A DNA stretch of 58,021 bases from Streptantibioticus rubrisoli (GTDB lineage: Bacteria; Actinomycetota; Actinomycetes; Streptomycetales; Streptomycetaceae): contig NZ_JANFNH010000047.1 in NCBI RefSeq assembly GCF_024436055.1, forward strand, positions 1 through 58,021. Reading direction: 5' to 3'. A program made the translations under genes and the position numbers. Within the stretch, counting starts at the first letter, position 1. Each line of letters starts with the position of its first letter. Below, one piece after another: positions 1 through 58,021 of the stretch. The notes below the pieces were generated by a model that was not told where the DNA came from, did not search any database, and saw only the letters and a list, made by a program, of their open reading frames with translations.

Positions 1-55
1 TGGGGAAAGGAACCCCCGCCGGGGTGGGCGGACGGAAAGGAGGTGGCCGGAACCG

Positions 56-1855
56 TCAGCGGGACGCGTACAGCGCTTCGATCTCGTCCGCGAAGTCCCG
101 CAAGACAACATTCCGCTTCAGCTTCAGCGACGGCGTCAGATGCCCCGACTCCTCACTGAACTGCGTCGGCAGAACGCGGAACTTCTTGACCGCCTCCGCA
201 TGGGAGACCGCCGCGTTGCCGTCGTCGACGGCCTGCTGCACCTCCGCCAACAGCTCGGGATCCGAACGCAGTTCGGCCACGGGCGTGTCCGCCGACTTGC
301 CGTGTTGCTCGGCCCAGCGGGGCAGGAACTCCTCGTCCAGCGTGATCAACGCTCCGACGAACGGCCGACCGTCTCCGACCACCATGCACTCGGCGATCAG
401 CGCGTGCGCCCGGATGCGATCCTCGATCACCGCGGGAGCGACGTTCTTGCCGCCAGCGGTGACGATGATCTCCTTCTTGCGCCCGGTGATCGTCAGATAG
501 CCGTCCTCGTCCAGGGTTCCTATGTCCCCGGTGTGGAACCAGCCGTCCTCCAGCGCCTCGGCGGTGGCCCGCTCGTTGTTCCAGTAGCCGGTGAACAGGT
601 GCTCACCGTGCAGCAGAACCTCGCCGTCGTCGGCGATCCGCACCACGCTGCCCGGCAGCGGCTGGCCGACGGTACCGATCTTGGTGCGGTCCCACGGGTT
701 GAACGCGGTCGCGGCGCAGGACTCGGTGAGCCCGTACCCCTCCAGCACGGTGAAGCCGATGCCCCGGTAGAAGTGACCGAGCCGCTCGCCCAGCGGTGCC
801 CCGCCGGAGATGGCGTGGGTGGCCCGGCCACCCAGCACGTTCCGCAGCTTGCCGTACACCAGCCGGTCGAAGACCTTGTGCCGCAGCCGCAGCGGGAAAC
901 CGGGACCGCCCGGGGTGTCCAGCGCCTTGCTGTACTCGATGGCGGTGTCGGCCGCCTTGTCGAAGATCTTCTCCTTGCCCCCGGAACCCGCCTGCGCCCG
1001 CGCCGAGTTGTAGACCTTCTCGAACACGCGCGGCACGCTCAGCACCAACGTGGGCTTGAACGAGGCGAGTTCGTCGGTGAGGTTCTTGACGTCGCTGACA
1101 TGCCCGAGCTTGATCGGCGCCATCACACACGCCACCTCGACCAGCCGCCCCAGCACATGCGCCAGCGGCAGGAACAGCAGCACCGACGACTCGCCGGTGC
1201 GGAACAGCGGCGTCAGCCGCGCCACCACGTTGCCGCACTCGGCGAAGAAGCTGCGATGGGTCAGCACACAGCCCTTGGGACGCCCGGTGGTGCCCGAGGT
1301 GTAGACGATCGTGGCGGGGGTGTCGGCGTCGGCGACCGTGCTGCGCTCCTCCACCTCCGCGTCGGACACATCGCTGCCGGACGATCCCAGGGTCTCCACC
1401 GCGCCCGCGTCGATCCGCCACAGGTGCTTCAGCCGCGGCAGCCGCTCGCGGACCGACTCCACCAACTCCTCGTGCACGGTGGTCTCGACCACGCAGGCCA
1501 CCGCGCCGGAGTCGCCGAGGATCCACTCGACCTGCTCGGCGGAGGACGTCTCGTATACCGGAACGGTGATCGCGCCCGCGCTCCAGATGGCGAAGTCCAG
1601 CAGCGTCCACTCGTACCGGGTGCGCGACATCAGGGCGACCCGGTCGCCGGGCTCGACACCGGAGGCGATCAGGCCCTTGGCCGCGGCGCGCACCTCGGCG
1701 AGGAACTGTCTGGCGGTCACGTCCTGCCAGACCCCGTCACGCTTGCGAGCCAGCACCGGGACGTCGGGATGCTGCGCGGCGTTGCGGCGGATGAGATCCG
1801 TCAGGTTGCCGTCGGCAGGGACCTCGTACAAAGCCGGAAGGCTGAACTCGCGCAA
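56..1855 (-). CDS. long-chain fatty acyl-CoA ligase (FadD15-like)
   Basis: ANL-superfamily AMP-binding enzyme expected to activate long-chain fatty acids to acyl-CoA through an acyl-adenylate. The protein is 599 aa, close to the roughly 600 aa of mycobacterial FadD15. The AMP-binding P-loop YTSGTTGRPKG is clear, followed by the GYGLTES adenine-binding motif, the YWNN segment, the GWFHTGDIG motif and the C-terminal GRKKEIIVTAGGKNV hinge. The frame stays open far upstream, but similarity begins at LREFSLPALYE. I place the start at the TTG at 1855 because a GAGGAG ribosome-binding site lies 8 nt upstream; the longer ATG at 2158 would run into the divergent neighbour. The gene is divergent from the phosphoesterase, with a 14-bp perfect palindrome between them. 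Exact substrate chain length is unknown. Confidence 0.9.
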   Translation of the reverse strand: MREFSLPALYEVPADGNLTDLIRRNAAQHPDVPVLARKRDGVWQDVTARQFLAEVRAAAKGLIASGVEPGDRVALMSRTRYEWTLLDFAIWSAGAITVPVYETSSAEQVEWILGDSGAVACVVETTVHEELVESVRERLPRLKHLWRIDAGAVETLGSSGSDVSDAEVEERSTVADADTPATIVYTSGTTGRPKGCVLTHRSFFAECGNVVARLTPLFRTGESSVLLFLPLAHVLGRLVEVACVMAPIKLGHVSDVKNLTDELASFKPTLVLSVPRVFEKVYNSARAQAGSGGKEKIFDKAADTAIEYSKALDTPGGPGFPLRLRHKVFDRLVYGKLRNVLGGRATHAISGGAPLGERLGHFYRGIGFTVLEGYGLTESCAATAFNPWDRTKIGTVGQPLPGSVVRIADDGEVLLHGEHLFTGYWNNERATAEALEDGWFHTGDIGTLDEDGYLTITGRKKEIIVTAGGKNVAPAVIEDRIRAHALIAECMVVGDGRPFVGALITLDEEFLPRWAEQHGKSADTPVAELRSDPELLAEVQQAVDDGNAAVSHAEAVKKFRVLPTQFSEESGHLTPSLKLKRNVVLRDFADEIEALYASR

Positions 1856-2156
1856 GACTGATGCTCCTCGTCGGCGCCGGCGGCGTTGTCGGCTGCGCTC
1901 GTGATCAAGAGCTGTATGGGACGGCCCGGACGTTACCCATGGGTAAAGCTTCCGGGATAGGGGTTCAGGGGCAGATGTTCGCTGTGTCACACCGCTCTCG
2001 ATCGTCGTGGCACCCGCCACCGGTCTGTCCGTCCCGCCGCCCGGACGCGGCCGCAGCGGTGCTCCGGGCACCCTATTGCAGAGGTCCGGTGACCCGCAGG
2101 TAACCACCGGTCCACCGGGGCGTTCGCCTCTTGCCGGGCCCGTTAAGGTGAGCGGC
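1856..2156. other. divergent intergenic region, fadD15-like / phosphoesterase
   Basis: About 300 bp without a supported gene. It holds the RBS and leader of the acyl-CoA ligase, a perfect 14-bp palindrome at 1933-1946, and a TAAGGT -10 box at 2144-2149 facing the phosphoesterase. Open frames crossing it show no recognisable protein. Confidence 0.6.
1933..1946. promoter_or_regulatory. perfect palindrome, candidate operator upstream of the acyl-CoA ligase
   Basis: TTACCCATGGGTAA is its own reverse complement. It sits about 78 bp upstream of the chosen ligase start and overlaps a TANNNT-like hexamer (TAACGT on the minus strand). The even-centred symmetry suits a dimeric repressor. The regulator is not identifiable from the window; it does not fit the 13-bp odd-centred BldD box. 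Confidence 0.4.
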
Positions 2157-2918
2157 ATGCGGGTCCATGTGGTGAGCGATGTCCACGGCGCCGTCGAGCC
2201 CCTCGCCAGGGCGGGAGACGGTGCGGACGCCCTGGTGTGCCTCGGCGACCTGATCCTCTTCCTCGACTACGCCGACCACTCGCGCGGGATCTTCCCCGAG
2301 CTGTTCGGCACCGAGAACGCCGACCGCATCGTGCAGTTGCGCACCGCCCGCCGCTTCGAGGAGGCCCGCGCCCTGTCCCGCAGGCTGTGGGACGGCATCG
2401 ACCGCGCCGCCGCCGTGGAGCGCGCCGTGCGCAAGCAGTACGCCGAGATGTTCGGGGTGCTGCCCACGCCGACGTACGCGACCTACGGAAACGTCGACAT
2501 GCCCGATCTGTGGCCGGAGTTCGCCCGCCCCGGCACCACCGTGCTGGACGGGACGACGGCCGAGATCGGCGGCCGGGTCTTCGGCTTCGTCGGCGGGGGA
2601 CTGCGCACCCCGATGCGCACCCCGTACGAGATCGACGACGAGACCTACGCGGCCAAGGTCGCCGCGCTCGGACCGGTCGACGTGCTCTGCTCGCACATCC
2701 CGCCCGCCGTGCCGGAGTTGTGCTACGACACCGTCGCCCGCCGCTTCGAGCGCGGCAGCCAGGCCCTGCTGGACGCCATCCACACGGTGCGCCCGAGGTA
2801 CGCGCTGTTCGGCCACGTCCACCAGCCGCTGGTGCGGCGGATGCGGATAGGCACCACCGAGTGCGTCAACGTCGGCCATTTCAACGCCACCCACGCCCCC
2901 TACGTCCTGCAGTGGTGA
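2157..2918 (+). CDS. calcineurin-like metallophosphoesterase
   Basis: 253-aa protein of the calcineurin-like phosphoesterase superfamily, a di-metal hydrolase of phosphomono- or phosphodiesters. Metal-ligand motifs appear in family order: SDVHG near residue 8, CLGDL near residue 29, a GNVD motif near residue 114, SHIPP around residue 182, and GHVHQP near residue 221. The start is the ATG at 2157, where the homologous reading (MRVHVVSDVHG) begins. A TAAGGT -10 box ends 7 nt before it and there is no RBS, so the mRNA is probably leaderless. The substrate is unknown. It lies between the acyl-CoA ligase and the SRPBCC gene, an order I recall from Streptomyces. Confidence 0.85.
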   Translation: MRVHVVSDVHGAVEPLARAGDGADALVCLGDLILFLDYADHSRGIFPELFGTENADRIVQLRTARRFEEARALSRRLWDGIDRAAAVERAVRKQYAEMFGVLPTPTYATYGNVDMPDLWPEFARPGTTVLDGTTAEIGGRVFGFVGGGLRTPMRTPYEIDDETYAAKVAALGPVDVLCSHIPPAVPELCYDTVARRFERGSQALLDAIHTVRPRYALFGHVHQPLVRRMRIGTTECVNVGHFNATHAPYVLQW

Positions 2919-2962
2919 CCGAGGACGACCGAGGCGCTACCCACCGCCGGAGCCACCCGCGA

Positions 2963-2968
2963 TAACCT
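2963..2968 (+). promoter_or_regulatory. candidate -10 box for the SRPBCC gene
   Basis: TAACCT fits the actinobacterial TANNNT -10 pattern and would give a leader of about 80 nt before the start at 3055. I see no clear -35 match. Confidence 0.35.
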
Positions 2969-3054
2969 GACGCACCAGAAAACCTCCAGGCGCGGCGCCG
3001 ACGGCCGCCGGGTGCCTGGGAAGACCGACGCGAAGTCCCGGAGGGGCCACGGCG

Positions 3055-3495
3055 ATGGCGGAACACACCAGCTCTAGCATCACCATCGAGGCGGCCCCGG
3101 CCGACGTGATGAAGGTGATCTCTGACTTCGAGCGGTACCCGGAGTGGACCGGCGAGGTCAAGGAGGCCGAGATCCTCGCCAAGGACGACGAGGGCCGCGC
3201 GGAGCGGGTCCGGCTGGTGCTCGACGCCGGGGCGATCAAGGACGACCACACCCTGAAGTACACCTGGGGCGGCCCGAACCAGGTCAGCTGGTCGCTGGTG
3301 AAGTCGCAGATGCTGCGCGCCCTCGACGGCTCCTACACGCTGACCCCGCTCGCCGACGGCAAGCGCACCGAGGTCACCTACCAGCTCACCGTCGACGTGA
3401 AGATCCCCATGCTCGGCATGATCAAGCGCAAGGCGGAGAAGGTCATCATCGACCGCGCCCTGGACGGGCTGAAGAAGCGCGTGGAGCAGGGCTGA
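3055..3495 (+). CDS. SRPBCC family protein (polyketide cyclase/START-like fold)
   Basis: 146-aa single-domain helix-grip protein that binds a hydrophobic ligand in related families. The opening SSITIEAAPADVMKVISDFE and the segment FERYPEWTGEVKEAEIL are typical of the actinobacterial family that includes M. tuberculosis TB16.3 (Rv2185c). There is no signal peptide or membrane segment. The start is the ATG at 3055 with a GGAGGGG RBS upstream. The stop lies 5 nt before the next gene, so the two are likely co-transcribed and translationally close. The same SRPBCC / ArsA-like pair occurs next to fadD15 in mycobacteria, which suggests a shared but unknown function. Confidence 0.85.
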   Translation: MAEHTSSSITIEAAPADVMKVISDFERYPEWTGEVKEAEILAKDDEGRAERVRLVLDAGAIKDDHTLKYTWGGPNQVSWSLVKSQMLRALDGSYTLTPLADGKRTEVTYQLTVDVKIPMLGMIKRKAEKVIIDRALDGLKKRVEQG

Positions 3496-3500
3496 GCGCG

Positions 3501-4652
3501 GTGCGTACCGTCCTGGTCACCGGTCCCGGCGGCGCGGGGAGCAGCACCGTCGCCGCGGCCACCGCGCTGGCCGCCGCCCGCGCCGGTGCCCGTGCCCTGC
3601 TGGTCACCGCCGACCCGCCGCCCGGCCTCACCGCGCCCCAGACGCCCGGGCTGACCGTACGCACCCTCGACGCCGCGTGCCTCTTCCAGGACCGGGCCGC
3701 CGAACTCCAGCAGCGGCTGTCCACCGTCCTCGAACTGCTCGGCGCAAGCCCGCTGGACCCCGAGGAGTTCACCGAGCTGCCCGGCTCCCGGGAGTTCGCG
3801 CTGCTGCACGCGCTCGGCCGGACGGACGGCCATGACGTGCTGGTGGCCGATCTGCCGCCGGTAGGCAGCGCCATCCGGCTGCTGGCGCTGCCCGAGCAAC
3901 TCCGCCGCTACCTGGGCAGACTGCTGCCGCCGGAGCGGCAGGCCGCCCGCGCGCTGCGCCCGATGCTCGCCCAGCTCGCCGGGGTGCCGATGCCCGCGGA
4001 GTGGCTGTACGAGACGGCGGCCCGCTGGGAGACCGAACTCGCCGCGGTCAGCGCGGTGATCGCCTCCGCCGCCACCACGGTCCGGCTGGTCGTCGAGCCG
4101 GGCCCGCGGGCCGCCGCGGCCATACGCACCGCCCGCACCGGACTCGCCCTGTTCGGGCACCGGGTGGAGTCGCTGACGGCCAACCGGCTGCTGCCGACCG
4201 GCTCCGCGGACCCCTTCCTGGCCGGGCTGTCCGGACAGCAGCAGAAGTATCTCAAGGCGCTGCACGAGGAGTTCGGCGCCGACGGCGTGCCGGTGCGCGA
4301 ACTGCCCCACCTGGGCCGCGATCCGTACGGCCCCGACGAACTCGCGGCGCTCGGCGGGCCGGAGCTGGCCGTCGAGCCGCTGCCCGACACACCGGCCGGG
4401 GAACCGTGGAGCGTCGAGGACCGGCTGGCGGCGGACGGCCACCTGCTGTGGCGGCTGCCGCTGCCCGGCGCCACCCGGGAGACCCTCGACCTGGTGCGGC
4501 GGGGGGACGAAGTCGTGGTCGACGCAGGGGAGTTCCGGCGCATCATGCCGCTGCCGTCCGCGCTGCGCCGCTGCACCGTGACCGGGGCCGCGCTGCGCGA
4601 CGGTGTGCTGCGGGTACGTTTCGCACCTGACCCGGCGCTGTGGCCCCAGTGA
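3501..4652 (+). CDS. ArsA/MinD-like ATPase-related protein with a degenerate P-loop
   Basis: 383-aa protein resembling the ArsA/Get3 anion-pump ATPase family. The N-terminus VRTVLVTGPGGAGSST sits where the deviant Walker A motif GKGGVGKT(T/S) should be. Here the signature lysine (position 9) is Pro and the P-loop lysine (position 14) is Ser. Further family-like features are the LLVTADPP strand and a C-terminal hydrophobic segment FRRIMPLPSALRRC resembling the ArsA C-terminal beta domain. ATP hydrolysis is therefore doubtful. The start is the GTG at 3501, the first residue of the conserved reading; the longer frame overlaps the SRPBCC gene. It follows that gene after 5 nt, so it is in the same operon. 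Function unknown. Confidence 0.75.
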   Translation: MRTVLVTGPGGAGSSTVAAATALAAARAGARALLVTADPPPGLTAPQTPGLTVRTLDAACLFQDRAAELQQRLSTVLELLGASPLDPEEFTELPGSREFALLHALGRTDGHDVLVADLPPVGSAIRLLALPEQLRRYLGRLLPPERQAARALRPMLAQLAGVPMPAEWLYETAARWETELAAVSAVIASAATTVRLVVEPGPRAAAAIRTARTGLALFGHRVESLTANRLLPTGSADPFLAGLSGQQQKYLKALHEEFGADGVPVRELPHLGRDPYGPDELAALGGPELAVEPLPDTPAGEPWSVEDRLAADGHLLWRLPLPGATRETLDLVRRGDEVVVDAGEFRRIMPLPSALRRCTVTGAALRDGVLRVRFAPDPALWPQ

Positions 4653-4785
4653 ATTCGCCGCATCCGCCGGGCTAACGTTGGATGGGTCACGATGACCAAC
4701 CCCGGATTCGCCACAGTGGTGCAGAACACACCATTGAGTACAAGTGGTGAACCGATCCGCCTCGGAACGCCGTGAGGAGTCCGCG

Positions 4786-5187
4786 ATGAGCGAAGGCCAG
4801 GACCGCCAGCACACCGGCGCCGACGCGTGGGCCACGGCCTGCGCCGAGGACCTCGCCGAGGAGCGGGCCCGCCGCCGTGCGCAGGCCGGTCACCGTCCCG
4901 GCAGCGCGGCGGACGAACTGCGCAAGCTGGCCGAGGCGGTCGCCGACAAGGTGGCCGAACTCCGTTCCCCCGCCGCCGAGTTGGCCGCGCAGACGGTGAT
5001 CTCGCAGGTGCGCGCGGCAGTCGGCCCGATCCGTGAGCGCAACCCCGACGTCTTCGAGCACCTGGCCGCCGCCGGATCCGAGCTGCTGGCCGCCTACCGG
5101 GCCGCGGTGTCCGGCCAGGAGAGCCGCTGGACCCAGGGCGTCGGTAACGATCAGCCTTCAGGAAGTGAACACATCGACCTCGATTGA
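4786..5187 (+). CDS. DUF5304-type protein (SCO2127-like)
   Basis: 133-aa, charged, Ala/Glu/Arg-rich, probably cytoplasmic protein without signal peptide or membrane segment. The central part (DELRKLAEAVADKVAELR) is likely helical. By position directly upstream of glucokinase it corresponds to S. coelicolor SCO2127, which has been reported to influence glucose effects and development; its mechanism is not established. The start is the ATG at 4786, with GAGGAG at 4774-4779 and a 6-nt spacer. An in-frame GTG 42 nt upstream has no RBS. It ends 56 nt before glkA, which has its own RBS. Confidence 0.75.
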   Translation: MSEGQDRQHTGADAWATACAEDLAEERARRRAQAGHRPGSAADELRKLAEAVADKVAELRSPAAELAAQTVISQVRAAVGPIRERNPDVFEHLAAAGSELLAAYRAAVSGQESRWTQGVGNDQPSGSEHIDLD

Positions 5188-5243
5188 GTCCTCCTCGGGT
5201 ACGGTTGCCTTAAGCGGGGTTCGACCAAAACTCTGAGGGACAC

Positions 5244-6185
5244 ATGGGACTCACCATCGGCGTCGACATCGGCGGCACCAAGATCGCGGCCGGAGTGGTC
5301 GACGAGGAGGGCACGATCCTCGAAACCTGCAAGGTGCCGACCCCGCCGACCCCCGAAGGCGTCATCGACGCCATCGCGGACGCGGTACGCACGGTCAGCG
5401 CCTCCCACCGGATCGACGCCGTCGGCATCGGCGCCGCGGGTTACGTGGACGACAAACGCGCCACCGTGCTGTTCGCGCCGAACATCAACTGGCGCCACGA
5501 GACGCTCAAGGACAAGGTCGAGCAGCGGGTCGGCCTGCCCGTCGTGGTGGAGAACGACGCCAACGCGGCGGCCTGGGGCGAGTACCGGTTCGGCGCCGGC
5601 CAGGGCCATGACGACGTCGTCTGCATCACCCTGGGCACCGGCCTGGGCGGCGGCATCATCATCGGCGGCAAGCTGCACCGCGGCCGGTTCGGCGTCGCGG
5701 GCGAGTTCGGCCACCTCCGGGTGGTGCCGGACGGCCTGCTGTGCGGATGCGGCAGCCAGGGCTGCTGGGAGCAGTACGCCTCCGGACGCGCCCTGGTGCG
5801 CTACGCCCGGCAGCGTGCCGCGGCCACGCCGGAGAACGCGGTGATCCTGCTGGGCCTGGGCGACGGCACCGTCGAGTCCATCGAGGGCAAGCACATCAGC
5901 GAGGCCGCCAGGAAGGGCGACCCGGTGGCCGTCGACTCCTTCCGGGAGCTGGCCCGCTGGGCCGGAGCCGGACTCGCCGACCTGGCCTCCCTCTTCGATC
6001 CCTCGGCGTTCATCGTCGGCGGTGGGGTCTCCGACGAGGGCGACCTGGTGCTGGAACCGATCCGCAAGTCGTTCCGCCGCTGGCTGGTGGGCGGCCAGTG
6101 GCGGCCGCACGCCCAGGTGCTCGCCGCCCAGCTCGGCGGCGAGGCGGGGCTGGTCGGCGCGGCCGACCTGGCACGCCAGGGCTGA
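5244..6185 (+). CDS. glkA: ROK-family glucokinase
   Basis: 313-aa ROK-family ATP-dependent glucokinase, forming glucose 6-phosphate for glycolysis. In Streptomyces this enzyme also has a role in carbon catabolite repression. The phosphate-1 motif DIGGTK is at residues 8-13, the catalytic aspartate is in NDAN near residue 105, and TLGTGLGG is near 129. The zinc site is complete: His157 in GEFGHL plus Cys167, Cys169 and Cys174 of the CGCGSQGC motif that defines the ROK family. Length and motifs match Streptomyces GlkA. The start is the ATG at 5244 with a GAGGGAC RBS. It is followed after 16 nt by the EEP-family gene. Confidence 0.96.
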   Translation: MGLTIGVDIGGTKIAAGVVDEEGTILETCKVPTPPTPEGVIDAIADAVRTVSASHRIDAVGIGAAGYVDDKRATVLFAPNINWRHETLKDKVEQRVGLPVVVENDANAAAWGEYRFGAGQGHDDVVCITLGTGLGGGIIIGGKLHRGRFGVAGEFGHLRVVPDGLLCGCGSQGCWEQYASGRALVRYARQRAAATPENAVILLGLGDGTVESIEGKHISEAARKGDPVAVDSFRELARWAGAGLADLASLFDPSAFIVGGGVSDEGDLVLEPIRKSFRRWLVGGQWRPHAQVLAAQLGGEAGLVGAADLARQG

Positions 6186-6201
6186 CCGGGCAGGAGCCAC
6201 C

Positions 6202-6957
6202 GTGGGCACAGTGGACCAGCTGCCGAACTCCCGTACCGAACCGGACGGCTCGGCGGTCGTCCGGGTGCTCAGCTACAACGTGCGCTCCATGCGGGATGAC
6301 CGGGCGGCGCTGGCCCGGGTGATCCGGGCCTGCGCCCCCGACGTGGTCTGCGTCCAGGAGGCGCCGCGGTTCTTCCGGTGGCGCAAGCACGCGGCGTGGC
6401 TGGCCCGCGAGTCAGGGCTGGTCACGGTCACCGGTGGGGCCACCGCCGCGGGCCCGATGATCCTGGCCAACCTGCGCGCCCATGTGGAGCGCACCGAGGA
6501 CCTGTTGCTGCCCCGCACCCCCGGCCTGCACCAGCGCGGCTTCGCCACCGCCGTGCTGCGGTTCGGTGCCGCGCGGCTGGCGGTGATCAGCTGCCATCTG
6601 AGCGTCAACCCCGTTGAGCGCTACACGCAGGCGGGTTTGCTGCTCGACCGGGTCGCCACCGTCGGCGAGCCGCACACGGTGGTCGGCGGCGACTTCAACG
6701 ACCACCCCGACGGGAGGGCGTTCACCCGTATCGCCAGCGAGCTCCAGGACGGCTGGGCGGTACGGCCGTGGGGCGGGGAGCACACCTCCCGCCCTGGCGA
6801 TCCGTATCAGCGGCTCGACGCGATCTTCGCCACCAAGGGGGTGGAGTTCCTGGGGTGCGGCGTCCCCGAGAAGCTCTCGGGTGTGTGGGCGGAGGACCTG
6901 GTGGCCGCCACGGATCACCTGCCGGTGCTGGCGGCCGTGCGCATTCCCGCGGGGTGA
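6202..6957 (+). CDS. endonuclease/exonuclease/phosphatase (EEP) family protein
   Basis: 251-aa protein of the EEP superfamily (DNase I, AP endonuclease and inositol phosphatase fold). Catalytic motifs appear in order: LSYNVRS (Asn26), CVQEAP (Glu53), GGDFNDHPDG in the C-terminal half, and ATDHLPV (Asp-His pair) near residue 238. There is no signal peptide, so it is probably cytoplasmic. The start is the GTG at 6202 because GGAG lies 5 nt upstream; longer in-frame starts lie inside glkA. It sits 16 nt after glkA and is probably co-transcribed. The motifs cannot tell whether it cleaves nucleic acid or a phosphodiester. Confidence 0.85.
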   Translation: MGTVDQLPNSRTEPDGSAVVRVLSYNVRSMRDDRAALARVIRACAPDVVCVQEAPRFFRWRKHAAWLARESGLVTVTGGATAAGPMILANLRAHVERTEDLLLPRTPGLHQRGFATAVLRFGAARLAVISCHLSVNPVERYTQAGLLLDRVATVGEPHTVVGGDFNDHPDGRAFTRIASELQDGWAVRPWGGEHTSRPGDPYQRLDAIFATKGVEFLGCGVPEKLSGVWAEDLVAATDHLPVLAAVRIPAG

Positions 6958-7023
6958 GGCTGGCGCCCGCGCTCACGGTGGCTTCCGCCGCTGGGGTCGC
7001 CCGCCGCCGCGGAGGTCCTCATT

Positions 7024-7048
7024 CCGGGGGCAGGCCCCGAACCCCCGG
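7024..7048. terminator. convergent terminator-like hairpin
   Basis: CCGGGGG (7024-7030) pairs with CCCCCGG (7042-7048) between two convergent genes. There is no T-run, which is common for Streptomyces terminators. Confidence 0.5.
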
Positions 7049-7573
7049 CTAGACCACCGCGCCGCCGTGGGGGTCGTCGTCCTCCTCGCGGCCCTTCATC
7101 CGGGCCACCAGTGTGGTGAAGCCGCCAAGGAAGCCGCCGATCCCCAGCACCATCGCCCACCAGGTCAGCGGCTCCTGGAACAGCACGAACCCCAGCACCA
7201 GCAGCGGCCCGCCGAGCACCGCGATCCAGGCGAACTTGGTGGTCACGTCGGCGGGCGGCAGCGGCGGCGGTTCCGGCGGCACGAAGTGCCCCTCGTCCTC
7301 GTCGTCGGTGAGCTCGTAGTCCCGCGGCCCGGGCCGCGGTGTTGCCCGTATGACGAACTCCCGCGGCACCTCCGGAACGCCCTTGTTGGTCGCCGCCTCG
7401 TGCTCGCCCTCGGCGTCGGGCCAGCCCTCGGGCAGCTCCGGCTCCTCGCCGTACCCCGCGACGATCTGCGCCCAGGCCGCCTCCTCGTCCAGCGGCGCCC
7501 CCGCACCGCCCGCCGGGTCGCGCGGCTCCGTGCCGTCCGTGCCGTCCTGTGGCGGCTCGTCACGCTCCGCCAC
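7049..7573 (-). CDS. hypothetical two-TM membrane protein with acidic N-terminus
   Basis: 174-aa protein of unknown function. Residues 1-110 are acidic and proline-rich, with a segment DYELTDDEDEGHFVPPEPPP. Two membrane segments follow at about 114-132 and 137-157, then a short charged tail ending in acidic residues. The start ATG at 7573 overlaps the end of the alpha/beta hydrolase gene by 14 nt, so translation is probably coupled. A similar small protein follows the same hydrolase in other Streptomyces, as far as I recall. No enzymatic motif is visible; a scaffold or accessory role is possible. Confidence 0.8.
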   Translation of the reverse strand: MAERDEPPQDGTDGTEPRDPAGGAGAPLDEEAAWAQIVAGYGEEPELPEGWPDAEGEHEAATNKGVPEVPREFVIRATPRPGPRDYELTDDEDEGHFVPPEPPPLPPADVTTKFAWIAVLGGPLLVLGFVLFQEPLTWWAMVLGIGGFLGGFTTLVARMKGREEDDDPHGGAVV

Positions 7574-8345
7574 TGGCCACCTCGACTTCCCCGTCGGGTC
7601 CGGACGCCAACCGCCGCACGAACTCGTGGCTGGCCCGGAAGACCCGCTCGGCGTCGTGGTCCAGCGGCACCACGTGGTAGCTGCGCTCCAGGATCGTACG
7701 GGTCAGATCCGCGGACCCGATCCGACGCTCCACCAGGTCCCCGTTCGCCGGGTGCACCACATGGTCCACCCGGCTGTTGAACAGCAGCACGGGCTGCGTC
7801 ACCTTCGGCAGATCCGCCTGCACGATCCGCCAGAACCTCGACAACGAGTGCACCGCGTGCAGCGGGGTGCGGTCGTAACCGAGCTCCACGCTGCCCTCCT
7901 TCGCGATGTCGTTGGCGATGCCCTTCACCGACGGTACGAAGTGCCGGGCCACCGGCACCAGCCGCAACCGCCCGCTGTCCGCCCGCACCGACGGGTTGAC
8001 CAGTACGATCCCACTGATCGCCGGACCGTGCTCGGCGGCCAGATGGATGGTGAGCGCACCGCCCATCGACAGCCCGAAGACGAACACCCGCGAACAGCGC
8101 TCGCGCAGCGCCCGCAGCTCCCGGTCGACCTCCGCGTACCAGTCCTGCCAGCCGGTGACCCGCAGGTCCTGCCAGCGGGTGCCGTGCCCGGGAAGCAGCG
8201 GCAGCGACACGGTCAGACCGCGCTCGGCGAGGTACTCCGCCCAGGGGCGCAGGGACTGCGGGGAGCCGGTGAAGCCGTGGCACAACAGCACACCTGTCTG
8301 TCCGCCGTCATGGCGGTACGGTTCGGCTCCGGGCATGAGCGGCAC
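7560..8345 (-). CDS. alpha/beta hydrolase (carboxylesterase-like)
   Basis: 261-aa alpha/beta-hydrolase, related to Est30-type carboxylesterases and monoacylglycerol lipases. The oxyanion segment LLCHGFTGSP is near residue 21 and the nucleophile elbow GLSMGG has Ser93. A late aspartate in NSRVDHVVHP and a histidine in VPLDHDAERV complete the triad. There is no signal peptide, so it acts inside the cell, probably on short or medium acyl esters or lipids. I choose the GTG at 8345 because AGGAG lies 7 nt upstream; ATGs at 8363 and 8507 lack an RBS. It is followed by a coupled membrane protein gene and is divergent from the PlsC-type acyltransferase. Confidence 0.85.
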   Translation of the reverse strand: MPLMPGAEPYRHDGGQTGVLLCHGFTGSPQSLRPWAEYLAERGLTVSLPLLPGHGTRWQDLRVTGWQDWYAEVDRELRALRERCSRVFVFGLSMGGALTIHLAAEHGPAISGIVLVNPSVRADSGRLRLVPVARHFVPSVKGIANDIAKEGSVELGYDRTPLHAVHSLSRFWRIVQADLPKVTQPVLLFNSRVDHVVHPANGDLVERRIGSADLTRTILERSYHVVPLDHDAERVFRASHEFVRRLASGPDGEVEVASGGA

Positions 8346-8532
8346 CGTGGGTCTCCTGTTCATGAGCGCGATCCGCGGGGTCGGTCGGTACCGGTACGGC
8401 GGCGCTGACGCGCTGACGGCACACAGCACGGACAGGTACCTCACAGTACGCGGCCGACCGGGCGGCTGGAAGGTCGAACCGTCCCGCCCTGTGGCCGTGG
8501 TGGCCACCTGCGGTGGCTCCGTTCCGGCAGGT

Positions 8533-8558
8533 TAAGGTCTACCGTCGCCTACAGGAGG
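8533..8558 (+). promoter_or_regulatory. -10 box and strong RBS of the acyltransferase gene
   Basis: TAAGGT at 8533-8538 fits the -10 pattern. AGGAGG at 8553-8558 is an almost perfect Shine-Dalgarno site 7 nt before the TTG at 8566 and decides that start. Confidence 0.55.
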
Positions 8559-8565
8559 TCCTCGG

Positions 8566-9306
8566 TTGTTCTACGGCGTGATGAAGCTGACGCTCGGCGG
8601 GTCGCTCAAGCTCGCCTTCAAGCCCTGGGTGGAGGGGCTGGAGAACATCCCCAAGGAGGGCCCGGCCATCCTGGCGAGCAACCACCTGTCGTTCTCGGAC
8701 TCCTTCTTCCTGCCCGCGGTCCTGGACCGCAAGGTCACCTTTATCGCCAAGGCCGAGTACTTCACCTCCCCCGGGGTCAAGGGCAAGCTGACGGCCGCGT
8801 TCTTCAAGGGCGTGGGCCAACTGCCAGTGGACCGCTCGGGGGCGCGCGGCGCGGGCGAGGCGGCGGTCAAGAGCGGCCTTGACGTGCTGGCCCGCGGTGA
8901 GCTGTTCGGCATCTACCCCGAGGGCACCCGCTCGCCCGACGGCCGCTTGTACCGGGGCAAGCCCGGCGGACTGGCCCGGGTCGCGCTCGCCTCTGGCGCG
9001 CCGGTGATCCCGGTCGCCATGATCGACACCGAGAAGATCCAGCCGCCCGGCAAGATCGTGCCGAAGCTGATGAGCCCCGGTATCCGGATCGGCAAGCCGC
9101 TGGACTTCAGCCGCTACCACGGCATGGAGAACGACCGCTTCATCCTGCGCTCGGTGACCGACGAGGTCATGTACGAGATCATGAAGCTCTCCGGCCAGGA
9201 GTACGTGGACATCTACGCCACCGCCGCCAAGCGGCAGATCGCCGAGGCGAAGAAGCGGGCCGAGGAGGCCGAGAAGGCCGCCAGGCAGTCGAAGTCCGGC
9301 TCCTGA
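8566..9306 (+). CDS. 1-acyl-sn-glycerol-3-phosphate acyltransferase (PlsC family)
   Basis: 246-aa PlsC-family acyltransferase, expected to transfer an acyl group to lysophosphatidic acid or a related lysolipid at the membrane. The catalytic H(X4)D motif NHLSFSD has His40 and Asp45, and the substrate motif YPEGTRS is at 116-122. The VGQLPVDRSG segment lies between them and PVIPVAM follows. The C-terminus is a charged helix rich in Lys, Glu and Ala. TTG is the start, fixed by a strong RBS. M. tuberculosis has a similar acyltransferase (Rv2182c) in the same neighbourhood. The substrate could also be a phosphatidylinositol mannoside precursor; the sequence does not decide. Confidence 0.88.
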   Translation: MFYGVMKLTLGGSLKLAFKPWVEGLENIPKEGPAILASNHLSFSDSFFLPAVLDRKVTFIAKAEYFTSPGVKGKLTAAFFKGVGQLPVDRSGARGAGEAAVKSGLDVLARGELFGIYPEGTRSPDGRLYRGKPGGLARVALASGAPVIPVAMIDTEKIQPPGKIVPKLMSPGIRIGKPLDFSRYHGMENDRFILRSVTDEVMYEIMKLSGQEYVDIYATAAKRQIAEAKKRAEEAEKAARQSKSGS

Positions 9307-9464
9307 CCGAACCGGCTCGCGCCACCGCCACCCGTTCGAGTGATGCGCGAACTCCAACTCCCTTGTGGCTGGGCGGAATCCACGCCCTGGGCGATCCCCT
9401 GTGACCTGGACCACGGCTAGCGTGTGCCGTGTTGGCTGCCAGCGTCGTAGATAGGGAGGAATCC

Positions 9465-10493
9465 ATGCGCGTCGGAGTGCTGACCGGCGGTGGCGACTGC
9501 CCCGGGCTGAACGCGGTCATCCGGGCCCTGGTACGCAAGGGCGTACAGGAGTACGGGCATGAGTTCGTGGGCTTCCGGGACGGCTGGCGCGGCCCGCTCG
9601 AAGGGCACACCAAGCAGCTCGACATCCCCGCGGTGCGCGGCATCCTGCCGCGCGGCGGCACCATCCTCGGCTCGTCCCGCACCAATCCGCTCAAGGTCGA
9701 GGACGGGGTGCGCAAGGTCAAGGAGAACCTCGCCAAGCACGAGGTGGACGCGCTGGTGGCGATCGGCGGAGAGGACACCCTGGGCGTGGCCGCCACCCTC
9801 GCCGACCAGTACGGCGTGCCGTGCGTGGGCGTACCCAAGACCATCGACAACGACCTGAGCGCCACCGACTACACCTTCGGTTTCGACACCGCCGTGAACA
9901 TCGCGACCGAGGCCATCGACCGGCTGCACACCACCGCCGAGTCGCACATGCGGGTGCTGGTGATCGAGGTCATGGGCCGCCACGCGGGCTGGATCGCACT
10001 GCACGCCGGGCTGGCGGGCGGCGCCAACGTCATCCTCATCCCCGAGCACCGCTTCGACATCGACGAGGTGTGCGGCTGGGTGGAGAGCCGCTTCAAGGTG
10101 CGGTACGCGCCGATCATCGTGGTCGCGGAAGGGGCCATGCCCAAGGACGGCGAACTGGTCACCAAGGACGGCACGTTGGACTCCTTCGGGCACGTCCGGC
10201 TGTCCGGGATCGGGGACTGGCTGGCCAAGGAGATCGAGAAGCGGACCGGTAAGGAGGCCCGGACCACTGTCCTGGGCCACATCCAGCGGGGCGGCACCCC
10301 GTCCGCCTTCGACCGGTGGCTCGCCACCCGGTTCGGGTTGCACGCGATCGATGCCGTCAGTGACGGGGACTTCGGGAAGATGGTCGCGTTGCGGGGGACG
10401 CATATCGTGCGGGTTCCGCTTTCTGAGGCCACGGCCAAGCTCAAGACCGTTGATCCCGCGTTGTACGCCGAGGCTGGTGTGTTCTTCGGCTGA
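9465..10493 (+). CDS. pfkA: 6-phosphofructokinase (PfkA family, PPi-type residue Asp104)
   Basis: 342-aa phosphofructokinase converting fructose 6-phosphate to fructose 1,6-bisphosphate in glycolysis. The N-terminus has the GGGDCPGLN phosphate-binding loop (residues 8-16). The catalytic TIDND motif is at 126-130, the PRGGT region near 63, and the MGRHAGW and IQRGG motifs are present. The residue after the GGE triplet is Asp104 and the residue before TIDND is Lys125. In this family Gly at 104 accompanies ATP use, and Asp with Lys accompanies pyrophosphate use (Amycolatopsis methanolica enzyme). A PPi-dependent or mixed enzyme is therefore likely here. The start is the ATG at 9465 with GGGAGGA upstream. 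A TAGCGT box at 9418-9423 may be the -10. Confidence 0.93.
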   Translation: MRVGVLTGGGDCPGLNAVIRALVRKGVQEYGHEFVGFRDGWRGPLEGHTKQLDIPAVRGILPRGGTILGSSRTNPLKVEDGVRKVKENLAKHEVDALVAIGGEDTLGVAATLADQYGVPCVGVPKTIDNDLSATDYTFGFDTAVNIATEAIDRLHTTAESHMRVLVIEVMGRHAGWIALHAGLAGGANVILIPEHRFDIDEVCGWVESRFKVRYAPIIVVAEGAMPKDGELVTKDGTLDSFGHVRLSGIGDWLAKEIEKRTGKEARTTVLGHIQRGGTPSAFDRWLATRFGLHAIDAVSDGDFGKMVALRGTHIVRVPLSEATAKLKTVDPALYAEAGVFFG

Positions 10494-10501
10494 CCGCCGG
10501 T

Positions 10502-10527
10502 GGTGGGTGGGCTTTCGCCCACCCACC
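10502..10527. terminator. bidirectional terminator between pfkA and trpEG
   Basis: Perfect 11-bp stem GGTGGGTGGGC / GCCCACCCACC with a TTTC loop, in the 49-bp gap between two convergent genes. It can serve both strands. Confidence 0.8.
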
Positions 10528-10542
10528 CGCCCCTTCAAGCGC

Positions 10543-12453
10543 TCATACCGTTACCGCGGTCAGCAGCTCCCGCAGGATGCCCGTGCCGTTCAAGGTCAGG
10601 ACCGACTCCGGGTGGAACTGGACGCCCGCGAAGCCCGGGCCGCGCAGGGCGTGGACGTCGCCGGTCGTCTTGTCACGCGACAACTCGACGCGGTGCATGG
10701 CCAGTTCGTCCGCGCTGGCGTCATCACACCGCGCGGTGAACGTGTTGTAGAAGCCGACCGTCTCCGGGCGGCCGAACAGGTCGATCCGTTCCTGTGCGCC
10801 CTGGAACGGCACCCGCTTGCGGACGATGCCCAGGCCCAATTCGGCGGCGATCAGCTCATGCCCGAGGCACACCCCGAGCAGCCCCTGCCGGTGGCCGCTG
10901 AGCAACTCGGCGGCCAGCGCGCGCAGTTGACGCATCTTGGGGTCAGTGCGGTCCGCCGGGTCACCGGGACCCGGGCCGAGGACCACCGGGCCGGGGTGCG
11001 CCAACGCCGCCTCGCGCAGGCCGGGTTCGTCGTAGCGGCGTACGGTTACCGCCAGACCGGCGGAGCGCAGAACGTGTGCCAGCATCGCGGTGAAGGTGTC
11101 CTCGCCGTCGACCACCAGCGCATGGCCGGTCGGCTCGGTTTCCCGCCGGTCCCGCAACCGCAGCCAGAACGGAGCCAGGTTCGCCCGGCGTGCGTCGAGT
11201 GCGGCGCGCACCCGGATGTCGTCCGCCAGCCGGGGCCGGGGGCCGTCGGCGGGGCGCACGGCGGCCGGGCCCACGCCCAGTGCGGCCAGGACCGCGGCGG
11301 CCTTGGCGTGGGTCTCGGCCACCTCGCCGTGCGGGTCGGAGTGGCGGACCAGGGTGGCGCCCACGCCGACGCCGAACCGTCCGTCCGGGGTGATGTCGGC
11401 GGTGCGGATGAGGATGGGGGAGTCCAGGGTCTGGGCGCCGCCCGCGTCCCGGCCGATCAGCGCGAGGGCGCCCGCGTAGTAGCCGCGGCCGTGCGGCTCG
11501 TGGCGTTCGATGACCCGGCAGGCGTTCTGCACCGGCGAGCCGGTCACCGTCGCGGCGAACATCGTCTCGCGCAGTACCTGGCGCACGTCCATCGAACTGC
11601 GGCCGCGCAGCTCGTACTCGGTGTGCGCCAGGTGCGCCATCTCCTTCAGCCGGGGGCCGATCACCTGGCCGCCGAGGTCGCCGACGGTGCACATCATCTT
11701 CAGCTCCTCGTCGACGACCATGGTCAGCTCCTCCACCTCCTTCGCGTCCCGCAGGAACGCCAGCAGGCCCTCGGCGGACGGGCCGGTCGCCGGATAGCGG
11801 TAGGTGCCGCTGATCGGGTTCATCACCACCGTCCCCCCGGCCATCCGGACATGTACTTCCGGGCTCGCGCCGACCAGGGTGCGTTCGCCGGTGTGCACCA
11901 CGTACGTCCAGTACGCGCCGCGCTCGCCGGTCAGCAGCCGCCGGAACAGGGCGAGCGCGTCGGCGGTGGTGAAGCCGGGGATCTCGCCGCGGAAGGTCCG
12001 GCGGATCACGAAGTTCGCGCCCTCACCGCGTCCGATCTCGTCCTCGACGACCCGGCGCACAATCCGCGCGTACTCCTCGTCGGCCACGTCGAACGCCCCG
12101 CCCTCGACGGTCACCGCGTGTCCCGGCAGCGCGGCCAGCAGCTCCGGCACCGGCAGCAGATGCGTCTCCCGGGGGCGCAGCACCAGCAGCGGGGTGCCGT
12201 CGTCGCGCACGTCGAAGCCGCGTTCCCGGATCTGCCGGAACGGCACCAGCGCCAGCGCGTCCAGCGCCGCGCCGCCGTCCGGTACTCCGGTCGGCAGCGG
12301 GATGTCGGCCAGCCGCTCCAGCCGGGTCACCGGGCCGAGCAGCAGCTCGACGGTGTCCTCGGCCCGGCCGGGGGTACGGCGGCGCAACAGGGCGAACGGC
12401 GGGCGGTCGGGGGAGCACAGGCGCTCCACGAGTGCGCTGGGGCTGGCGTTCAT
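10543..12453 (-). CDS. trpEG: anthranilate synthase, fused TrpE-TrpG
   Basis: 636-aa single-chain anthranilate synthase, converting chorismate and glutamine to anthranilate, the first step of tryptophan synthesis. The N-terminal two thirds is the chorismate-binding TrpE domain (motifs ISGTYRYPATGPSAEG and the VTGSPVQNACRVIERHEPHG region). The C-terminal third is a class I glutamine amidotransferase with Cys529 in GVCLGHE and FHPES near the end. The fusion is known in Streptomyces and Rhizobium, and in phenazine PhzE. The start ATG at 12453 has a GGAAGGA RBS. A leader peptide with three Trp codons and a hairpin precede it, arguing for the tryptophan pathway enzyme and not a phenazine or antibiotic paralogue. 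Confidence 0.93.
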   Translation of the reverse strand: MNASPSALVERLCSPDRPPFALLRRRTPGRAEDTVELLLGPVTRLERLADIPLPTGVPDGGAALDALALVPFRQIRERGFDVRDDGTPLLVLRPRETHLLPVPELLAALPGHAVTVEGGAFDVADEEYARIVRRVVEDEIGRGEGANFVIRRTFRGEIPGFTTADALALFRRLLTGERGAYWTYVVHTGERTLVGASPEVHVRMAGGTVVMNPISGTYRYPATGPSAEGLLAFLRDAKEVEELTMVVDEELKMMCTVGDLGGQVIGPRLKEMAHLAHTEYELRGRSSMDVRQVLRETMFAATVTGSPVQNACRVIERHEPHGRGYYAGALALIGRDAGGAQTLDSPILIRTADITPDGRFGVGVGATLVRHSDPHGEVAETHAKAAAVLAALGVGPAAVRPADGPRPRLADDIRVRAALDARRANLAPFWLRLRDRRETEPTGHALVVDGEDTFTAMLAHVLRSAGLAVTVRRYDEPGLREAALAHPGPVVLGPGPGDPADRTDPKMRQLRALAAELLSGHRQGLLGVCLGHELIAAELGLGIVRKRVPFQGAQERIDLFGRPETVGFYNTFTARCDDASADELAMHRVELSRDKTTGDVHALRGPGFAGVQFHPESVLTLNGTGILRELLTAVTV

Positions 12454-12492
12454 GGCGGATCCTTCCGGGATGCGGAGGGCGGCCAGACACGC

Positions 12493-12518
12493 CGAAGGCC
12501 GCCCTCGGGCGGCCTTCG
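12493..12518 (-). terminator. trp attenuator hairpin
   Basis: CGAAGGCCGCCC (12493-12504) and GGGCGGCCTTCG (12507-12518) form a near-continuous stem between the leader peptide stop and the trpEG RBS. No T-run follows. The position fits an attenuator terminator relieved when ribosomes stall at the leader's Trp codons. Confidence 0.7.
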
Positions 12519-12541
12519 CGAAAACTCCTGGGTGCGCGCGA

Positions 12542-12610
12542 TCAGTGGGCCGCCGGATCAGCGGTCCACCACCATGCCGTGCGGCAGGTCGGGTTCGTCA
12601 GCGCGTACAC
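12542..12610 (-). CDS. trpL: trp leader peptide (22 aa, three consecutive Trp)
   Basis: A 22-codon ORF starting with GTG at 12610 and ending with TGA at 12542, encoding MYALTNPTCR followed by TAWWWTADPAAH. The block WWWTAxPAAH resembles Streptomyces trp leader peptides such as that before S. coelicolor and S. venezuelae trp genes. Three adjacent Trp codons are very unlikely by chance in this high-GC DNA. It lies 89 nt upstream of the trpEG start with a hairpin in between. A TAGGGT -10 box (12618-12623, minus strand) ends 7 nt before the GTG, so the leader is probably translated from the mRNA 5' end. It should sense charged tRNA-Trp. Confidence 0.88.
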   Translation of the reverse strand: MYALTNPTCRTAWWWTADPAAH

Positions 12611-12695
12611 GGCCCCGACCCTAGCGCACGTCCATGGACGACCACCGGTTGTCTCACCTTGCGGGCATCGACGAAAAGATCTGGACAAGACCCCG

Positions 12696-12701
12696 TAGTG
12701 T
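12696..12701 (+). promoter_or_regulatory. -10 box of aroH, leaderless
   Basis: TAGTGT ends 7 nt before the GTG at 12709, the spacing expected when transcription starts at the start codon. Confidence 0.5.
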
Positions 12702-12708
12702 TGGCCTT

Positions 12709-14058
12709 GTGACCGTGAACGCTGAATCCACTGCCGGTGGCAACACCTGGCGCGACCTTCCCGCGGCGCAGCAGCCCGAGTGGCCCAACCCCGAGGCTCT
12801 GCGCGAAGTGATCGCGGACCTCGAGTCGTATCCGCCGCTCGTCTTCGCGGGCGAGTGCGACCTGCTGCGCAGCCGTATGGGAGCCGTCGCCCGTGGTGAG
12901 GCGTTCCTGCTCCAGGGCGGCGACTGCGCCGAGGCGTTCGACGCGATCTCCGCCGACCACATCCGCAACAAGCTCAAGACGCTGCTCCAGATGGGCGCCG
13001 TGCTCACCTACGCGGCTTCGGTGCCGGTGGTGAAGGTCGGCCGGATCGCCGGCCAGTACTCCAAGCCGCGCTCCAAGCCGACCGAGACCCGCGGCGGGGT
13101 CACCCTGCCGACGTACCGGGGTGACAGCGTCAACGGCTTCGAGTTCACCCCCGAGGCCCGTACCCCGGACCCGCAGCGGTTGAAGCGGATGTACCAGGCC
13201 TCGGCCGCCACCTTGAACCTGGTGCGCGCCTTCTCCACCGGTGGCTACGCCGACCTGCGGCAGGTGCACGCCTGGAACCAGGACTTCGTGAAGTCGTCCC
13301 CGTCCGGTCAGCGCTACGAGGCGCTGGCCCGCGAGATCGACAACGCGATGAACTTCATGAAGGCCTGCGGGACGGACCCGGAGGAGTTCAAGACCGTCGA
13401 GTTCTACTCCTCGCACGAGGCGTTGATCCTGGACTACGAGTCGGCGCTGACCCGGGTGGACTCGCGCACCGGCAAGCTGTACGACGTCTCCGGCCACATG
13501 CTGTGGATCGGCGAGCGCACCCGGCAGCTGGACGGCGCGCACATCGAGTTCGCCTCCCGGATCCGCAACCCGATCGGCGTCAAGCTGGGTCCGACGACCA
13601 CGCCGCACGAGGCCCTCACCCTGATTGACCGGCTGGACCCGGAGCGCGAGCCCGGTCGGCTGACGTTCATCACCCGGATGGGCGCCGACAAGATCCGCGA
13701 CCGGCTGCCCGAGCTGGTGGAGAAGGTCACGGCGTCCGGAGCCCAGGTGGCGTGGGTGTGCGACCCGATGCACGGCAACACCTTCGAGGCGGCCTCGGGC
13801 CACAAGACCCGGCGCTTCGACGACGTGCTCGACGAGGTCAAGGGCTTCTTCGAGGTCCACAAGGGCCTGGGCACCCACCCGGGCGGCATCCACGTGGAGC
13901 TGACCGGCGACGATGTCACCGAGTGCGTGGGCGGCGGCGACGAGATCTTCGTCGACGACCTGCACCAGCGCTACGAGACGGCCTGCGACCCCCGGCTGAA
14001 CCGCAGCCAGTCCCTGGACCTGGCCTTCCTGGTGGCGGAGATGTACCGGCAGCAGTAG
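12709..14058 (+). CDS. aroH: class II 3-deoxy-7-phosphoheptulonate synthase (DAHP synthase)
   Basis: 449-aa plant-type (class II) DAHP synthase, condensing phosphoenolpyruvate and erythrose 4-phosphate to open the shikimate pathway. Family motifs include FAGECDLLR, LLQGGDCAEAF with the metal-ligand cysteine, VGRIAGQYSKPRS, NPIGVKLGPTT, WVCDPMHGNT and GIHVELTGDDVTEC. Length and sequence match Streptomyces AroH. The start is the GTG at 12709 (VTVNAEST), supported by the leaderless -10 box; the upstream ATG at 12634 would overlap the promoter region. It is divergent from the trp leader, placing control of aromatic entry and of the tryptophan branch in one 98-bp region. Whether the gene itself responds to tryptophan is not visible. 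Confidence 0.95.
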   Translation: MTVNAESTAGGNTWRDLPAAQQPEWPNPEALREVIADLESYPPLVFAGECDLLRSRMGAVARGEAFLLQGGDCAEAFDAISADHIRNKLKTLLQMGAVLTYAASVPVVKVGRIAGQYSKPRSKPTETRGGVTLPTYRGDSVNGFEFTPEARTPDPQRLKRMYQASAATLNLVRAFSTGGYADLRQVHAWNQDFVKSSPSGQRYEALAREIDNAMNFMKACGTDPEEFKTVEFYSSHEALILDYESALTRVDSRTGKLYDVSGHMLWIGERTRQLDGAHIEFASRIRNPIGVKLGPTTTPHEALTLIDRLDPEREPGRLTFITRMGADKIRDRLPELVEKVTASGAQVAWVCDPMHGNTFEAASGHKTRRFDDVLDEVKGFFEVHKGLGTHPGGIHVELTGDDVTECVGGGDEIFVDDLHQRYETACDPRLNRSQSLDLAFLVAEMYRQQ

Positions 14059-14074
14059 GGCCTACGGCGTTTGC

Positions 14075-14107
14075 GAGGGGCGCGGATCACACTGATTCGC
14101 GCCCCTC
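14075..14107 (+). terminator. terminator after aroH
   Basis: GAGGGGCGCG (14075-14084) pairs with CGCGCCCCTC (14098-14107), followed shortly by TTTT at 14113-14116. Confidence 0.8.
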
Positions 14108-14140
14108 GGCGCTTTTCCGCGGCGGGCACGCCAGGTAAGG

Positions 14141-14159
14141 TTAGGTTTGCCTCACCATT
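14141..14159 (+). promoter_or_regulatory. candidate iron box (DmdR/IdeR-type) overlapping the bfd promoter
   Basis: TTAGGTTTGCCTCACCATT matches the Streptomyces iron-box consensus TTAGGTTAGGCTCACCTAA at 14 of 19 positions, with TTAGGTT and CTCACC intact. It overlaps or abuts two TANNNT hexamers (TAAGGT 14136-14141 and TAGGTT 14142-14147), so a bound iron repressor would block bfd transcription when iron is sufficient. Confidence 0.65.
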
Positions 14160-14185
14160 CTGGGATCCGCTGGGAGGGAGACCGC

Positions 14186-14482
14186 GTGTACGTGTGCAGC
14201 TGCTTCGGGGTGACCGAGGCGCAGGTGCATGCGCACCAGGCCGCCGGAGCCTGTACTCCGCGCGATGTGGCCTCCGCGTGCAAGGCGGGGACCGACTGCG
14301 GGTCCTGCGTCCGCCGCATCCAGGCGCTGCTGGGCCGGGGCGGCGGCTGTGTCCCGCGTGCCGGGGTCCCACGGGATGAGGTCCCACGGGAAGAGATCCA
14401 GGCCCGGCTGACTCCGGTGGCGTCCCGCGTCGAGCCCGTCGCGGCGCCGCGGCCGGTGCTGGCGGCGGTCGAGGCGGCCTGA
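14186..14482 (+). CDS. bfd: bacterioferritin-associated ferredoxin-like [2Fe-2S] protein
   Basis: 98-aa protein with an N-terminal BFD-like [2Fe-2S] domain. The four cluster cysteines are visible as VCSCFGVTE near residues 4-6 and GTDCGSCVRR about 30 residues later. Bfd-type proteins reduce bacterioferritin and release stored iron. The remaining third is Pro/Arg/Val-rich and unlike the canonical short Bfd; its role is unknown. The start is the GTG at 14186 with GGGAGGGAG just upstream; the ORF could extend to an ATT/GTG-less region but the fold starts here. It is convergent with bfr, 7 nt apart, and lies behind a candidate iron box, so it is probably induced by iron starvation. Confidence 0.88.
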   Translation: MYVCSCFGVTEAQVHAHQAAGACTPRDVASACKAGTDCGSCVRRIQALLGRGGGCVPRAGVPRDEVPREEIQARLTPVASRVEPVAAPRPVLAAVEAA

Positions 14483-14489
14483 GCCCGGT

Positions 14490-14972
14490 CTACGAGGCGT
14501 CCGGCTGCTTGATGAGCTGCGCGATGTAGAGCGGCTCGCCGAGCTTTTCCACCAGTTCCAGCTGGGTGTCGAGGTAGTCGATGTGCTCTTCCTCGTCGGC
14601 CAGGATGTCCTCGAAGATGTTGGCCGAGGTGATGTCGCCCTTGGACCGCATCACCTCGATGCCGCGCCGCAGCCGGTCGATCGCCTCCACCTCGATCTGC
14701 CGGTCCGCCTGGAACATCTCCGTCACCGTCTGGCCGATCCTGACGTGGAACAGCCGCTGGTAGTTGGGCAGCCCCTCCAGGAACAGGATCCGGTCGGTGA
14801 GCACCTCCGCGTGCTTCATCTCGTCGAAGGACTCCGCCCGGGTGTGCTCGGCGAGCTTGTACCAGCCGAGGTTCTCCTGCATCTTCGCGTGCAGGAAGTA
14901 CTGGTTGATCGCGGTCAGTTCGCCGGTCAGCTGCTCGTTGAGGAACTCGATCACCTCGGGGTCGCCCTGCAT
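14490..14972 (-). CDS. bfr: bacterioferritin
   Basis: 160-aa haem-containing ferritin that stores iron as a 24-subunit shell. Ferroxidase residues are in place: Glu18, Glu51 and His54 in FDEMKHAEV, and a late DEEEHIDYL motif holding Glu and His. Met52, the haem axial ligand that separates bacterioferritin from plain ferritin, is present. Length matches E. coli Bfr (158 aa). The start is the ATG at 14972 (MQGDPEVIEFLNEQL) with AAGGGACGG upstream. The 30 residues of longer reading lack similarity. It is convergent with bfd, so storage and release genes face each other. Confidence 0.95.
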   Translation of the reverse strand: MQGDPEVIEFLNEQLTGELTAINQYFLHAKMQENLGWYKLAEHTRAESFDEMKHAEVLTDRILFLEGLPNYQRLFHVRIGQTVTEMFQADRQIEVEAIDRLRRGIEVMRSKGDITSANIFEDILADEEEHIDYLDTQLELVEKLGEPLYIAQLIKQPDAS

Positions 14973-15143
14973 GGCAACGCCGTCCCTTCGTTGTGCCCGG
15001 TGGGGCGCGGCAGATGCGCGCATCCTCGCACCGAGCGGAGGGGCGATCCAGTAAGTACACACTCATGGTGGCTTGTCTGGATTGCCTGCTGGTCGGTGCA
15101 CCGCCGGTCAAGAGCATGCCGCCCGGTCTGTCACCATGGAGTC

Positions 15144-15758
15144 ATGGGTCAGTCGGAACGCCGCGAAGGAGAGCTTCCTCCCGGGCAGCGGCTTCAACGC
15201 GGCTGGCCGGTTCTGCACTACGGACCGGTGCCCAGGTTCAAGCCGGAGCGCTGGGAGTTCCGGGTCTTCGGCGCCACGGCCGACGGTGAGAAGCACTGCT
15301 GGAACCACGAGGAGTTCTCGGCGCTGCCGCACGCCACGGTCATCGGCGACTTCCACTGCGTCACCAAGTTCTCCATGCTCGGCGTGGAGTGGGGCGGGGT
15401 GGCCACCTCCACGGTGCTGAAGCTGGCACCGCCCGCGCCCGAGGTCACGCACGTCATGGTGTGGGCCGAGTACGGCTTCAGCTCCAACCTGCGGCTGGAT
15501 GACTTCGCTGACGACAAGTCGATATTCGCCACGCACCGGGGCGGCGAGCTGCTCACCGCCGAGCACGGCTTCCCGGTGCGGCTGATAGTGCCGCATCTGT
15601 ACGCCTGGAAGGGCCCCAAGTGGGTGCGCGGCGTGGAGTACATGGTCGCCGACCGCCGCGGCTTCTGGGAGGAGCGCGGCTACCACAACATCGGCGACCC
15701 CTGGCGCGAACAGCGCTACTCCTACCAGGAAGAACCGGGCGACGGCCCAGAACTGTAG
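15144..15758 (+). CDS. sulfite oxidase-like molybdopterin oxidoreductase
   Basis: 204-aa protein of the oxidoreductase molybdopterin-binding family (sulfite oxidase / MsrP fold). The conserved cysteine expected to ligate molybdenum is Cys72 in the GDFHCVTKFS motif, followed by WGGV and YGFSSNL. It is shorter than full sulfite oxidase and has no haem, dimerisation or Tat signal region, so it is a cytoplasmic, stand-alone catalytic domain. The substrate is unknown. The start is the ATG at 15144 (MGQSERREGELPPGQ); a GGAG lies only 2 nt upstream, so the start is somewhat uncertain. It is divergent from bfr and convergent with nfo. Confidence 0.83.
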   Translation: MGQSERREGELPPGQRLQRGWPVLHYGPVPRFKPERWEFRVFGATADGEKHCWNHEEFSALPHATVIGDFHCVTKFSMLGVEWGGVATSTVLKLAPPAPEVTHVMVWAEYGFSSNLRLDDFADDKSIFATHRGGELLTAEHGFPVRLIVPHLYAWKGPKWVRGVEYMVADRRGFWEERGYHNIGDPWREQRYSYQEEPGDGPEL

Positions 15759-15772
15759 CCCGCCCGGCGGGT

Positions 15773-15787
15773 CCGCCCTTCGGGCGG
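15773..15787. terminator. hairpin between convergent genes
   Basis: CCGCCC TTC GGGCGG hairpin in the 43-bp gap between the oxidoreductase and endonuclease IV genes. It could stop transcription from either side. Confidence 0.55.
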
Positions 15788-15801
15788 CAGGCCCCCGGAC
15801 C

Positions 15802-16662
15802 CTAACCCCGCAGGGCCTTCAGGCGGGCGACGTCCGCCGCGTAGTTGACCTTCGGCCCCGGCGTCTCGATCACCAGCGGTACGCCTTCCGTCGCCGGATG
15901 GCGGAACAGCTCGCGGAACGGCTCCGCGCCGATGTGACCGGCGCCGATGTTCTCGTGCCGGTCCTTGTGCGCGCCGACCACGTCCTTGGAGTCATTGGCG
16001 TGGACCAGCCGCAGCCGTCCCTCCCCGACCGTTTCGGTCAGCAGGTCGAGCGTCTGCTTCATGCCCCCGGGCCCGGCCAGGTCGTGGCCAGCGGCGAAGA
16101 CATGGCAGGTGTCCAGGCACACGCCCAGCCGCGGATGCCGGTCCAGCGCCTCGAAGTACGGCCCGAGATCCTCGACCCACGAGCACAGCGAGGCGCCCTG
16201 CCCGGCCGTGGGCTCCAACAGCAGCCACGGGTCGTCCTCGCGCACCAGCTCGTCCAGCAGCGGCAGCATCCGCTCCCGTACCTGCGCCAGCGCCACCGCG
16301 CGGGACCGCCCGCCGGTCGCCGAACCGGTGTGCACCACCACGCCCAGCGCGCCGATCGCCCGTCCCCGGCGCAGCGAATGCCGCAGCGAGTCCACCGAGT
16401 TGTCCACGGTCGCCGCGGTGTGCGAACCGAAGTTGATCAGGTACGGGGCGTGCACGTACGCCGGTATGCCCCGCGCCGCGCACTCTTCCCGGAACGCCTC
16501 GTCCTGCGCCGGGTTGCCCACCGGCGTCGCCCAGCCACGCGGGTTGGCGACGAAGACCTGCACCGTCTCCGCGCCGATGTCCCGCGCGTACCCCAGCCCG
16601 GCCTTCGCCAGCCCGCCCGCCACCGGGACATGGGCGCCAACGGGATTGCGTGCCGTACCCAT
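15802..16662 (-). CDS. nfo: deoxyribonuclease IV (AP endonuclease)
   Basis: 286-aa AP endonuclease family 2 enzyme, cutting 5' to abasic sites in base-excision repair. Metal-ligand motifs are in order: GAHVPVAGGL, VHAPYLINF, VVVHTGSATGG, LLLEPTAGQG, CLDTCHVFAAG, LVHANDSKD, HENIGAGHIG and VIETPG near the end. Length fits the family (about 280). The chosen ATG at 16662 overlaps the kinase stop by one base (TGATG), indicating translational coupling; GTG at 16674 is an alternative. Cotranscription of a repair nuclease with a PASTA kinase looks like shared position, not shared function. Confidence 0.9.
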   Translation of the reverse strand: MGTARNPVGAHVPVAGGLAKAGLGYARDIGAETVQVFVANPRGWATPVGNPAQDEAFREECAARGIPAYVHAPYLINFGSHTAATVDNSVDSLRHSLRRGRAIGALGVVVHTGSATGGRSRAVALAQVRERMLPLLDELVREDDPWLLLEPTAGQGASLCSWVEDLGPYFEALDRHPRLGVCLDTCHVFAAGHDLAGPGGMKQTLDLLTETVGEGRLRLVHANDSKDVVGAHKDRHENIGAGHIGAEPFRELFRHPATEGVPLVIETPGPKVNYAADVARLKALRG

Positions 16663-18569
16663 CAACGCGCCCACAGGGTGATCGTGGTGCCCTTCGGCTG
16701 CATCGAACCGCCACCGGGCGACTCGTTGAAGACCTTGCCGGTGAAGAACAGGTTGATCACGGTCACCTTGAAGCCCGCCGCCTCAAGGGTCTGCTTCGCG
16801 GTGTCGGTGTCCTGTCCGGTCACGTCCGGCACCTTGAACAACTGCTGGCCCTTGGAGACGGTCAGCGTGACCGTGTCGCCCTGTGCGGCCTGGCCGTCGG
16901 CCGGGCTCTGCTGGGCGACGGAGTCCTTCGGCACCGAGTCGGAGAACACCGGGCTGCTGGAGACCTGTGCCTTCAATCCGGCGGCCTGCAGCTTCTGTTC
17001 GGCGTCGCTGACGGTGGAGCCGATCACGTTGGGGACCGGCACCGCCTTGCCGCGGCTGACGGTGATCGCCACCGCGTCGCCGTTCTTGCGCGCGGTGCCC
17101 GGCGCGGGATCGGTGGAGATCACCGCGCCCTTGGGCACGGTGTCGTTGAACGCCTGGGTGACCGTGCCCGGTGTGAGCCCGGCGGCCTTGATCGCCTGCT
17201 GCGCCTGGTCCAGCGGCTTGCCGACCACCTGCGGTACGTCGGTGCGCTGCGGGCCGCGCGAGACCACCACCCGCACCGTCCCGTTGCCGCGGATGCGGGC
17301 GCCGGGGCCGGGATCGGTGGAGATCACGTGGTCCTTGGCGACCGTCTCACTGAAGTCCTCGCTGACCCGCACCCCGAGCCCAGCGTTCCGCAGCTTCTGC
17401 TCGGCCTGCGCCCGCGACAGCGCCAGCACCGGCGGCACGCTGGTGAACTGGCCGGAGCCCACGTACCAGACCACCGCGCCGGTGCCGAACAGCACCGCGA
17501 GCACGGTGACGATCGCTATCAGCCCGCGCCGCGGCAGCCGCCTGAACATGTGCGGCGCAGCGGAGTCCTCGGACCTGATCAGGTTCGGCGGAAGCTGGAA
17601 GCGGGTGGTGCGGTTGATCACCTCGGTGGGTTCGGTGCGTTCGGTGCGGCGGATGACCGTCGTACGGTCGTCGTCCGCCGTGGCCGCCGCGGCCTGCGGA
17701 GGTACCGCGTCCAACTGCTCGTCGGTCAGCGCCAAGCGCACCGAGCGCAGTCGGCCCAGCGCGGCCACCGCGTCGGCCGGGCGCGGCTGCGGCGAACGGG
17801 ACGCCATGGCGGTGACCAACTCGTCCAGCTCCGCCGCGAGCCCCGGCACGGCGGCCGACGGCGGCGCGATGTCCTCGTGCAGGTGCTGGTAGAGCACGGC
17901 GGCCGGGGTGCCGCCGTTGTGCGGCTTGGCGCCGGTGAGCATCTCGTACAGCAGCACGCCGCACGCGTAGACGTCGGAGCGCTCATCGGCGGTGCCGTGC
18001 TCGATCTGCTCGGGGGCCAGGTACGACACGGTGCCCAGCACCGAACCGCTGGTGGAGGTGGTGTCGGTGCCCACCGCACGCACCAGGCCGAAGTCGGCGA
18101 CCTTGACCCGGCCGTCGTCGCCCATCAGGACGTTCTCCGGCTTCATGTCCCGGTGCACCAGACCCGCCCGGTGCGCGGCGCCCAGCGCGGCCAGTATCGG
18201 CTCCAGGATGTCCAACGCGGCCCGCGGCGGCAGCGCGCCGCGCTCCCGCAGCACGTCGCGCAGGGTGCAGCCCGCCACGTACTCCATCGCCAGATAGACG
18301 TACGTGCCGTCGGTGCCCTGGTCGAACACCCCCACCACGTTGGGGTGGTCAAGGCGGGCCACCGCCTTGGCCTCCCGGATGAACCGCTCGACGAAGGCCT
18401 CGTCGCCCGCCAGCGCCGGGTGCATCACCTTCAGCGCCAGTACGCGGTCGAGACGGGTGTCCACGGCCCGGTAGACCGTGGCCATCCCGCCGACGGCGAT
18501 CCGCGCCTCGATCCGGTACCGGCCGTCGAGCACGTGCCCGACGAGCGGGTCCTGGAGGGTCGTATTCAC
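16662..18569 (-). CDS. PASTA-domain Ser/Thr protein kinase (PknL/PknB type)
   Basis: 635-aa membrane kinase. The cytoplasmic kinase domain (residues about 17-280) has AVGGMATVY, catalytic Lys47 in ALKVMHP, HRDMKPEN (Asp141), DFG (159-161), a Thr/Ser-rich activation loop TDTTSTSGS and APEQ. A linker holding several Thr residues precedes one membrane segment (about 350-372). Four extracellular PASTA repeats follow, which bind muropeptide or lipid II in related kinases. The start is the GTG at 18569, where TAAACT ends 7 nt upstream (leaderless); the longer frame overlaps thiG. By neighbourhood (aroH, Rv2175c-like gene, dcw cluster) it corresponds to M. tuberculosis PknL, although PknL has no PASTA repeats, so equivalence is an inference. 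Confidence 0.93.
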   Translation of the reverse strand: MNTTLQDPLVGHVLDGRYRIEARIAVGGMATVYRAVDTRLDRVLALKVMHPALAGDEAFVERFIREAKAVARLDHPNVVGVFDQGTDGTYVYLAMEYVAGCTLRDVLRERGALPPRAALDILEPILAALGAAHRAGLVHRDMKPENVLMGDDGRVKVADFGLVRAVGTDTTSTSGSVLGTVSYLAPEQIEHGTADERSDVYACGVLLYEMLTGAKPHNGGTPAAVLYQHLHEDIAPPSAAVPGLAAELDELVTAMASRSPQPRPADAVAALGRLRSVRLALTDEQLDAVPPQAAAATADDDRTTVIRRTERTEPTEVINRTTRFQLPPNLIRSEDSAAPHMFRRLPRRGLIAIVTVLAVLFGTGAVVWYVGSGQFTSVPPVLALSRAQAEQKLRNAGLGVRVSEDFSETVAKDHVISTDPGPGARIRGNGTVRVVVSRGPQRTDVPQVVGKPLDQAQQAIKAAGLTPGTVTQAFNDTVPKGAVISTDPAPGTARKNGDAVAITVSRGKAVPVPNVIGSTVSDAEQKLQAAGLKAQVSSSPVFSDSVPKDSVAQQSPADGQAAQGDTVTLTVSKGQQLFKVPDVTGQDTDTAKQTLEAAGFKVTVINLFFTGKVFNESPGGGSMQPKGTTITLWAR

Positions 18570-18612
18570 GCAAGGGAGTTTACGAGGTGGGACTGTGGAA
18601 TCCCGGTGCCCG

Positions 18613-19623
<1,011 letters not shown>

Positions 19624-19627
<4 letters not shown>

Positions 19628-20796
19628 ACGGCCTGCTCCTGGGGTGCGGTCGCGAATCGTGCGGGGGTGAACGGACGGGCGTACGGCGGGAGTTCGCCGG
19701 TGGTCAGCGCCTCGGCCATGGCATCGCCGGTGATCGGGGTGAGCAGCACCCCGTTGCGGTGGTGGCCGGTGGCCAGCAGCAGCCCGGGCAGCGCGGTCGG
19801 GCCGAGCAGCGGGGCGTTGTCCGGTGAGCCCGGGCGCAGCCCGGCCAGGGCCTCGGCGAGCGGCAGTTCGGTGATGCCGGGCACCAGGTCGTGCGCGTCC
19901 CGCAGCAGTTCGTAGACGCCGCCCGCGGTGACCTCGGTGTCCCAGCCCAACTCCTCGCTGGTCGCGCCGACCACCAGCTCGCCGTTCTCCCGTGGCACCA
20001 GGTAGACATGCCCGCCGCGTACCACCCCGCGCACCGTCCTGGACAGGAACGGGGCGTACGCCCGCGGGATCCGCAGCCGCAGCACCTGGCCCTTCACCGG
20101 CCGCACCGGCGGCAGCACGTGCTCGGGCAGGCCCGCGACGGTGCCGCTGCGGCTGCCCGCCGCCAGTACCGTCTGCTCGGCGGCGAGCGCGGTGCCGTCG
20201 CGCAGCACCGCGCCGCGGACACGGTCGCCGTCCACCGTGACGCGTTCCGCCGAGTCGCGGTGGAAGACCACCCCCGCCCTCTCACAGGCCCGCAGCAGAG
20301 CGGTGGCCAGCCGTCGCGGGTCGACCTGGTGGTCGCCGTCCACCCGCAGGCCGCCGCGCACGCCGGGGGCGAGCATCGGCTCCAGGCGGCGGCAGTCCCG
20401 GCCGCTGATCCACTCGGACGCCAGGCCCAGCGTGAGCTGGAAGGCGTGCAGTTCGCGCATCGCGGCGCGGTCGTCGGCGTCCAGCGCGACCGCGAGCGTG
20501 CCGCAGGGGCGGTAGCCGAGGTCGAGGCCGGTGGCCTCGGTCAGTTCCTCGGCGAACGTCGGGTAGCTGCGCGCGGACGCCAGGTTGAGCTCCAGCAGGG
20601 TCTGCTCGCCGTACTGGAGTTCCGTGACGGCGGCGAGCATCCCGGCGGCGACATGGGCCGCACCCGCGCCGGGCGACGGGTCGACCACCGCTGTCCGCAG
20701 GCCGCGCTGGGCCGCGCGCCAAGCGGTGACCAGGCCGATGATGCCGCCACCGATGACGAGCACGTCGTCTTGCGGCGGGCAACTGGGAACGTGCAT
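19624..20796 (-). CDS. thiO: glycine oxidase (ThiO)
   Basis: 390-aa FAD-dependent oxidase of the DAO family. It oxidises glycine to the imine needed by ThiG, replacing the ThiH route. The FAD-binding motif VIGGGIIGLVTAWRAAQRGL starts near residue 14. Central GHVYLVPRENGELVVGAT and C-terminal ATGHHRNGVLLTP motifs are characteristic. The start ATG at 20796 has a strong SD (GGGAGGAG) at 20807-20814 located directly at the 3' edge of the TPP riboswitch. It is the first gene of the thiO-thiS-thiG operon. Confidence 0.93.
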
Positions 20797-21097
20797 GACG
20801 GTTCCGCTCCTCCCTTCGCCGGTATGACCCGGATCAGGTTCGTACGGTCGGCGGCCGCTCAGCCGCCCTCTCAGCCCGGTACGTCCGGGCTCCCGCGAGT
20901 GCTCACCCGTACCTTACTGCGTGAGGTACGGGGGTGGGCCCCCGGTCCCGTCCGCCGTGTGGTGGCTTCCCCTCTGGGGGCGGGGCGGTTCGTGGCGGCG
21001 GGTGTCGTGCCGAACCCGCCGCGAGCCGTGACGATGTGTCAGGGATCTCCCCGCACGATGGTGCGGATTCCGCGCCGTACGGCGCTACCGTGATCGC
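20797..21097. other. divergent intergenic region, thiO / ferredoxin reductase
   Basis: About 300 bp holding the TPP riboswitch (minus strand), a TAAGGT hexamer just upstream of it that could be its -10, and a TACCGT -10 box at 21086-21091 for the reductase gene. No further gene is supported. Confidence 0.6.
20811..20905 (-). promoter_or_regulatory. TPP riboswitch (THI element)
   Basis: On the minus strand the conserved blocks appear in order: CGGGAGCCCGG, CTGAGAGG (20869-20874 core), a variable stem, then ACCTGATCCGGGTCATACCGGCGAAGG. These are the THI-box landmarks that bind thiamine pyrophosphate. The thiO Shine-Dalgarno lies immediately after the last block, so control is most simply by closing the RBS when TPP is bound. 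Confidence 0.93.
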
Positions 21098-22315
21098 GTG
21101 AGGGATGAGCAGAGCGTGCGCCGCGTCGTGGTGGTCGGGGCCGGGATGGCCGGGGTGCAGACCGCGGTATCGCTGCGCGAGCACGGATTCAGCGGATCGA
21201 TCACACTGCTCGGTGCGGAACCGCACCATCCGTATGACCGCCCGCCGCTGTCGAAGTCCGTACTGCTGGGCGCGGCCGACGGCTCCGCCTTCGACGTGGA
21301 CTTCGCCGGGCTCGACATCGAGTTGCGGCTCGGCCAGCACGCCGACGCGTTGCGCCCGGCCGACCGGCAGGTCGTCACGGCTGGCGGCACGCTCCCGTAC
21401 GACCGGCTGGTGATCGCCACCGGCGCGGAACCCGTGACGCTGCCCGGCGCGGCCGGAGTGCCGGGCGTCCACATGCTGCGCACCCTGGACGACGCCAACG
21501 CGCTGCGGCCGGTACTGGCCGCCAAGCGCCAGGTGGTCGTGGTCGGCGCCGGGTGGATCGGCGCGGAGTTCGCCACCGCGGCCCGCGAGTCCGGCTGCGA
21601 GGTGACCGTCGTCGAGGCCGCGGAGCTGCCGCTGGCCGGGGTGCTGCCCGCGGAGATCGCCGCGCCGATGCGCGGCTGGTACGAGGAGGCCGGGGTACGG
21701 CTGCTCACCGGCACCCGGGTCGCCGGGGTGGAGCCCGGCGCCGTACTGCTCGCCGACGGCACCCGGCTGCTCGCCGGTGCGGTGGTGATCGGCATCGGGG
21801 CGCGCCCGACGACCGGCTGGCTGGCCGGTTCCGGCGTCGAACTGGATGAGCACCGGGCGGTACGCGCCGACGACCGGCTGCGCACGTCGGTGCCGGAGGT
21901 CATGGCGGTCGGCGACTGCGCTTCGTTCCCGTCCGCCCGCTACGGCGAGCGGCTGCTCATCCACCACTGGGACAACGCGGTGCAGGGGCCGCGCACGGCG
22001 GCGGCGAACCTGCTGGGCGGGGACGTGCGCTACGACCCGGTGCCGTACTTCTGGTCCGAGCAGTTCGGCCGCTTCGTGCAGTACGCGGGCCACCACACCG
22101 ACGCCGACCAGGTGCTGCGGCGCGGCGATCCGGACGGTCCGGCGTGGTCGGTGTGCTGGCTGCGCGACGGCGTGCTGGTCGCCCTGCTCGCCGTGGGCCG
22201 CCCCCGTGACCTGGCCCAGAGCCGCAAACTGATCGAACGCGGCACCCAACTGGACCCCACGGCCGCCGCCGACCCCGCGATCCCGCTGAAGGCCGCGGTA
22301 CTCAGCGCGGCGTGA
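21098..22315 (+). CDS. FAD-dependent ferredoxin reductase-type oxidoreductase
   Basis: 405-aa pyridine nucleotide-disulfide oxidoreductase of the rubredoxin/ferredoxin reductase group. An FAD-binding VVVGAGMAGVQTAVSLREHG is at residues 10-29, the PYDRPPLSK motif typical of ferredoxin reductases follows, and a second NAD(P)-binding VVVVGAGWIGAEFA begins near residue 147. MAVGDCASFP closes the FAD site, and a reductase C-terminal domain follows. It probably passes electrons from NAD(P)H to a [2Fe-2S] ferredoxin, for example for a P450; no partner gene is adjacent. The start is the GTG at 21098 with TACCGT ending 6 nt upstream, so it is probably leaderless. Confidence 0.9.
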   Translation: MRDEQSVRRVVVVGAGMAGVQTAVSLREHGFSGSITLLGAEPHHPYDRPPLSKSVLLGAADGSAFDVDFAGLDIELRLGQHADALRPADRQVVTAGGTLPYDRLVIATGAEPVTLPGAAGVPGVHMLRTLDDANALRPVLAAKRQVVVVGAGWIGAEFATAARESGCEVTVVEAAELPLAGVLPAEIAAPMRGWYEEAGVRLLTGTRVAGVEPGAVLLADGTRLLAGAVVIGIGARPTTGWLAGSGVELDEHRAVRADDRLRTSVPEVMAVGDCASFPSARYGERLLIHHWDNAVQGPRTAAANLLGGDVRYDPVPYFWSEQFGRFVQYAGHHTDADQVLRRGDPDGPAWSVCWLRDGVLVALLAVGRPRDLAQSRKLIERGTQLDPTAAADPAIPLKAAVLSAA

Positions 22316-22352
22316 GGCCCTGCGGGCCCGGGGCTCGCCCAGAAAAATCCCG

Positions 22353-22420
22353 CCGCGACGCCGAGCAAACTCCCACGGTGCAGCCCCGGGTCCACGGGCA
22401 CCGCAGCCCACCGCGAGATC
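22353..22420. repeat. dispersed relative of the 93-bp repeat
   Basis: The string CCGCCGCGACGCCGAGCAAA and the following CTCCCACGG resemble the core of the tandem units at 25689-25966 (CCGCCGCGACGGCGAGCAAC then TCCCACGGCGG). The copy lies in the 253-bp gap before the Rv2175c-like gene. Confidence 0.45.
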
Positions 22421-22568
22421 CCGGCCGGAGGCCCCTGGCGGCGGGCAGCCGTAAGAGTGACTGTCGGGCAGGACACCGCACTCCGCACCGTAAGGGCGCC
22501 GTACGGGCGCCGTCCGGACGGAGCCCGTCGGGTACCGGTTGTCGGTGCGGGATGGCACGCTTGTCCCC

Positions 22569-22943
22569 GTGACTGGTTACTCGTCGATTGACCCCAAGAT
22601 TGACGCCCTCGTGCCTTCCTGGCTCACCCTGCCCGACGTCGCCGAACGCCTCGGCGTGGAAGTGACCCGCGTTCGCCAGCTGATCAAGGAGGGTCAGCTC
22701 ATCGCGGTCCGCCGGGGCGAAAACCGGGTCCTGATGGTCCCCGCCGACTTCATCGGCACCGGCAAGGTGATCAAGGGCCTCGCTGGCACGCTGACGCTGC
22801 TCAAGGACGACGGCTTCACCGAGGAAGAGGCGTTGGAGTGGCTGTTCACCGCCGACCCGACCCTCCCCGGCACCCCCGTCGAAGCCCTGCGGGAGAATCG
22901 CGGGACCGAGGTGAAGCGCCGCGCCCAGGCGCTCGCCGTCTGA
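22569..22943 (+). CDS. Rv2175c-like DNA-binding protein
   Basis: 124-aa winged-helix protein. The N-terminal MerR-like helix-turn-helix (SWLTLPDVAERLGVEVTRVR, about 18-37) is followed by a short wing (LIAVRRGENRVLMVPADFI) and a C-terminal helical domain. It matches the actinobacterial Rv2175c family; the M. tuberculosis member is a substrate of kinase PknL, whose phosphorylation on an N-terminal Thr abolishes DNA binding. Here Thr2 and nearby Ser5/Ser6 are candidate sites. The start is the GTG at 22569; only a weak -10 like CACGCT lies 7 nt upstream. A PASTA kinase lies 4 kb away, with thiamine genes between. Confidence 0.85.
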   Translation: MTGYSSIDPKIDALVPSWLTLPDVAERLGVEVTRVRQLIKEGQLIAVRRGENRVLMVPADFIGTGKVIKGLAGTLTLLKDDGFTEEEALEWLFTADPTLPGTPVEALRENRGTEVKRRAQALAV

Positions 22944-22982
22944 CCCGAGCCGTCTGACCCGTACCAGGGGGAGCGCCACCGT

Positions 22983-23666
22983 ATGACCACCACCGCCGAG
23001 AACCGTGGGCGCGCGCTGCGCGCACAGCTCGCCGACGCACGGGTCTACCTGTGCACCGACGCCCGCAAGCGCCAGGGCGATCTGCCCGAGTTCCTGGACG
23101 CGGTCCTCGGCTCCGGGGTGGACATCGTGCAGCTGCGGGACAAGGGCATGGAAGCCGCCGAGGAACTGGAACACCTCGCGGTCTTCCACGAGGCCTGCCG
23201 CAGGCACGGCAAGCTGCTGGCGGTCAACGACCGCGCGGACGTCGCCCACGCGGCGGGCGCGGACGTACTGCACCTCGGACAGGGTGACCTGCCGGTGCCC
23301 GCCGCCCGCGCCATCCTCGGCGACGAGGTGGTCATCGGACGCTCCACCCATGCCGAATCCGAAGCGGCCGCGGCCGCCACCGAGCCCGGTGCGGACTACT
23401 TCTGCACCGGGCCGGTGTGGCCCACCCCCACCAAGCCGGGGCGGCACGCTCCCGGCCTGCCGCTGGTGGAGTACGCGGCCGGGCTGGCCACCGAGCGGCC
23501 CTGGTTCGCCATCGGCGGCATCGACCTGTCGAACGTCGAGCAGGTACTGGCCGCCGGAGCGCGCCGGATCGTGGTGGTCCGGGCGCTCACCGAGGCGGAC
23601 GACCCGGCCGAGGTGGCCGCCCGACTTGCCAAGACCGTCCGGGGAGCGGACGGAAGTCCGTCATAG
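22983..23666 (+). CDS. thiE: thiamine-phosphate synthase
   Basis: 227-aa monofunctional ThiE, joining HMP pyrophosphate and thiazole phosphate into thiamine phosphate. Motifs are [62 protein letters not shown] and FAIGGID. It is full length. The ATG at 22983 follows GGGGGAG by 9 nt. It is on the opposite strand from thiO-thiS-thiG and about 2.2 kb away, and I see no second TPP riboswitch ahead of it. It lies 39 nt after the Rv2175c-like gene, so it may be read from that gene's promoter. Confidence 0.94.
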
Positions 23667-23725
23667 CGGCCCATATCGTGGAAGCTGGTTACGGACCGTC
23701 CACGCTGGCCGTTAGCCTGAACGAC

Positions 23726-24643
23726 ATGGCCCTCGGAACCCCTTCCACCAGGACCGATCGCGCGGTCACCATTCGAGAACTGCTCTCGTCCGGCGAGCGC
23801 TCCTACTCCTTCGAATTCGCCGCCCCCAAGACCGACAAGGGCGAGCGGATCCTTTGGGACGCCATCCGTCGCATTGAGGCCGTCCAGCCGACCTTCGTGT
23901 CCGTGACCTACGGCGCGGGCGGCTCGTCCCGCGAGGGAACGGTGCGCGCGACCGACCGCATCGTCTCCGACACCACGCTGACGCCGTGCGCGCACCTGAC
24001 CGCGGTCAACCACTCCGTCGCCGAACTGCGCAACATCATCGGGCAGTACGCGGACGCCGGAATCCGCAACATGCTCGCGGTCCGCGGCGACCCGCCCGGT
24101 GACCCGATGGGGGAGTGGGTCCCGCATCCGCAGGGCCTGCGCTACGCGGCGGAACTCGTCGCGCTGATCAAGGAGTCCGGGGACTTCTGCGTGGGTGTGG
24201 CGGCCTTCACCGAGATGCATCCGCGCTCCGTCGACCTGGAGTCCGACACGCGGTACTTCGTGGAGAAGTGCCGGGCGGGTGCCGACTTCGCCATCACCCA
24301 GATGTTCTTCAACGCCGAGGACTACCTGCGGTTGCGGGACCGGGCGGCCAAGGCCGGGTGCGAGACGCCGATCATTCCGGAGATCATGCCGGTCACCAAC
24401 GTCCGGCAGATCGAGCGCTTTTCGCAGCTGGGCAACGCGCCGTTCCCGCCCGCGCTGGCCGAACGGATCCTCGCGGTCCAGGACGACCCGGCGGCGGTGC
24501 GGGCCATCGGTGTGGAGTTCGCCACCGAGATGTGCCGCACACTGATGGACGAGGACATCCCGGGGCTGCACTTCATTACCCTGAACCACTCCACGGCATC
24601 GCTGGAAATCTACGAGAATCTCGGTCTGCACCGAAGGTCGTAG
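23726..24643 (+). CDS. metF: methylenetetrahydrofolate reductase [NAD(P)H]
   Basis: 305-aa MetF, reducing 5,10-methylene-THF to 5-methyl-THF for methionine synthesis with FAD as cofactor. Motifs are [14 protein letters not shown] (conserved Glu), [54 protein letters not shown] and [10 protein letters not shown]. It is full length. The start is the ATG at 23726: TAGCCT ends 7 nt upstream and no RBS is present, so the transcript is probably leaderless. The longer frame overlaps thiE and lacks similarity. Confidence 0.94.
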
Positions 24644-24702
24644 CGGGCGGATCCGCTGCCCCGGGGATACGACGGCGGTGAACGGTAAAAGGAAGTGCGC
24701 GC

Positions 24703-25479
24703 ATGGGCTACACGGTGCTCTACATCGCGTTCGGTGTCGTGGCGCTCTGGCTGCTGGGCGAGGTGCTGCTCCAGTACAAGGCGCGGCTGCGCTGGCGGCT
24801 GCTGGCCTTCGCCGGGTTCTGCGGTGTGGTCGTGGGCGTGGCCCTGCCGTCGGTGATCGTGATCTGCCTGGGCGCGGCGGCGTTCGGGACGGGGCAGACC
24901 TTCGTCACGCTGTCGTACCGGCGCGGCTTCGCCGCCGGTTGGGCGCTCGGCGGACGGCCGAGCTCCAGCCGCCGCCGTAAGGGGGGCCGCGGTACGGGGA
25001 GTTCGGCCCCGGCGGACGTACCGGCGGCGCCGGAGCAGCCCCCGGCCGAGCCCGAACCGGCGCCGGAGGCCGCCGAGTTCGAGCCGTACGGCACCGGCAC
25101 AGGCACCGAGGAGTACGCGCAGGTGTACTCACCGATGCCGATGCCGGACGACACGGGGGAGTACGCGGCGTACCAGTCGCAGCCCACCGGGGGCTACCAG
25201 GGGTACGGGTGGCAGCAGCAGCCGTCCTATGAGTACGAGCAGGATGTCTTCGGCAACGCGGCCTACGGATACGGTCAGCAGCAGCCGTATCCGCAGTACG
25301 AGCAGTACGCCTATCCGGCGCAGGATCCATACGCCACCGCGCAGTACGGCTATGAGACGCCGCCCGGCGGCGTCTGGAACCCGGAGTACCACCCCGAACA
25401 GGCCCACATTCCCCAACAGGCACCCCCCACCCACGACCAGCCCCAACCCACGGACCCCTACGACCCGTACCACTACTAA
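24703..25479 (+). CDS. hypothetical membrane protein with Tyr/Gln/Pro-rich tail
   Basis: 258-aa protein of unknown function, known to me only as a Streptomyces hypothetical. Two or three membrane segments lie within residues 1-70. A basic stretch (SSRRRKGGRG) near residues 87-97 should face the cytoplasm. The second half is low-complexity: an acidic, Pro-rich part followed by many Tyr, Gln and Gly residues (YGYGQQQPYPQYEQYAYP) ending in YDPYHY. Such tails are disordered and can be Tyr-phosphorylated or drive assembly, but nothing shows this here. The ATG at 24703 follows AAAAGGAAG. No operon partner is evident. Confidence 0.8.
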   Translation: MGYTVLYIAFGVVALWLLGEVLLQYKARLRWRLLAFAGFCGVVVGVALPSVIVICLGAAAFGTGQTFVTLSYRRGFAAGWALGGRPSSSRRRKGGRGTGSSAPADVPAAPEQPPAEPEPAPEAAEFEPYGTGTGTEEYAQVYSPMPMPDDTGEYAAYQSQPTGGYQGYGWQQQPSYEYEQDVFGNAAYGYGQQQPYPQYEQYAYPAQDPYATAQYGYETPPGGVWNPEYHPEQAHIPQQAPPTHDQPQPTDPYDPYHY

Positions 25480-26050
25480 GGCCTCCGGCGGCCCCGGAAT
25501 TCCTGGCGCGCGGCAGCTCCAACGCTGGGGCGGTCCTTTGCGGGCAAAGCCCCCAAACCCTGGCGCGGCGGGCCTCGTTGAGGCGAAAGCCTGATCGGCG
25601 TGCGCGCCGTTAGGCCCAAGTGCACCGCGACACTGGGGGGGGGTTGGGGATCTGAGGGCTCGCCTCAAAGCAAAGACCCGCCGCAGCAGCGCACACCGCG
25701 CTCGGGGGCCTTGGGGGCGTGTCCCCATCAATGGTCCGTCGCGACGGCGAGCAACCCCACGGCGGACCACGGCGCTTGAAGCGCACACCGCGCTCGGGGG
25801 CCTTGGGGGCGTGCCCCAATCAATGATCCGCCGCGACGGCGAGCAACTCCCACGGCGGACCTCGGCGGTCGAAGCGCACACCGCACTCGGGGGCCTTGGG
25901 GGCGTGCCCCAATCAATGATCCGCCGCGACGGCGAGCAACCCCCACGGCGGATCCCGGCGGTCGCAGCGCACCGCAGCCCCGGCGTCAGACACCCGGACC
26001 GGAGGTCGAACCGCACCCGCAGCCCCAGCGGCCCAAACCGGACCAGAGGT
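25480..26050. other. 571-bp gene-free spacer with tandem repeats
   Basis: The space between the membrane protein gene and the CrtI-like gene holds the tandem repeats at 25689-25985 and GC-rich unique sequence on either side, including a G9 run at about 25636-25644. Open frames here are repeat-driven and encode no recognisable protein. Confidence 0.7.
25689..25985. repeat. tandem repeat, three units of 92-93 bp plus a partial fourth
   Basis: Units start at 25689, 25781 and 25874, each with GCGCACACCG, and a degenerate fourth starts at 25967. Within each unit TTGGGGGCGTGCCCCAA forms a hairpin, and the CCGCCG ... CGGCGG block around GCGACGGCGAGCAA forms another. Unit identity is high, with differences mostly at the ends. 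There are no spacers of unrelated sequence, so this is not a CRISPR. Confidence 0.85.
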
Positions 26051-27475
26051 CTACCTGCTGCCCCCCGGCCCGCCGGCGATGAGGTCGGCGACGATGGCGC
26101 CGGACATCCCGGCGTGGGCCAGCCCACCGCCGGGATGGGCCGAGCCGCCCACCAGATAGAGGCCGGACGCCGAAGCGCGGTTGCCGGTGCGCAGGTACCC
26201 ACCCGACGCCCCGGCCAGCGCCGGGCCGGGCACCGCCCCACCGGGCACCCCGGTGAGCCGCTCAGTGTCCACCGGGGTCCGCACCTCACGCCACAGGATC
26301 CGCTCGGCCAACCCCGCAACCGCCACCCCGGCGACCTCGACCACCCGGTCGGCGAACGCCTCCGCGTAGCCCGGCGCCGTCCAGTCCACCACCCCCTGCG
26401 GTGGCACGGTGACCGTCAGGGTGACGGACTCGTGCGCGTCGTCCGGCCGCAGCCGCGGGTCATCGGGCCGCAGCACCGTCACCGTGGGCGGCGGAGTACC
26501 CGGCCTGCCGTCATGCGGCCGGTCCGTACCGTGCACCAGGGTGCGGTGCGCCGTCCCGGCCGGTCGCGGCCCGCGCAGCGCCAGCAGCACGGTGAACCGG
26601 CCCAGATCCACCGCGAGCGGCTCGCGCGGCGTGCCGCGGACCACCGTGTCGGCCTCCACCAGGGTGCCGTCGGCGAGCCGCACCCCCACCGCGCGGCCGT
26701 CCTTCTCGACCACCTCGGTCACCTCGGCCCCGAAGTGGAACTCCACCCCGCGCGCCGTACAGCGCTCGAACACCGCGTCGGCCAGTGCCCGCAGGCCCCC
26801 GCCGACGTACCAGGAGCCGAAGGTCTGCTCCATGTACGGCAGCACGGCCGCACTAGCCGGAGCGGTGGCCGGGTCGTACCCGTACCCCAGCACGTAGCCC
26901 GCCAGCAGGGAGGCCAGGCCCGGGTGTCTCAGTTCGCGGCGGCCGACCTCGGCGATCGTGCGCGCGGGGCGGCCGAACAGGCCGTGCCGCCGCGCCGGGT
27001 ACGGGTCGCGGCCCAGCGGCCCGGTGTCGGCGGCCAGGGTGTCCTCCAGCAGCGGGCGGCGGGTGACCTCCCAGACCGACCGCGCCCTGTTCATCACCTC
27101 GCCCCAGCGCTCGCCCGCACCAGAGCCGAACGCCTCGTCCAGCGCCGCGACCACGCCCGCGCGCGAGGCGTTGGGCAGCGCGAACCGTGTGCCCTCCGGC
27201 AGTAGATGGCAGCTGGACGGATCCACCTGGCTCAGCTCGACGCTGCGCTCCAGCGTCTCCTTGCCCGTCTTGATGAACAAGTCACGGTAGACGGCGGGCA
27301 GATGAAGCAGTCCGGGACCGGTGTCGAACGCGAACCCGTCCCGCTCGTACCGGGCGACGCCACCCCCGTACGTCTCCGCGCGCTCGTACACCGCCACCCG
27401 GTGGCCGCCCGTGGCGAGCCGGGCGGCGGCCGCCAGCGAGCCCATACCCGCGCCGATTACCGCGATCCGTGCCAT
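26051..27475 (-). CDS. phytoene desaturase/CrtI-like FAD-dependent oxidoreductase
   Basis: 474-aa flavoprotein of the phytoene desaturase (CrtI/CrtO, NAD(P)/FAD amine-oxidase-like) family. The dinucleotide-binding IAVIGAGMGSLAAAARLATG is at residues 3-22, followed by VYERAETYGGGVARY. The C-terminal FAD segment GLYLVGGSAHPGGGLAHAGMSG is the family signature. No crtE, crtB or other carotenoid gene is in the window, so the substrate is open; this stand-alone type is widespread in actinobacteria. The start is the ATG at 27475: TACAGT ends 7 nt upstream (leaderless). It is followed by the repeat-filled spacer. Confidence 0.85.
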   Translation of the reverse strand: MARIAVIGAGMGSLAAAARLATGGHRVAVYERAETYGGGVARYERDGFAFDTGPGLLHLPAVYRDLFIKTGKETLERSVELSQVDPSSCHLLPEGTRFALPNASRAGVVAALDEAFGSGAGERWGEVMNRARSVWEVTRRPLLEDTLAADTGPLGRDPYPARRHGLFGRPARTIAEVGRRELRHPGLASLLAGYVLGYGYDPATAPASAAVLPYMEQTFGSWYVGGGLRALADAVFERCTARGVEFHFGAEVTEVVEKDGRAVGVRLADGTLVEADTVVRGTPREPLAVDLGRFTVLLALRGPRPAGTAHRTLVHGTDRPHDGRPGTPPPTVTVLRPDDPRLRPDDAHESVTLTVTVPPQGVVDWTAPGYAEAFADRVVEVAGVAVAGLAERILWREVRTPVDTERLTGVPGGAVPGPALAGASGGYLRTGNRASASGLYLVGGSAHPGGGLAHAGMSGAIVADLIAGGPGGSR

Positions 27476-27513
27476 GTCAGGGACTGTATCGGTCACCACT
27501 GACAGTCACCCCC

Positions 27514-27540
27514 GCCGGGACCGGCCGCGCCGGTCCCGGC
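27514..27540 (-). terminator. terminator of the TetR operon
   Basis: GCCGGGACCGG and CCGGTCCCGGC form an 11-bp perfect stem with a 5-nt loop, 4 nt beyond the tetR stop. Confidence 0.7.
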
Positions 27541-27543
27541 GCC

Positions 27544-28146
27544 TCAGCCGCCGCCCACCCGGCCCTGCAGCAGGCGGGACAGGGCCGCGTGGACATCGTC
27601 GATGTCCCGGTCGGGCTGGAAGGCCTGCCAGTCCAGCGCGGCCACCAGGACCATGCCGAACAGCGCGGACGCGGTGAGCGGCACGTCGATCTCGTCGCTC
27701 AGCTCGCCGCGGTCCACCGCCTCCCGCAGCACCTTCTCCACCACCGCGATCGCCTCTTGGCGGACCATCATCAAGGTCGACTGCCAGGCCCGGTTGGTGC
27801 GCCACAGTTCGGCGACGTACAGCTGGGTGAACGACGGGGAGCGGCCGATGAAGACCAGTCCCGCCCGGATCATCGCGTCCAGCGCGTCCACCCGGCTGCC
27901 GCCCTGGGCGATCACGTTCTCCGACGCCTCGCGCAGGGACTGGGTGAGCAGCCCCACGCCGTGCCGCAGCAACTCCTCGAAGAGGTCGTTCTTGCTCGCG
28001 AAGTTGTAGTAGACGGTGCCCTTCGCGACCCCGGCGCGCTCGGCGATCTCGTCCACGGTCGTGGAGGAGAACCCCTTCTCCGCGATGAGGGTGACCGCGG
28101 CCTCGTAGAGCCGCTGCCGGGTGGCCTGGCGTCTTGCGCTGTTCAT
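27544..28146 (-). CDS. TetR-family transcriptional regulator
   Basis: 200-aa repressor. The N-terminal HTH spans about residues 7-53 (AAVTLIAEKGFSSTTVDEIA, then GVAKGTVYYNFASKNDLF), a classic TetR DNA-binding domain. The C-terminal ligand domain resembles TetR_C regulators of AcrR-like type. It is the last gene of a three-gene operon with a YhgE-type protein (19 nt upstream) and an ATPase. A 26-bp perfect inverted repeat lies in front of the operon's first gene and is the likely operator, giving autorepression relieved by an unknown ligand. Confidence 0.92.
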   Translation of the reverse strand: MNSARRQATRQRLYEAAVTLIAEKGFSSTTVDEIAERAGVAKGTVYYNFASKNDLFEELLRHGVGLLTQSLREASENVIAQGGSRVDALDAMIRAGLVFIGRSPSFTQLYVAELWRTNRAWQSTLMMVRQEAIAVVEKVLREAVDRGELSDEIDVPLTASALFGMVLVAALDWQAFQPDRDIDDVHAALSRLLQGRVGGG

Positions 28147-28165
28147 GCGCCGATTCTCCTCCCCG

Positions 28166-30253
28166 TCACAAGCTGATTTCGGGGTGGAGCCGATCCACCG
28201 TCCACACCTGCTTCCGGTGCGCGCTCCACGCGGTGAGCGTAAGGGAGCCCGCGGTGAACGCCAGCAGCACCAGGCACGCCCGCCACACCGGCCACAGCTC
28301 GCCGCCGGTGATCAGGTGGCGCAGTCCGTCGACGACGTAGCTCATCGGCAGGAACGGGTGGATCGCGTTGAAGAACGCGGGCGAGGTCTGCACCGGGTAC
28401 GTGCCGCCCGCCGAGGTGAGCTGGAGCATCAGCAGGGCCAGCACCAGCACCCGTCCCGCGGGCCCGAAGCGGGCGTTCAGCCACTGGACGATGGCCGCGA
28501 AGCAGGCGCTGACCAGGACCAGGAACCCGATGGTGCCCGCGGCCCGTACCATCTGCAGGCCGATCGCCCAGTGCAGCACCGCCAGCAGCGCGGCGACCTG
28601 GAGCACGCCGACCACCGCGGCCGGCAGCCAGCCCGCGAACGCGATCCGCCACCCTGGGGCGCCCGCGGCCAGCGCGCGCTTGCTCAGCGGCTGCATCAGC
28701 ATGTACGCCACCATGGCGCCCACCCACAGCGACAGCGGGATGAAGTACGGGGCGAAACCGGTGCCGTAGGTCGACGCCTTGTGCGTCGCCTGGGACAGCA
28801 ACTGCACGGGGTCGGACATCACCCCGCTGCGCGCGTCGCGGTCCTTCGCGTCGTAGTCCGGGATCTGCCGGACACCGTCCTTCAGGCCGGTGGCCAGGGT
28901 GTTGGAGCCGTCGGAGAGCTTGTACATGCCGCCGTTGAGCGACTGTGCCCCGGCCTGGAGGTCGCCGATGCCGGAGTCCAGGGTGTCCACCGCGCTCTTG
29001 GCGGTGCCCGCGCCCTCCCGCACACCGTCGGCGCCGTTGGCGACGTCGTGCGCGCCCTTGTTCAGGGCGTTGATCTTGGCGACCGCGGTGTCCAGGTCGG
29101 AGGACAGGTTCGGTGCGTTGTCGGCGATCTGCTGCGCCAGTTGCTGCAGCGTCTTGAGGTTGCCGTCCAGCTTGTCCAGCGCGGAGGAGTCCGTCTTCAG
29201 CGAGGCGTCGAGGCTCTTGGCGTCGCTCGCCTGCTGGGCGTTGATGTCCGCGATGTCCTTCAACGTGGCGCAGTCCGCGCCGGGTTGGGGGGCGCTGCCG
29301 CAACGTGCGTCGTAGTACTTGCGGGACAGGTCCGCCGCCGTCTGCGCGGCGGTGGCGATGCTGGACGACTTCTGCGGCAGGTCGCCGAGGTTGTCGCGGA
29401 TCTGCTGGGTGACGTCCGCGATCAGTTGGGCGGTGAGACCGATCTGCTTGCTGTTCGACTTCAGGAACGCGCCGTAGTTGTCGGTGAGTCCGTTGACCTT
29501 GTCGGCCAACTGCTGTGTGCCGTCCGCCAGGGTGTGCGCGCCGCTGGCCAGGTCGCGGCTGCCGGACTGCAGCGAGCCGAGGCCGTCGCCGATCCGGTCG
29601 CTGGCGTCCTTGGCGGTGTTCAGACCGTCCGCCAGCTTGCCGGTGGCCTGTTGGGCCTTGTCGATGCCACCGTGCAGGTCGCCCGCGCCCTGTGCCGCGT
29701 GCTGTGTCTTGTCGTGGATGTCGGCGAACGACACGAAGATCTTGTCGTAGAAGCCCTTTGAGGCGTTGGCCGAGGCGGCCGACCGTATCTGGGCGAAGAC
29801 CGAGCGGGAGATGGTGCCGACGATGTAGTTGTTGGCGTCGTTGGTGCGCACCTGCAGGGCGCCGGTCTGCGGGTCGTTGCCCGCGCTGGAGGCGATGCGG
29901 CGGCTGAAGTCGGCCGGAATGGTCAGCGACAGGTAGTACCTGCCGTTCTCGACGCCCTTGGCGGCGTGCGCGGCGTCCGTCTCCTGCCAGTCGAAGCCGC
30001 TTTCGTTGCCGCGCATCTTGGCGACGATGTCATCGCCCGCGGTGATCTTCTTGCCGCCCACGGTCGCGCCCTGGTCGGCGTTGACCAGCGCCACCGGAAT
30101 CTTGTTCAAGCGCCCATAGGGGTCCCAGAACGACCACAGGTACAGCGCTCCGTAGAGCAGCGGCAGCAGCAGCAGCGCCGCCATCGCGGCCCTCGGCAGC
30201 CGTCCCCTGCCGAACTTGCGCAGCTCAATCGCGGCCAGCCTCGGCGAACGCAT
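28166..30253 (-). CDS. YhgE/Pip family membrane protein (ABC-2-type permease)
   Basis: 695-aa membrane protein. One segment is near residues 21-40 (AAMAALLLLPLLYGALYLW). A long extracytoplasmic region of about 470 residues follows, rich in heptad-like repeats (coiled coil: GADGVREGAGTAKSAVDTL and similar), and a C-terminal bundle of about five membrane segments. This is the YhgE/Pip architecture, related to phage infection protein and ABC-2 permeases, and to mycobacterial MmpL-independent exporters. Its start lies inside the upstream ATPase gene (29-nt overlap), so translation is coupled. It may export a small molecule or lipid; the substrate is unknown. TetR control suggests induction by the exported compound. 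Confidence 0.9.
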   Translation of the reverse strand: MRSPRLAAIELRKFGRGRLPRAAMAALLLLPLLYGALYLWSFWDPYGRLNKIPVALVNADQGATVGGKKITAGDDIVAKMRGNESGFDWQETDAAHAAKGVENGRYYLSLTIPADFSRRIASSAGNDPQTGALQVRTNDANNYIVGTISRSVFAQIRSAASANASKGFYDKIFVSFADIHDKTQHAAQGAGDLHGGIDKAQQATGKLADGLNTAKDASDRIGDGLGSLQSGSRDLASGAHTLADGTQQLADKVNGLTDNYGAFLKSNSKQIGLTAQLIADVTQQIRDNLGDLPQKSSSIATAAQTAADLSRKYYDARCGSAPQPGADCATLKDIADINAQQASDAKSLDASLKTDSSALDKLDGNLKTLQQLAQQIADNAPNLSSDLDTAVAKINALNKGAHDVANGADGVREGAGTAKSAVDTLDSGIGDLQAGAQSLNGGMYKLSDGSNTLATGLKDGVRQIPDYDAKDRDARSGVMSDPVQLLSQATHKASTYGTGFAPYFIPLSLWVGAMVAYMLMQPLSKRALAAGAPGWRIAFAGWLPAAVVGVLQVAALLAVLHWAIGLQMVRAAGTIGFLVLVSACFAAIVQWLNARFGPAGRVLVLALLMLQLTSAGGTYPVQTSPAFFNAIHPFLPMSYVVDGLRHLITGGELWPVWRACLVLLAFTAGSLTLTAWSAHRKQVWTVDRLHPEISL

Positions 30254-31028
30254 GCGCCGACCCCTCCTCGGTCTCGGTGGTCTCGTTGCTGGTGGTGGTG
30301 CGTCCGTCGCCCGTACGCACGGTGATCGCGCCCTCGGGCGCCTCGGCGCACACGGCGAGCACGGTGGTTCCGGCGGCGGCGATCGACCTGAGGGCGGCCC
30401 AGGCGGCCACCCGGTCCTCGGCGGACAGCTTGTGGTCGGCGTCGTCCACCGCGAGCACCCGCGGGCGGCCGATCAGGGCCAGAGCGACGCCCAGCCGCAG
30501 CGCCTCCAGCCGTTCCAGGTCCCGCACATAGGTACGCGGCCCCTTGGGGAGCGTCTCCAGGTCCAGTCCCGCGGCCGCCAGGGCCGCTTCCGCCCGGGCG
30601 CGGTCCTCGGCGGCGCGCTCGCGGCGCGGCCGTAGCAGGGCGCGCGGCGAGCCGTCGAACCGGCGCTGGAGCAACGCCCGTTCGCGCAGGTGCTCGCCCA
30701 CGGTCAGCGAGGGGTCGAGTTCCGCGACGCCGGCCACCGGACCGAGCCCGCTGAACCGGCGGACCGCGGTAAGGGCCTTGGGGAGACGGTGTCCGGCGAC
30801 CTCGGCGTGGCCCTCGGTGGCGCGCATCCGGCCGGTGAGCGCGAGCAGCAGGCAGGTCCGGCCGGAGCCGGACGGCCCCTCGATGGCGACCAGGCCACCG
30901 GGCGGCGCCTCGAACGTGACGTTCCGGAACACCCAGCCGCGTGGCCCCTTGAGCCCGTACCCGTCCGCGCTGACCCCCGCACCGCCGGGTGCGGCGGTGT
31001 CCGGATGCGCATCGGTGTGCCGACCCAC
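30225..31028 (-). CDS. ABC-type ATP-binding protein with degenerate motifs
   Basis: 267-aa protein built like an ABC ATPase: RGWVFRNVTFEAPPGGLVAI opens the fold and the P-loop is GPSGSGRT (51-58), with Arg57 replacing the catalytic Lys. The signature LSGGQ is replaced by RDLERLE, and Walker B reads VLAVDDAD with Asp196 where Glu is usual. It is the first gene of the operon with the YhgE protein and TetR, and its RBS GAGGGAGGG is just upstream of the ATG at 31028. ATP binding may persist, but fast hydrolysis is doubtful. Alternatively it acts as a regulatory subunit. Confidence 0.85.
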   Translation of the reverse strand: MGRHTDAHPDTAAPGGAGVSADGYGLKGPRGWVFRNVTFEAPPGGLVAIEGPSGSGRTCLLLALTGRMRATEGHAEVAGHRLPKALTAVRRFSGLGPVAGVAELDPSLTVGEHLRERALLQRRFDGSPRALLRPRRERAAEDRARAEAALAAAGLDLETLPKGPRTYVRDLERLEALRLGVALALIGRPRVLAVDDADHKLSAEDRVAAWAALRSIAAAGTTVLAVCAEAPEGAITVRTGDGRTTTSNETTETEEGSAHAFAEAGRD

Positions 31029-31043
31029 GTGCCCTCCCTCAAA

Positions 31044-31069
31044 TTTTGAACTGACTGGTCAGTTCAAAA
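31044..31069 (-). promoter_or_regulatory. TetR operator, 26-bp perfect inverted repeat
   Basis: TTTTGAACTGAC, TG, GTCAGTTCAAAA: two perfectly complementary 12-bp arms around a 2-bp centre, 16-41 bp upstream of the ATPase start. A TACTTT hexamer on the minus strand overlaps its outer edge. The TGAAC core with GTCAG is typical for TetR regulators of exporter operons. Confidence 0.85.
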
Positions 31070-31248
31070 GTATGCCGCATGACGTCCAAAACGACCTAGG
31101 CGGGGGTCGCCAAAAGCGTCAACTAGACCGCGGTTCCTGGTGTTTTCGCAGGTCAGAGCCGATTGTCAGTGGTCTGCCCCACTATGAGCGTGGACGGACT
31201 CGCACCGTCGTCCGCAGGAAGGCAGGAGTCCGAAGACAGGAGGTCGTC

Positions 31249-31743
31249 ATGGCTGCCACCACCGCCAACGCTCACGCACGCCACCGTCGCGCCGCCACCG
31301 GTCCGGTATCCGGTCCGCCCACCGATGTCCACCCTGTGCTGCGCAAGATGGCCGCACCGCCGGCCGCCCTCGACCTACTGGCCCAGGCCCACACCGGCCT
31401 CGACGAAGCCGCGGTCCTGCCGACCGCCAACGAGCGCTACGCCACCGCCCATCTCGCCGCGCTACGCACCGCCGCCGCCGTGCTCGCCGTCCGAGCCCGC
31501 CCGCAGCCGACCGGGCGCCGACGGCAGCGCATCCGCAGCGCGTGGGAGGTGTTGCCCGAGGTGGCGCCCGAACTGGCCGAGTGGAGCGCCCTGTTCGCCT
31601 CCGGCGCCAGCCGCAGGGCCCGTGCGGAAGCGGGCATACCCGGTGCCGCGAGCTGGCGCGAGGCGGACGACCTGGTGCGCGCCACGGGCATGTTCCTGCG
31701 CCTGGTGGAACGGATGCTGGGGCTCCAGCCGCCCCTTCGGTAG
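31249..31743 (+). CDS. SAV_6107-family HEPN domain protein
   Basis: 164-aa all-helical protein of the SAV_6107-like HEPN family. The motif ERYATAHLAALR contains Arg63-x4-His68, which matches the R-x4-6-H motif of HEPN ribonucleases. The first 30 residues are basic and disordered, and the HEPN domain covers about 34-157. No MNT nucleotidyltransferase antitoxin is adjacent. Function unknown; RNA binding or cleavage is a possibility. AGGAGG lies 5 nt before the ATG at 31249. A methyltransferase gene follows after 110 nt. Confidence 0.83.
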   Translation: MAATTANAHARHRRAATGPVSGPPTDVHPVLRKMAAPPAALDLLAQAHTGLDEAAVLPTANERYATAHLAALRTAAAVLAVRARPQPTGRRRQRIRSAWEVLPEVAPELAEWSALFASGASRRARAEAGIPGAASWREADDLVRATGMFLRLVERMLGLQPPLR

Positions 31744-31779
31744 TGCCTGACGCAAGGGAGGTTCCCGGTCGCAGGCCAT

Positions 31780-31785
31780 TAAGGT
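31780..31785 (+). promoter_or_regulatory. candidate -10 box of the methyltransferase gene
   Basis: TAAGGT, giving a leader of about 60 nt before the GTG at 31854. The gene may also be read from the HEPN gene. Confidence 0.4.
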
Positions 31786-31853
31786 GGAGGCCGACGTCAA
31801 GTTCCGTGCCAGGGCAACAGCCCGGGCACGCCGCGCCGAGGAGCCGCCCCGCC

Positions 31854-32609
31854 GTGTCAGATCCGCTGCGCCCCCGAGCGTCCCTGCGAACCGCCGTTGT
31901 CTGGGAGGTGCTCAAGGACGCCCTGGAACGGCAGGCCAAAGCCTCGGGCGTGGAGACCCTGGAGGTGCTCGACACCGGCGGCGGCACCGGGAACTTCGCG
32001 GTTCCGGTGGCCAGGCTCGGTCACCGGGTGACGGTGGTGGACCCCAGCCCTGACGCGCTGTTCGGGCTGGAGCGGCGGGCCGCCGAGTCCGGGGTGACCG
32101 AGCGGATCCGCGGGGTGCAGGGCGACGCGCATGGCCTGCTCGGCGTGGTCGCGCCGTCCTCCTACGACGTGGTGCTCTGCCACGGCGTGCTGGAGTACCT
32201 CGACGACCCGGCCGAGGGCGTGCGCAACGTGGTGGGCGCGCTGCGCCCGTCCGGGACCCTCAGCCTGCTCGCCGCCAGCCGCAACGGCGCGGTGCTCGCC
32301 CGGGCCATCGCCGGGCACTTCACCGAGGCCCGGCAGGGGCTCACCGACCCGGACGGCCGGTGGGGCGAGGGCGACCCGCTGCCCCGCCGCTTCACCGCGG
32401 ACGACCTGACCGCCCTGGTCTCCGACGCGGGCCTGGCGGTCGCCGCCGTCCACGGGGTGCGCGTCTTCGCGGACCTGGTGCCCGGAGTGCTGGTGGACAC
32501 CGAGCCCGGCGCCCTGGACGCACTGCTCAAGCTGGAGCTGGCCGCCGCCGAACTGCCCGCGTTCCACTCGATCGCGACCCAGTTGCACGTGCTCGCCCAC
32601 CGCGGCTGA
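31854..32609 (+). CDS. class I SAM-dependent methyltransferase
   Basis: 251-aa Rossmann-fold methyltransferase. SAM-binding motif I is EVLDTGGGTGN (about 37-47), motif II ends in VVDPS (about 61-65), and motif IV is YDVVLCHGVLEYL. The C-terminal half carries LPAFHSIATQLHVLAHR. The substrate is unknown; similar proteins are annotated as methyltransferase-domain proteins (UbiE/COQ5-like). The start is the GTG at 31854, with GAGGAG 9 nt upstream. It follows a HEPN protein gene, and a functional link would be speculative. Confidence 0.87.
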   Translation: MSDPLRPRASLRTAVVWEVLKDALERQAKASGVETLEVLDTGGGTGNFAVPVARLGHRVTVVDPSPDALFGLERRAAESGVTERIRGVQGDAHGLLGVVAPSSYDVVLCHGVLEYLDDPAEGVRNVVGALRPSGTLSLLAASRNGAVLARAIAGHFTEARQGLTDPDGRWGEGDPLPRRFTADDLTALVSDAGLAVAAVHGVRVFADLVPGVLVDTEPGALDALLKLELAAAELPAFHSIATQLHVLAHRG

Positions 32610-32794
32610 CGAGCCCGGCGAGCAGTCCGTCACAGGCCCGCCCGTTCCAGGGCTGCGGAACGTATCATCTGGGTAAAGCAACGGCAGCATGACGAACTGA
32701 CGGGTGGGGAATGCACTCCTCGGTCCGCCGTGTTCGTCACCGAAGCGGGTACGCGACAAGCGCACCGGCGGCTGGATCGGCGCTCAGGGGCGGG

Positions 32795-32823
32795 TTTCAC
32801 GGGGACGAATCCCTGCCTATCCT
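32795..32823 (+). promoter_or_regulatory. candidate promoter of the DUF3040 gene
   Basis: TTTCAC (32795-32800) and TATCCT (32818-32823) are separated by 17 bp, close to a sigma-70-type promoter, 50 bp before the GTG at 32873. Confidence 0.5.
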
Positions 32824-32872
32824 GAAAGGGTCGTACCGGTCGCGCCCTGCGACCGACGAGTAGGAGGACTCC

Positions 32873-33277
32873 GTGCCGCTCTCGGAGCACGAGCAGCGCA
32901 TGCTTGAGCAGATGGAGCGAGCGCTGTATGCCGAAGACCCCAAGTTCGCGTCGGCGCTTGAGGGAAGCGGGCTGCGCACGTTCACTCGGCGGCGTGTCTA
33001 CCAGGCGGTAGCGGGTTTCCTGGTCGGCATCGCGCTGCTGATGGCCGGAATGGTCGCCCAGCAGATCTGGATCAGTGTGGTGGGCTTCCTCGTCATGCTG
33101 GGCTGCGCCGCACTCGCGATCACCGGCTGGCGGCGCTCCGTCAAACCGGCTCAGCAGCAGCCCGGCATGGGCATGTCCTCGGGGCCGTACGGCCGTCACC
33201 CCCGGCGCAAGGGACGGGTGATGGACCGCATCGAGGAGCGGTGGCAGCGCCGCCGCGATGAGCAGCAGGGTCCCTGA
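32873..33277 (+). CDS. DUF3040 membrane protein
   Basis: 134-aa small actinobacterial membrane protein. The DUF3040 signature MPLSEHEQRMLEQMERAL opens the chain (the first Met is GTG), then FTRRRVYQAV, two adjacent membrane segments (about 46-66 and 67-85), and a basic cytoplasmic tail ending in RIEERWQRRRDEQQGP. Streptomyces has many paralogues of unknown function. AGGAGGAC lies just upstream of the start. Both neighbours are independent transcription units. Confidence 0.9.
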   Translation: MPLSEHEQRMLEQMERALYAEDPKFASALEGSGLRTFTRRRVYQAVAGFLVGIALLMAGMVAQQIWISVVGFLVMLGCAALAITGWRRSVKPAQQQPGMGMSSGPYGRHPRRKGRVMDRIEERWQRRRDEQQGP

Positions 33278-33303
33278 GCCGGAAGTCCTCAGCACAGCGT
33301 GCC

Positions 33304-33345
33304 GTTGAGGGGCGCGGAACTCCATCGGAGCCCGCGCCCCTCAAC
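33304..33345. terminator. long bidirectional terminator
   Basis: A 14-bp perfect stem, GTTGAGGGGCGCGG and CCGCGCCCCTCAAC, with a 14-nt loop, between two convergent genes. It covers the stop codon of the transglutaminase gene at 33341-33343. Confidence 0.85.
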
Positions 33346-35803
33346 GCGCTTTGACCACCGCCGCCGCGCGCCCCGCCACCTCGCGCCCCCGGCGTGCCAC
33401 GTGTGCCCACCGGTCCGCGATCCGCCAGCCCAACCGAGCCGCCGACCGGGGTGCCAGCACCGCCCGAACCCGGGTGAACCGGTCGGCCCCGGCGTACAGC
33501 GCCCGCCGCACCCGCCGGACGTCGTGCGCTACCTCCGCCACCGGGCCCGGCGCCGGGGCGTACAGCGCCTGCTCCACCGCGGCCGCCAACCGGCGCGCCG
33601 CCCGCGCCGCGTCGTCGTCCAGCCGTGCCACCCTGACCAGCCGGTCGGCCGCCCGACGCGGGGTCTGGGCGGCGTCCGGCAGCACGCCGTAGTCCCAGGC
33701 GCTGTCCACCAACTCCCGCCAGGCGGCCAGCACCCGGCCGTCCGGCGCGCCGTCAGCGCCGTGTGCCGTGTCGACCGGCCAGCCGTCAGTACGCCGCAAC
33801 CACGCGGTCAGCCCGCCGCCTGGTGAGCCGTCGGCGCGGCCCAGCCGTGCGGCGCGCAGCCGGGACCGCCACACCATCGGCAGGACGCACAGCAGGCCCA
33901 GCAGCACCGCACCGGCCATACCCGCCAGCAGCCCGGCGCCCGGGCCGTTGCCGCCGGTCGGCGCGCTGAGCGACGGCTGGTCCGCGCCGCCGCAGTCGTC
34001 CGCGCGGTGCTGGCCCACCCCGGAGCAGGCCGTCCCGGCCGACGGGTTGTCGGACGGTGCCGCGCTGGCGCCCTGCTGGGGACCGGCCGGGTCATGGCCG
34101 CTGGGCAGGGTGCTGGTGTCCCGGGTGTAGTCGGGGGTGCTGCCCCGGCTCGGCGTGGGCTCGAAGCGGGTCCAGCCGATCCCCTCGAAGTACAGCTCGG
34201 GCCAGGCGTGCGCGTCCTTCAGCCCGACCGACCAGGAGTTGTCCGGCTGCTCGGTGCCGGGGACGAAGCCCACGTCGACCCGGGCCGGAATGCCCAGGGT
34301 GCGGGCCATCGCGGCCATGGTGAAGGCGAAGTGGACGCAAAAGCCCCGCTTGTCGTGGAGGAAGCGGACGATCGCGTCCGGGCCGCTGCCCTCCTGGACC
34401 CGGGTGTCGTAGGTGAAGCCTCCGGTGAGGGTGAACCAGTTCTGCAGCCGGACCGCGCGCTCGTAGTTGTTCGTCGCGCCCCGCGTCACCTGCTCCGCGG
34501 TCTGCCGGACCTCGCCCGGCAGCGAACCGGGCACCTGGGTGTACTCGTGCTGGATCCGCTCCGGGGCGGGCGGCGCGGCGGCGAGCTGCCGGGCGGTCGG
34601 CTCCACCAGCAGGCTGGCCACCTGGTACTGCGCGTTCGCCGTGGTCTGCCCGTGGTCGCCGACCAGGGTGCGACCCTCCGGCTCGTACCGCCAGTTGCCG
34701 CCGATCCGCACCCTGGTCGCCGGGTAGGGCAGCGGCAGATAGCTCTGCGCGTACCAGGAGGCGGCGGAGATCGAGGTCGCCACCTGATTCACCTGCACCC
34801 CCGGGGCGAGCCCCGCGGGCGACGGCAGGGTGCCCGGTACATCCGTGACGCTGCGGGGCGAGGCCTTCCAGGAGGTGCCGTCGAACTGGTCGAGGGTGAT
34901 CACCCGCAGGTACATGCTGAGCGCGTCGGGGGAGGTGGTGCGGTAGCGCAGCACCTCGCGGTCGCTGGGCTGGTTGAGGTTGTTCTGCAACGACACCAGC
35001 GGGTTGACCGCGGTGATGGTGCCCCCGCCGTGGCCGAGCGGCCCGTCCGGATCGGCGGCGTCCAGCAGCCCGCCGCCCATCGCGGGCAACACGGCGGGTA
35101 CCGCCAGCGCCAGGCCCAGGACCAGCGCGCCGATCCGCCGCCCGGTGCGAACCGGCGCCACCGCGTCCCGCCCGGCAGCGCCCGCCGCGGGCCCGGGACG
35201 CCGGGCCGCGCCGCCGAACACCCGGCCCCAGCGGGAGAGCCGGTCCCGGCCCTCGGCGAGCAGCAGCAGGAGGTAGCCGCCCGCCGCCAGCAGGAACCAC
35301 AGCCAGTGCCCGCCGCCCTCGCCGAGCCCGGAGGCGATCGAGTACAGCGCCAGCAGCGGCAACCCGGCCGGTGCGGCGCTGCGGCAGGTCACCGCCAGGA
35401 CGTCCACGATCAGCGCGACCACCAGCACACCGCCGACCAGCATCAGCCGGATTCCGGCGGTCACCGGGGCCGGGGTGGCGTACTGGCCGACATCCCGTAC
35501 CCCGTCGCCGAGCAGCCGGCCCAGCCCGCCGATCGCGTGCGGACCCGGCAGCACGCCGAGCACCGCCTGGTCCGGGACGAACACCACCGCCAGCAGGGCC
35601 AGCGACACGACCGCCTGCACCGCCACCGTCAGCGGCCTGGCCAGCGGGATCCGCCGCGCCACCGCGCCCACCGCCGACTGCGCCAGCACCAGCGCGGTGG
35701 CCTGCACCAGCCAGACCGTCGGCGTGGCCAGTGGCAGCAGCGAGCACGCCGTCAGCAACGAGGCCAGGGCCGCGCAGAACGTCAACCGTGCGCCCGCGCT
35801 CAT
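33341..35803 (-). CDS. transglutaminase-like TgpA/DUF3488 membrane protein
   Basis: 820-aa protein of the DUF3488/TgpA family. Five or more N-terminal membrane segments occupy about residues 1-180, followed by a large extracytoplasmic part. The transglutaminase core has Cys in KRGFCVHFAFTMAAMARTL (near 488) and His in KDAHAWPELYFEG (near 532). One more membrane segment (near 625-650) and a cytoplasmic DUF4129-like tail follow. TgpA-type proteins are predicted cysteine proteases or cross-linkers in the envelope. The start ATG at 35803 overlaps the DUF58 stop in ATGA. It belongs to the conserved MoxR-DUF58-transglutaminase cluster. Confidence 0.9.
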   Translation of the reverse strand: MSAGARLTFCAALASLLTACSLLPLATPTVWLVQATALVLAQSAVGAVARRIPLARPLTVAVQAVVSLALLAVVFVPDQAVLGVLPGPHAIGGLGRLLGDGVRDVGQYATPAPVTAGIRLMLVGGVLVVALIVDVLAVTCRSAAPAGLPLLALYSIASGLGEGGGHWLWFLLAAGGYLLLLLAEGRDRLSRWGRVFGGAARRPGPAAGAAGRDAVAPVRTGRRIGALVLGLALAVPAVLPAMGGGLLDAADPDGPLGHGGGTITAVNPLVSLQNNLNQPSDREVLRYRTTSPDALSMYLRVITLDQFDGTSWKASPRSVTDVPGTLPSPAGLAPGVQVNQVATSISAASWYAQSYLPLPYPATRVRIGGNWRYEPEGRTLVGDHGQTTANAQYQVASLLVEPTARQLAAAPPAPERIQHEYTQVPGSLPGEVRQTAEQVTRGATNNYERAVRLQNWFTLTGGFTYDTRVQEGSGPDAIVRFLHDKRGFCVHFAFTMAAMARTLGIPARVDVGFVPGTEQPDNSWSVGLKDAHAWPELYFEGIGWTRFEPTPSRGSTPDYTRDTSTLPSGHDPAGPQQGASAAPSDNPSAGTACSGVGQHRADDCGGADQPSLSAPTGGNGPGAGLLAGMAGAVLLGLLCVLPMVWRSRLRAARLGRADGSPGGGLTAWLRRTDGWPVDTAHGADGAPDGRVLAAWRELVDSAWDYGVLPDAAQTPRRAADRLVRVARLDDDAARAARRLAAAVEQALYAPAPGPVAEVAHDVRRVRRALYAGADRFTRVRAVLAPRSAARLGWRIADRWAHVARRGREVAGRAAAVVKAR

Positions 35804-37089
35804 CGCCCGGCCCTCGTCCGGCTGGCCGAGGCGGAACGGTCCGCCTGCCGCCACAGATCGGCGAGCCGGTCGCCGGGTCGTACCGGCAGCGCGGTCCAGC
35901 CCGCCTCGCGCAGCGTCCGCAGCGGGCCCGCCGCCCATGTGCCGTCCTCCCGTCCGTCCAGCACGAAGGCGACCGCGCCGCCGGTGCGCTGCCGCATCCG
36001 GGCCACCACCGCGGCCTGCTCCTCGTCCAGTTCGCCGAGGAAGGCCACCACGAGGCCCTCGCTGCCGCCGCGCAGCACCTCGTGCGCGGCGGAGAACCCG
36101 GCGCCCTCGGAGTGGTCCACCACCGCCAGCGCGTCCAGCAGCAGCCCGGCCGTCTCCGAGGAGTCCGCGCCCGCCCCCGAGCCGGTGGCCCCGTCGGGGC
36201 CCGGCACACAGCTGCCGGTGTCGGTCAGCAGCCGCACCGTGTAACCGCGCTCCAGCATGTGCACCGCGATCGACGCGGCACCGGTCACCGCCCACTCGAA
36301 GGGGGAGTCGGGCCCGGCGCCGTGGAAGGCCTCGCGCCGGGTGTCCAGCAGCACGGTGCAGCGCGCCCGGTGCGGCTGCTCCTCGCGGCGTACCATCAGC
36401 TCCCCGTACTTGGCGGTGGACCGCCAGTGCACCCGTCGTAGGTCGTCGCCGTACCGGTAGCCGCGCGGAATCACATCGTCCGCACCGGCCAGTGCCAGCG
36501 CGCGGTAGCCGCTGTCCCCGTACCCGGACGCCTCACCGGCCAGCCGTACCGCGGGCAGCGGCTCGGTGCGCGGGACCACGGTCAGCATGTCGGCGGTGGC
36601 GAACGACCGGGTCAGCTCGCACATGCCGAACGGATCCACCAGTTGCAGTTGCAACGGCCCCAGCGGGTAGCGGCCGCGCAGATCGGAGCGGACCCGGTAG
36701 GCAACCTCCCGGTGGCCACCCGGCTCGACCCGGTCCAGCACGAACCGCGGGCGCGGGCCGAGCACGTACGGCACCCGGTCCTGCAGCATCAACAGGCCGG
36801 TGGGCAGCCGGGAGACGTTCTCCACCCGCAGCAGCACCCGGGCCTCGGACATCGCGGGCACCCGCGCCGGGCTCAGCCGACGGGTGCTGGTCACCCGGTA
36901 GCGGGTGCGGTACAGCACGGCCACGCAGACCAGCGGCAGCGCGGCCAGCAGCAGGCCGACCCGCAGCAGGTCGGGCTGTCCCAGGACGTACGCGCAGACG
37001 CCCGCCGCCAGTCCCGCGGCCAGGAACGACCGGCCACGGGTGGTCAGTCCGCCCAGCGCGTCCCGCAGCGCCCGCTCGCGCGCGGTCAT
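35800..37089 (-). CDS. DUF58 domain protein
   Basis: 429-aa protein with two N-terminal membrane segments (about residues 20-60) and a DUF58 domain. The signature RGYRYGDDLRRVHWRSTAK (about 198-216) is followed by ELMVRREE and a vWA-like fold. DUF58 proteins are thought to be partners of MoxR ATPases in envelope assembly. The start is the ATG at 37089 (MTARERALRDALGG), preceded by an in-frame Pro/Arg-rich reading that I regard as non-coding. Its stop overlaps the transglutaminase start by 4 nt, so the two are coupled. Confidence 0.88.
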   Translation of the reverse strand: MTARERALRDALGGLTTRGRSFLAAGLAAGVCAYVLGQPDLLRVGLLLAALPLVCVAVLYRTRYRVTSTRRLSPARVPAMSEARVLLRVENVSRLPTGLLMLQDRVPYVLGPRPRFVLDRVEPGGHREVAYRVRSDLRGRYPLGPLQLQLVDPFGMCELTRSFATADMLTVVPRTEPLPAVRLAGEASGYGDSGYRALALAGADDVIPRGYRYGDDLRRVHWRSTAKYGELMVRREEQPHRARCTVLLDTRREAFHGAGPDSPFEWAVTGAASIAVHMLERGYTVRLLTDTGSCVPGPDGATGSGAGADSSETAGLLLDALAVVDHSEGAGFSAAHEVLRGGSEGLVVAFLGELDEEQAAVVARMRQRTGGAVAFVLDGREDGTWAAGPLRTLREAGWTALPVRPGDRLADLWRQADRSASASRTRAGR

Positions 37090-37486
37090 GACACGGCTCC
37101 GCGGGTCCGGCGGGCTGCCATGGACCGCGCCCGCTCTGACCCGGCCGGTATCCGCCGCGGGGGCCGCACGCCGCCGCGGCGGAAAGTGATCACCGCGGCG
37201 AACCGTCCTTCGGCGGCGCGGCACCATGCCGCCCAACTCGCCCCGGAGCACGCGCGGTTCGGCGCTGGATACGGCGACGACAGTGTGCGACTCGCCCCGA
37301 ACAGACCGCGTTCCGGCGCGCGACACCCCGGCGGCAACGGCCCGCCGCCACGGCGAGTACCCACAACGCCGCGGCCCGGCGGTGCCGAACCCACCGCACC
37401 CCGGCTGGCACCCGGGCGGCCCGGTGGTGCGCAACGCGCCCGTGCCCGGGCGCGATCCGCGGAAACGGCGCCAGCCGTACGCGTGC

Positions 37487-37490
<4 letters not shown>
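37086..37490 (-). CDS. possible coupled ORF between moxR and DUF58 (unconfirmed)
   Basis: A 134-codon frame begins with GTG overlapping the MoxR stop (GTGA, 37487-37490) and ends with a TGA overlapping the DUF58 ATG (ATGA, 37086-37089). The two overlaps would make a perfect coupled gene. The sequence does not look coding: it is Arg/Pro/Gly/Ala-rich, has no recognisable domain, and its third-position GC is about 70-75 percent by my hand count, lower than in the neighbouring genes. It may be a fast-evolving spacer. MoxR and DUF58 are usually adjacent, so an insertion of about 400 bp here is odd in itself. Confidence 0.3.
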
Positions 37491-38485
<995 letters not shown>

Positions 38486-38579
38486 CCGGCCCTCCTAGGC
38501 CCATGTGCGGCAGGGCTGGTGCCCTTTCCCATGGGAGCGGCCCGTCGCAACCGGAGCACCGGCCCTCCCCGACTGATGC

Positions 38580-38598
38580 GCACCGGGGAAGCCGGTGC
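38580..38598 (-). terminator. candidate terminator after the carbonic anhydrase gene
   Basis: GCACCGG (38580-38586) pairs with CCGGTGC (38592-38598) across a 5-nt loop, 61 bp past the carbonic anhydrase stop. It also lies upstream of moxR. Confidence 0.45.
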
Positions 38599-38658
38599 CG
38601 CTGAGTGCATTCTTCCCTTCGGCTTGGCCGTACGTCACGGGCCTGCGCCAAGAGGGCG

Positions 38659-39192
38659 CTAGTCGCTGGTGATTTCGCGCAGCAGACCGGTGTGCACGTC
38701 GAACACGAAGCCGCGCACGTCATCGGTGTGCAGCAGGAACGGCGAGGTGCGCAACCGGGCCATCGACTGCCGTACGTCCTGGTCCACGTCGGAGAACGCC
38801 TCCACCGCCCAGGTCGGGCGCTGGCCGACCTCGCGCTCCAGGTCGGTGCGGAAGTCCTCGGTGATGGACTCCATGCCGCAGCCGGTGTGGTGGATCAGCA
38901 CGACCGAGCGGGTGCCCAGGGCGCGCTGGCTGATGGACAGTGAGCGGATGGTGTCGTCGGTGACCACGCCGCCGGCGTTGCGGATGGTGTGGCAGTCACC
39001 CAGTTCGAGGCCGAGCGCGGCGTGCAGGTCGATACGGGCGTCCATGCAGGCGACCACCGCGACCTTCAGTACCGGACGGGCGTCCATACCGGGGTCGTGG
39101 AAGGCGGCCGCGTAGCGACGGTTGGCCTCTACCAGGCGGTCGATGACGGACTTGTGGGTGGCGTCAGCGGGAAACGATGCAGGTATGGGCAT
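38659..39192 (-). CDS. beta-class carbonic anhydrase
   Basis: 177-aa zinc enzyme interconverting CO2 and bicarbonate. Zinc ligands are Cys49 and Cys105 with His102, and the Asp51-Arg53 dyad is in VVACMDARID; HHTGCGM carries the second pair. It matches the short actinobacterial beta carbonic anhydrases. The ATG at 39192 has no RBS, but TACGGT ends 6 nt upstream, which supports a leaderless start. The longer GTG/ATG at 39237 lies in the divergent promoter region. It is divergent from mraZ, 366 bp apart. Confidence 0.93.
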   Translation of the reverse strand: MPIPASFPADATHKSVIDRLVEANRRYAAAFHDPGMDARPVLKVAVVACMDARIDLHAALGLELGDCHTIRNAGGVVTDDTIRSLSISQRALGTRSVVLIHHTGCGMESITEDFRTDLEREVGQRPTWAVEAFSDVDQDVRQSMARLRTSPFLLHTDDVRGFVFDVHTGLLREITSD

Positions 39193-39268
39193 GCCGTGAC
39201 CGTAACGGGAGACGGGCGCGCTGTCCCGCCATGGCATGGCCGAAATTGCGTAATTACCACGTCAATTG

Positions 39269-39298
39269 CCCCGCCTGTGAGGTAACCCACAGGCGGGG
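39269..39298. other. 11-bp perfect stem-loop in the divergent gap
   Basis: CCCCGCCTGTG and CACAGGCGGGG pair across an 8-nt loop. It has no T-run. It lies between two diverging genes, so a terminator role is unexpected. Confidence 0.6.
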
Positions 39299-39445
39299 AG
39301 CCCGCTCCCCTGAACGGGTGAATTGCATGCAGGGGGCGCGCGCTGCCGGGCCCGCCGCGCCGGAGCGCCCCGCATACTGCCGCCGCAACCAGTCTGGCCT
39401 GCGGTTTCGTCTGCCACAGTGCTGGCCGGACGGCGCTTGCGTCGG

Positions 39446-39473
39446 TTGACCGTGGGGCGGCGTGGAGTAAAGT
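39446..39473 (+). promoter_or_regulatory. mraZ promoter
   Basis: TTGACC (39446-39451) and TAAAGT (39468-39473), 16-bp spacer, about 86 bp before the mraZ start. It overlaps the MraZ-box repeats. Confidence 0.65.
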
Positions 39474-39485
39474 GGCGCGAAGTGG
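39452..39485 (+). promoter_or_regulatory. MraZ box: four GTGG repeats at exact 10-bp spacing
   Basis: GTGG at 39452, 39462, 39472 and 39482 recurs every 10 bp, one helical turn, across the promoter. MraZ is known to bind short direct repeats (TGGGN or GTGG-like with about 10-bp period) upstream of its own operon, so this is the likely autoregulatory operator of the dcw cluster. Confidence 0.75.
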
Positions 39486-39558
39486 GAGGCGAGGCGCTCC
39501 CACTGTGGTGTTTCGGACAGTCCGGGCGGTCGGTGCGGGTCGAGTGCGGGAGGTGCGG

Positions 39559-39990
39559 ATGTTCCTCGGAACGTACGCGCCGCGACTCGACGACAAGAGC
39601 CGACTGGTCCTGCCGGCCAAGTTCCGCGACCAGCTCGCCGACGGACTGGTGATCACCAAGGGCCAGGAGCGCTGCCTGTCCGTCTGGCCGGCGACGGAGT
39701 TCCGCTCCGTAACCGAGCAGCTGCGGCAGGCGCCGGTGACCTCCAAGGCCGCCCGTGACTACATGCGGGTGCTGTTCGCCGGGGCCACCGACGAGACCCC
39801 GGACAAGCAGGGCCGCATCACCATCCCGCAGCCGTTGCGCGACTACGCGGGGCTGTACCGGGACTGCGCGGTGATCGGCGCCAACAACCGGGTCGAGGTG
39901 TGGGACGCGGCGGCGTGGGAGCACTACCTCGCCGCCCAGGAGGAGTCCTTCTCGGCCCTGTCGCAGGAGGTGCTTCCCGGAATACTGTGA
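39559..39990 (+). CDS. mraZ: transcriptional regulator MraZ
   Basis: 143-aa MraZ, an AbrB-fold DNA-binding protein that regulates the dcw cluster in several bacteria. Two SpoVT/AbrB-like halves are visible: [24 protein letters not shown] near residues 1-24 and [18 protein letters not shown] near 82-99. It is full length. The ATG at 39559 has GGGAGG 5 nt upstream. It is the first gene of the cluster, separated from rsmH by 287 nt. Confidence 0.95.
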
Positions 39991-40218
39991 CCGCGCCGCC
40001 GCGCACGACGTCGCCAACCGTCCGAACCGTCCGCATCCGAAACACCCGGCAGCCACGCCCGCGCCATCCGCGTACGTGACGCCAGGCCTCCTCCCGCTCC
40101 ATGGTCTGCTGGTGCTACTTCCCCGGCGCCAGCCGACCGCTTCCCCTTCCGAGCGGGCGGGGACCCGGCGGTACGTCCAGCGTTCCCAGGGCGCAGTCCG
40201 ACAAGAGGGCCTCCCAGT

Positions 40219-40290
40219 ATGAGCACCACCAGCAACGTTCCTTCCCCGACGCCGCGGTCGCGGCCCGGCGACGCCGGATGGGGGCGGTGA
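40219..40290 (+). CDS. short upstream ORF overlapping the rsmH start (unconfirmed)
   Basis: A 23-codon frame, [20 protein letters not shown] then WGR and TGA, starts with ATG at 40219 and ends 13 nt inside the proposed rsmH frame. There is no strong RBS. It could couple translation into rsmH or be chance. Confidence 0.25.
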
Positions 40291-41267
40291 CGGTGGAGGA
40301 GCCACGGCACGTTCCGGTGATGCTCCAGCGCTGCCTGGAGCTGCTGGCACCGGCGCTGGCCGAGCCCGGCGCGGTGGTGGTCGACGCCACGCTCGGTCTC
40401 GGCGGCCACAGCGAGGCGCTGCTGACCAACTTCCCGCAGGCCCGGCTGGTCGCCGTCGACCGCGACCCGGCCGCGCTCAAGCTGGCCGGGGAGCGGCTGG
40501 CGCCGTTCGGCGACCGGGCCGCCCTGGTGCACGCCGTGTACGACGAACTGCCCGACGTGCTGGGGCGGTTGGGCATCCCCAAGGTCCAGGGCGTCCTGTT
40601 CGACCTCGGCGTCTCCTCCATGCAACTCGACGAGGCCGACCGGGGTTTCGCGTACGCCCAGGACGCGCCGCTGGACATGCGGATGAACCAGGACGTCGGC
40701 ATCAGCGCCGCCGAGGTCCTCAACACCTATCCGCCCGGCGAACTGGTGCGCATCCTGCGCACCTACGGCGAGGAGAAGTTCGCCCGCAAGATCGTCGAGG
40801 CGATCGTGCGCGAACGCGAGCGCGAGCCGTTCCGCAACAGCGCGCGACTGGTCGAACTCATCCGTGAGGCGCTGCCGCAGGCCGCCAAGCGCACCGGCGG
40901 CAATCCGGCCAAGCGCACCTTCCAGGCACTGCGCATCGAGGTCAACGGCGAACTGGCGGTGCTGGAACGGGCCATTCCGGCGGCCGTCGGGTCGCTGGCC
41001 GTCGGCGGCCGGATCGCCGTGCTGTCGTACCACTCGCTGGAGGACCGACTGGTCAAGCAGGTCTTCGCGGCGGGCGCCAGCAGCACCGCGCCGCCCGGCC
41101 TGCCGGTGGTCCCCGAGCGGTACCAGCCGCGGCTGAGGCTGATCACCCGCGGCGCCGAAGTGCCCACCGAGGCGGAGATCGCCGTCAACCGCCGGGCCGC
41201 CCCGGCCCGGCTGCGCGCCGCGGAACGGATCCGCGAGGACGTCCAGGACCAGCGGGACGCGCCGTGA
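40278..41267 (+). CDS. rsmH: 16S rRNA m4C1402 methyltransferase RsmH
   Basis: 329-aa SAM-dependent methyltransferase (formerly MraW) that methylates N4 of C1402 in 16S rRNA. The homologous part starts at [16 protein letters not shown], with [16 protein letters not shown] (SAM binding) and [41 protein letters not shown] and LSYHSLEDR. The start is uncertain: ATG at 40278 or GTG at 40287 both lack an RBS, and similarity begins about 10 residues later. Its stop overlaps the ftsL start (GTGA). It belongs to the dcw operon. Confidence 0.93.
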
Positions 41268-41674
41268 CCGGCGGCAAACCAAGGCCAGCGGCCCGGCCGG
41301 GGCTCGGCCGACTGCTGCCCGCCGCCAGCAGGCGGTCGGCGAAGGCAGCCCGGGCGCCGTTCGTACTGCTGGTGGTGGCGCTGCTGGCCAGCGGGCTGAT
41401 CTCGCTGCTGCTGCTCAACACGGCGGTGAACCAGGGCTCCTTCCAGCTGTCGAAGCTGAAGAAGGAGACCACCGACCTCACCGACCAGGAGCAGGCGCTC
41501 CAGCAGGAGGTCGACCGGGACTCCGCCCCCGGCACGCTGGAGCAGCGGGCCCGGGGACTCGGCATGGTCCCCGGCGGCACCCCGGTCTTCCTTGGCGCCG
41601 ACGGCAAGGTGCACGGCGTACCCAGCCAGGCCGGCGCGCCACCGAACGCCCCCGCCCCGAGCGCCGGAAGGTGA
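41264..41674 (+). CDS. ftsL: cell division protein FtsL
   Basis: 136-aa bitopic divisome protein. There is a basic N-terminus, one membrane segment ([21 protein letters not shown], about residues 31-51) and a short coiled coil in the periplasmic part ([21 protein letters not shown]). The sequence is divergent as usual for FtsL; position between rsmH and ftsI and topology identify it. The GTG start overlaps the rsmH stop in GTGA, and ftsI starts 4 nt after its stop. It recruits FtsI/FtsW through FtsB-like interactions. Confidence 0.9.
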
Positions 41675-41678
41675 GCGA

Positions 41679-43613
41679 GTGACCGAGCCCAGCCCGCCCC
41701 GCCGCGGCCAGCCGCCCCGCCAGGCCCCGCGTCGGCCCGCCGCCCCCCGGCCGCGGGCCGACGGCCAGGCCCGGCCGCCGGTGACGCCGACGCTGCGGCT
41801 GATGCAGCCCAGGCCGCGGCTGCGGCTGGTCACCGTACTGCTCACGCTGGTGCTGGTGGTCTTCTCCGCGCGCCTGTTCCAGGTGCAGGTGGTCGACTCC
41901 TCCGCGTACGCGGCCAAGGCGGACCTCAACCGCTACCAGCCGGTGGAGGTCGCCGCCAAGCGCGGCGACATCACCGACCGCTTCGGCGACCCGCTGGCCA
42001 CCAGCGTCGACGCGTACGACATCACCGCCGACCCGTACCTGTTCACCCCGCAGCAGGCGAAGATCGACGACGCCCCGCAGCAGGCCGCCAAGCTGCTCGC
42101 CCCGATCGTCGGCGGCGACGAGCGGAGCATCGCCCAGCAACTGGCCACGCCCAAGTCACGCTACGTGGTGCTGGCCCGCCGCCAGCTGCCGCAGGTGTGG
42201 AAAAGGATCAAGGCCCTCAAGAACCAGCTCGCCGACCAGGCGGCCAGGCGCGGCGCCCCCGGGCTGCTCAACGGAGTGCTGTCCGAGCCCACCAGCAGGC
42301 GCGTCTACCCCAACGACGACCTGGCCGCCGGAGTGCTCGGCTTCGTCAACGGCCAACAGCAGGGCGCGGGCGGCCTGGAGGCCGGGCTGAACAGCCAACT
42401 CGCCGGGAAACCCGGCAAGAGGACCTACGCCCAGTCCGGCAGCCAGATGATCCCCAGCGCGGGCTTCGACGAGCAGGCGCCGGTCCCGGGCACCAAGGTC
42501 GAGCTGACCATCGACCGGGACATCCAGTGGGCCGCCCAGAGCGCCATCAGCCAGCAGGTGCGCCAGTCGCACGCCGACCGCGGCTATGTCGTCGTCCAGG
42601 ACGCGCGCAACGGCCAGATCCTGGCCATGGCCGACGCCCCCAGCTTCGATCCCAACGACATCGGCGGCGCCGACCCCGCCTCGCTGGGCAACCCCGCGCT
42701 GCAGGACGCGTACGAACCCGGCAGCGTCAGCAAGCTGATGTCCATGTCCGCGGTGCTCGACCAGGGCGTCGCCACCCCCTGGACCCATGTGGTGGTCCCC
42801 GGCACCCTGCAACGCGGCGACCGGGTCTTCCACGACGACGTCGACCACGGCACCTGGGACCTCACCCTCAACGGGGTGCTGGCCAAGTCCAGCAACATCG
42901 GCACGATCCTGGCCACCGGACAGCTCGGCAGCACCCAGAGCCAGGCCAACCAGGTGCTCTACTCCTACCTGAAGAAGTTCGGCATCGGCGATCCCACCGG
43001 ACTGAACTTCCCCGGCGAGACCCCCGGCATCCTGGCCAGGCCGCAGAACTGGAGCACCTCCCAGCAGTACACCATCCCGTTCGGCCAGGGCCTGTCCGTC
43101 AACGCCGTCCAGGCCACCTCGATCTACTCCACCATCGCCAACGGCGGGGTGAGGATCCAGCCGACCCTGGTCAGGGGCACCGTCGGCCCCGACGGCCAGT
43201 TCATCCCGGCGCCCGCGCCCAGGAAGACCCGGGTGGTCAGCGAGAAGACCGCGAAGACGGTCGCCGAGATGCTGGAGTCGGTGGTCGGCGACGACCAGGG
43301 CACCGGCACCAAGGCGAAGATCGACGGCTACCGGGTGGCCGGCAAGACCGGCACCGCCAACCGCGTCGACCCCAGGACCGGCCGCTACCACGGCTACACG
43401 GCGTCGTTCATGGGCTTCGCCCCGGCCGACGCGCCACGGGTGACGGTCTCCTGCGTCATCCAGAACCCGACGGTCGGCAGCTACTTCGGCGGCCAGATCT
43501 GCGGGCCGGTGTTCAAGCAGGTCATGGAGTTCGCGTTGAAGACCCTCCAGGTGCCGCCGACCGGTGCCCCGGCGCCGCAGATCCCCGTCGACTTCCAGCC
43601 AGGCAAGCAGTGA
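41679..43613 (+). CDS. ftsI: septal penicillin-binding protein (peptidoglycan transpeptidase FtsI)
   Basis: 644-aa class B PBP. A Pro/Arg-rich cytoplasmic N-terminus precedes a membrane segment (about 49-69). The pedestal domain runs to about 270. The transpeptidase domain has the SxxK motif GSVSK (Ser349, Lys352), KSSN as SxN, and AGKTGTA as KTG (Lys556). It cross-links septal peptidoglycan with FtsW. The GTG at 41679 follows the ftsL stop by 4 nt, and GGAAGG overlaps the ftsL end. It ends 109 nt before murE, which has its own promoter-like box. Confidence 0.95.
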   Translation: MTEPSPPRRGQPPRQAPRRPAAPRPRADGQARPPVTPTLRLMQPRPRLRLVTVLLTLVLVVFSARLFQVQVVDSSAYAAKADLNRYQPVEVAAKRGDITDRFGDPLATSVDAYDITADPYLFTPQQAKIDDAPQQAAKLLAPIVGGDERSIAQQLATPKSRYVVLARRQLPQVWKRIKALKNQLADQAARRGAPGLLNGVLSEPTSRRVYPNDDLAAGVLGFVNGQQQGAGGLEAGLNSQLAGKPGKRTYAQSGSQMIPSAGFDEQAPVPGTKVELTIDRDIQWAAQSAISQQVRQSHADRGYVVVQDARNGQILAMADAPSFDPNDIGGADPASLGNPALQDAYEPGSVSKLMSMSAVLDQGVATPWTHVVVPGTLQRGDRVFHDDVDHGTWDLTLNGVLAKSSNIGTILATGQLGSTQSQANQVLYSYLKKFGIGDPTGLNFPGETPGILARPQNWSTSQQYTIPFGQGLSVNAVQATSIYSTIANGGVRIQPTLVRGTVGPDGQFIPAPAPRKTRVVSEKTAKTVAEMLESVVGDDQGTGTKAKIDGYRVAGKTGTANRVDPRTGRYHGYTASFMGFAPADAPRVTVSCVIQNPTVGSYFGGQICGPVFKQVMEFALKTLQVPPTGAPAPQIPVDFQPGKQ

Positions 43614-43709
43614 GGGCGCCGTGACAACGATCACAAATCGGGCGGTAGCTGGAACCGGCGCGGAGCCGTCCCAGCTGGCCCCTTTTCGCCGGGAGGCCGT
43701 GTCGCCCGG

Positions 43710-43715
43710 TAACCT
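43710..43715 (+). promoter_or_regulatory. -10 box of murE, leaderless
   Basis: TAACCT ends 7 nt before the GTG at 43723. It suggests an internal promoter in the dcw cluster. Confidence 0.5.
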
Positions 43716-43722
43716 CACCGCC

Positions 43723-45336
43723 GTGCCACATGCTGATCAGTCCCACCAAGCGCAGGAACCCGGTCACGTCCCGGGCCCCCCGCGCCCGTCCCAGGTCCGC
43801 CCGAAGCCGCTCGCGGAGCTGGCCGAACAGCTCGGCACCGCGGCGCCCTCCCCGGGGAAGCCCGCCACCGGCATCACCCACGACTCCCGCGCCGTGCGCA
43901 CGGGCGACGTCTACGCGGCACTGCCGGGCGCCCGCTTCCACGGCGCCGACTTCGCCGCCCAGGCGGCCGAGCGCGGCGCGGTGGCGATCCTGACCGACCC
44001 CGAGGGCGAGCGGCGCGCCGCGGACACCGGGCTGCCGGTCCTCGTGGTGGACCGGCCGCGGGCCCGGATGGGCGCCCTGGCCGCCGCGATCTACGACGAG
44101 CCCGGCCGGGACCTGCTGCAGATCGGCATCACCGGCACCTCGGGCAAGACCACCACCGCCTACCTGGTCGAAGGAGGGCTGCGCGCCGCCTACCAGGAGC
44201 ACACCGGACTGATCGGCACCGTCGAGTCGCGGATCGGCGACGAGCGGATCAAGAGCGAACGCACCACACCGGAGGCCACCGACCTGCAGGCGCTGTTCGC
44301 GGTGATGCGCGAGCGCGGCGTGCGCTCCGTCGCCATGGAGGTCTCCAGCCACGCCCTGGTGCTCGGCCGGGTGGACGGCGCGGTCTTCGACATCGCGGTG
44401 TTCACCAACCTCAGCCCGGAGCACATGGAGTTCCACTCCGACATGGAGGACTACTTCCAGGCCAAGGCGGCGCTGTTCACCCCGGCCCGCAGCCGCAAGG
44501 GAGTGGTCAACCTCGACGACGAGTACGGCCGCAGGCTGCTGAAGGAGGCCACCGTGCCGGTGGTCAGCTTCTCCGCCGAGGGCCACCCGGACGCCGACTG
44601 GCGCGCCGAGGACGTCACCGTGGGCCCGCTGGGCAGCAGCTTCACCGTCGTCGGCCCCAGGGGCGAGCGGGTCAAGGCGACCGCCCCGCTGCCCGGCCCG
44701 TTCAACGTGGCCAACACGCTGGCCGCGATCACCGCCCTGGTCTCCGCCGGGATCGACCCGCAGACCGCCGCCGACGGCGTGGCCGCGGTGCCCGGCGTGC
44801 CCGGCCGACTGGAGCGGGTGGACGAGGGCCAGGGGTATCTGGCGGTGGTCGACTACGCGCACAAGACCGACGCCGTCGAGTCGGTGCTGCGCGCCCTGCG
44901 CAAGGTCACCGAGGGCCGGATCCACATCGTGCTCGGCTGCGGCGGCGACCGCGACCAGCAAAAGCGCGGCCCGATGGGCGCCGCCTGCGCCCGGCTCGCC
45001 GACACCGCGATCCTCACCTCGGACAACCCGCGCTCCGAGGACCCGCTGGCGATCCTGGCCGCGATGCTGGCCGGCGCCGCCGAAGTCCCCGCGCACGAGC
45101 GCGGACAGGTCACCGTGGAGCCCGACCGGGCGGCCGCCATCGCCGCCGCCGTCGCGGTCGCCGAACCCGGGGACACCGTCCTGGTCGCGGGCAAGGGCCA
45201 TGAACAGGGCCAGGACATCGCCGGAGTGGTTCGCCCCTTCGACGACCGTGAGGTACTGCGTACGGCGATCCGGAACGCCGCGCTTCGGAAAGCCGAAACT
45301 CCGCTCAGCCAAGCGAAGGACCAGGACCAGCAGTGA
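43723..45336 (+). CDS. murE: UDP-N-acetylmuramoyl-tripeptide synthetase MurE
   Basis: 537-aa Mur ligase adding the third residue (diaminopimelate) to UDP-MurNAc-L-Ala-D-Glu. The ATP P-loop is GITGTSGKTTTA, TTPEATD binds the substrate, and the DAP-selective motif DNPRSEDP is present; Streptomyces uses LL-DAP. The start at GTG 43723 (VPHADQSHQ) has TAACCT 7 nt upstream. A longer GTG at 43621 exists, but the extra segment is unrelated. Its stop overlaps the murF start (GTGA). Confidence 0.95.
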   Translation: MPHADQSHQAQEPGHVPGPPRPSQVRPKPLAELAEQLGTAAPSPGKPATGITHDSRAVRTGDVYAALPGARFHGADFAAQAAERGAVAILTDPEGERRAADTGLPVLVVDRPRARMGALAAAIYDEPGRDLLQIGITGTSGKTTTAYLVEGGLRAAYQEHTGLIGTVESRIGDERIKSERTTPEATDLQALFAVMRERGVRSVAMEVSSHALVLGRVDGAVFDIAVFTNLSPEHMEFHSDMEDYFQAKAALFTPARSRKGVVNLDDEYGRRLLKEATVPVVSFSAEGHPDADWRAEDVTVGPLGSSFTVVGPRGERVKATAPLPGPFNVANTLAAITALVSAGIDPQTAADGVAAVPGVPGRLERVDEGQGYLAVVDYAHKTDAVESVLRALRKVTEGRIHIVLGCGGDRDQQKRGPMGAACARLADTAILTSDNPRSEDPLAILAAMLAGAAEVPAHERGQVTVEPDRAAAIAAAVAVAEPGDTVLVAGKGHEQGQDIAGVVRPFDDREVLRTAIRNAALRKAETPLSQAKDQDQQ

Positions 45337-46742
45337 TCGCATTCACCCTCGCCGAAATCGCGCAGGCGGTCGGCGGGAGCATGCACGACATACCCGACCC
45401 ACGCGTCACCGTCACCGGACCCGTGGTGATCGACTCCCGTGAGGTGCGCCCGGGCGCGCTGTTCGCCGCCTTTCGCGGCGAGCGGGTGGACGGGCACGAC
45501 TTCGCCGAGTCCGCGCTGGCGGCCGGTGCGGTGGCCGTACTGGCCGCCCGGCCGATCGCCGGTCCGGCGATCGTGGTGGACGACGTACAGGCCGCGCTCG
45601 GCGCGCTGGCCCGGACCGTCATCGAACGGCTCGGCGCCACCGTCGTCGCGCTCACCGGCTCGGCGGGCAAGACCAGCACCAAGGACCTGATCGCCCAACT
45701 GCTGGACAAGATCGGTCCGACGGTCTGGCCGCCCGGCTCCTTCAACAACGAGATCGGGCTGCCGCTGACCGCGCTCCGTGCCGACCAGGACACCCGTCAC
45801 CTGGTGCTGGAGATGGGCGCGCGGGGCATCGGCCACATCAACTACCTGACCGGACTGACCCCGCCGCGCATCGGGGTGGTGCTCAACGTCGGCACCGCGC
45901 ACATCGGCGAGTTCGGCGGGCGTGAGCAGATCGCCCAGGCCAAGGGCGAGTTGGTCGAGGCGCTGCCCGCCGCGGCGGACGGCGGCATCGCCGTGCTCAA
46001 CGCCGACGACCCGCTGGTACGGGCGATGGCGAGCCGCACCAAGGCCCGCACCGTGTTCTTCGGCGAGGCCGAGGAGGCCGACGTACGGGCCGAGGACGTG
46101 CGCCTGGACGAAAGCGGACGCCCGGTCTTCACACTCCGCACACCCACCGGGTGCGCCCAAGTGACCTTGCGGCTGTACGGTGAGCACCACGTGTCGAACG
46201 CGCTGGCCGCCGCCGCCGTCGCCGGTGAACTGGGCATGCCCGCCTCGCGGATCGCCTCCGCGCTCTCGGAGGCGGGCACACTCTCACGCTGGCGGATGGA
46301 GGTCGTCGAGCGGCCGGACGGTGTGACGGTCGTCAACGACGCCTACAACGCGAACCCGGACTCCATGCGGGCTGCGCTCCGCGCACTCGCGGCCATGGGT
46401 AAGGGACGCCGCACATGGGCGGTGCTCGGCGAGATGGCCGAGCTCGGTGGGGAGTCCCTCGCCGAGCACGACGCGGTCGGGCGGCTCGCCGTCCGGCTCA
46501 ACGTCAGCAAGCTCGTGGCCGTGGGCGGCCAGGCGGCCGCCTGGCTGGACATGGGCGCCAAGAACGAGGGTTCGTGGGGTGAGGAGTCGGTGCACGTGTC
46601 CGACGCGGAGACGGCGATCGATTTGTTGCGCAGCGAAGTGCGCCCGGGGGATGTCGTGCTGGTGAAGGCATCGAGGTCGGTCGGCCTGGAGCGGGTGGCG
46701 ATGGCCCTGCTCGACGGTGCCGAGGGCGAGGGCGCTCACTGA
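45333..46742 (+). CDS. murF: UDP-N-acetylmuramoyl-tripeptide--D-alanyl-D-alanine ligase MurF
   Basis: 469-aa ligase adding D-Ala-D-Ala to complete the stem pentapeptide. The N-terminal [12 protein letters not shown]-type domain is followed by the ATP motif [14 protein letters not shown] and by [25 protein letters not shown], and [13 protein letters not shown] near residue 335. GTG at 45333 overlaps the murE stop (GTGA). Its TGA overlaps the mraY ATG (TGATGA), so murE-murF-mraY are translated together. Confidence 0.95.
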
Positions 46743-47806
46743 TGAAGCAGATCCTCATCTCCGGTGTCATCGCGCTGTTCCTGTCGCTGGTCGGCACTCC
46801 GCTGCTGATCAAACTGCTGGCCCGCAAGGGCTACGGGCAGTTCATCCGCGACGACGGCCCCAAGGAACACCACAGCAAGCGCGGCACCCCGACCATGGGT
46901 GGTATCGCGTTCATCCTGGCGACGTTGATCGCGTATGCCCTGACGAAGGTCATCGTCTCCGAACGCCCCACGATGTCCGGTCTGTTGGTGCTGTTCCTGT
47001 TCGCCGGACTGGGCGTGGTCGGCTTCCTCGACGACTACATCAAGATCGTCAAGCAGCGCAGCCTGGGCCTGCGGGCCAAGGCCAAGATGGCCGGACAGTT
47101 CATCGTCGGCATCACCTTCGCGATCCTGTCCCTCAACTTCGCCGACGGCCGCGGCACCACGCCCGCGTCCACCCGGCTGTCGTTCACCCAGGACTTCGGC
47201 TGGTCGATCGGCCCGGTGATCTTCGTGATCTGGGCGCTGTTCATGATCCTGGCGATGTCCAACGGCGTGAACCTCACCGACGGTCTGGACGGTCTGGCCA
47301 CCGGCGCCTCGGTGATGGTCTTCGCCGCGTACACCGTCATCGGTGTGTGGCAGTACGGGCAGTCCTGCTCCAACCCGCTGACCGCGGGCCCGGGTTGCTA
47401 TGACGTACGTGATCCGCTGGACCTGGCGGTGGTGGCGGCGGCCTTGATGGGCGCGTGCTTCGGCTTCCTGTGGTGGAACACCTCGCCCGCCAAGATCTTC
47501 ATGGGCGACACCGGTTCGCTGGCGCTCGGCGGCGCGCTGGCGGGGTTGGCGATCTGCTCGCGCACCGAGCTGCTGCTGGCCATCCTCGGCGGCCTGTTCG
47601 TGCTGATCACCCTCTCCGTGGTGATCCAGGTCGGCTCCTTCCGGCTCACCGGAAGGCGGGTCTTCCGAATGGCGCCGCTACAGCACCACTTCGAGCTGAA
47701 GGGGTGGAGCGAGGTCCTGGTGGTGGTCCGGTTCTGGATCATCCAGGGCATGTGCATGGCCGTCGGCCTGGGCCTGTTCTACGCGGGCTTCGTCGCGGCA
47801 AAGTAA
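46742..47806 (+). CDS. mraY: phospho-N-acetylmuramoyl-pentapeptide transferase MraY
   Basis: 354-aa integral membrane enzyme making lipid I from UDP-MurNAc-pentapeptide and undecaprenyl phosphate. About ten membrane segments are present. Catalytic and substrate motifs are [48 protein letters not shown] and [15 protein letters not shown]. The ATG at 46742 shares one base with the murF stop. Confidence 0.97.
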
Positions 47807-47814
47807 GGACTGCC

Positions 47815-49278
47815 ATGGAACTGTCGGGGAACCTCCCGGGGGAGCTCTCAGCGAACCTCCCGGGAAAGCACGTCACCGTCGCCGGGCTCGGCGTCACCGG
47901 CGTCAGCGCCGCCCGCGCCCTCGCCGGACTCGGCGCCCGGGTCACGGTGGTGGACGGCGGTGACGGCGAGAAGCAGCGGCAGGCCGCCGCCCAGCTGGAG
48001 GCGGCGGGCATCGCGGTACGCCGCGGCGACGCGGACACGCTGCCCGAGCCCACCGACCTCGTCGTCACCTCGCCGGGCTGGAAGCCGACCAGCCCGCTGT
48101 TCGCCGCCGCCGCGGCGGCGGACGTGCCGGTGTGGGGGGACGTGGAACTCGCCTGGCGGCTGAGGGGTCCGGGGGCCGCCGAGTGGCTCGCGGTGACCGG
48201 TACCAACGGCAAGACCACCACGGTGCAGATGCTCGCCTCGATCCTGCGGGCCGCGGGCCTGCGCACCGCGGCCGTCGGCAACATCGGCACCCCGATCCTG
48301 GACGTGGTGCTCTCCGGCGAGCCGTACGACGTGCTCGCCGTCGAGCTGTCCAGCTACCAACTGCACTGGGCGCCCAGCGTTCGCGCGCACTCCGCCGCCG
48401 TGCTCAACCTCGCCCCCGACCACCTCGACTGGCACGGCTCGATGGCCGCCTACGCCGCCGACAAGGGCCGCGTCTACGAGGGCAACAAGGTCGCCTGCGT
48501 CTACAACACCGCCGACCCGGCCACCGAGGAACTGGTGCGCGCCGCCGACGTGGAGGAGGGCTGCCGGGCCATCGGCTTCACCCTCGGCACGCCCGCGCCC
48601 TCCCAACTCGGCGTGGTGGAAGGCCTCCTGGTCGACCGAGCCTTCGTGCCGGACCGGCAGAAGAACGCCCAGGAACTCGCCGGGATCCACGACGTCGCCG
48701 CGTCCTCTCGGGCCTCCGAATCCCCGGCCCCGCACAACATCGCCAACGCGCTGGCCGCCGCCGCGCTCGCCCGCGCCTACGGCGTGGAGCCGCAGGCGGT
48801 GCGCGACGGGCTGCGCGCCTTCCGGCCGGACGCGCACCGCATCGCGCTGGTGGCGAGCGTGGACGGCGTGGAGTACGTCGACGACTCCAAGGCCACCAAC
48901 ACCCATGCCGCGGAGGCGTCGTTGGCCGCCTACGAGCACGTGGTGTGGATCGCGGGCGGTCTCGCCAAGGGCGCCACGTTCGACGAACTTGTCGCCAAAT
49001 CGGCAAAGCGGCTTCGCGGGGCGGTGCTCATCGGTGCCGACCGCGCGCTGATCGCCGAAGCGCTTCGGCGACACGCCCCCGAGGTCCCGGTGGTGGAACT
49101 GGAACGGACCGACACTGAAGCGATGACGGCCGTGGTCGACGCCGCCAAAGCGCTTGCCCAGCCCGGCGACACCGTCCTGCTGGCCCCCGCCTGTGCCTCG
49201 ATGGACATGTTCGCCGACTACGGCAAGCGCGGCGATGCCTTCGCCGCGGCCGTACGGGCTCTGCACAACAACCAATAG
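47815..49278 (+). CDS. murD: UDP-N-acetylmuramoylalanine--D-glutamate ligase MurD
   Basis: 487-aa ligase adding D-glutamate. The N-terminal Rossmann-like domain has VTVAGLGVTGVSAARALAGLG, the ATP site is AVTGTNGKTTTVQ, and later motifs are LSSYQLHW, NLAPDHLDWHG, YVDDSKATNTHA and LLAPACASMDMFADY. The first 18 residues contain a short tandem duplication (NLPGEL and NLPGKH), coded by repeated CCTCCCGGG. The ATG at 47815 follows mraY by 8 nt with AAGGAC upstream. Confidence 0.95.
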   Translation: MELSGNLPGELSANLPGKHVTVAGLGVTGVSAARALAGLGARVTVVDGGDGEKQRQAAAQLEAAGIAVRRGDADTLPEPTDLVVTSPGWKPTSPLFAAAAAADVPVWGDVELAWRLRGPGAAEWLAVTGTNGKTTTVQMLASILRAAGLRTAAVGNIGTPILDVVLSGEPYDVLAVELSSYQLHWAPSVRAHSAAVLNLAPDHLDWHGSMAAYAADKGRVYEGNKVACVYNTADPATEELVRAADVEEGCRAIGFTLGTPAPSQLGVVEGLLVDRAFVPDRQKNAQELAGIHDVAASSRASESPAPHNIANALAAAALARAYGVEPQAVRDGLRAFRPDAHRIALVASVDGVEYVDDSKATNTHAAEASLAAYEHVVWIAGGLAKGATFDELVAKSAKRLRGAVLIGADRALIAEALRRHAPEVPVVELERTDTEAMTAVVDAAKALAQPGDTVLLAPACASMDMFADYGKRGDAFAAAVRALHNNQ

Positions 49279-49335
49279 CCGGTCGTCCACGCGTCGCCGA
49301 GGACCCGGCGCGACGCACCGATGGAGGGGACGCGC

Positions 49336-50736
49336 ATGACGGCCGACCGCTCTACCGCCCGTGGCCGCCGCCCCGGGCCGGGAGCGCAGCCGCTGCCCGG
49401 CCGCCGCACCCCGGCCGCCGCCCCGGGCGCCCCGCCGCGCGGCTCCGCCCGGCCCGCCACGCCGCGTACCGGCGCACCGCGCCCCCCGCTGCGGGGGGCG
49501 CGGATCGCGTACGAGCGGGCCAGGAGGGCCTGGGACCGGCCACTGACCGCGTACTACCTGATCGTCGGCGGCAGTGCGCTGATCACCGTGCTCGGCCTGG
49601 TGATGGTCTTCTCCGCCTCCCAGGTCAAGGCGTTGCAGATGGGCCTGCCGGGCACGTACTTCTTCCGCAAGCAGCTGCTCGCGGCGGCCATCGGCGCCTT
49701 GCTGCTGGTGGTGGCCGCCCGGCTGCCGGTGCGCACCCATCGGACGCTGGCCTATCCACTGCTCGCCGGATCGATTTTCCTGATGGCGCTGGTGCAGGTG
49801 CCGGGGATAGGGAAGAAGGTCAACGGCAACCAGAACTGGCTGTCACTGGGCGGCCCGTTCCAGATGCAGCCCAGCGAGTTCGCCAAGCTCGCCCTGGTGC
49901 TCTGGGGCGCCGACCTGCTGGCCCGCAAGTGCGAGAAGCGGCTGCTCACCGAGTGGAAGCACCTGCTGGTGCCGCTGGTGCCGGTGGTGATGCTGATCCT
50001 CGGGCTGATCCTGCTCGGCGGTGATATGGGCACCGCGATCGTGCTCACCGCGATGTTGTTCGGGCTGCTGTGGCTGGCCGGGGCGCCCACCCGGATGTTC
50101 GCGGGCGTGCTCGGGGTGGCGGGGCTGCTCGCACTGCTGTTGATCAAGACCAGTCCGCACCGGATGTCCCGGTTGGCATGCATCGGCGCCACCGATCCCG
50201 GGGCCAACGACCAGTGCTGGCAGGCGGTGCACGGGCTCTACGCACTCGCCTCGGGCGGATGGTTTGGTTCCGGTCTTGGCGCGAGTGTGGAAAAATGGGG
50301 TCAACTCCCCGAACCTCATACCGACTTCATCTTCGCCGTGACCGGGGAGGAACTCGGCCTCGCGGGGACGCTGTCGGTGCTCGGCCTGTTCGCGGCTCTA
50401 GGCTATGCGGGTATCCGCGTGGCCGGACGCACGGAGGACCCCTTCGTCAGGTTCGCGGCGGGAAGCGTGACCACCTGGATCATGGCCCAGGCGGTGGTCA
50501 ACATCGGGTCGGTGCTCGGTCTGCTGCCGATCGCCGGGGTTCCGCTCCCGCTGTTCTCCTACGGGGGTTCGGCGTTGCTGCCGACCATGTTCGCCATCGG
50601 GCTGCTGATCTCGTTCGCCAGGAGCGAGCCCGGCGCCCGGGCGGCACTGGCCGCGCGGGGGGCGGGTCCTGTGACAGGGGCAATGACACGTAGCATGCGA
50701 CGACTCGTGAGACGTCGGTCGTCCAGGAAGCGGTGA
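49336..50736 (+). CDS. ftsW: SEDS peptidoglycan polymerase FtsW
   Basis: 466-aa SEDS-family glycosyltransferase that polymerises septal lipid II with FtsI. A disordered Pro/Arg/Gly-rich cytoplasmic N-terminus (about 65 residues) precedes ten membrane segments. Motifs are NGNQNWLSLG, QPSEFAKLALVLW, GGDMGTAIV, and AGVPLPLFSYGGSALL near the end. The ATG at 49336 is chosen because GGAGGGG lies 6 nt upstream; the in-frame ATG at 49321 is inside the leader. It is followed by murG. Confidence 0.95.
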   Translation: MTADRSTARGRRPGPGAQPLPGRRTPAAAPGAPPRGSARPATPRTGAPRPPLRGARIAYERARRAWDRPLTAYYLIVGGSALITVLGLVMVFSASQVKALQMGLPGTYFFRKQLLAAAIGALLLVVAARLPVRTHRTLAYPLLAGSIFLMALVQVPGIGKKVNGNQNWLSLGGPFQMQPSEFAKLALVLWGADLLARKCEKRLLTEWKHLLVPLVPVVMLILGLILLGGDMGTAIVLTAMLFGLLWLAGAPTRMFAGVLGVAGLLALLLIKTSPHRMSRLACIGATDPGANDQCWQAVHGLYALASGGWFGSGLGASVEKWGQLPEPHTDFIFAVTGEELGLAGTLSVLGLFAALGYAGIRVAGRTEDPFVRFAAGSVTTWIMAQAVVNIGSVLGLLPIAGVPLPLFSYGGSALLPTMFAIGLLISFARSEPGARAALAARGAGPVTGAMTRSMRRLVRRRSSRKR

Positions 50737-50742
50737 AATTCG

Positions 50743-51837
50743 GTGCATGTCGTTCTCGCCGGCGGGGGGACCGCCGGCCACATCGAGCCCGCGCTCGCGC
50801 TCGCGGATGCCCTGCGCAGGCAGGACCCGACCGTGGGGATCACGGCGCTCGGTACGGAGCGGGGCCTGGAGACCAGGCTGGTTCCGGAACGCGGCTACGA
50901 ACTGGCGTTGATCCCCGCCGTGCCGCTGCCCCGCAGACCCACAGCGGAACTGATCACCGTGCCGGGTCGGCTGCGCGGCACCATCAAGGCCGCGGAGCAG
51001 GTGCTGGAGCGCACCAAGGCCTCCTGCGTGGTGGGCTTCGGCGGTTATGTGGCGCTGCCCGGCTACCTGGCCGCCAAGCGGCTCGGGGTGCCGATCGTGG
51101 TGCACGAGGCCAACGCCCGCCCGGGCCTCGCCAACAAGATCGGTTCCCGGTACGCGAAGGTCGTCGCGGTCAGCACCCCGGACAGCAAGCTGCGCGACGC
51201 CCGCTACATCGGCATCCCGCTGCGCCGCTCCATCGCCACCCTGGACCGGGCCGCGATGCGCCCCCAGGCGCGCGCGGCGTTCGGCCTGGACCCCAACCTG
51301 CCCACCCTGCTGGTCTCCGGCGGCTCGCAGGGCGCCCGCAGGCTCAACGAGACCATCCAGGCGGTCGCCCCCCGGCTCCAGCAGTCCGGCGTGCAGATCC
51401 TGCACGCGGTCGGCCCCAAGAACGAGCTGCCGCAGCCGAACAACATGCCGGGCATGCCCCCGTACATCCCGGTTCCGTACCTCGACCGCATGGACCTGGC
51501 GTACGCCGCGGCCGACATGATGCTCTGCCGCGCCGGTGCCATGACCGTGGCCGAGCTGTCCGCGGTGGGCCTGCCCGCCGCCTACGTGCCGCTGCCGATC
51601 GGCAACGGCGAACAGCGGCTCAACGCCCAGCCGGTGGTCAAGGCGGGCGGCGGCCTGCTGGTCGACGACGCCGAGCTGACCCCGGAGTGGGTGCTGGGCA
51701 GCGTCCTGCCGGTGCTGACCGATCCGCACCGGTTGTACGAGATGTCGCGTGCCGCCGCCGAGTTCGGCCGCCGCGACGCCGACGAACTGCTCGTCGGCAT
51801 GGTGCACGAGGCCATCGCCACCGGCCGGGCAGGATAG
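50743..51837 (+). CDS. murG: UDP-GlcNAc:lipid I N-acetylglucosaminyltransferase MurG
   Basis: 364-aa GT28 enzyme converting lipid I to lipid II at the inner face of the membrane. The opening [20 protein letters not shown] and the motifs [44 protein letters not shown] and [15 protein letters not shown] are typical. The GTG at 50743 is 6 nt after the ftsW stop. In M. tuberculosis murC follows murG; here ftsQ follows directly. Confidence 0.95.
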
Positions 51838-51870
51838 GCGGGGACCGTGCAGCAGTCTTGAGGAGGGGCA

Positions 51871-52677
51871 GTGGCCGGACCGACGACCGCCGACCGTGAG
51901 CGGGCTCGCCCGGTCCGGCCGCGCCCCTCTTCCGCCCGCCCGCCACGCCTGCGGCTGTCCCGGCGCGGTGTGCTGGCGTTGCTGGTGACGGCCGTGCTGC
52001 TGCTGGCGGGCGGTGTGTATCTGGTATACGGCTCACCGTGGCTGAGGGTGCGCCAGCTTCGGGTCTCGGGCACCCGGGTGCTCACCCCGGACCAGGTCAA
52101 GGCCGCGGCGGCGGTGCGGACAGGGGCGCCGTTGGTCTCGGTCGACACCCGCGCGGTGGCGGACCGGCTCCGTTCGAGGCTGTTGCGGATCGCCTCGGTT
52201 GACGTCCAACGGTCGTGGCCGGACACGATCGCGCTGAAAGTAACCGAGCGAACACCAAAAGCGGTTCTCAAAAAGGACGGAAAGTTCCAGGAACTGGACG
52301 CGGACGGTGTCCGATTTGCTACGGACTCGACGGCTCCGCCCGGAGTTCCGTCCGTCGAATTGGCGGGCGACGCGGCGTCGGGGGACCAGAACCAGTCTCC
52401 CAGCAACCGCTATTTCGGGACAGATCGACTTCTGCGCGCGGCGGCACAAGTTGCTATGGATCTCCCTGAAGCCGTACAGAGGCAGACACAAGTCATCCAG
52501 GTGCGGTCGTTTGACGCCATCTCACTGGAACTCGCCGGTGGTCGGACGGTCCTGTGGGGCAGTGCGGAACGCGGTGCGCAGAAGGCCGTCGCACTGGCCG
52601 CGCTGATGAGGGCGGCGGGCGGTGCCACGCACTACGACGTGAGCGCGCCCACCGCGCCCGCGTCATCGGGTAGTTGA
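51871..52677 (+). CDS. ftsQ: cell division protein FtsQ
   Basis: 268-aa divisome protein (DivIB/FtsQ). There is a basic cytoplasmic N-terminus, one membrane segment (VLALLVTAVLLLAGGVYLV, about 34-52) and an extracytoplasmic POTRA domain (WLRVRQLRVSGTRVLTPDQV, about 57-76) followed by FtsQ-type beta sequence. GTG at 51871 has GAGGAGGGGC just upstream. Codon bias is weaker in the segment 52230-52500, where GC is lower than in neighbouring genes. Confidence 0.93.
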   Translation: MAGPTTADRERARPVRPRPSSARPPRLRLSRRGVLALLVTAVLLLAGGVYLVYGSPWLRVRQLRVSGTRVLTPDQVKAAAAVRTGAPLVSVDTRAVADRLRSRLLRIASVDVQRSWPDTIALKVTERTPKAVLKKDGKFQELDADGVRFATDSTAPPGVPSVELAGDAASGDQNQSPSNRYFGTDRLLRAAAQVAMDLPEAVQRQTQVIQVRSFDAISLELAGGRTVLWGSAERGAQKAVALAALMRAAGGATHYDVSAPTAPASSGS

Positions 52678-52725
52678 CGGCGAAGATTGTCCGGGGCCAC
52701 CCTGGTTGGCCCGCATCGAGCGTGA

Positions 52726-52738
52726 TCACATAGGGTCA
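52726..52738 (+). promoter_or_regulatory. candidate BldD box and -10 region upstream of ftsZ
   Basis: TCACATAGGGTCA matches the BldD consensus tnACnc(A/T)gnGTnA at 12 of 13 positions. It overlaps TAGGGT (52731-52736), a possible -10. ftsZ is an established BldD target in Streptomyces. Confidence 0.5.
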
Positions 52739-52793
52739 AAAGAAAAGCGGGAGGTTCGGCGTGTTCGTTGAACGAGTACCGCTTGTCGACTTA

Positions 52794-52814
52794 GTGTCCT
52801 GTGCAGACGGACAC
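52794..52814. promoter_or_regulatory. inverted GACAC pair upstream of ftsZ, candidate WhiA site
   Basis: GTGTCC (52794-52799) and GGACAC (52809-52814) form an inverted repeat. GACAC is the WhiA recognition core, and ftsZ is a known WhiA target during sporulation. Confidence 0.45.
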
Positions 52815-52833
52815 AAGGAACAGACATACTGGT

Positions 52834-52858
52834 AACCCTAAACCTCAGGGTTAGGGTT
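52834..52858 (+). other. stem-loop-forming repeat in the ftsZ leader
   Basis: AACCCTAAACCT and AGGGTTAGGGTT form a 12-bp near-perfect inverted repeat with one central base. It lies about 95 bp before the ftsZ start in the region where Streptomyces ftsZ has several promoters. I recall a similar block in other Streptomyces. Confidence 0.5.
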
Positions 52859-52951
52859 CGGGTCGGCGTCCGAACCGTCCCATCGGCATCCGTCGGCGCA
52901 CCGCGACTTCGCGAGGCGGCGACACGTAAATCGAGGCGAGAGGCCTTCGAC

Positions 52952-54202
52952 GTGGCAGCACCGCAGAACTACCTCGCAGTCATCAAGGTCGTCGGCATTG
53001 GCGGCGGAGGCGTCAACGCCATCAACCGGATGATCGAGGTCGGTCTCAAGGGCGTCGAGTTCATCGCGATCAACACCGATGCGCAGGCCCTGCTGATGAG
53101 CGACGCCGACGTCAAGCTCGATGTCGGCCGTGAGCTCACCCGCGGCCTCGGCGCCGGTGCCAACCCCGATGTCGGCCGCAAGGCCGCCGAGGACCACCGC
53201 GAGGAGATCGAGGAGGTCCTCAAGGGGGCCGACATGGTCTTCGTCACCGCGGGCGAGGGCGGCGGCACCGGCACCGGTGGCGCACCCGTCGTCGCCAACA
53301 TCGCCCGTTCGCTGGGCGCGTTGACGATCGGCGTGGTCACCCGGCCGTTCACCTTCGAGGGCCGCCGCCGCGCCAACCAGGCCGAGGACGGCATCGCGGA
53401 CCTGCGCGACGAGGTCGACACCCTGATCGTCATCCCCAACGACCGCCTGCTGTCCATCTCCGACCGCCAGGTCAGCGTGCTGGACGCGTTCAAGTCGGCG
53501 GACCAGGTGCTGCTCTCCGGTGTGCAGGGCATCACCGACCTGATCACCACCCCGGGCCTGATCAACCTGGACTTCGCGGACGTCAAGTCGGTGATGTCCG
53601 AGGCGGGTTCGGCGCTGATGGGCATCGGCTCGGCGCGCGGCGACGACCGCGCGGTGGCCGCCGCCGAGATGGCGATCTCCTCGCCGCTGCTGGAGGCGTC
53701 CATCGACGGCGCCCGCGGCGTGCTGCTGTCCATCTCCGGCGGCTCGGACCTGGGTCTGTTCGAGATCAACGAGTCGGCCCAACTGGTCAGCGAGGCCGCG
53801 CACCCCGAGGCCAACATCATCTTCGGCGCCGTCATCGACGACGCGCTCGGCGACGAGGTACGGGTCACCGTCATCGCCGCCGGGTTCGACGGCGGCCAAC
53901 CGCCCACCAAGAACCGCGAGAAGGTGCTGGGCTCCTACGGCGGCCGCGACGAGAACGCCCCGTCCGCCCCGTCCGCCGCCTCCCGCATCGGCAGCCAGCC
54001 GACCGAGCCGCCGCGCCCGGTGTTCGGCGGCCTCGGCAGCGTCACCCCGCGCGAGCCCGAGCCGGTGCGCGAGGAGAAGCCGGAACCCGCGGTGGCCGCC
54101 GAGGCGCCGACCGCCCCGCTCACCCCGCCGCAGGTGCCCCCGGCCCGTCCCTACCAGGACAGCCAGGCCGAGGAGCTGGACGTCCCCGACTTCCTGAAGT
54201 GA
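52952..54202 (+). CDS. ftsZ: cell division protein FtsZ
   Basis: 416-aa tubulin-like GTPase forming Z-rings or ladders. The GTP-binding signature GGGTGTG is at 104-110, [15 protein letters not shown] at 13-27, and the T7 loop [11 protein letters not shown] near 205. A variable Pro-rich linker of about 80 residues follows, then the conserved C-terminal peptide LDVPDFLK that binds SepF. The GTG at 52952 is preceded by GAGAGG. The 274-bp upstream region carries candidate BldD and WhiA sites, consistent with developmental control. Confidence 0.98.
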
Positions 54203-54212
54203 TCCGGCCCAG

Positions 54213-54953
54213 TTGATAATTCGGCAGCGTTATGAAGTGAGCGGCGCCCACTTCGCCTTCACCGACCGGTGGGGCGGGGTGAGCGCCGCTCCGTACGAGG
54301 AGCTCAACCTCGGCGGCGCGGTCGGCGACGACCCGGCCGCCGTACGGGCCAACCGAGAACTGGCCGCCAAGTCACTGGGGCTTGACCCCGATCGCGTGGT
54401 CTGGATGAACCAGGTGCACGGCAACGACGTGGCACACGTCACCGCCCCCTGGGGTGACGCGCCGGTCCCGAAGGTGGACGCCGTGGTCACCGCCCGCCCG
54501 GGCCTCGCGCTCGCCGTGCTCACCGCGGACTGCGTGCCAGTGCTGCTGGCCGACCCGGAGGCGGGCGTGGTGGCCGCGGCGCACTCGGGGCGGCCGGGCC
54601 TGGTGGCCGGAGTGGTTCCGGCGGCGGTCGAGGCGATGACCGAACTCGGCGCGCGGCCCGAGCGCATCACCGCCTTCACCGGACCCTCGGTCTGCGGCCG
54701 GTGCTACGAGGTGCCGGAGCGGATGCGGGCCGGGGTCGCCGAGGTGGTCCCGGAGGCCTGGGCGCAGACGAGTTGGGGGACACCCGCGGTCGATGTGGCC
54801 GCCGGAGTGCATGCCCAGCTCGCCCGACTTGGGGTGGCAAGAAGAGAGAAATCCCATATCTGCACCCTGGAGTCGGCGGACCACTTCTCCTACCGACGCG
54901 ACCGCACGACGGGGCGGCTCGCCGGATACGTATGGCTGGACGGCAGCGAGTGA
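54213..54953 (+). CDS. pgeF: peptidoglycan editing factor PgeF (YfiH, multicopper polyphenol oxidase family)
   Basis: 246-aa laccase-domain protein. In E. coli PgeF is linked to removing misincorporated residues from peptidoglycan precursors; others in the family show polyphenol oxidase or purine nucleosidase activity. Metal-ligand motifs are NQVHGNDV (His), LTADCVPVLLA (Cys) and AAHSGRPG (His). The start is the TTG at 54213, 11 nt after the ftsZ stop, chosen because the family N-terminus aligns from there; no strong RBS is seen, so GTG at 54237 is possible. It has the position of Rv2149c after ftsZ. Confidence 0.9.
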   Translation: MIIRQRYEVSGAHFAFTDRWGGVSAAPYEELNLGGAVGDDPAAVRANRELAAKSLGLDPDRVVWMNQVHGNDVAHVTAPWGDAPVPKVDAVVTARPGLALAVLTADCVPVLLADPEAGVVAAAHSGRPGLVAGVVPAAVEAMTELGARPERITAFTGPSVCGRCYEVPERMRAGVAEVVPEAWAQTSWGTPAVDVAAGVHAQLARLGVARREKSHICTLESADHFSYRRDRTTGRLAGYVWLDGSE

Positions 54954-54960
54954 CGGAGAG

Positions 54961-55680
54961 ATGACGGACAGAAAGGCCCAACTGGCCACAAATCTGGCCC
55001 GGGTCGAGCGACGCATCACCCAGGCGTGCGCCGCGGCGGGGCGGGAGCGCGAGGAGGTGACCCTGGTCGTGGTCACCAAGACCTACCCGGCGAGCGATGT
55101 GAGGCTGCTCGCCGAACTCGGGGTACGGGAGGTCGCCGAGAACCGGGACCAGGACGCGGCGCCCAAGGCCGCCGAATGTGCCGAACTCGACCTGAAATGG
55201 CACTTCGTGGGGCAACTACAGACCAACAAGGCGCGTTCTGTGGTGCGTTATGCAGATTTCGTGCACTCTGTGGACCGTTTGCGACTGGTTGACGCGTTGT
55301 CGAACGCCGCGGTGCGGGTCGGGCGCGAGGTGGGCTGTCTGGTGCAGGTGGCACTCGACGCCCCGTCAGGATCAGTTGGCGGTCGGGGCGGTGCGGCCCC
55401 GGACGACGTGGCCGCCGTCGCCGACGCGATCGCCGCGGCCCCGGGGCTCCGGCTCGCGGGGTTGATGACTGTAGCGCCGCTAGCCGGGGCGTACGCGGGA
55501 AAACCGCGCGCCGCCTTCGACCGGCTGATGGAAATCGCATCCTCGCTGCGCGAAGCGCATCCGGCTGCAACCATGGTGTCTGCAGGGATGAGTTCGGACC
55601 TTGAGGACGCCGTCGCCGCCGGTGCGACACATGTACGCGTCGGTACGGCGGTACTCGGAGTCCGTCCCGCCCTCGGGTAA
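54961..55680 (+). CDS. yggS: YggS family pyridoxal-phosphate homeostasis protein
   Basis: 239-aa alanine-racemase-fold protein without racemase activity. It binds PLP through the lysine in VVVTKTYPA (near residue 40) and keeps cellular PLP levels balanced. Other motifs are ENRDQDAAPKA, WHFVGQLQTNKAR, SVDR, GLMTVAPL and SAGMSSDLEDAVAAGATHVR. The ATG at 54961 has CGGAGAG just upstream. It sits 7 nt after pgeF, so the two are co-transcribed, and the same order follows ftsZ in many actinobacteria. Confidence 0.94.
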   Translation: MTDRKAQLATNLARVERRITQACAAAGREREEVTLVVVTKTYPASDVRLLAELGVREVAENRDQDAAPKAAECAELDLKWHFVGQLQTNKARSVVRYADFVHSVDRLRLVDALSNAAVRVGREVGCLVQVALDAPSGSVGGRGGAAPDDVAAVADAIAAAPGLRLAGLMTVAPLAGAYAGKPRAAFDRLMEIASSLREAHPAATMVSAGMSSDLEDAVAAGATHVRVGTAVLGVRPALG

Positions 55681-55720
55681 CGTCACGAGGAAGTCGGACC
55701 ACAGCAGAAAATATGGTCAT

Positions 55721-55740
55721 GCTCCGTCACATCACGGAGC
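55721..55740. other. stem-loop before sepF
   Basis: GCTCCGT and ACGGAGC form a 7-bp stem with a 6-nt loop. TCACCTGGTGA, a palindrome, follows at 55758-55768. Both lie in the 124-bp gap between yggS and sepF, and may be operators or mRNA structure. Confidence 0.4.
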
Positions 55741-55804
55741 TGACCCAGTGGATCCCCTCACCTGGTGACGGTGCCGATCCACCACAGAGCGGAGGACGCA
55801 GAGC

Positions 55805-56365
55805 ATGGCCGGCGCGATGCGCAAGATGGCGGTCTACCTCGGCCTCGTGGAGGACGATGGGTACGACGGCCCGGGGTTCGACCCCGACGACGAGTTCGAG
55901 CCCGAGCCAGAACCCGACCGGGCGCGACGACAACACCAGTCAACTCAGGAGGAACCGGCGCGAATCGTGCATGCTCCGGCTCCCCGGGAACCCCGGATCG
56001 CCCCCGTGGCATCCATCACACCTGAACGCCGCACTCTGGAGAAGAACGCACCGGTGATCATGCCCAAGGTTGTGTCGGAGCGAGAGCCGTATCGAATCAC
56101 CACGCTTCACCCCCGGACGTACAACGAAGCCCGTACGATCGGGGAACACTTCCGCGAGAGCACCCCGGTGATCATGAACTTGACGGAGATGGATGACACG
56201 GATGCGAAGCGTCTTGTTGACTTTGCCGCCGGTTTGGTCTTCGGTCTGCACGGGAGCATTGAGCGGGTGACGCAGAAGGTGTTCCTGCTGTCTCCTGCTA
56301 ACGTCGATGTCACGGCGGAGGACAAAGCCCGTATCGCCGAGGGCGGGTTCTTCAACCAGAGCTGA
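55805..56365 (+). CDS. sepF: cell division protein SepF
   Basis: 186-aa membrane-tethered FtsZ anchor. The N-terminal amphipathic helix ([14 protein letters not shown]) is followed by an acidic disordered linker and the conserved SepF domain (about 90-175: [55 protein letters not shown] and [11 protein letters not shown]). It is full length. The ATG at 55805 follows GGAGGAC by 7 nt. It precedes yggT and divIVA as in other actinobacteria. Confidence 0.95.
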
Positions 56366-56433
56366 GACAGCGACCATGTGGGACCGGACCGACGGGGACA
56401 GCGGAGAGCAGGGGAGAGGGGAGCGCGATCGCG

Positions 56434-56718
56434 ATGGGTGTCGCAAAACAGGTCATCTACATCGCGTTGATGTGTTTCCTGATCGTACTGATCTTCCGGC
56501 TGGTGATGGACTACGTCTTCCAGTTCGCCCGATCGTGGCGTCCTGGCAAGGTGATGGTGGTCCTTCTCGAAGCCACCTACACTGTCACCGATCCGCCACT
56601 CAAGCTACTGCGGCGGTTCATCCCGCCGCTGCGTCTCGGGGGCGTGGCGCTCGACCTGTCCTTCTTCGTACTGATGATCATCGTCTACATCCTGATCTCC
56701 GTCGTGGCCAGGCTGTGA
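56434..56718 (+). CDS. yggT: YggT family integral membrane protein
   Basis: 94-aa hydrophobic protein with two or three membrane segments (about 7-29 and 66-90) and the YggT motif PPLKLLRRFIPPLRLGGVALDLSFF split across a short loop. Function is not established; in actinobacteria it lies next to sepF and divIVA and is linked to division or osmotic homeostasis. The ATG at 56434 has GGGGAGCG nearby. A TACGGT at 56723-56728, after its stop, could be the divIVA -10. Confidence 0.88.
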   Translation: MGVAKQVIYIALMCFLIVLIFRLVMDYVFQFARSWRPGKVMVVLLEATYTVTDPPLKLLRRFIPPLRLGGVALDLSFFVLMIIVYILISVVARL

Positions 56719-56764
56719 ACGATACGGTCTTGCCGATTGCCGACGATCACGTTGAGGTGAAGAG

Positions 56765-57889
56765 ATGCCGCTGACCCCCGAGGACGTTCGTAACAAGCAG
56801 TTCACGACCGTCCGCCTCCGCGAAGGCTATGACGAGGACGAGGTCGACGCCTTCCTCGACGAGGTCGAGGCGGAGCTCACCAGGCTGCTGCGGGAGAACG
56901 AGGACCTCCGCGCCAAACTCGCCGCGGCAACCCGGGCTGCCGCGCAGAACCAGCAGCGCAAGCCCGACCCGCAGGACCGGCAGGGGGCTCCCGTCCCCGC
57001 CGCCATATCCGGCCCGCAGCCGGTGCCGCCGGGCCAGCAGCAGATGGGCGGTCCGCCCCAACTGCCTGGCGCCCCGCAGCTTCCGGCTGGTCCGAGCGGG
57101 CAGCAGGGCCCGATGGGTCCCGGCCCGATGGGTCAGGGTCCGATGGGTCAGGGTCCGATGGGCCCCGGCCCGATGGGTCAGGGTCACCCGATGCAGCAGG
57201 GTCACCCCATGCAGCAGGGTGGTCCCGGTGGCGACAGCGCCGCGCGTGTGCTGTCGCTGGCGCAGCAGACCGCTGACCAGGCGATCGCGGAGGCCCGTTC
57301 CGAGGCCAACAAGATCGTCGGCGAGGCCCGCAGCCGCGCCGAGGGCCTGGAGCGGGACGCCCGCGCCAAGGCGGACGCCCTGGAGCGGGACGCGCAGGAG
57401 AAGCACCGCGTCGCGATGGGCTCGCTGGAGTCGGCCCGCGCCACGCTGGAGCGCAAGGTCGAGGATCTGCGCGGCTTCGAGCGCGAGTACCGCACCCGGC
57501 TGAAGTCCTACCTGGAAAGCCAGCTTCGGCAGCTGGAGAACCAGGCGGATGACTCGCTGGCCCCGCCGCGTACCCCCGCGACCGCGTCGCTGCCCTCGTC
57601 GTCCACCATGGGCGGTTCGCTCGGTGGCGGCACCATGGGCGGCTCGATGGGCAGCGGTATGGCCGCGGCCGGTGCCGGAGCGATGGGGCACGCCAATGGC
57701 GGCAACCAGACCTACGGCGGCCAGCAGATGGGCGGCGGTGGCGGCGGTGCGCAGACCTACGGTGGTCAGCAGCAGATGTCGCCGGCGATGACCCAGCCGA
57801 TGGCTCCGGTTCGCCCGCAGGGGCCGCAGCCGCTGCAGCAGGCACCCACGCCGATGAGGGGTTTCCTCATCGACGAGGACGACAACTGA
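56765..57889 (+). CDS. divIVA: polar growth protein DivIVA
   Basis: 374-aa coiled-coil protein that marks hyphal tips and directs polar wall growth (Wag31 in mycobacteria). The N-terminal membrane-binding domain LTPEDVRNKQFTT to GYDEDEVDAFLDEVEAEL is conserved. A Pro/Gln-rich linker contains GPMGPGPMGQGPMGQG-type repeats at about 115-152. A second coiled coil spans about 157-262, followed by a Gly/Met-rich tail and the C-terminal MRGFLIDEDDN. The ATG at 56765 follows GAGGTGAAGAG. It is the last gene of the dcw block and has a strong terminator 27 bp after its stop. Confidence 0.95.
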   Translation: MPLTPEDVRNKQFTTVRLREGYDEDEVDAFLDEVEAELTRLLRENEDLRAKLAAATRAAAQNQQRKPDPQDRQGAPVPAAISGPQPVPPGQQQMGGPPQLPGAPQLPAGPSGQQGPMGPGPMGQGPMGQGPMGPGPMGQGHPMQQGHPMQQGGPGGDSAARVLSLAQQTADQAIAEARSEANKIVGEARSRAEGLERDARAKADALERDAQEKHRVAMGSLESARATLERKVEDLRGFEREYRTRLKSYLESQLRQLENQADDSLAPPRTPATASLPSSSTMGGSLGGGTMGGSMGSGMAAAGAGAMGHANGGNQTYGGQQMGGGGGGAQTYGGQQQMSPAMTQPMAPVRPQGPQPLQQAPTPMRGFLIDEDDN

Positions 57890-57915
57890 TCGCTCGCCGC
57901 ACCAGGCGAAGCCAA

Positions 57916-57960
57916 GGGCCGGGCCCCGGGGACACGTTCCCTCGGGGCCCGGCCCTTTTT
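57916..57960 (+). terminator. strong rho-independent terminator of divIVA
   Basis: A 13-bp perfect stem, GGGCCGGGCCCCG (57916-57928) and CGGGGCCCGGCCC (57943-57955), followed by TTTTT. It ends the dcw transcription block. The remaining 61 bp of the window show no gene. Confidence 0.92.
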
Positions 57961-58021
57961 GGGTTGGGTTGCGGGGACGCGACCCGTTGTGCGCCCAACG
58001 GGAGAATCGCCGGGCGGGGGC

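Follow-up and report, generated by a model that had tools for sequence, protein, structure and literature searches.

The window is the whole stretch of DNA that was analysed, 58,021 nt from Streptantibioticus rubrisoli. It contains a fused trpEG gene, a divergent ORF for a class II DAHP synthase and, directly 5' of trpEG, a short ORF in which several Trp codons follow one another (Table 1). The initial annotation had read this region as the attenuator of a fused trpEG with its Trp leader peptide, a 22-aa minus-strand ORF that starts at GTG, a WWW run and a hairpin. All of these are present where the table places them, and the reading is the right one. From the leader to the gene, the TGA is followed by 24 nt, the hairpin, another 27 nt and GGAAGGA.

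Table 1. Features of the trpEG leader region, in positions of the window
Feature	Positions	Strand	Basis
Class II DAHP synthase ORF, divergent from trpEG	12634..14058	+	TIGR01358
TAGGGT, -10-type box, 7 nt 5' of GTG	12618..12623	-	sequence
Leader ORF, 22 aa, VYALTNPTCRTAWWWTADPAAH	12542..12610	-	GTG start 12610, TGA stop 12542
Putative helix P0, 5' arm GUGUACGCGC, start codon inside	12601..12610	-	
Three Trp codons in tandem (codons 13-15)	12566..12574	-	sequence
P1 (1:2) hairpin, Trp codons pair with the PAAH/stop codons	12544..12570	-	folding and relatives
Segment 2, GGCGGCC, within the PAAH codons	12548..12554	-	triple in relatives
Putative helix P0, 3' arm GCGCGCAC, two nt past the stop codon	12532..12539	-	
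Segment 3, GGCCGCC, partner of segment 2 (antiterminator) or segment 4 (terminator)	12508..12514	-	
Segment 4, GGCGGCC	12497..12503	-	
Predicted terminator hairpin (3:4), then GGCGTGTCT without a T-run	12494..12517	-	
GGAAGGA, trpEG Shine-Dalgarno	12460..12466	-	sequence
Fused trpEG (anthranilate synthase), 636 aa, ATG at 12453	10543..12453	-	profile and PDB matches

The DAHP synthase ORF matched TIGR01358 with 770 bits, above the cut-off, and its domain match begins near 12739. The top NCBIfam models for TrpEG are anthranilate synthases, yet the scores are far under the curated cut-offs (172 vs 645 bits). In the PDB, 3r74 was the sole sequence at E<=1e-20 (E 3.2e-172, residues 1-632 of 636). 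We take 3r74 to be PhzE. TrpEG-like paralogues with 55-56% identity (L004 and L005) were found in both other genomes of the genus and were not among the matches of the window's genome. No Trp leader element was found in the sequence read at these two paralogues. The gene 5' of the L004 paralogue has a weak match to isochorismatase-type hydrolases, and the L004 gene pair is presumably PhzD/PhzE-like.

The leader is probably transcribed without an untranslated 5' region, which refines what the initial annotation had said. TAGGGT lies 7 nt 5' of the GTG, and from this promoter spacing the transcript of this strain would start at or near 12610. ATG replaces GTG at the same leader position in two relatives of the same genus. 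A TANNNT box stands 6-7 nt 5' of an in-frame ATG or GTG in each of the 111 locus rows that the script accepted, among which 104 element sequences are distinct. The box was no criterion of the script behind this count, but it was one in later scripts. Among 198 trpE-type leaders, 173 have three consecutive W, 23 have two and two have one. The first Trp is codon 9 in 129 of the 198 and codon 13 in the window.

Downstream of the Trp codons, three mutually complementary segments are present (GGCGGCC / GGCCGCC / GGCGGCC). The antiterminator (2:3) and the terminator (3:4) that they can form are mutually exclusive. The hairpin that the initial annotation had noticed is GAAGGCCGCC-CGAG-GGCGGCCTTC, which is G+C-rich and has 10 bp in the fold; a possible eleventh pair, C-G, would extend it to 12518/12493. 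Folding of the single sequence was unremarkable (z -1.81; 9 of 200 shuffles as stable). The pairs of P1 and of the terminator are retained in nearly all of 67 non-redundant sequences, and a double change was found at just one of 19 predicted pairs. This is expected of stems that hardly vary, so covariation says little for either helix. The outer pair of the terminator does exchange between A-U and C-G among relatives at greater distance. The Ala-Ala of PAAH is written GCG GCC in all 80 loci selected by protein, although synonyms exist, and this points to selection on the RNA of segment 2. WWW, the start box and the terminator were the sole requirements of the script applied to these loci. An earlier codon table was dropped as evidence because it was circular for segment 2; the script that picked its rows demanded GGCGGCC.

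The initial annotation had also pointed to the leaders of other trpEG genes, and the comparison bears it out, with chance a remote explanation for the element. The 80 loci were chosen by similarity of the TrpEG protein alone, as the best 80 of 514 confirmed relatives, and every one of them has a WWW leader, a start with its box and a terminator. A stricter script, which required WWW and the triple GGCGGCC / GGCCGCC / GGCGG(C/T)C, accepted 79 of the 80. The exception (L080) reads MFAHTTRNWWWTAHRAAH, in which AGCGGCC replaces GGCGGCC and the terminator is unchanged. In L050 (2835-2949), an insertion after PAA lengthens the ORF to MFAQTTQNWWWTAHPAAPPHALRAGGHPSSRD and parts segment 2 from the terminator. 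The leader peptide of L033, on a contig titled Microtetraspora glauca, is the same as in the Streptomyces loci L048 and L056, and that record is possibly mislabelled.

A covariance model, R1, was made from 67 non-redundant elements; L050, with its insertion, was omitted from the 68 rows. R1 matches 291 of 297 genomes of the family at E<=0.001. The downstream gene was read only in the fetched loci, not in all of the matched genomes. Of the six genomes missed, G130 is recovered under laxer filters (E 1.4e-4), G010 reaches no better than E 0.0026, and no match at E<=0.01 was found in G012, G019, G029 and G057. A pattern search (207 of 297 family genomes) was superseded by R1, since several of its listed matches, inside coding sequence, look like chance; L095 and L115 are apparent chance matches by eye. 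In a search across the class, R1 matched 50 of 296 genomes at E<=0.01, 28 of them in the window's own family. By eye, L162 (from the window's own family) and L178, two weak matches of this search, look false. L166, L170, L171 and L180 fail the leader script, and by eye L166 and L180 read as short WW leaders. In the families of two class-level matches, R1 found 10 of 22 and 8 of 35 genomes. No family of Rfam 15 reaches its gathering score on the element; the four matches there (E 5.3-10) all lie far below. The sole Rfam 15 match at threshold in the window is a TPP riboswitch at 20793-20906 on the minus strand, which scores 66.7 bits where gathering requires 54.3. The trp attenuator is well conserved and unmatched by any Rfam 15 family at threshold. 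It is also expected biology, ordinary in kind and found in nearly all of the sampled genomes of the family.

A further helix, P0, lies outside the description of the initial annotation. In a 171-nt fold, about 10 nt at the 5' end of the leader are paired with bases immediately 3' of segment 2. In the window, P0 has 7 of 8 pairs and one A-C mismatch. The predicted probability of P0 is 0.91 for the first 81 nt and 0.90 for the first 93 nt, before segment 3 is made. It falls to 0.12 in a 126-nt fold that ends just past the terminator, where P0 is replaced.

The two arms of P0 are coupled across species. In 67 sequences, the first 14 nt folded with their own middle region at a mean of -12.89 kcal/mol, against -11.59 kcal/mol when swapped. 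None of 1000 permutations did as well, while three control pairings were equalled in 163, 334 and 703 of 1000. Larger samples drew on 198 of 214 sequences, without the window copies and a further locus (L001, L117 and L003), four loci of the trpS type and nine exact repeats. This set is behind the clade tests, the later swap between sister pairs and the counts of Trp codons, arm pairs, gaps and T-tails; L113, L185 and L197 have no gene in reach. With one sequence per clade, the coupling has z from -6.4 (35 clades) to -12.1 (161 clades, where shared ancestry is hardly removed), and on average a fraction of 0.000 of the permutations is as low. Controls with the reversed middle, later codons or the promoter gave z between -0.5 and 1.5. 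Two other pairings were not null, one between the head and the CGCG of the pre-terminator (z -1.7 to -2.5), the other between the middle and the pre-terminator (z -1.8 to -4.1). An antiterminator that runs on through CGCG would predict the latter.

Counts of paired arms agree. Among 59 clade representatives, 32 have at least 7 of 8 P0 pairs, where 5000 permutations gave 18.5 on average and never more than 30. Seven or more of the eight pairs were found in 126 of 198 cognate arms, 1532 of 4000 non-cognate draws and 35 of 3960 letter-shuffled ones. As non-cognate arms often pair too, only the species-specific part of the complementarity is evidence of coupling. The test least open to shared ancestry is a swap between sister pairs. 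In a first set of 162 sequences, the cognate arms were better in 24 of 30 pairs (p 7e-4), and control pairings gave 17/35, 12/29, 16/25 and 16/33. That set omits the window copies L001 and L117, four loci of the trpS type, L080 and L174, where segment 2 went unrecognised, and a locus that has no gene in reach; other repeats of a place were kept, but pairs with identical arms were not counted. With more sequences and another tree the result was weaker, at 25 of 39 (sign p 0.054, Wilcoxon p 0.0056). Taken by themselves, the 40 added sequences yielded 5 of 8 (p 0.36 and 0.12). On the coupling of its arms, P0 is well supported and very probably a real RNA helix.

The model R1 also detects attenuators 5' of trpS, and protein-family matches confirmed two such loci. 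The identity of trpS comes from TIGR00233, above its cut-off, for L161 and L163, and otherwise from a motif, which 23 of 24 loci have; L236 is without the TrpS motif in the script. The trpS leaders (L161, L163, L164 and L228-L251) are peptides such as MTTHAHTTQWWAA. Under a strict exact pattern, they occur in 24 of 297 family genomes, and the window's own is not one of them. These attenuators have a P0 of their own, with arms such as GCAUGCG/CGCAUGC, GCAUACG/CGUAUGC and GCGUACG/CGUACGC. Across 24 loci, none of 5000 permutations equalled the coupling of the arms, and controls were equalled in 4701 and 3071 of 5000, with ancestry uncorrected. As P0 of trpS was first seen on L161, L163 and L164, whose genomes are within the 24, 21 of the 24 are new. 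The poorest pairing is in L234 (-9.9) and L229 (-10.7).

On these sequence grounds, the element is highly likely to attenuate trpEG transcription through a ribosome and to read charged tRNA-Trp. Most likely, it switches trpEG on when tryptophan is short. Transcription would begin at or next to the GTG, and the leader would then be translated without a Shine-Dalgarno. With plentiful Trp, the ribosome would reach the stop codon and cover segment 2 and the 3' arm of P0, so that the 3:4 terminator could form. With Trp short, the ribosome would stall on WWW and open P1, segments 2 and 3 would pair and RNA polymerase would read into trpEG. Without any ribosome, P0 and P1 would hold segment 2 and cover the start codon, and the default would be off. 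Such a part for P0, that of an anti-antiterminator, may be real, at slightly below even likelihood by analogy. P0 and the 2:3 antiterminator cannot coexist without a pseudoknot, and P0 covers the start of the leaderless ORF.

A wider proposal can be made tentatively, with the balance somewhat against it. The trpE and trpS attenuators of actinomycetes may carry P0 as a fourth, covarying helix that makes them single-shot switches. To read the Trp codons, a ribosome would have to load on the nascent 5' end while P0 is still open; otherwise, P0 and P1 would lock the element off. P0 is the part of greater interest here, as it would explain, in a way open to test, how ribosomes on a leaderless leader keep time with RNA polymerase.

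P0 could instead be real RNA that merely shields the leaderless 5' end from decay, outside the attenuation decision. Its place at the extreme 5' end fits this, as does its predicted formation once transcribed (probability 0.91). However, P0 excludes the 2:3 antiterminator barring a pseudoknot, its 3' arm shares nucleotides with the CGCG by which that antiterminator may be lengthened, and stability alone would need no partner between segments 2 and 3. Protection of the 5' end outside the decision is considered unlikely.

The attenuator could also be translational, with the leader ribosome governing access to the trpEG ribosome-binding site. The initial annotation had left transcriptional and translational control side by side and had noted that the hairpin lacks a T-run. 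The lack is real (GGCGTGTCT follows the stem), and a 171-nt fold places part of GGAAGGA in a weak local stem. However, 27 nt separate the end of the 3:4 hairpin from the Shine-Dalgarno, and no stem that would sequester the latter was seen to recur among the relatives; the AUCC/GGAU stem of the window is absent in many relatives among those listed, which read GGAAGGAAC. On these two points transcriptional control is favoured. The missing T-run is also not special to this strain. In nt 4-12 3' of GGCGGCC, TTT or longer is kept in 110 of 198 relatives, over half, and 88 of 198 are without TTT; nt 1-3 were omitted, as they are often stem bases. Over the full 12 nt, the longest T-run is at least 3 in 133 and at most 2 in 65 of the 198. 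The T-poor group includes the window and two congeners. The absent T-run would thus weaken the transcriptional reading without overturning it, and the strength of termination is uncertain. Translational attenuation appears improbable.

The arms of P0 could form an inverted-repeat DNA site for a repressor, with no RNA helix. They are CGCG-rich and lie just downstream of the promoter, and a single one of five helical-phase bins holds 77 of the 126 arm gaps, mostly owing to the modal gap of 49-50 nt. Yet perfect 8/8 arms have quite different sequences, GUACGCAC/GUGCGUAC in L132, GAACGCAC/GUGCGUUC in L175 and GAUCGCGA/UCGCGAUC in L176, with further perfect arms of other sequence, GUACGCGC/GCGCGUAC and GUACGCGA/UCGCGUAC. 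The gap between the arms varies from 45 to 66 nt, and another sequence fills the same role in the trpS leaders. A repressor site is very unlikely. It is barely plausible that the peptide itself, as an arrest peptide or acting in trans, is under selection instead of the RNA: WWWTAxPAAH is strongly conserved, but the RNA segment is kept where frame changes give the endings GGPPLVRTH and RRPTS (L132 and L121), where P becomes R (L104) and where WWW becomes CWR (L119 and L122). These last two elements (1589-1501 and 1591-1501, both minus strand) read TGC TGG CGG, keep the RNA segments and have one Trp codon.

Ribosome-mediated transcription attenuation thus remains the preferred reading, and it has several known counterparts. 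In attenuators of the E. coli trpL type, a ribosome-binding site lies upstream of the leader ORF. The window leader has no such site 5' of its ORF, where the TAGGGT box is only 7 nt from the GTG, and the U-run that stands behind the E. coli hairpin is absent, GGCGTGTCT being there. Lin et al. reportedly described a trp attenuator of S. venezuelae in 1998. Canestrari et al. are said to have described, in 2020, leaderless polycysteine short ORFs of mycobacteria as amino-acid-responsive attenuators. These share the short ORF type and, by prediction, the leaderless start with the window element but respond to cysteine and are described as translation attenuation.

The element is a trp attenuator of the published Streptomyces trpE kind, and this kind is already known. 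According to the available part of the S. lividans paper, trpL1 is MFAHSTRNWWWTAHPAAH, an 18-aa leader that is transcribed leaderless before a monocistronic trpE (PMC8079986). The window element has the same place, the same WWWTAxPAAH peptide type, hairpins and, by prediction, the leaderless start; the motif as given in the initial annotation matches trpL1 (PMC8079986). The window leader differs in its GTG start and in having 22 aa vs 18, with the four extra codons all 5' of WWW. It also lacks a T-run, whereas trpL1 reportedly has a uridine-enriched stretch; S. lividans has further attenuators without a U-rich stretch (PMC8079986). P0 is not mentioned for trpL1 in the available part of that paper (PMC8079986).

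Seliverstov et al. (2005, PMC1262725) predicted trp attenuators for Streptomyces and Corynebacterium, with a trpS case among them; experiments on S. venezuelae had come earlier. As far as the available part of that paper goes, these actinobacterial attenuators and the window have in common UGG repeats and the gGCC-rGCy-GGCC triple that antiterminator and terminator share. Their terminators are all followed by poly-U tracts, unlike that of the window (PMC1262725). By its legend, the alignment runs from the Trp codons to the terminator, and the 5' arm of P0 would lie outside it (PMC1262725). One result counts against ribosome-mediated attenuation. In the accessible part of a modelling paper, a computer model failed to reproduce how S. 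venezuelae trpE depends on Trp until RNA triplexes were included (PMC4833913).

No description of P0 in trp attenuators was found in the literature searched. The nearest likeness is the ilvBNC attenuator of C. glutamicum, from the available part of its description (Ryabchenko et al. 2025, PMC11857589). It has three hairpins, and its leader start is one nt from the transcript start. Hairpin H1 shields the start and is proposed to be an anti-antiterminator, with pausing suggested to leave the start open for the ribosome (PMC11857589). The system senses branched-chain amino acids, whereas the window element reads Trp codons. The likeness of H1 and P0, as helices that would shield the start and exclude the antiterminator, is one of description, and the role suggested for P0 is drawn from that proposed for H1. 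Through P0, the actinomycete attenuators of trpE and trpS would resemble ilvBNC of C. glutamicum with its proposed start-shielding hairpin.
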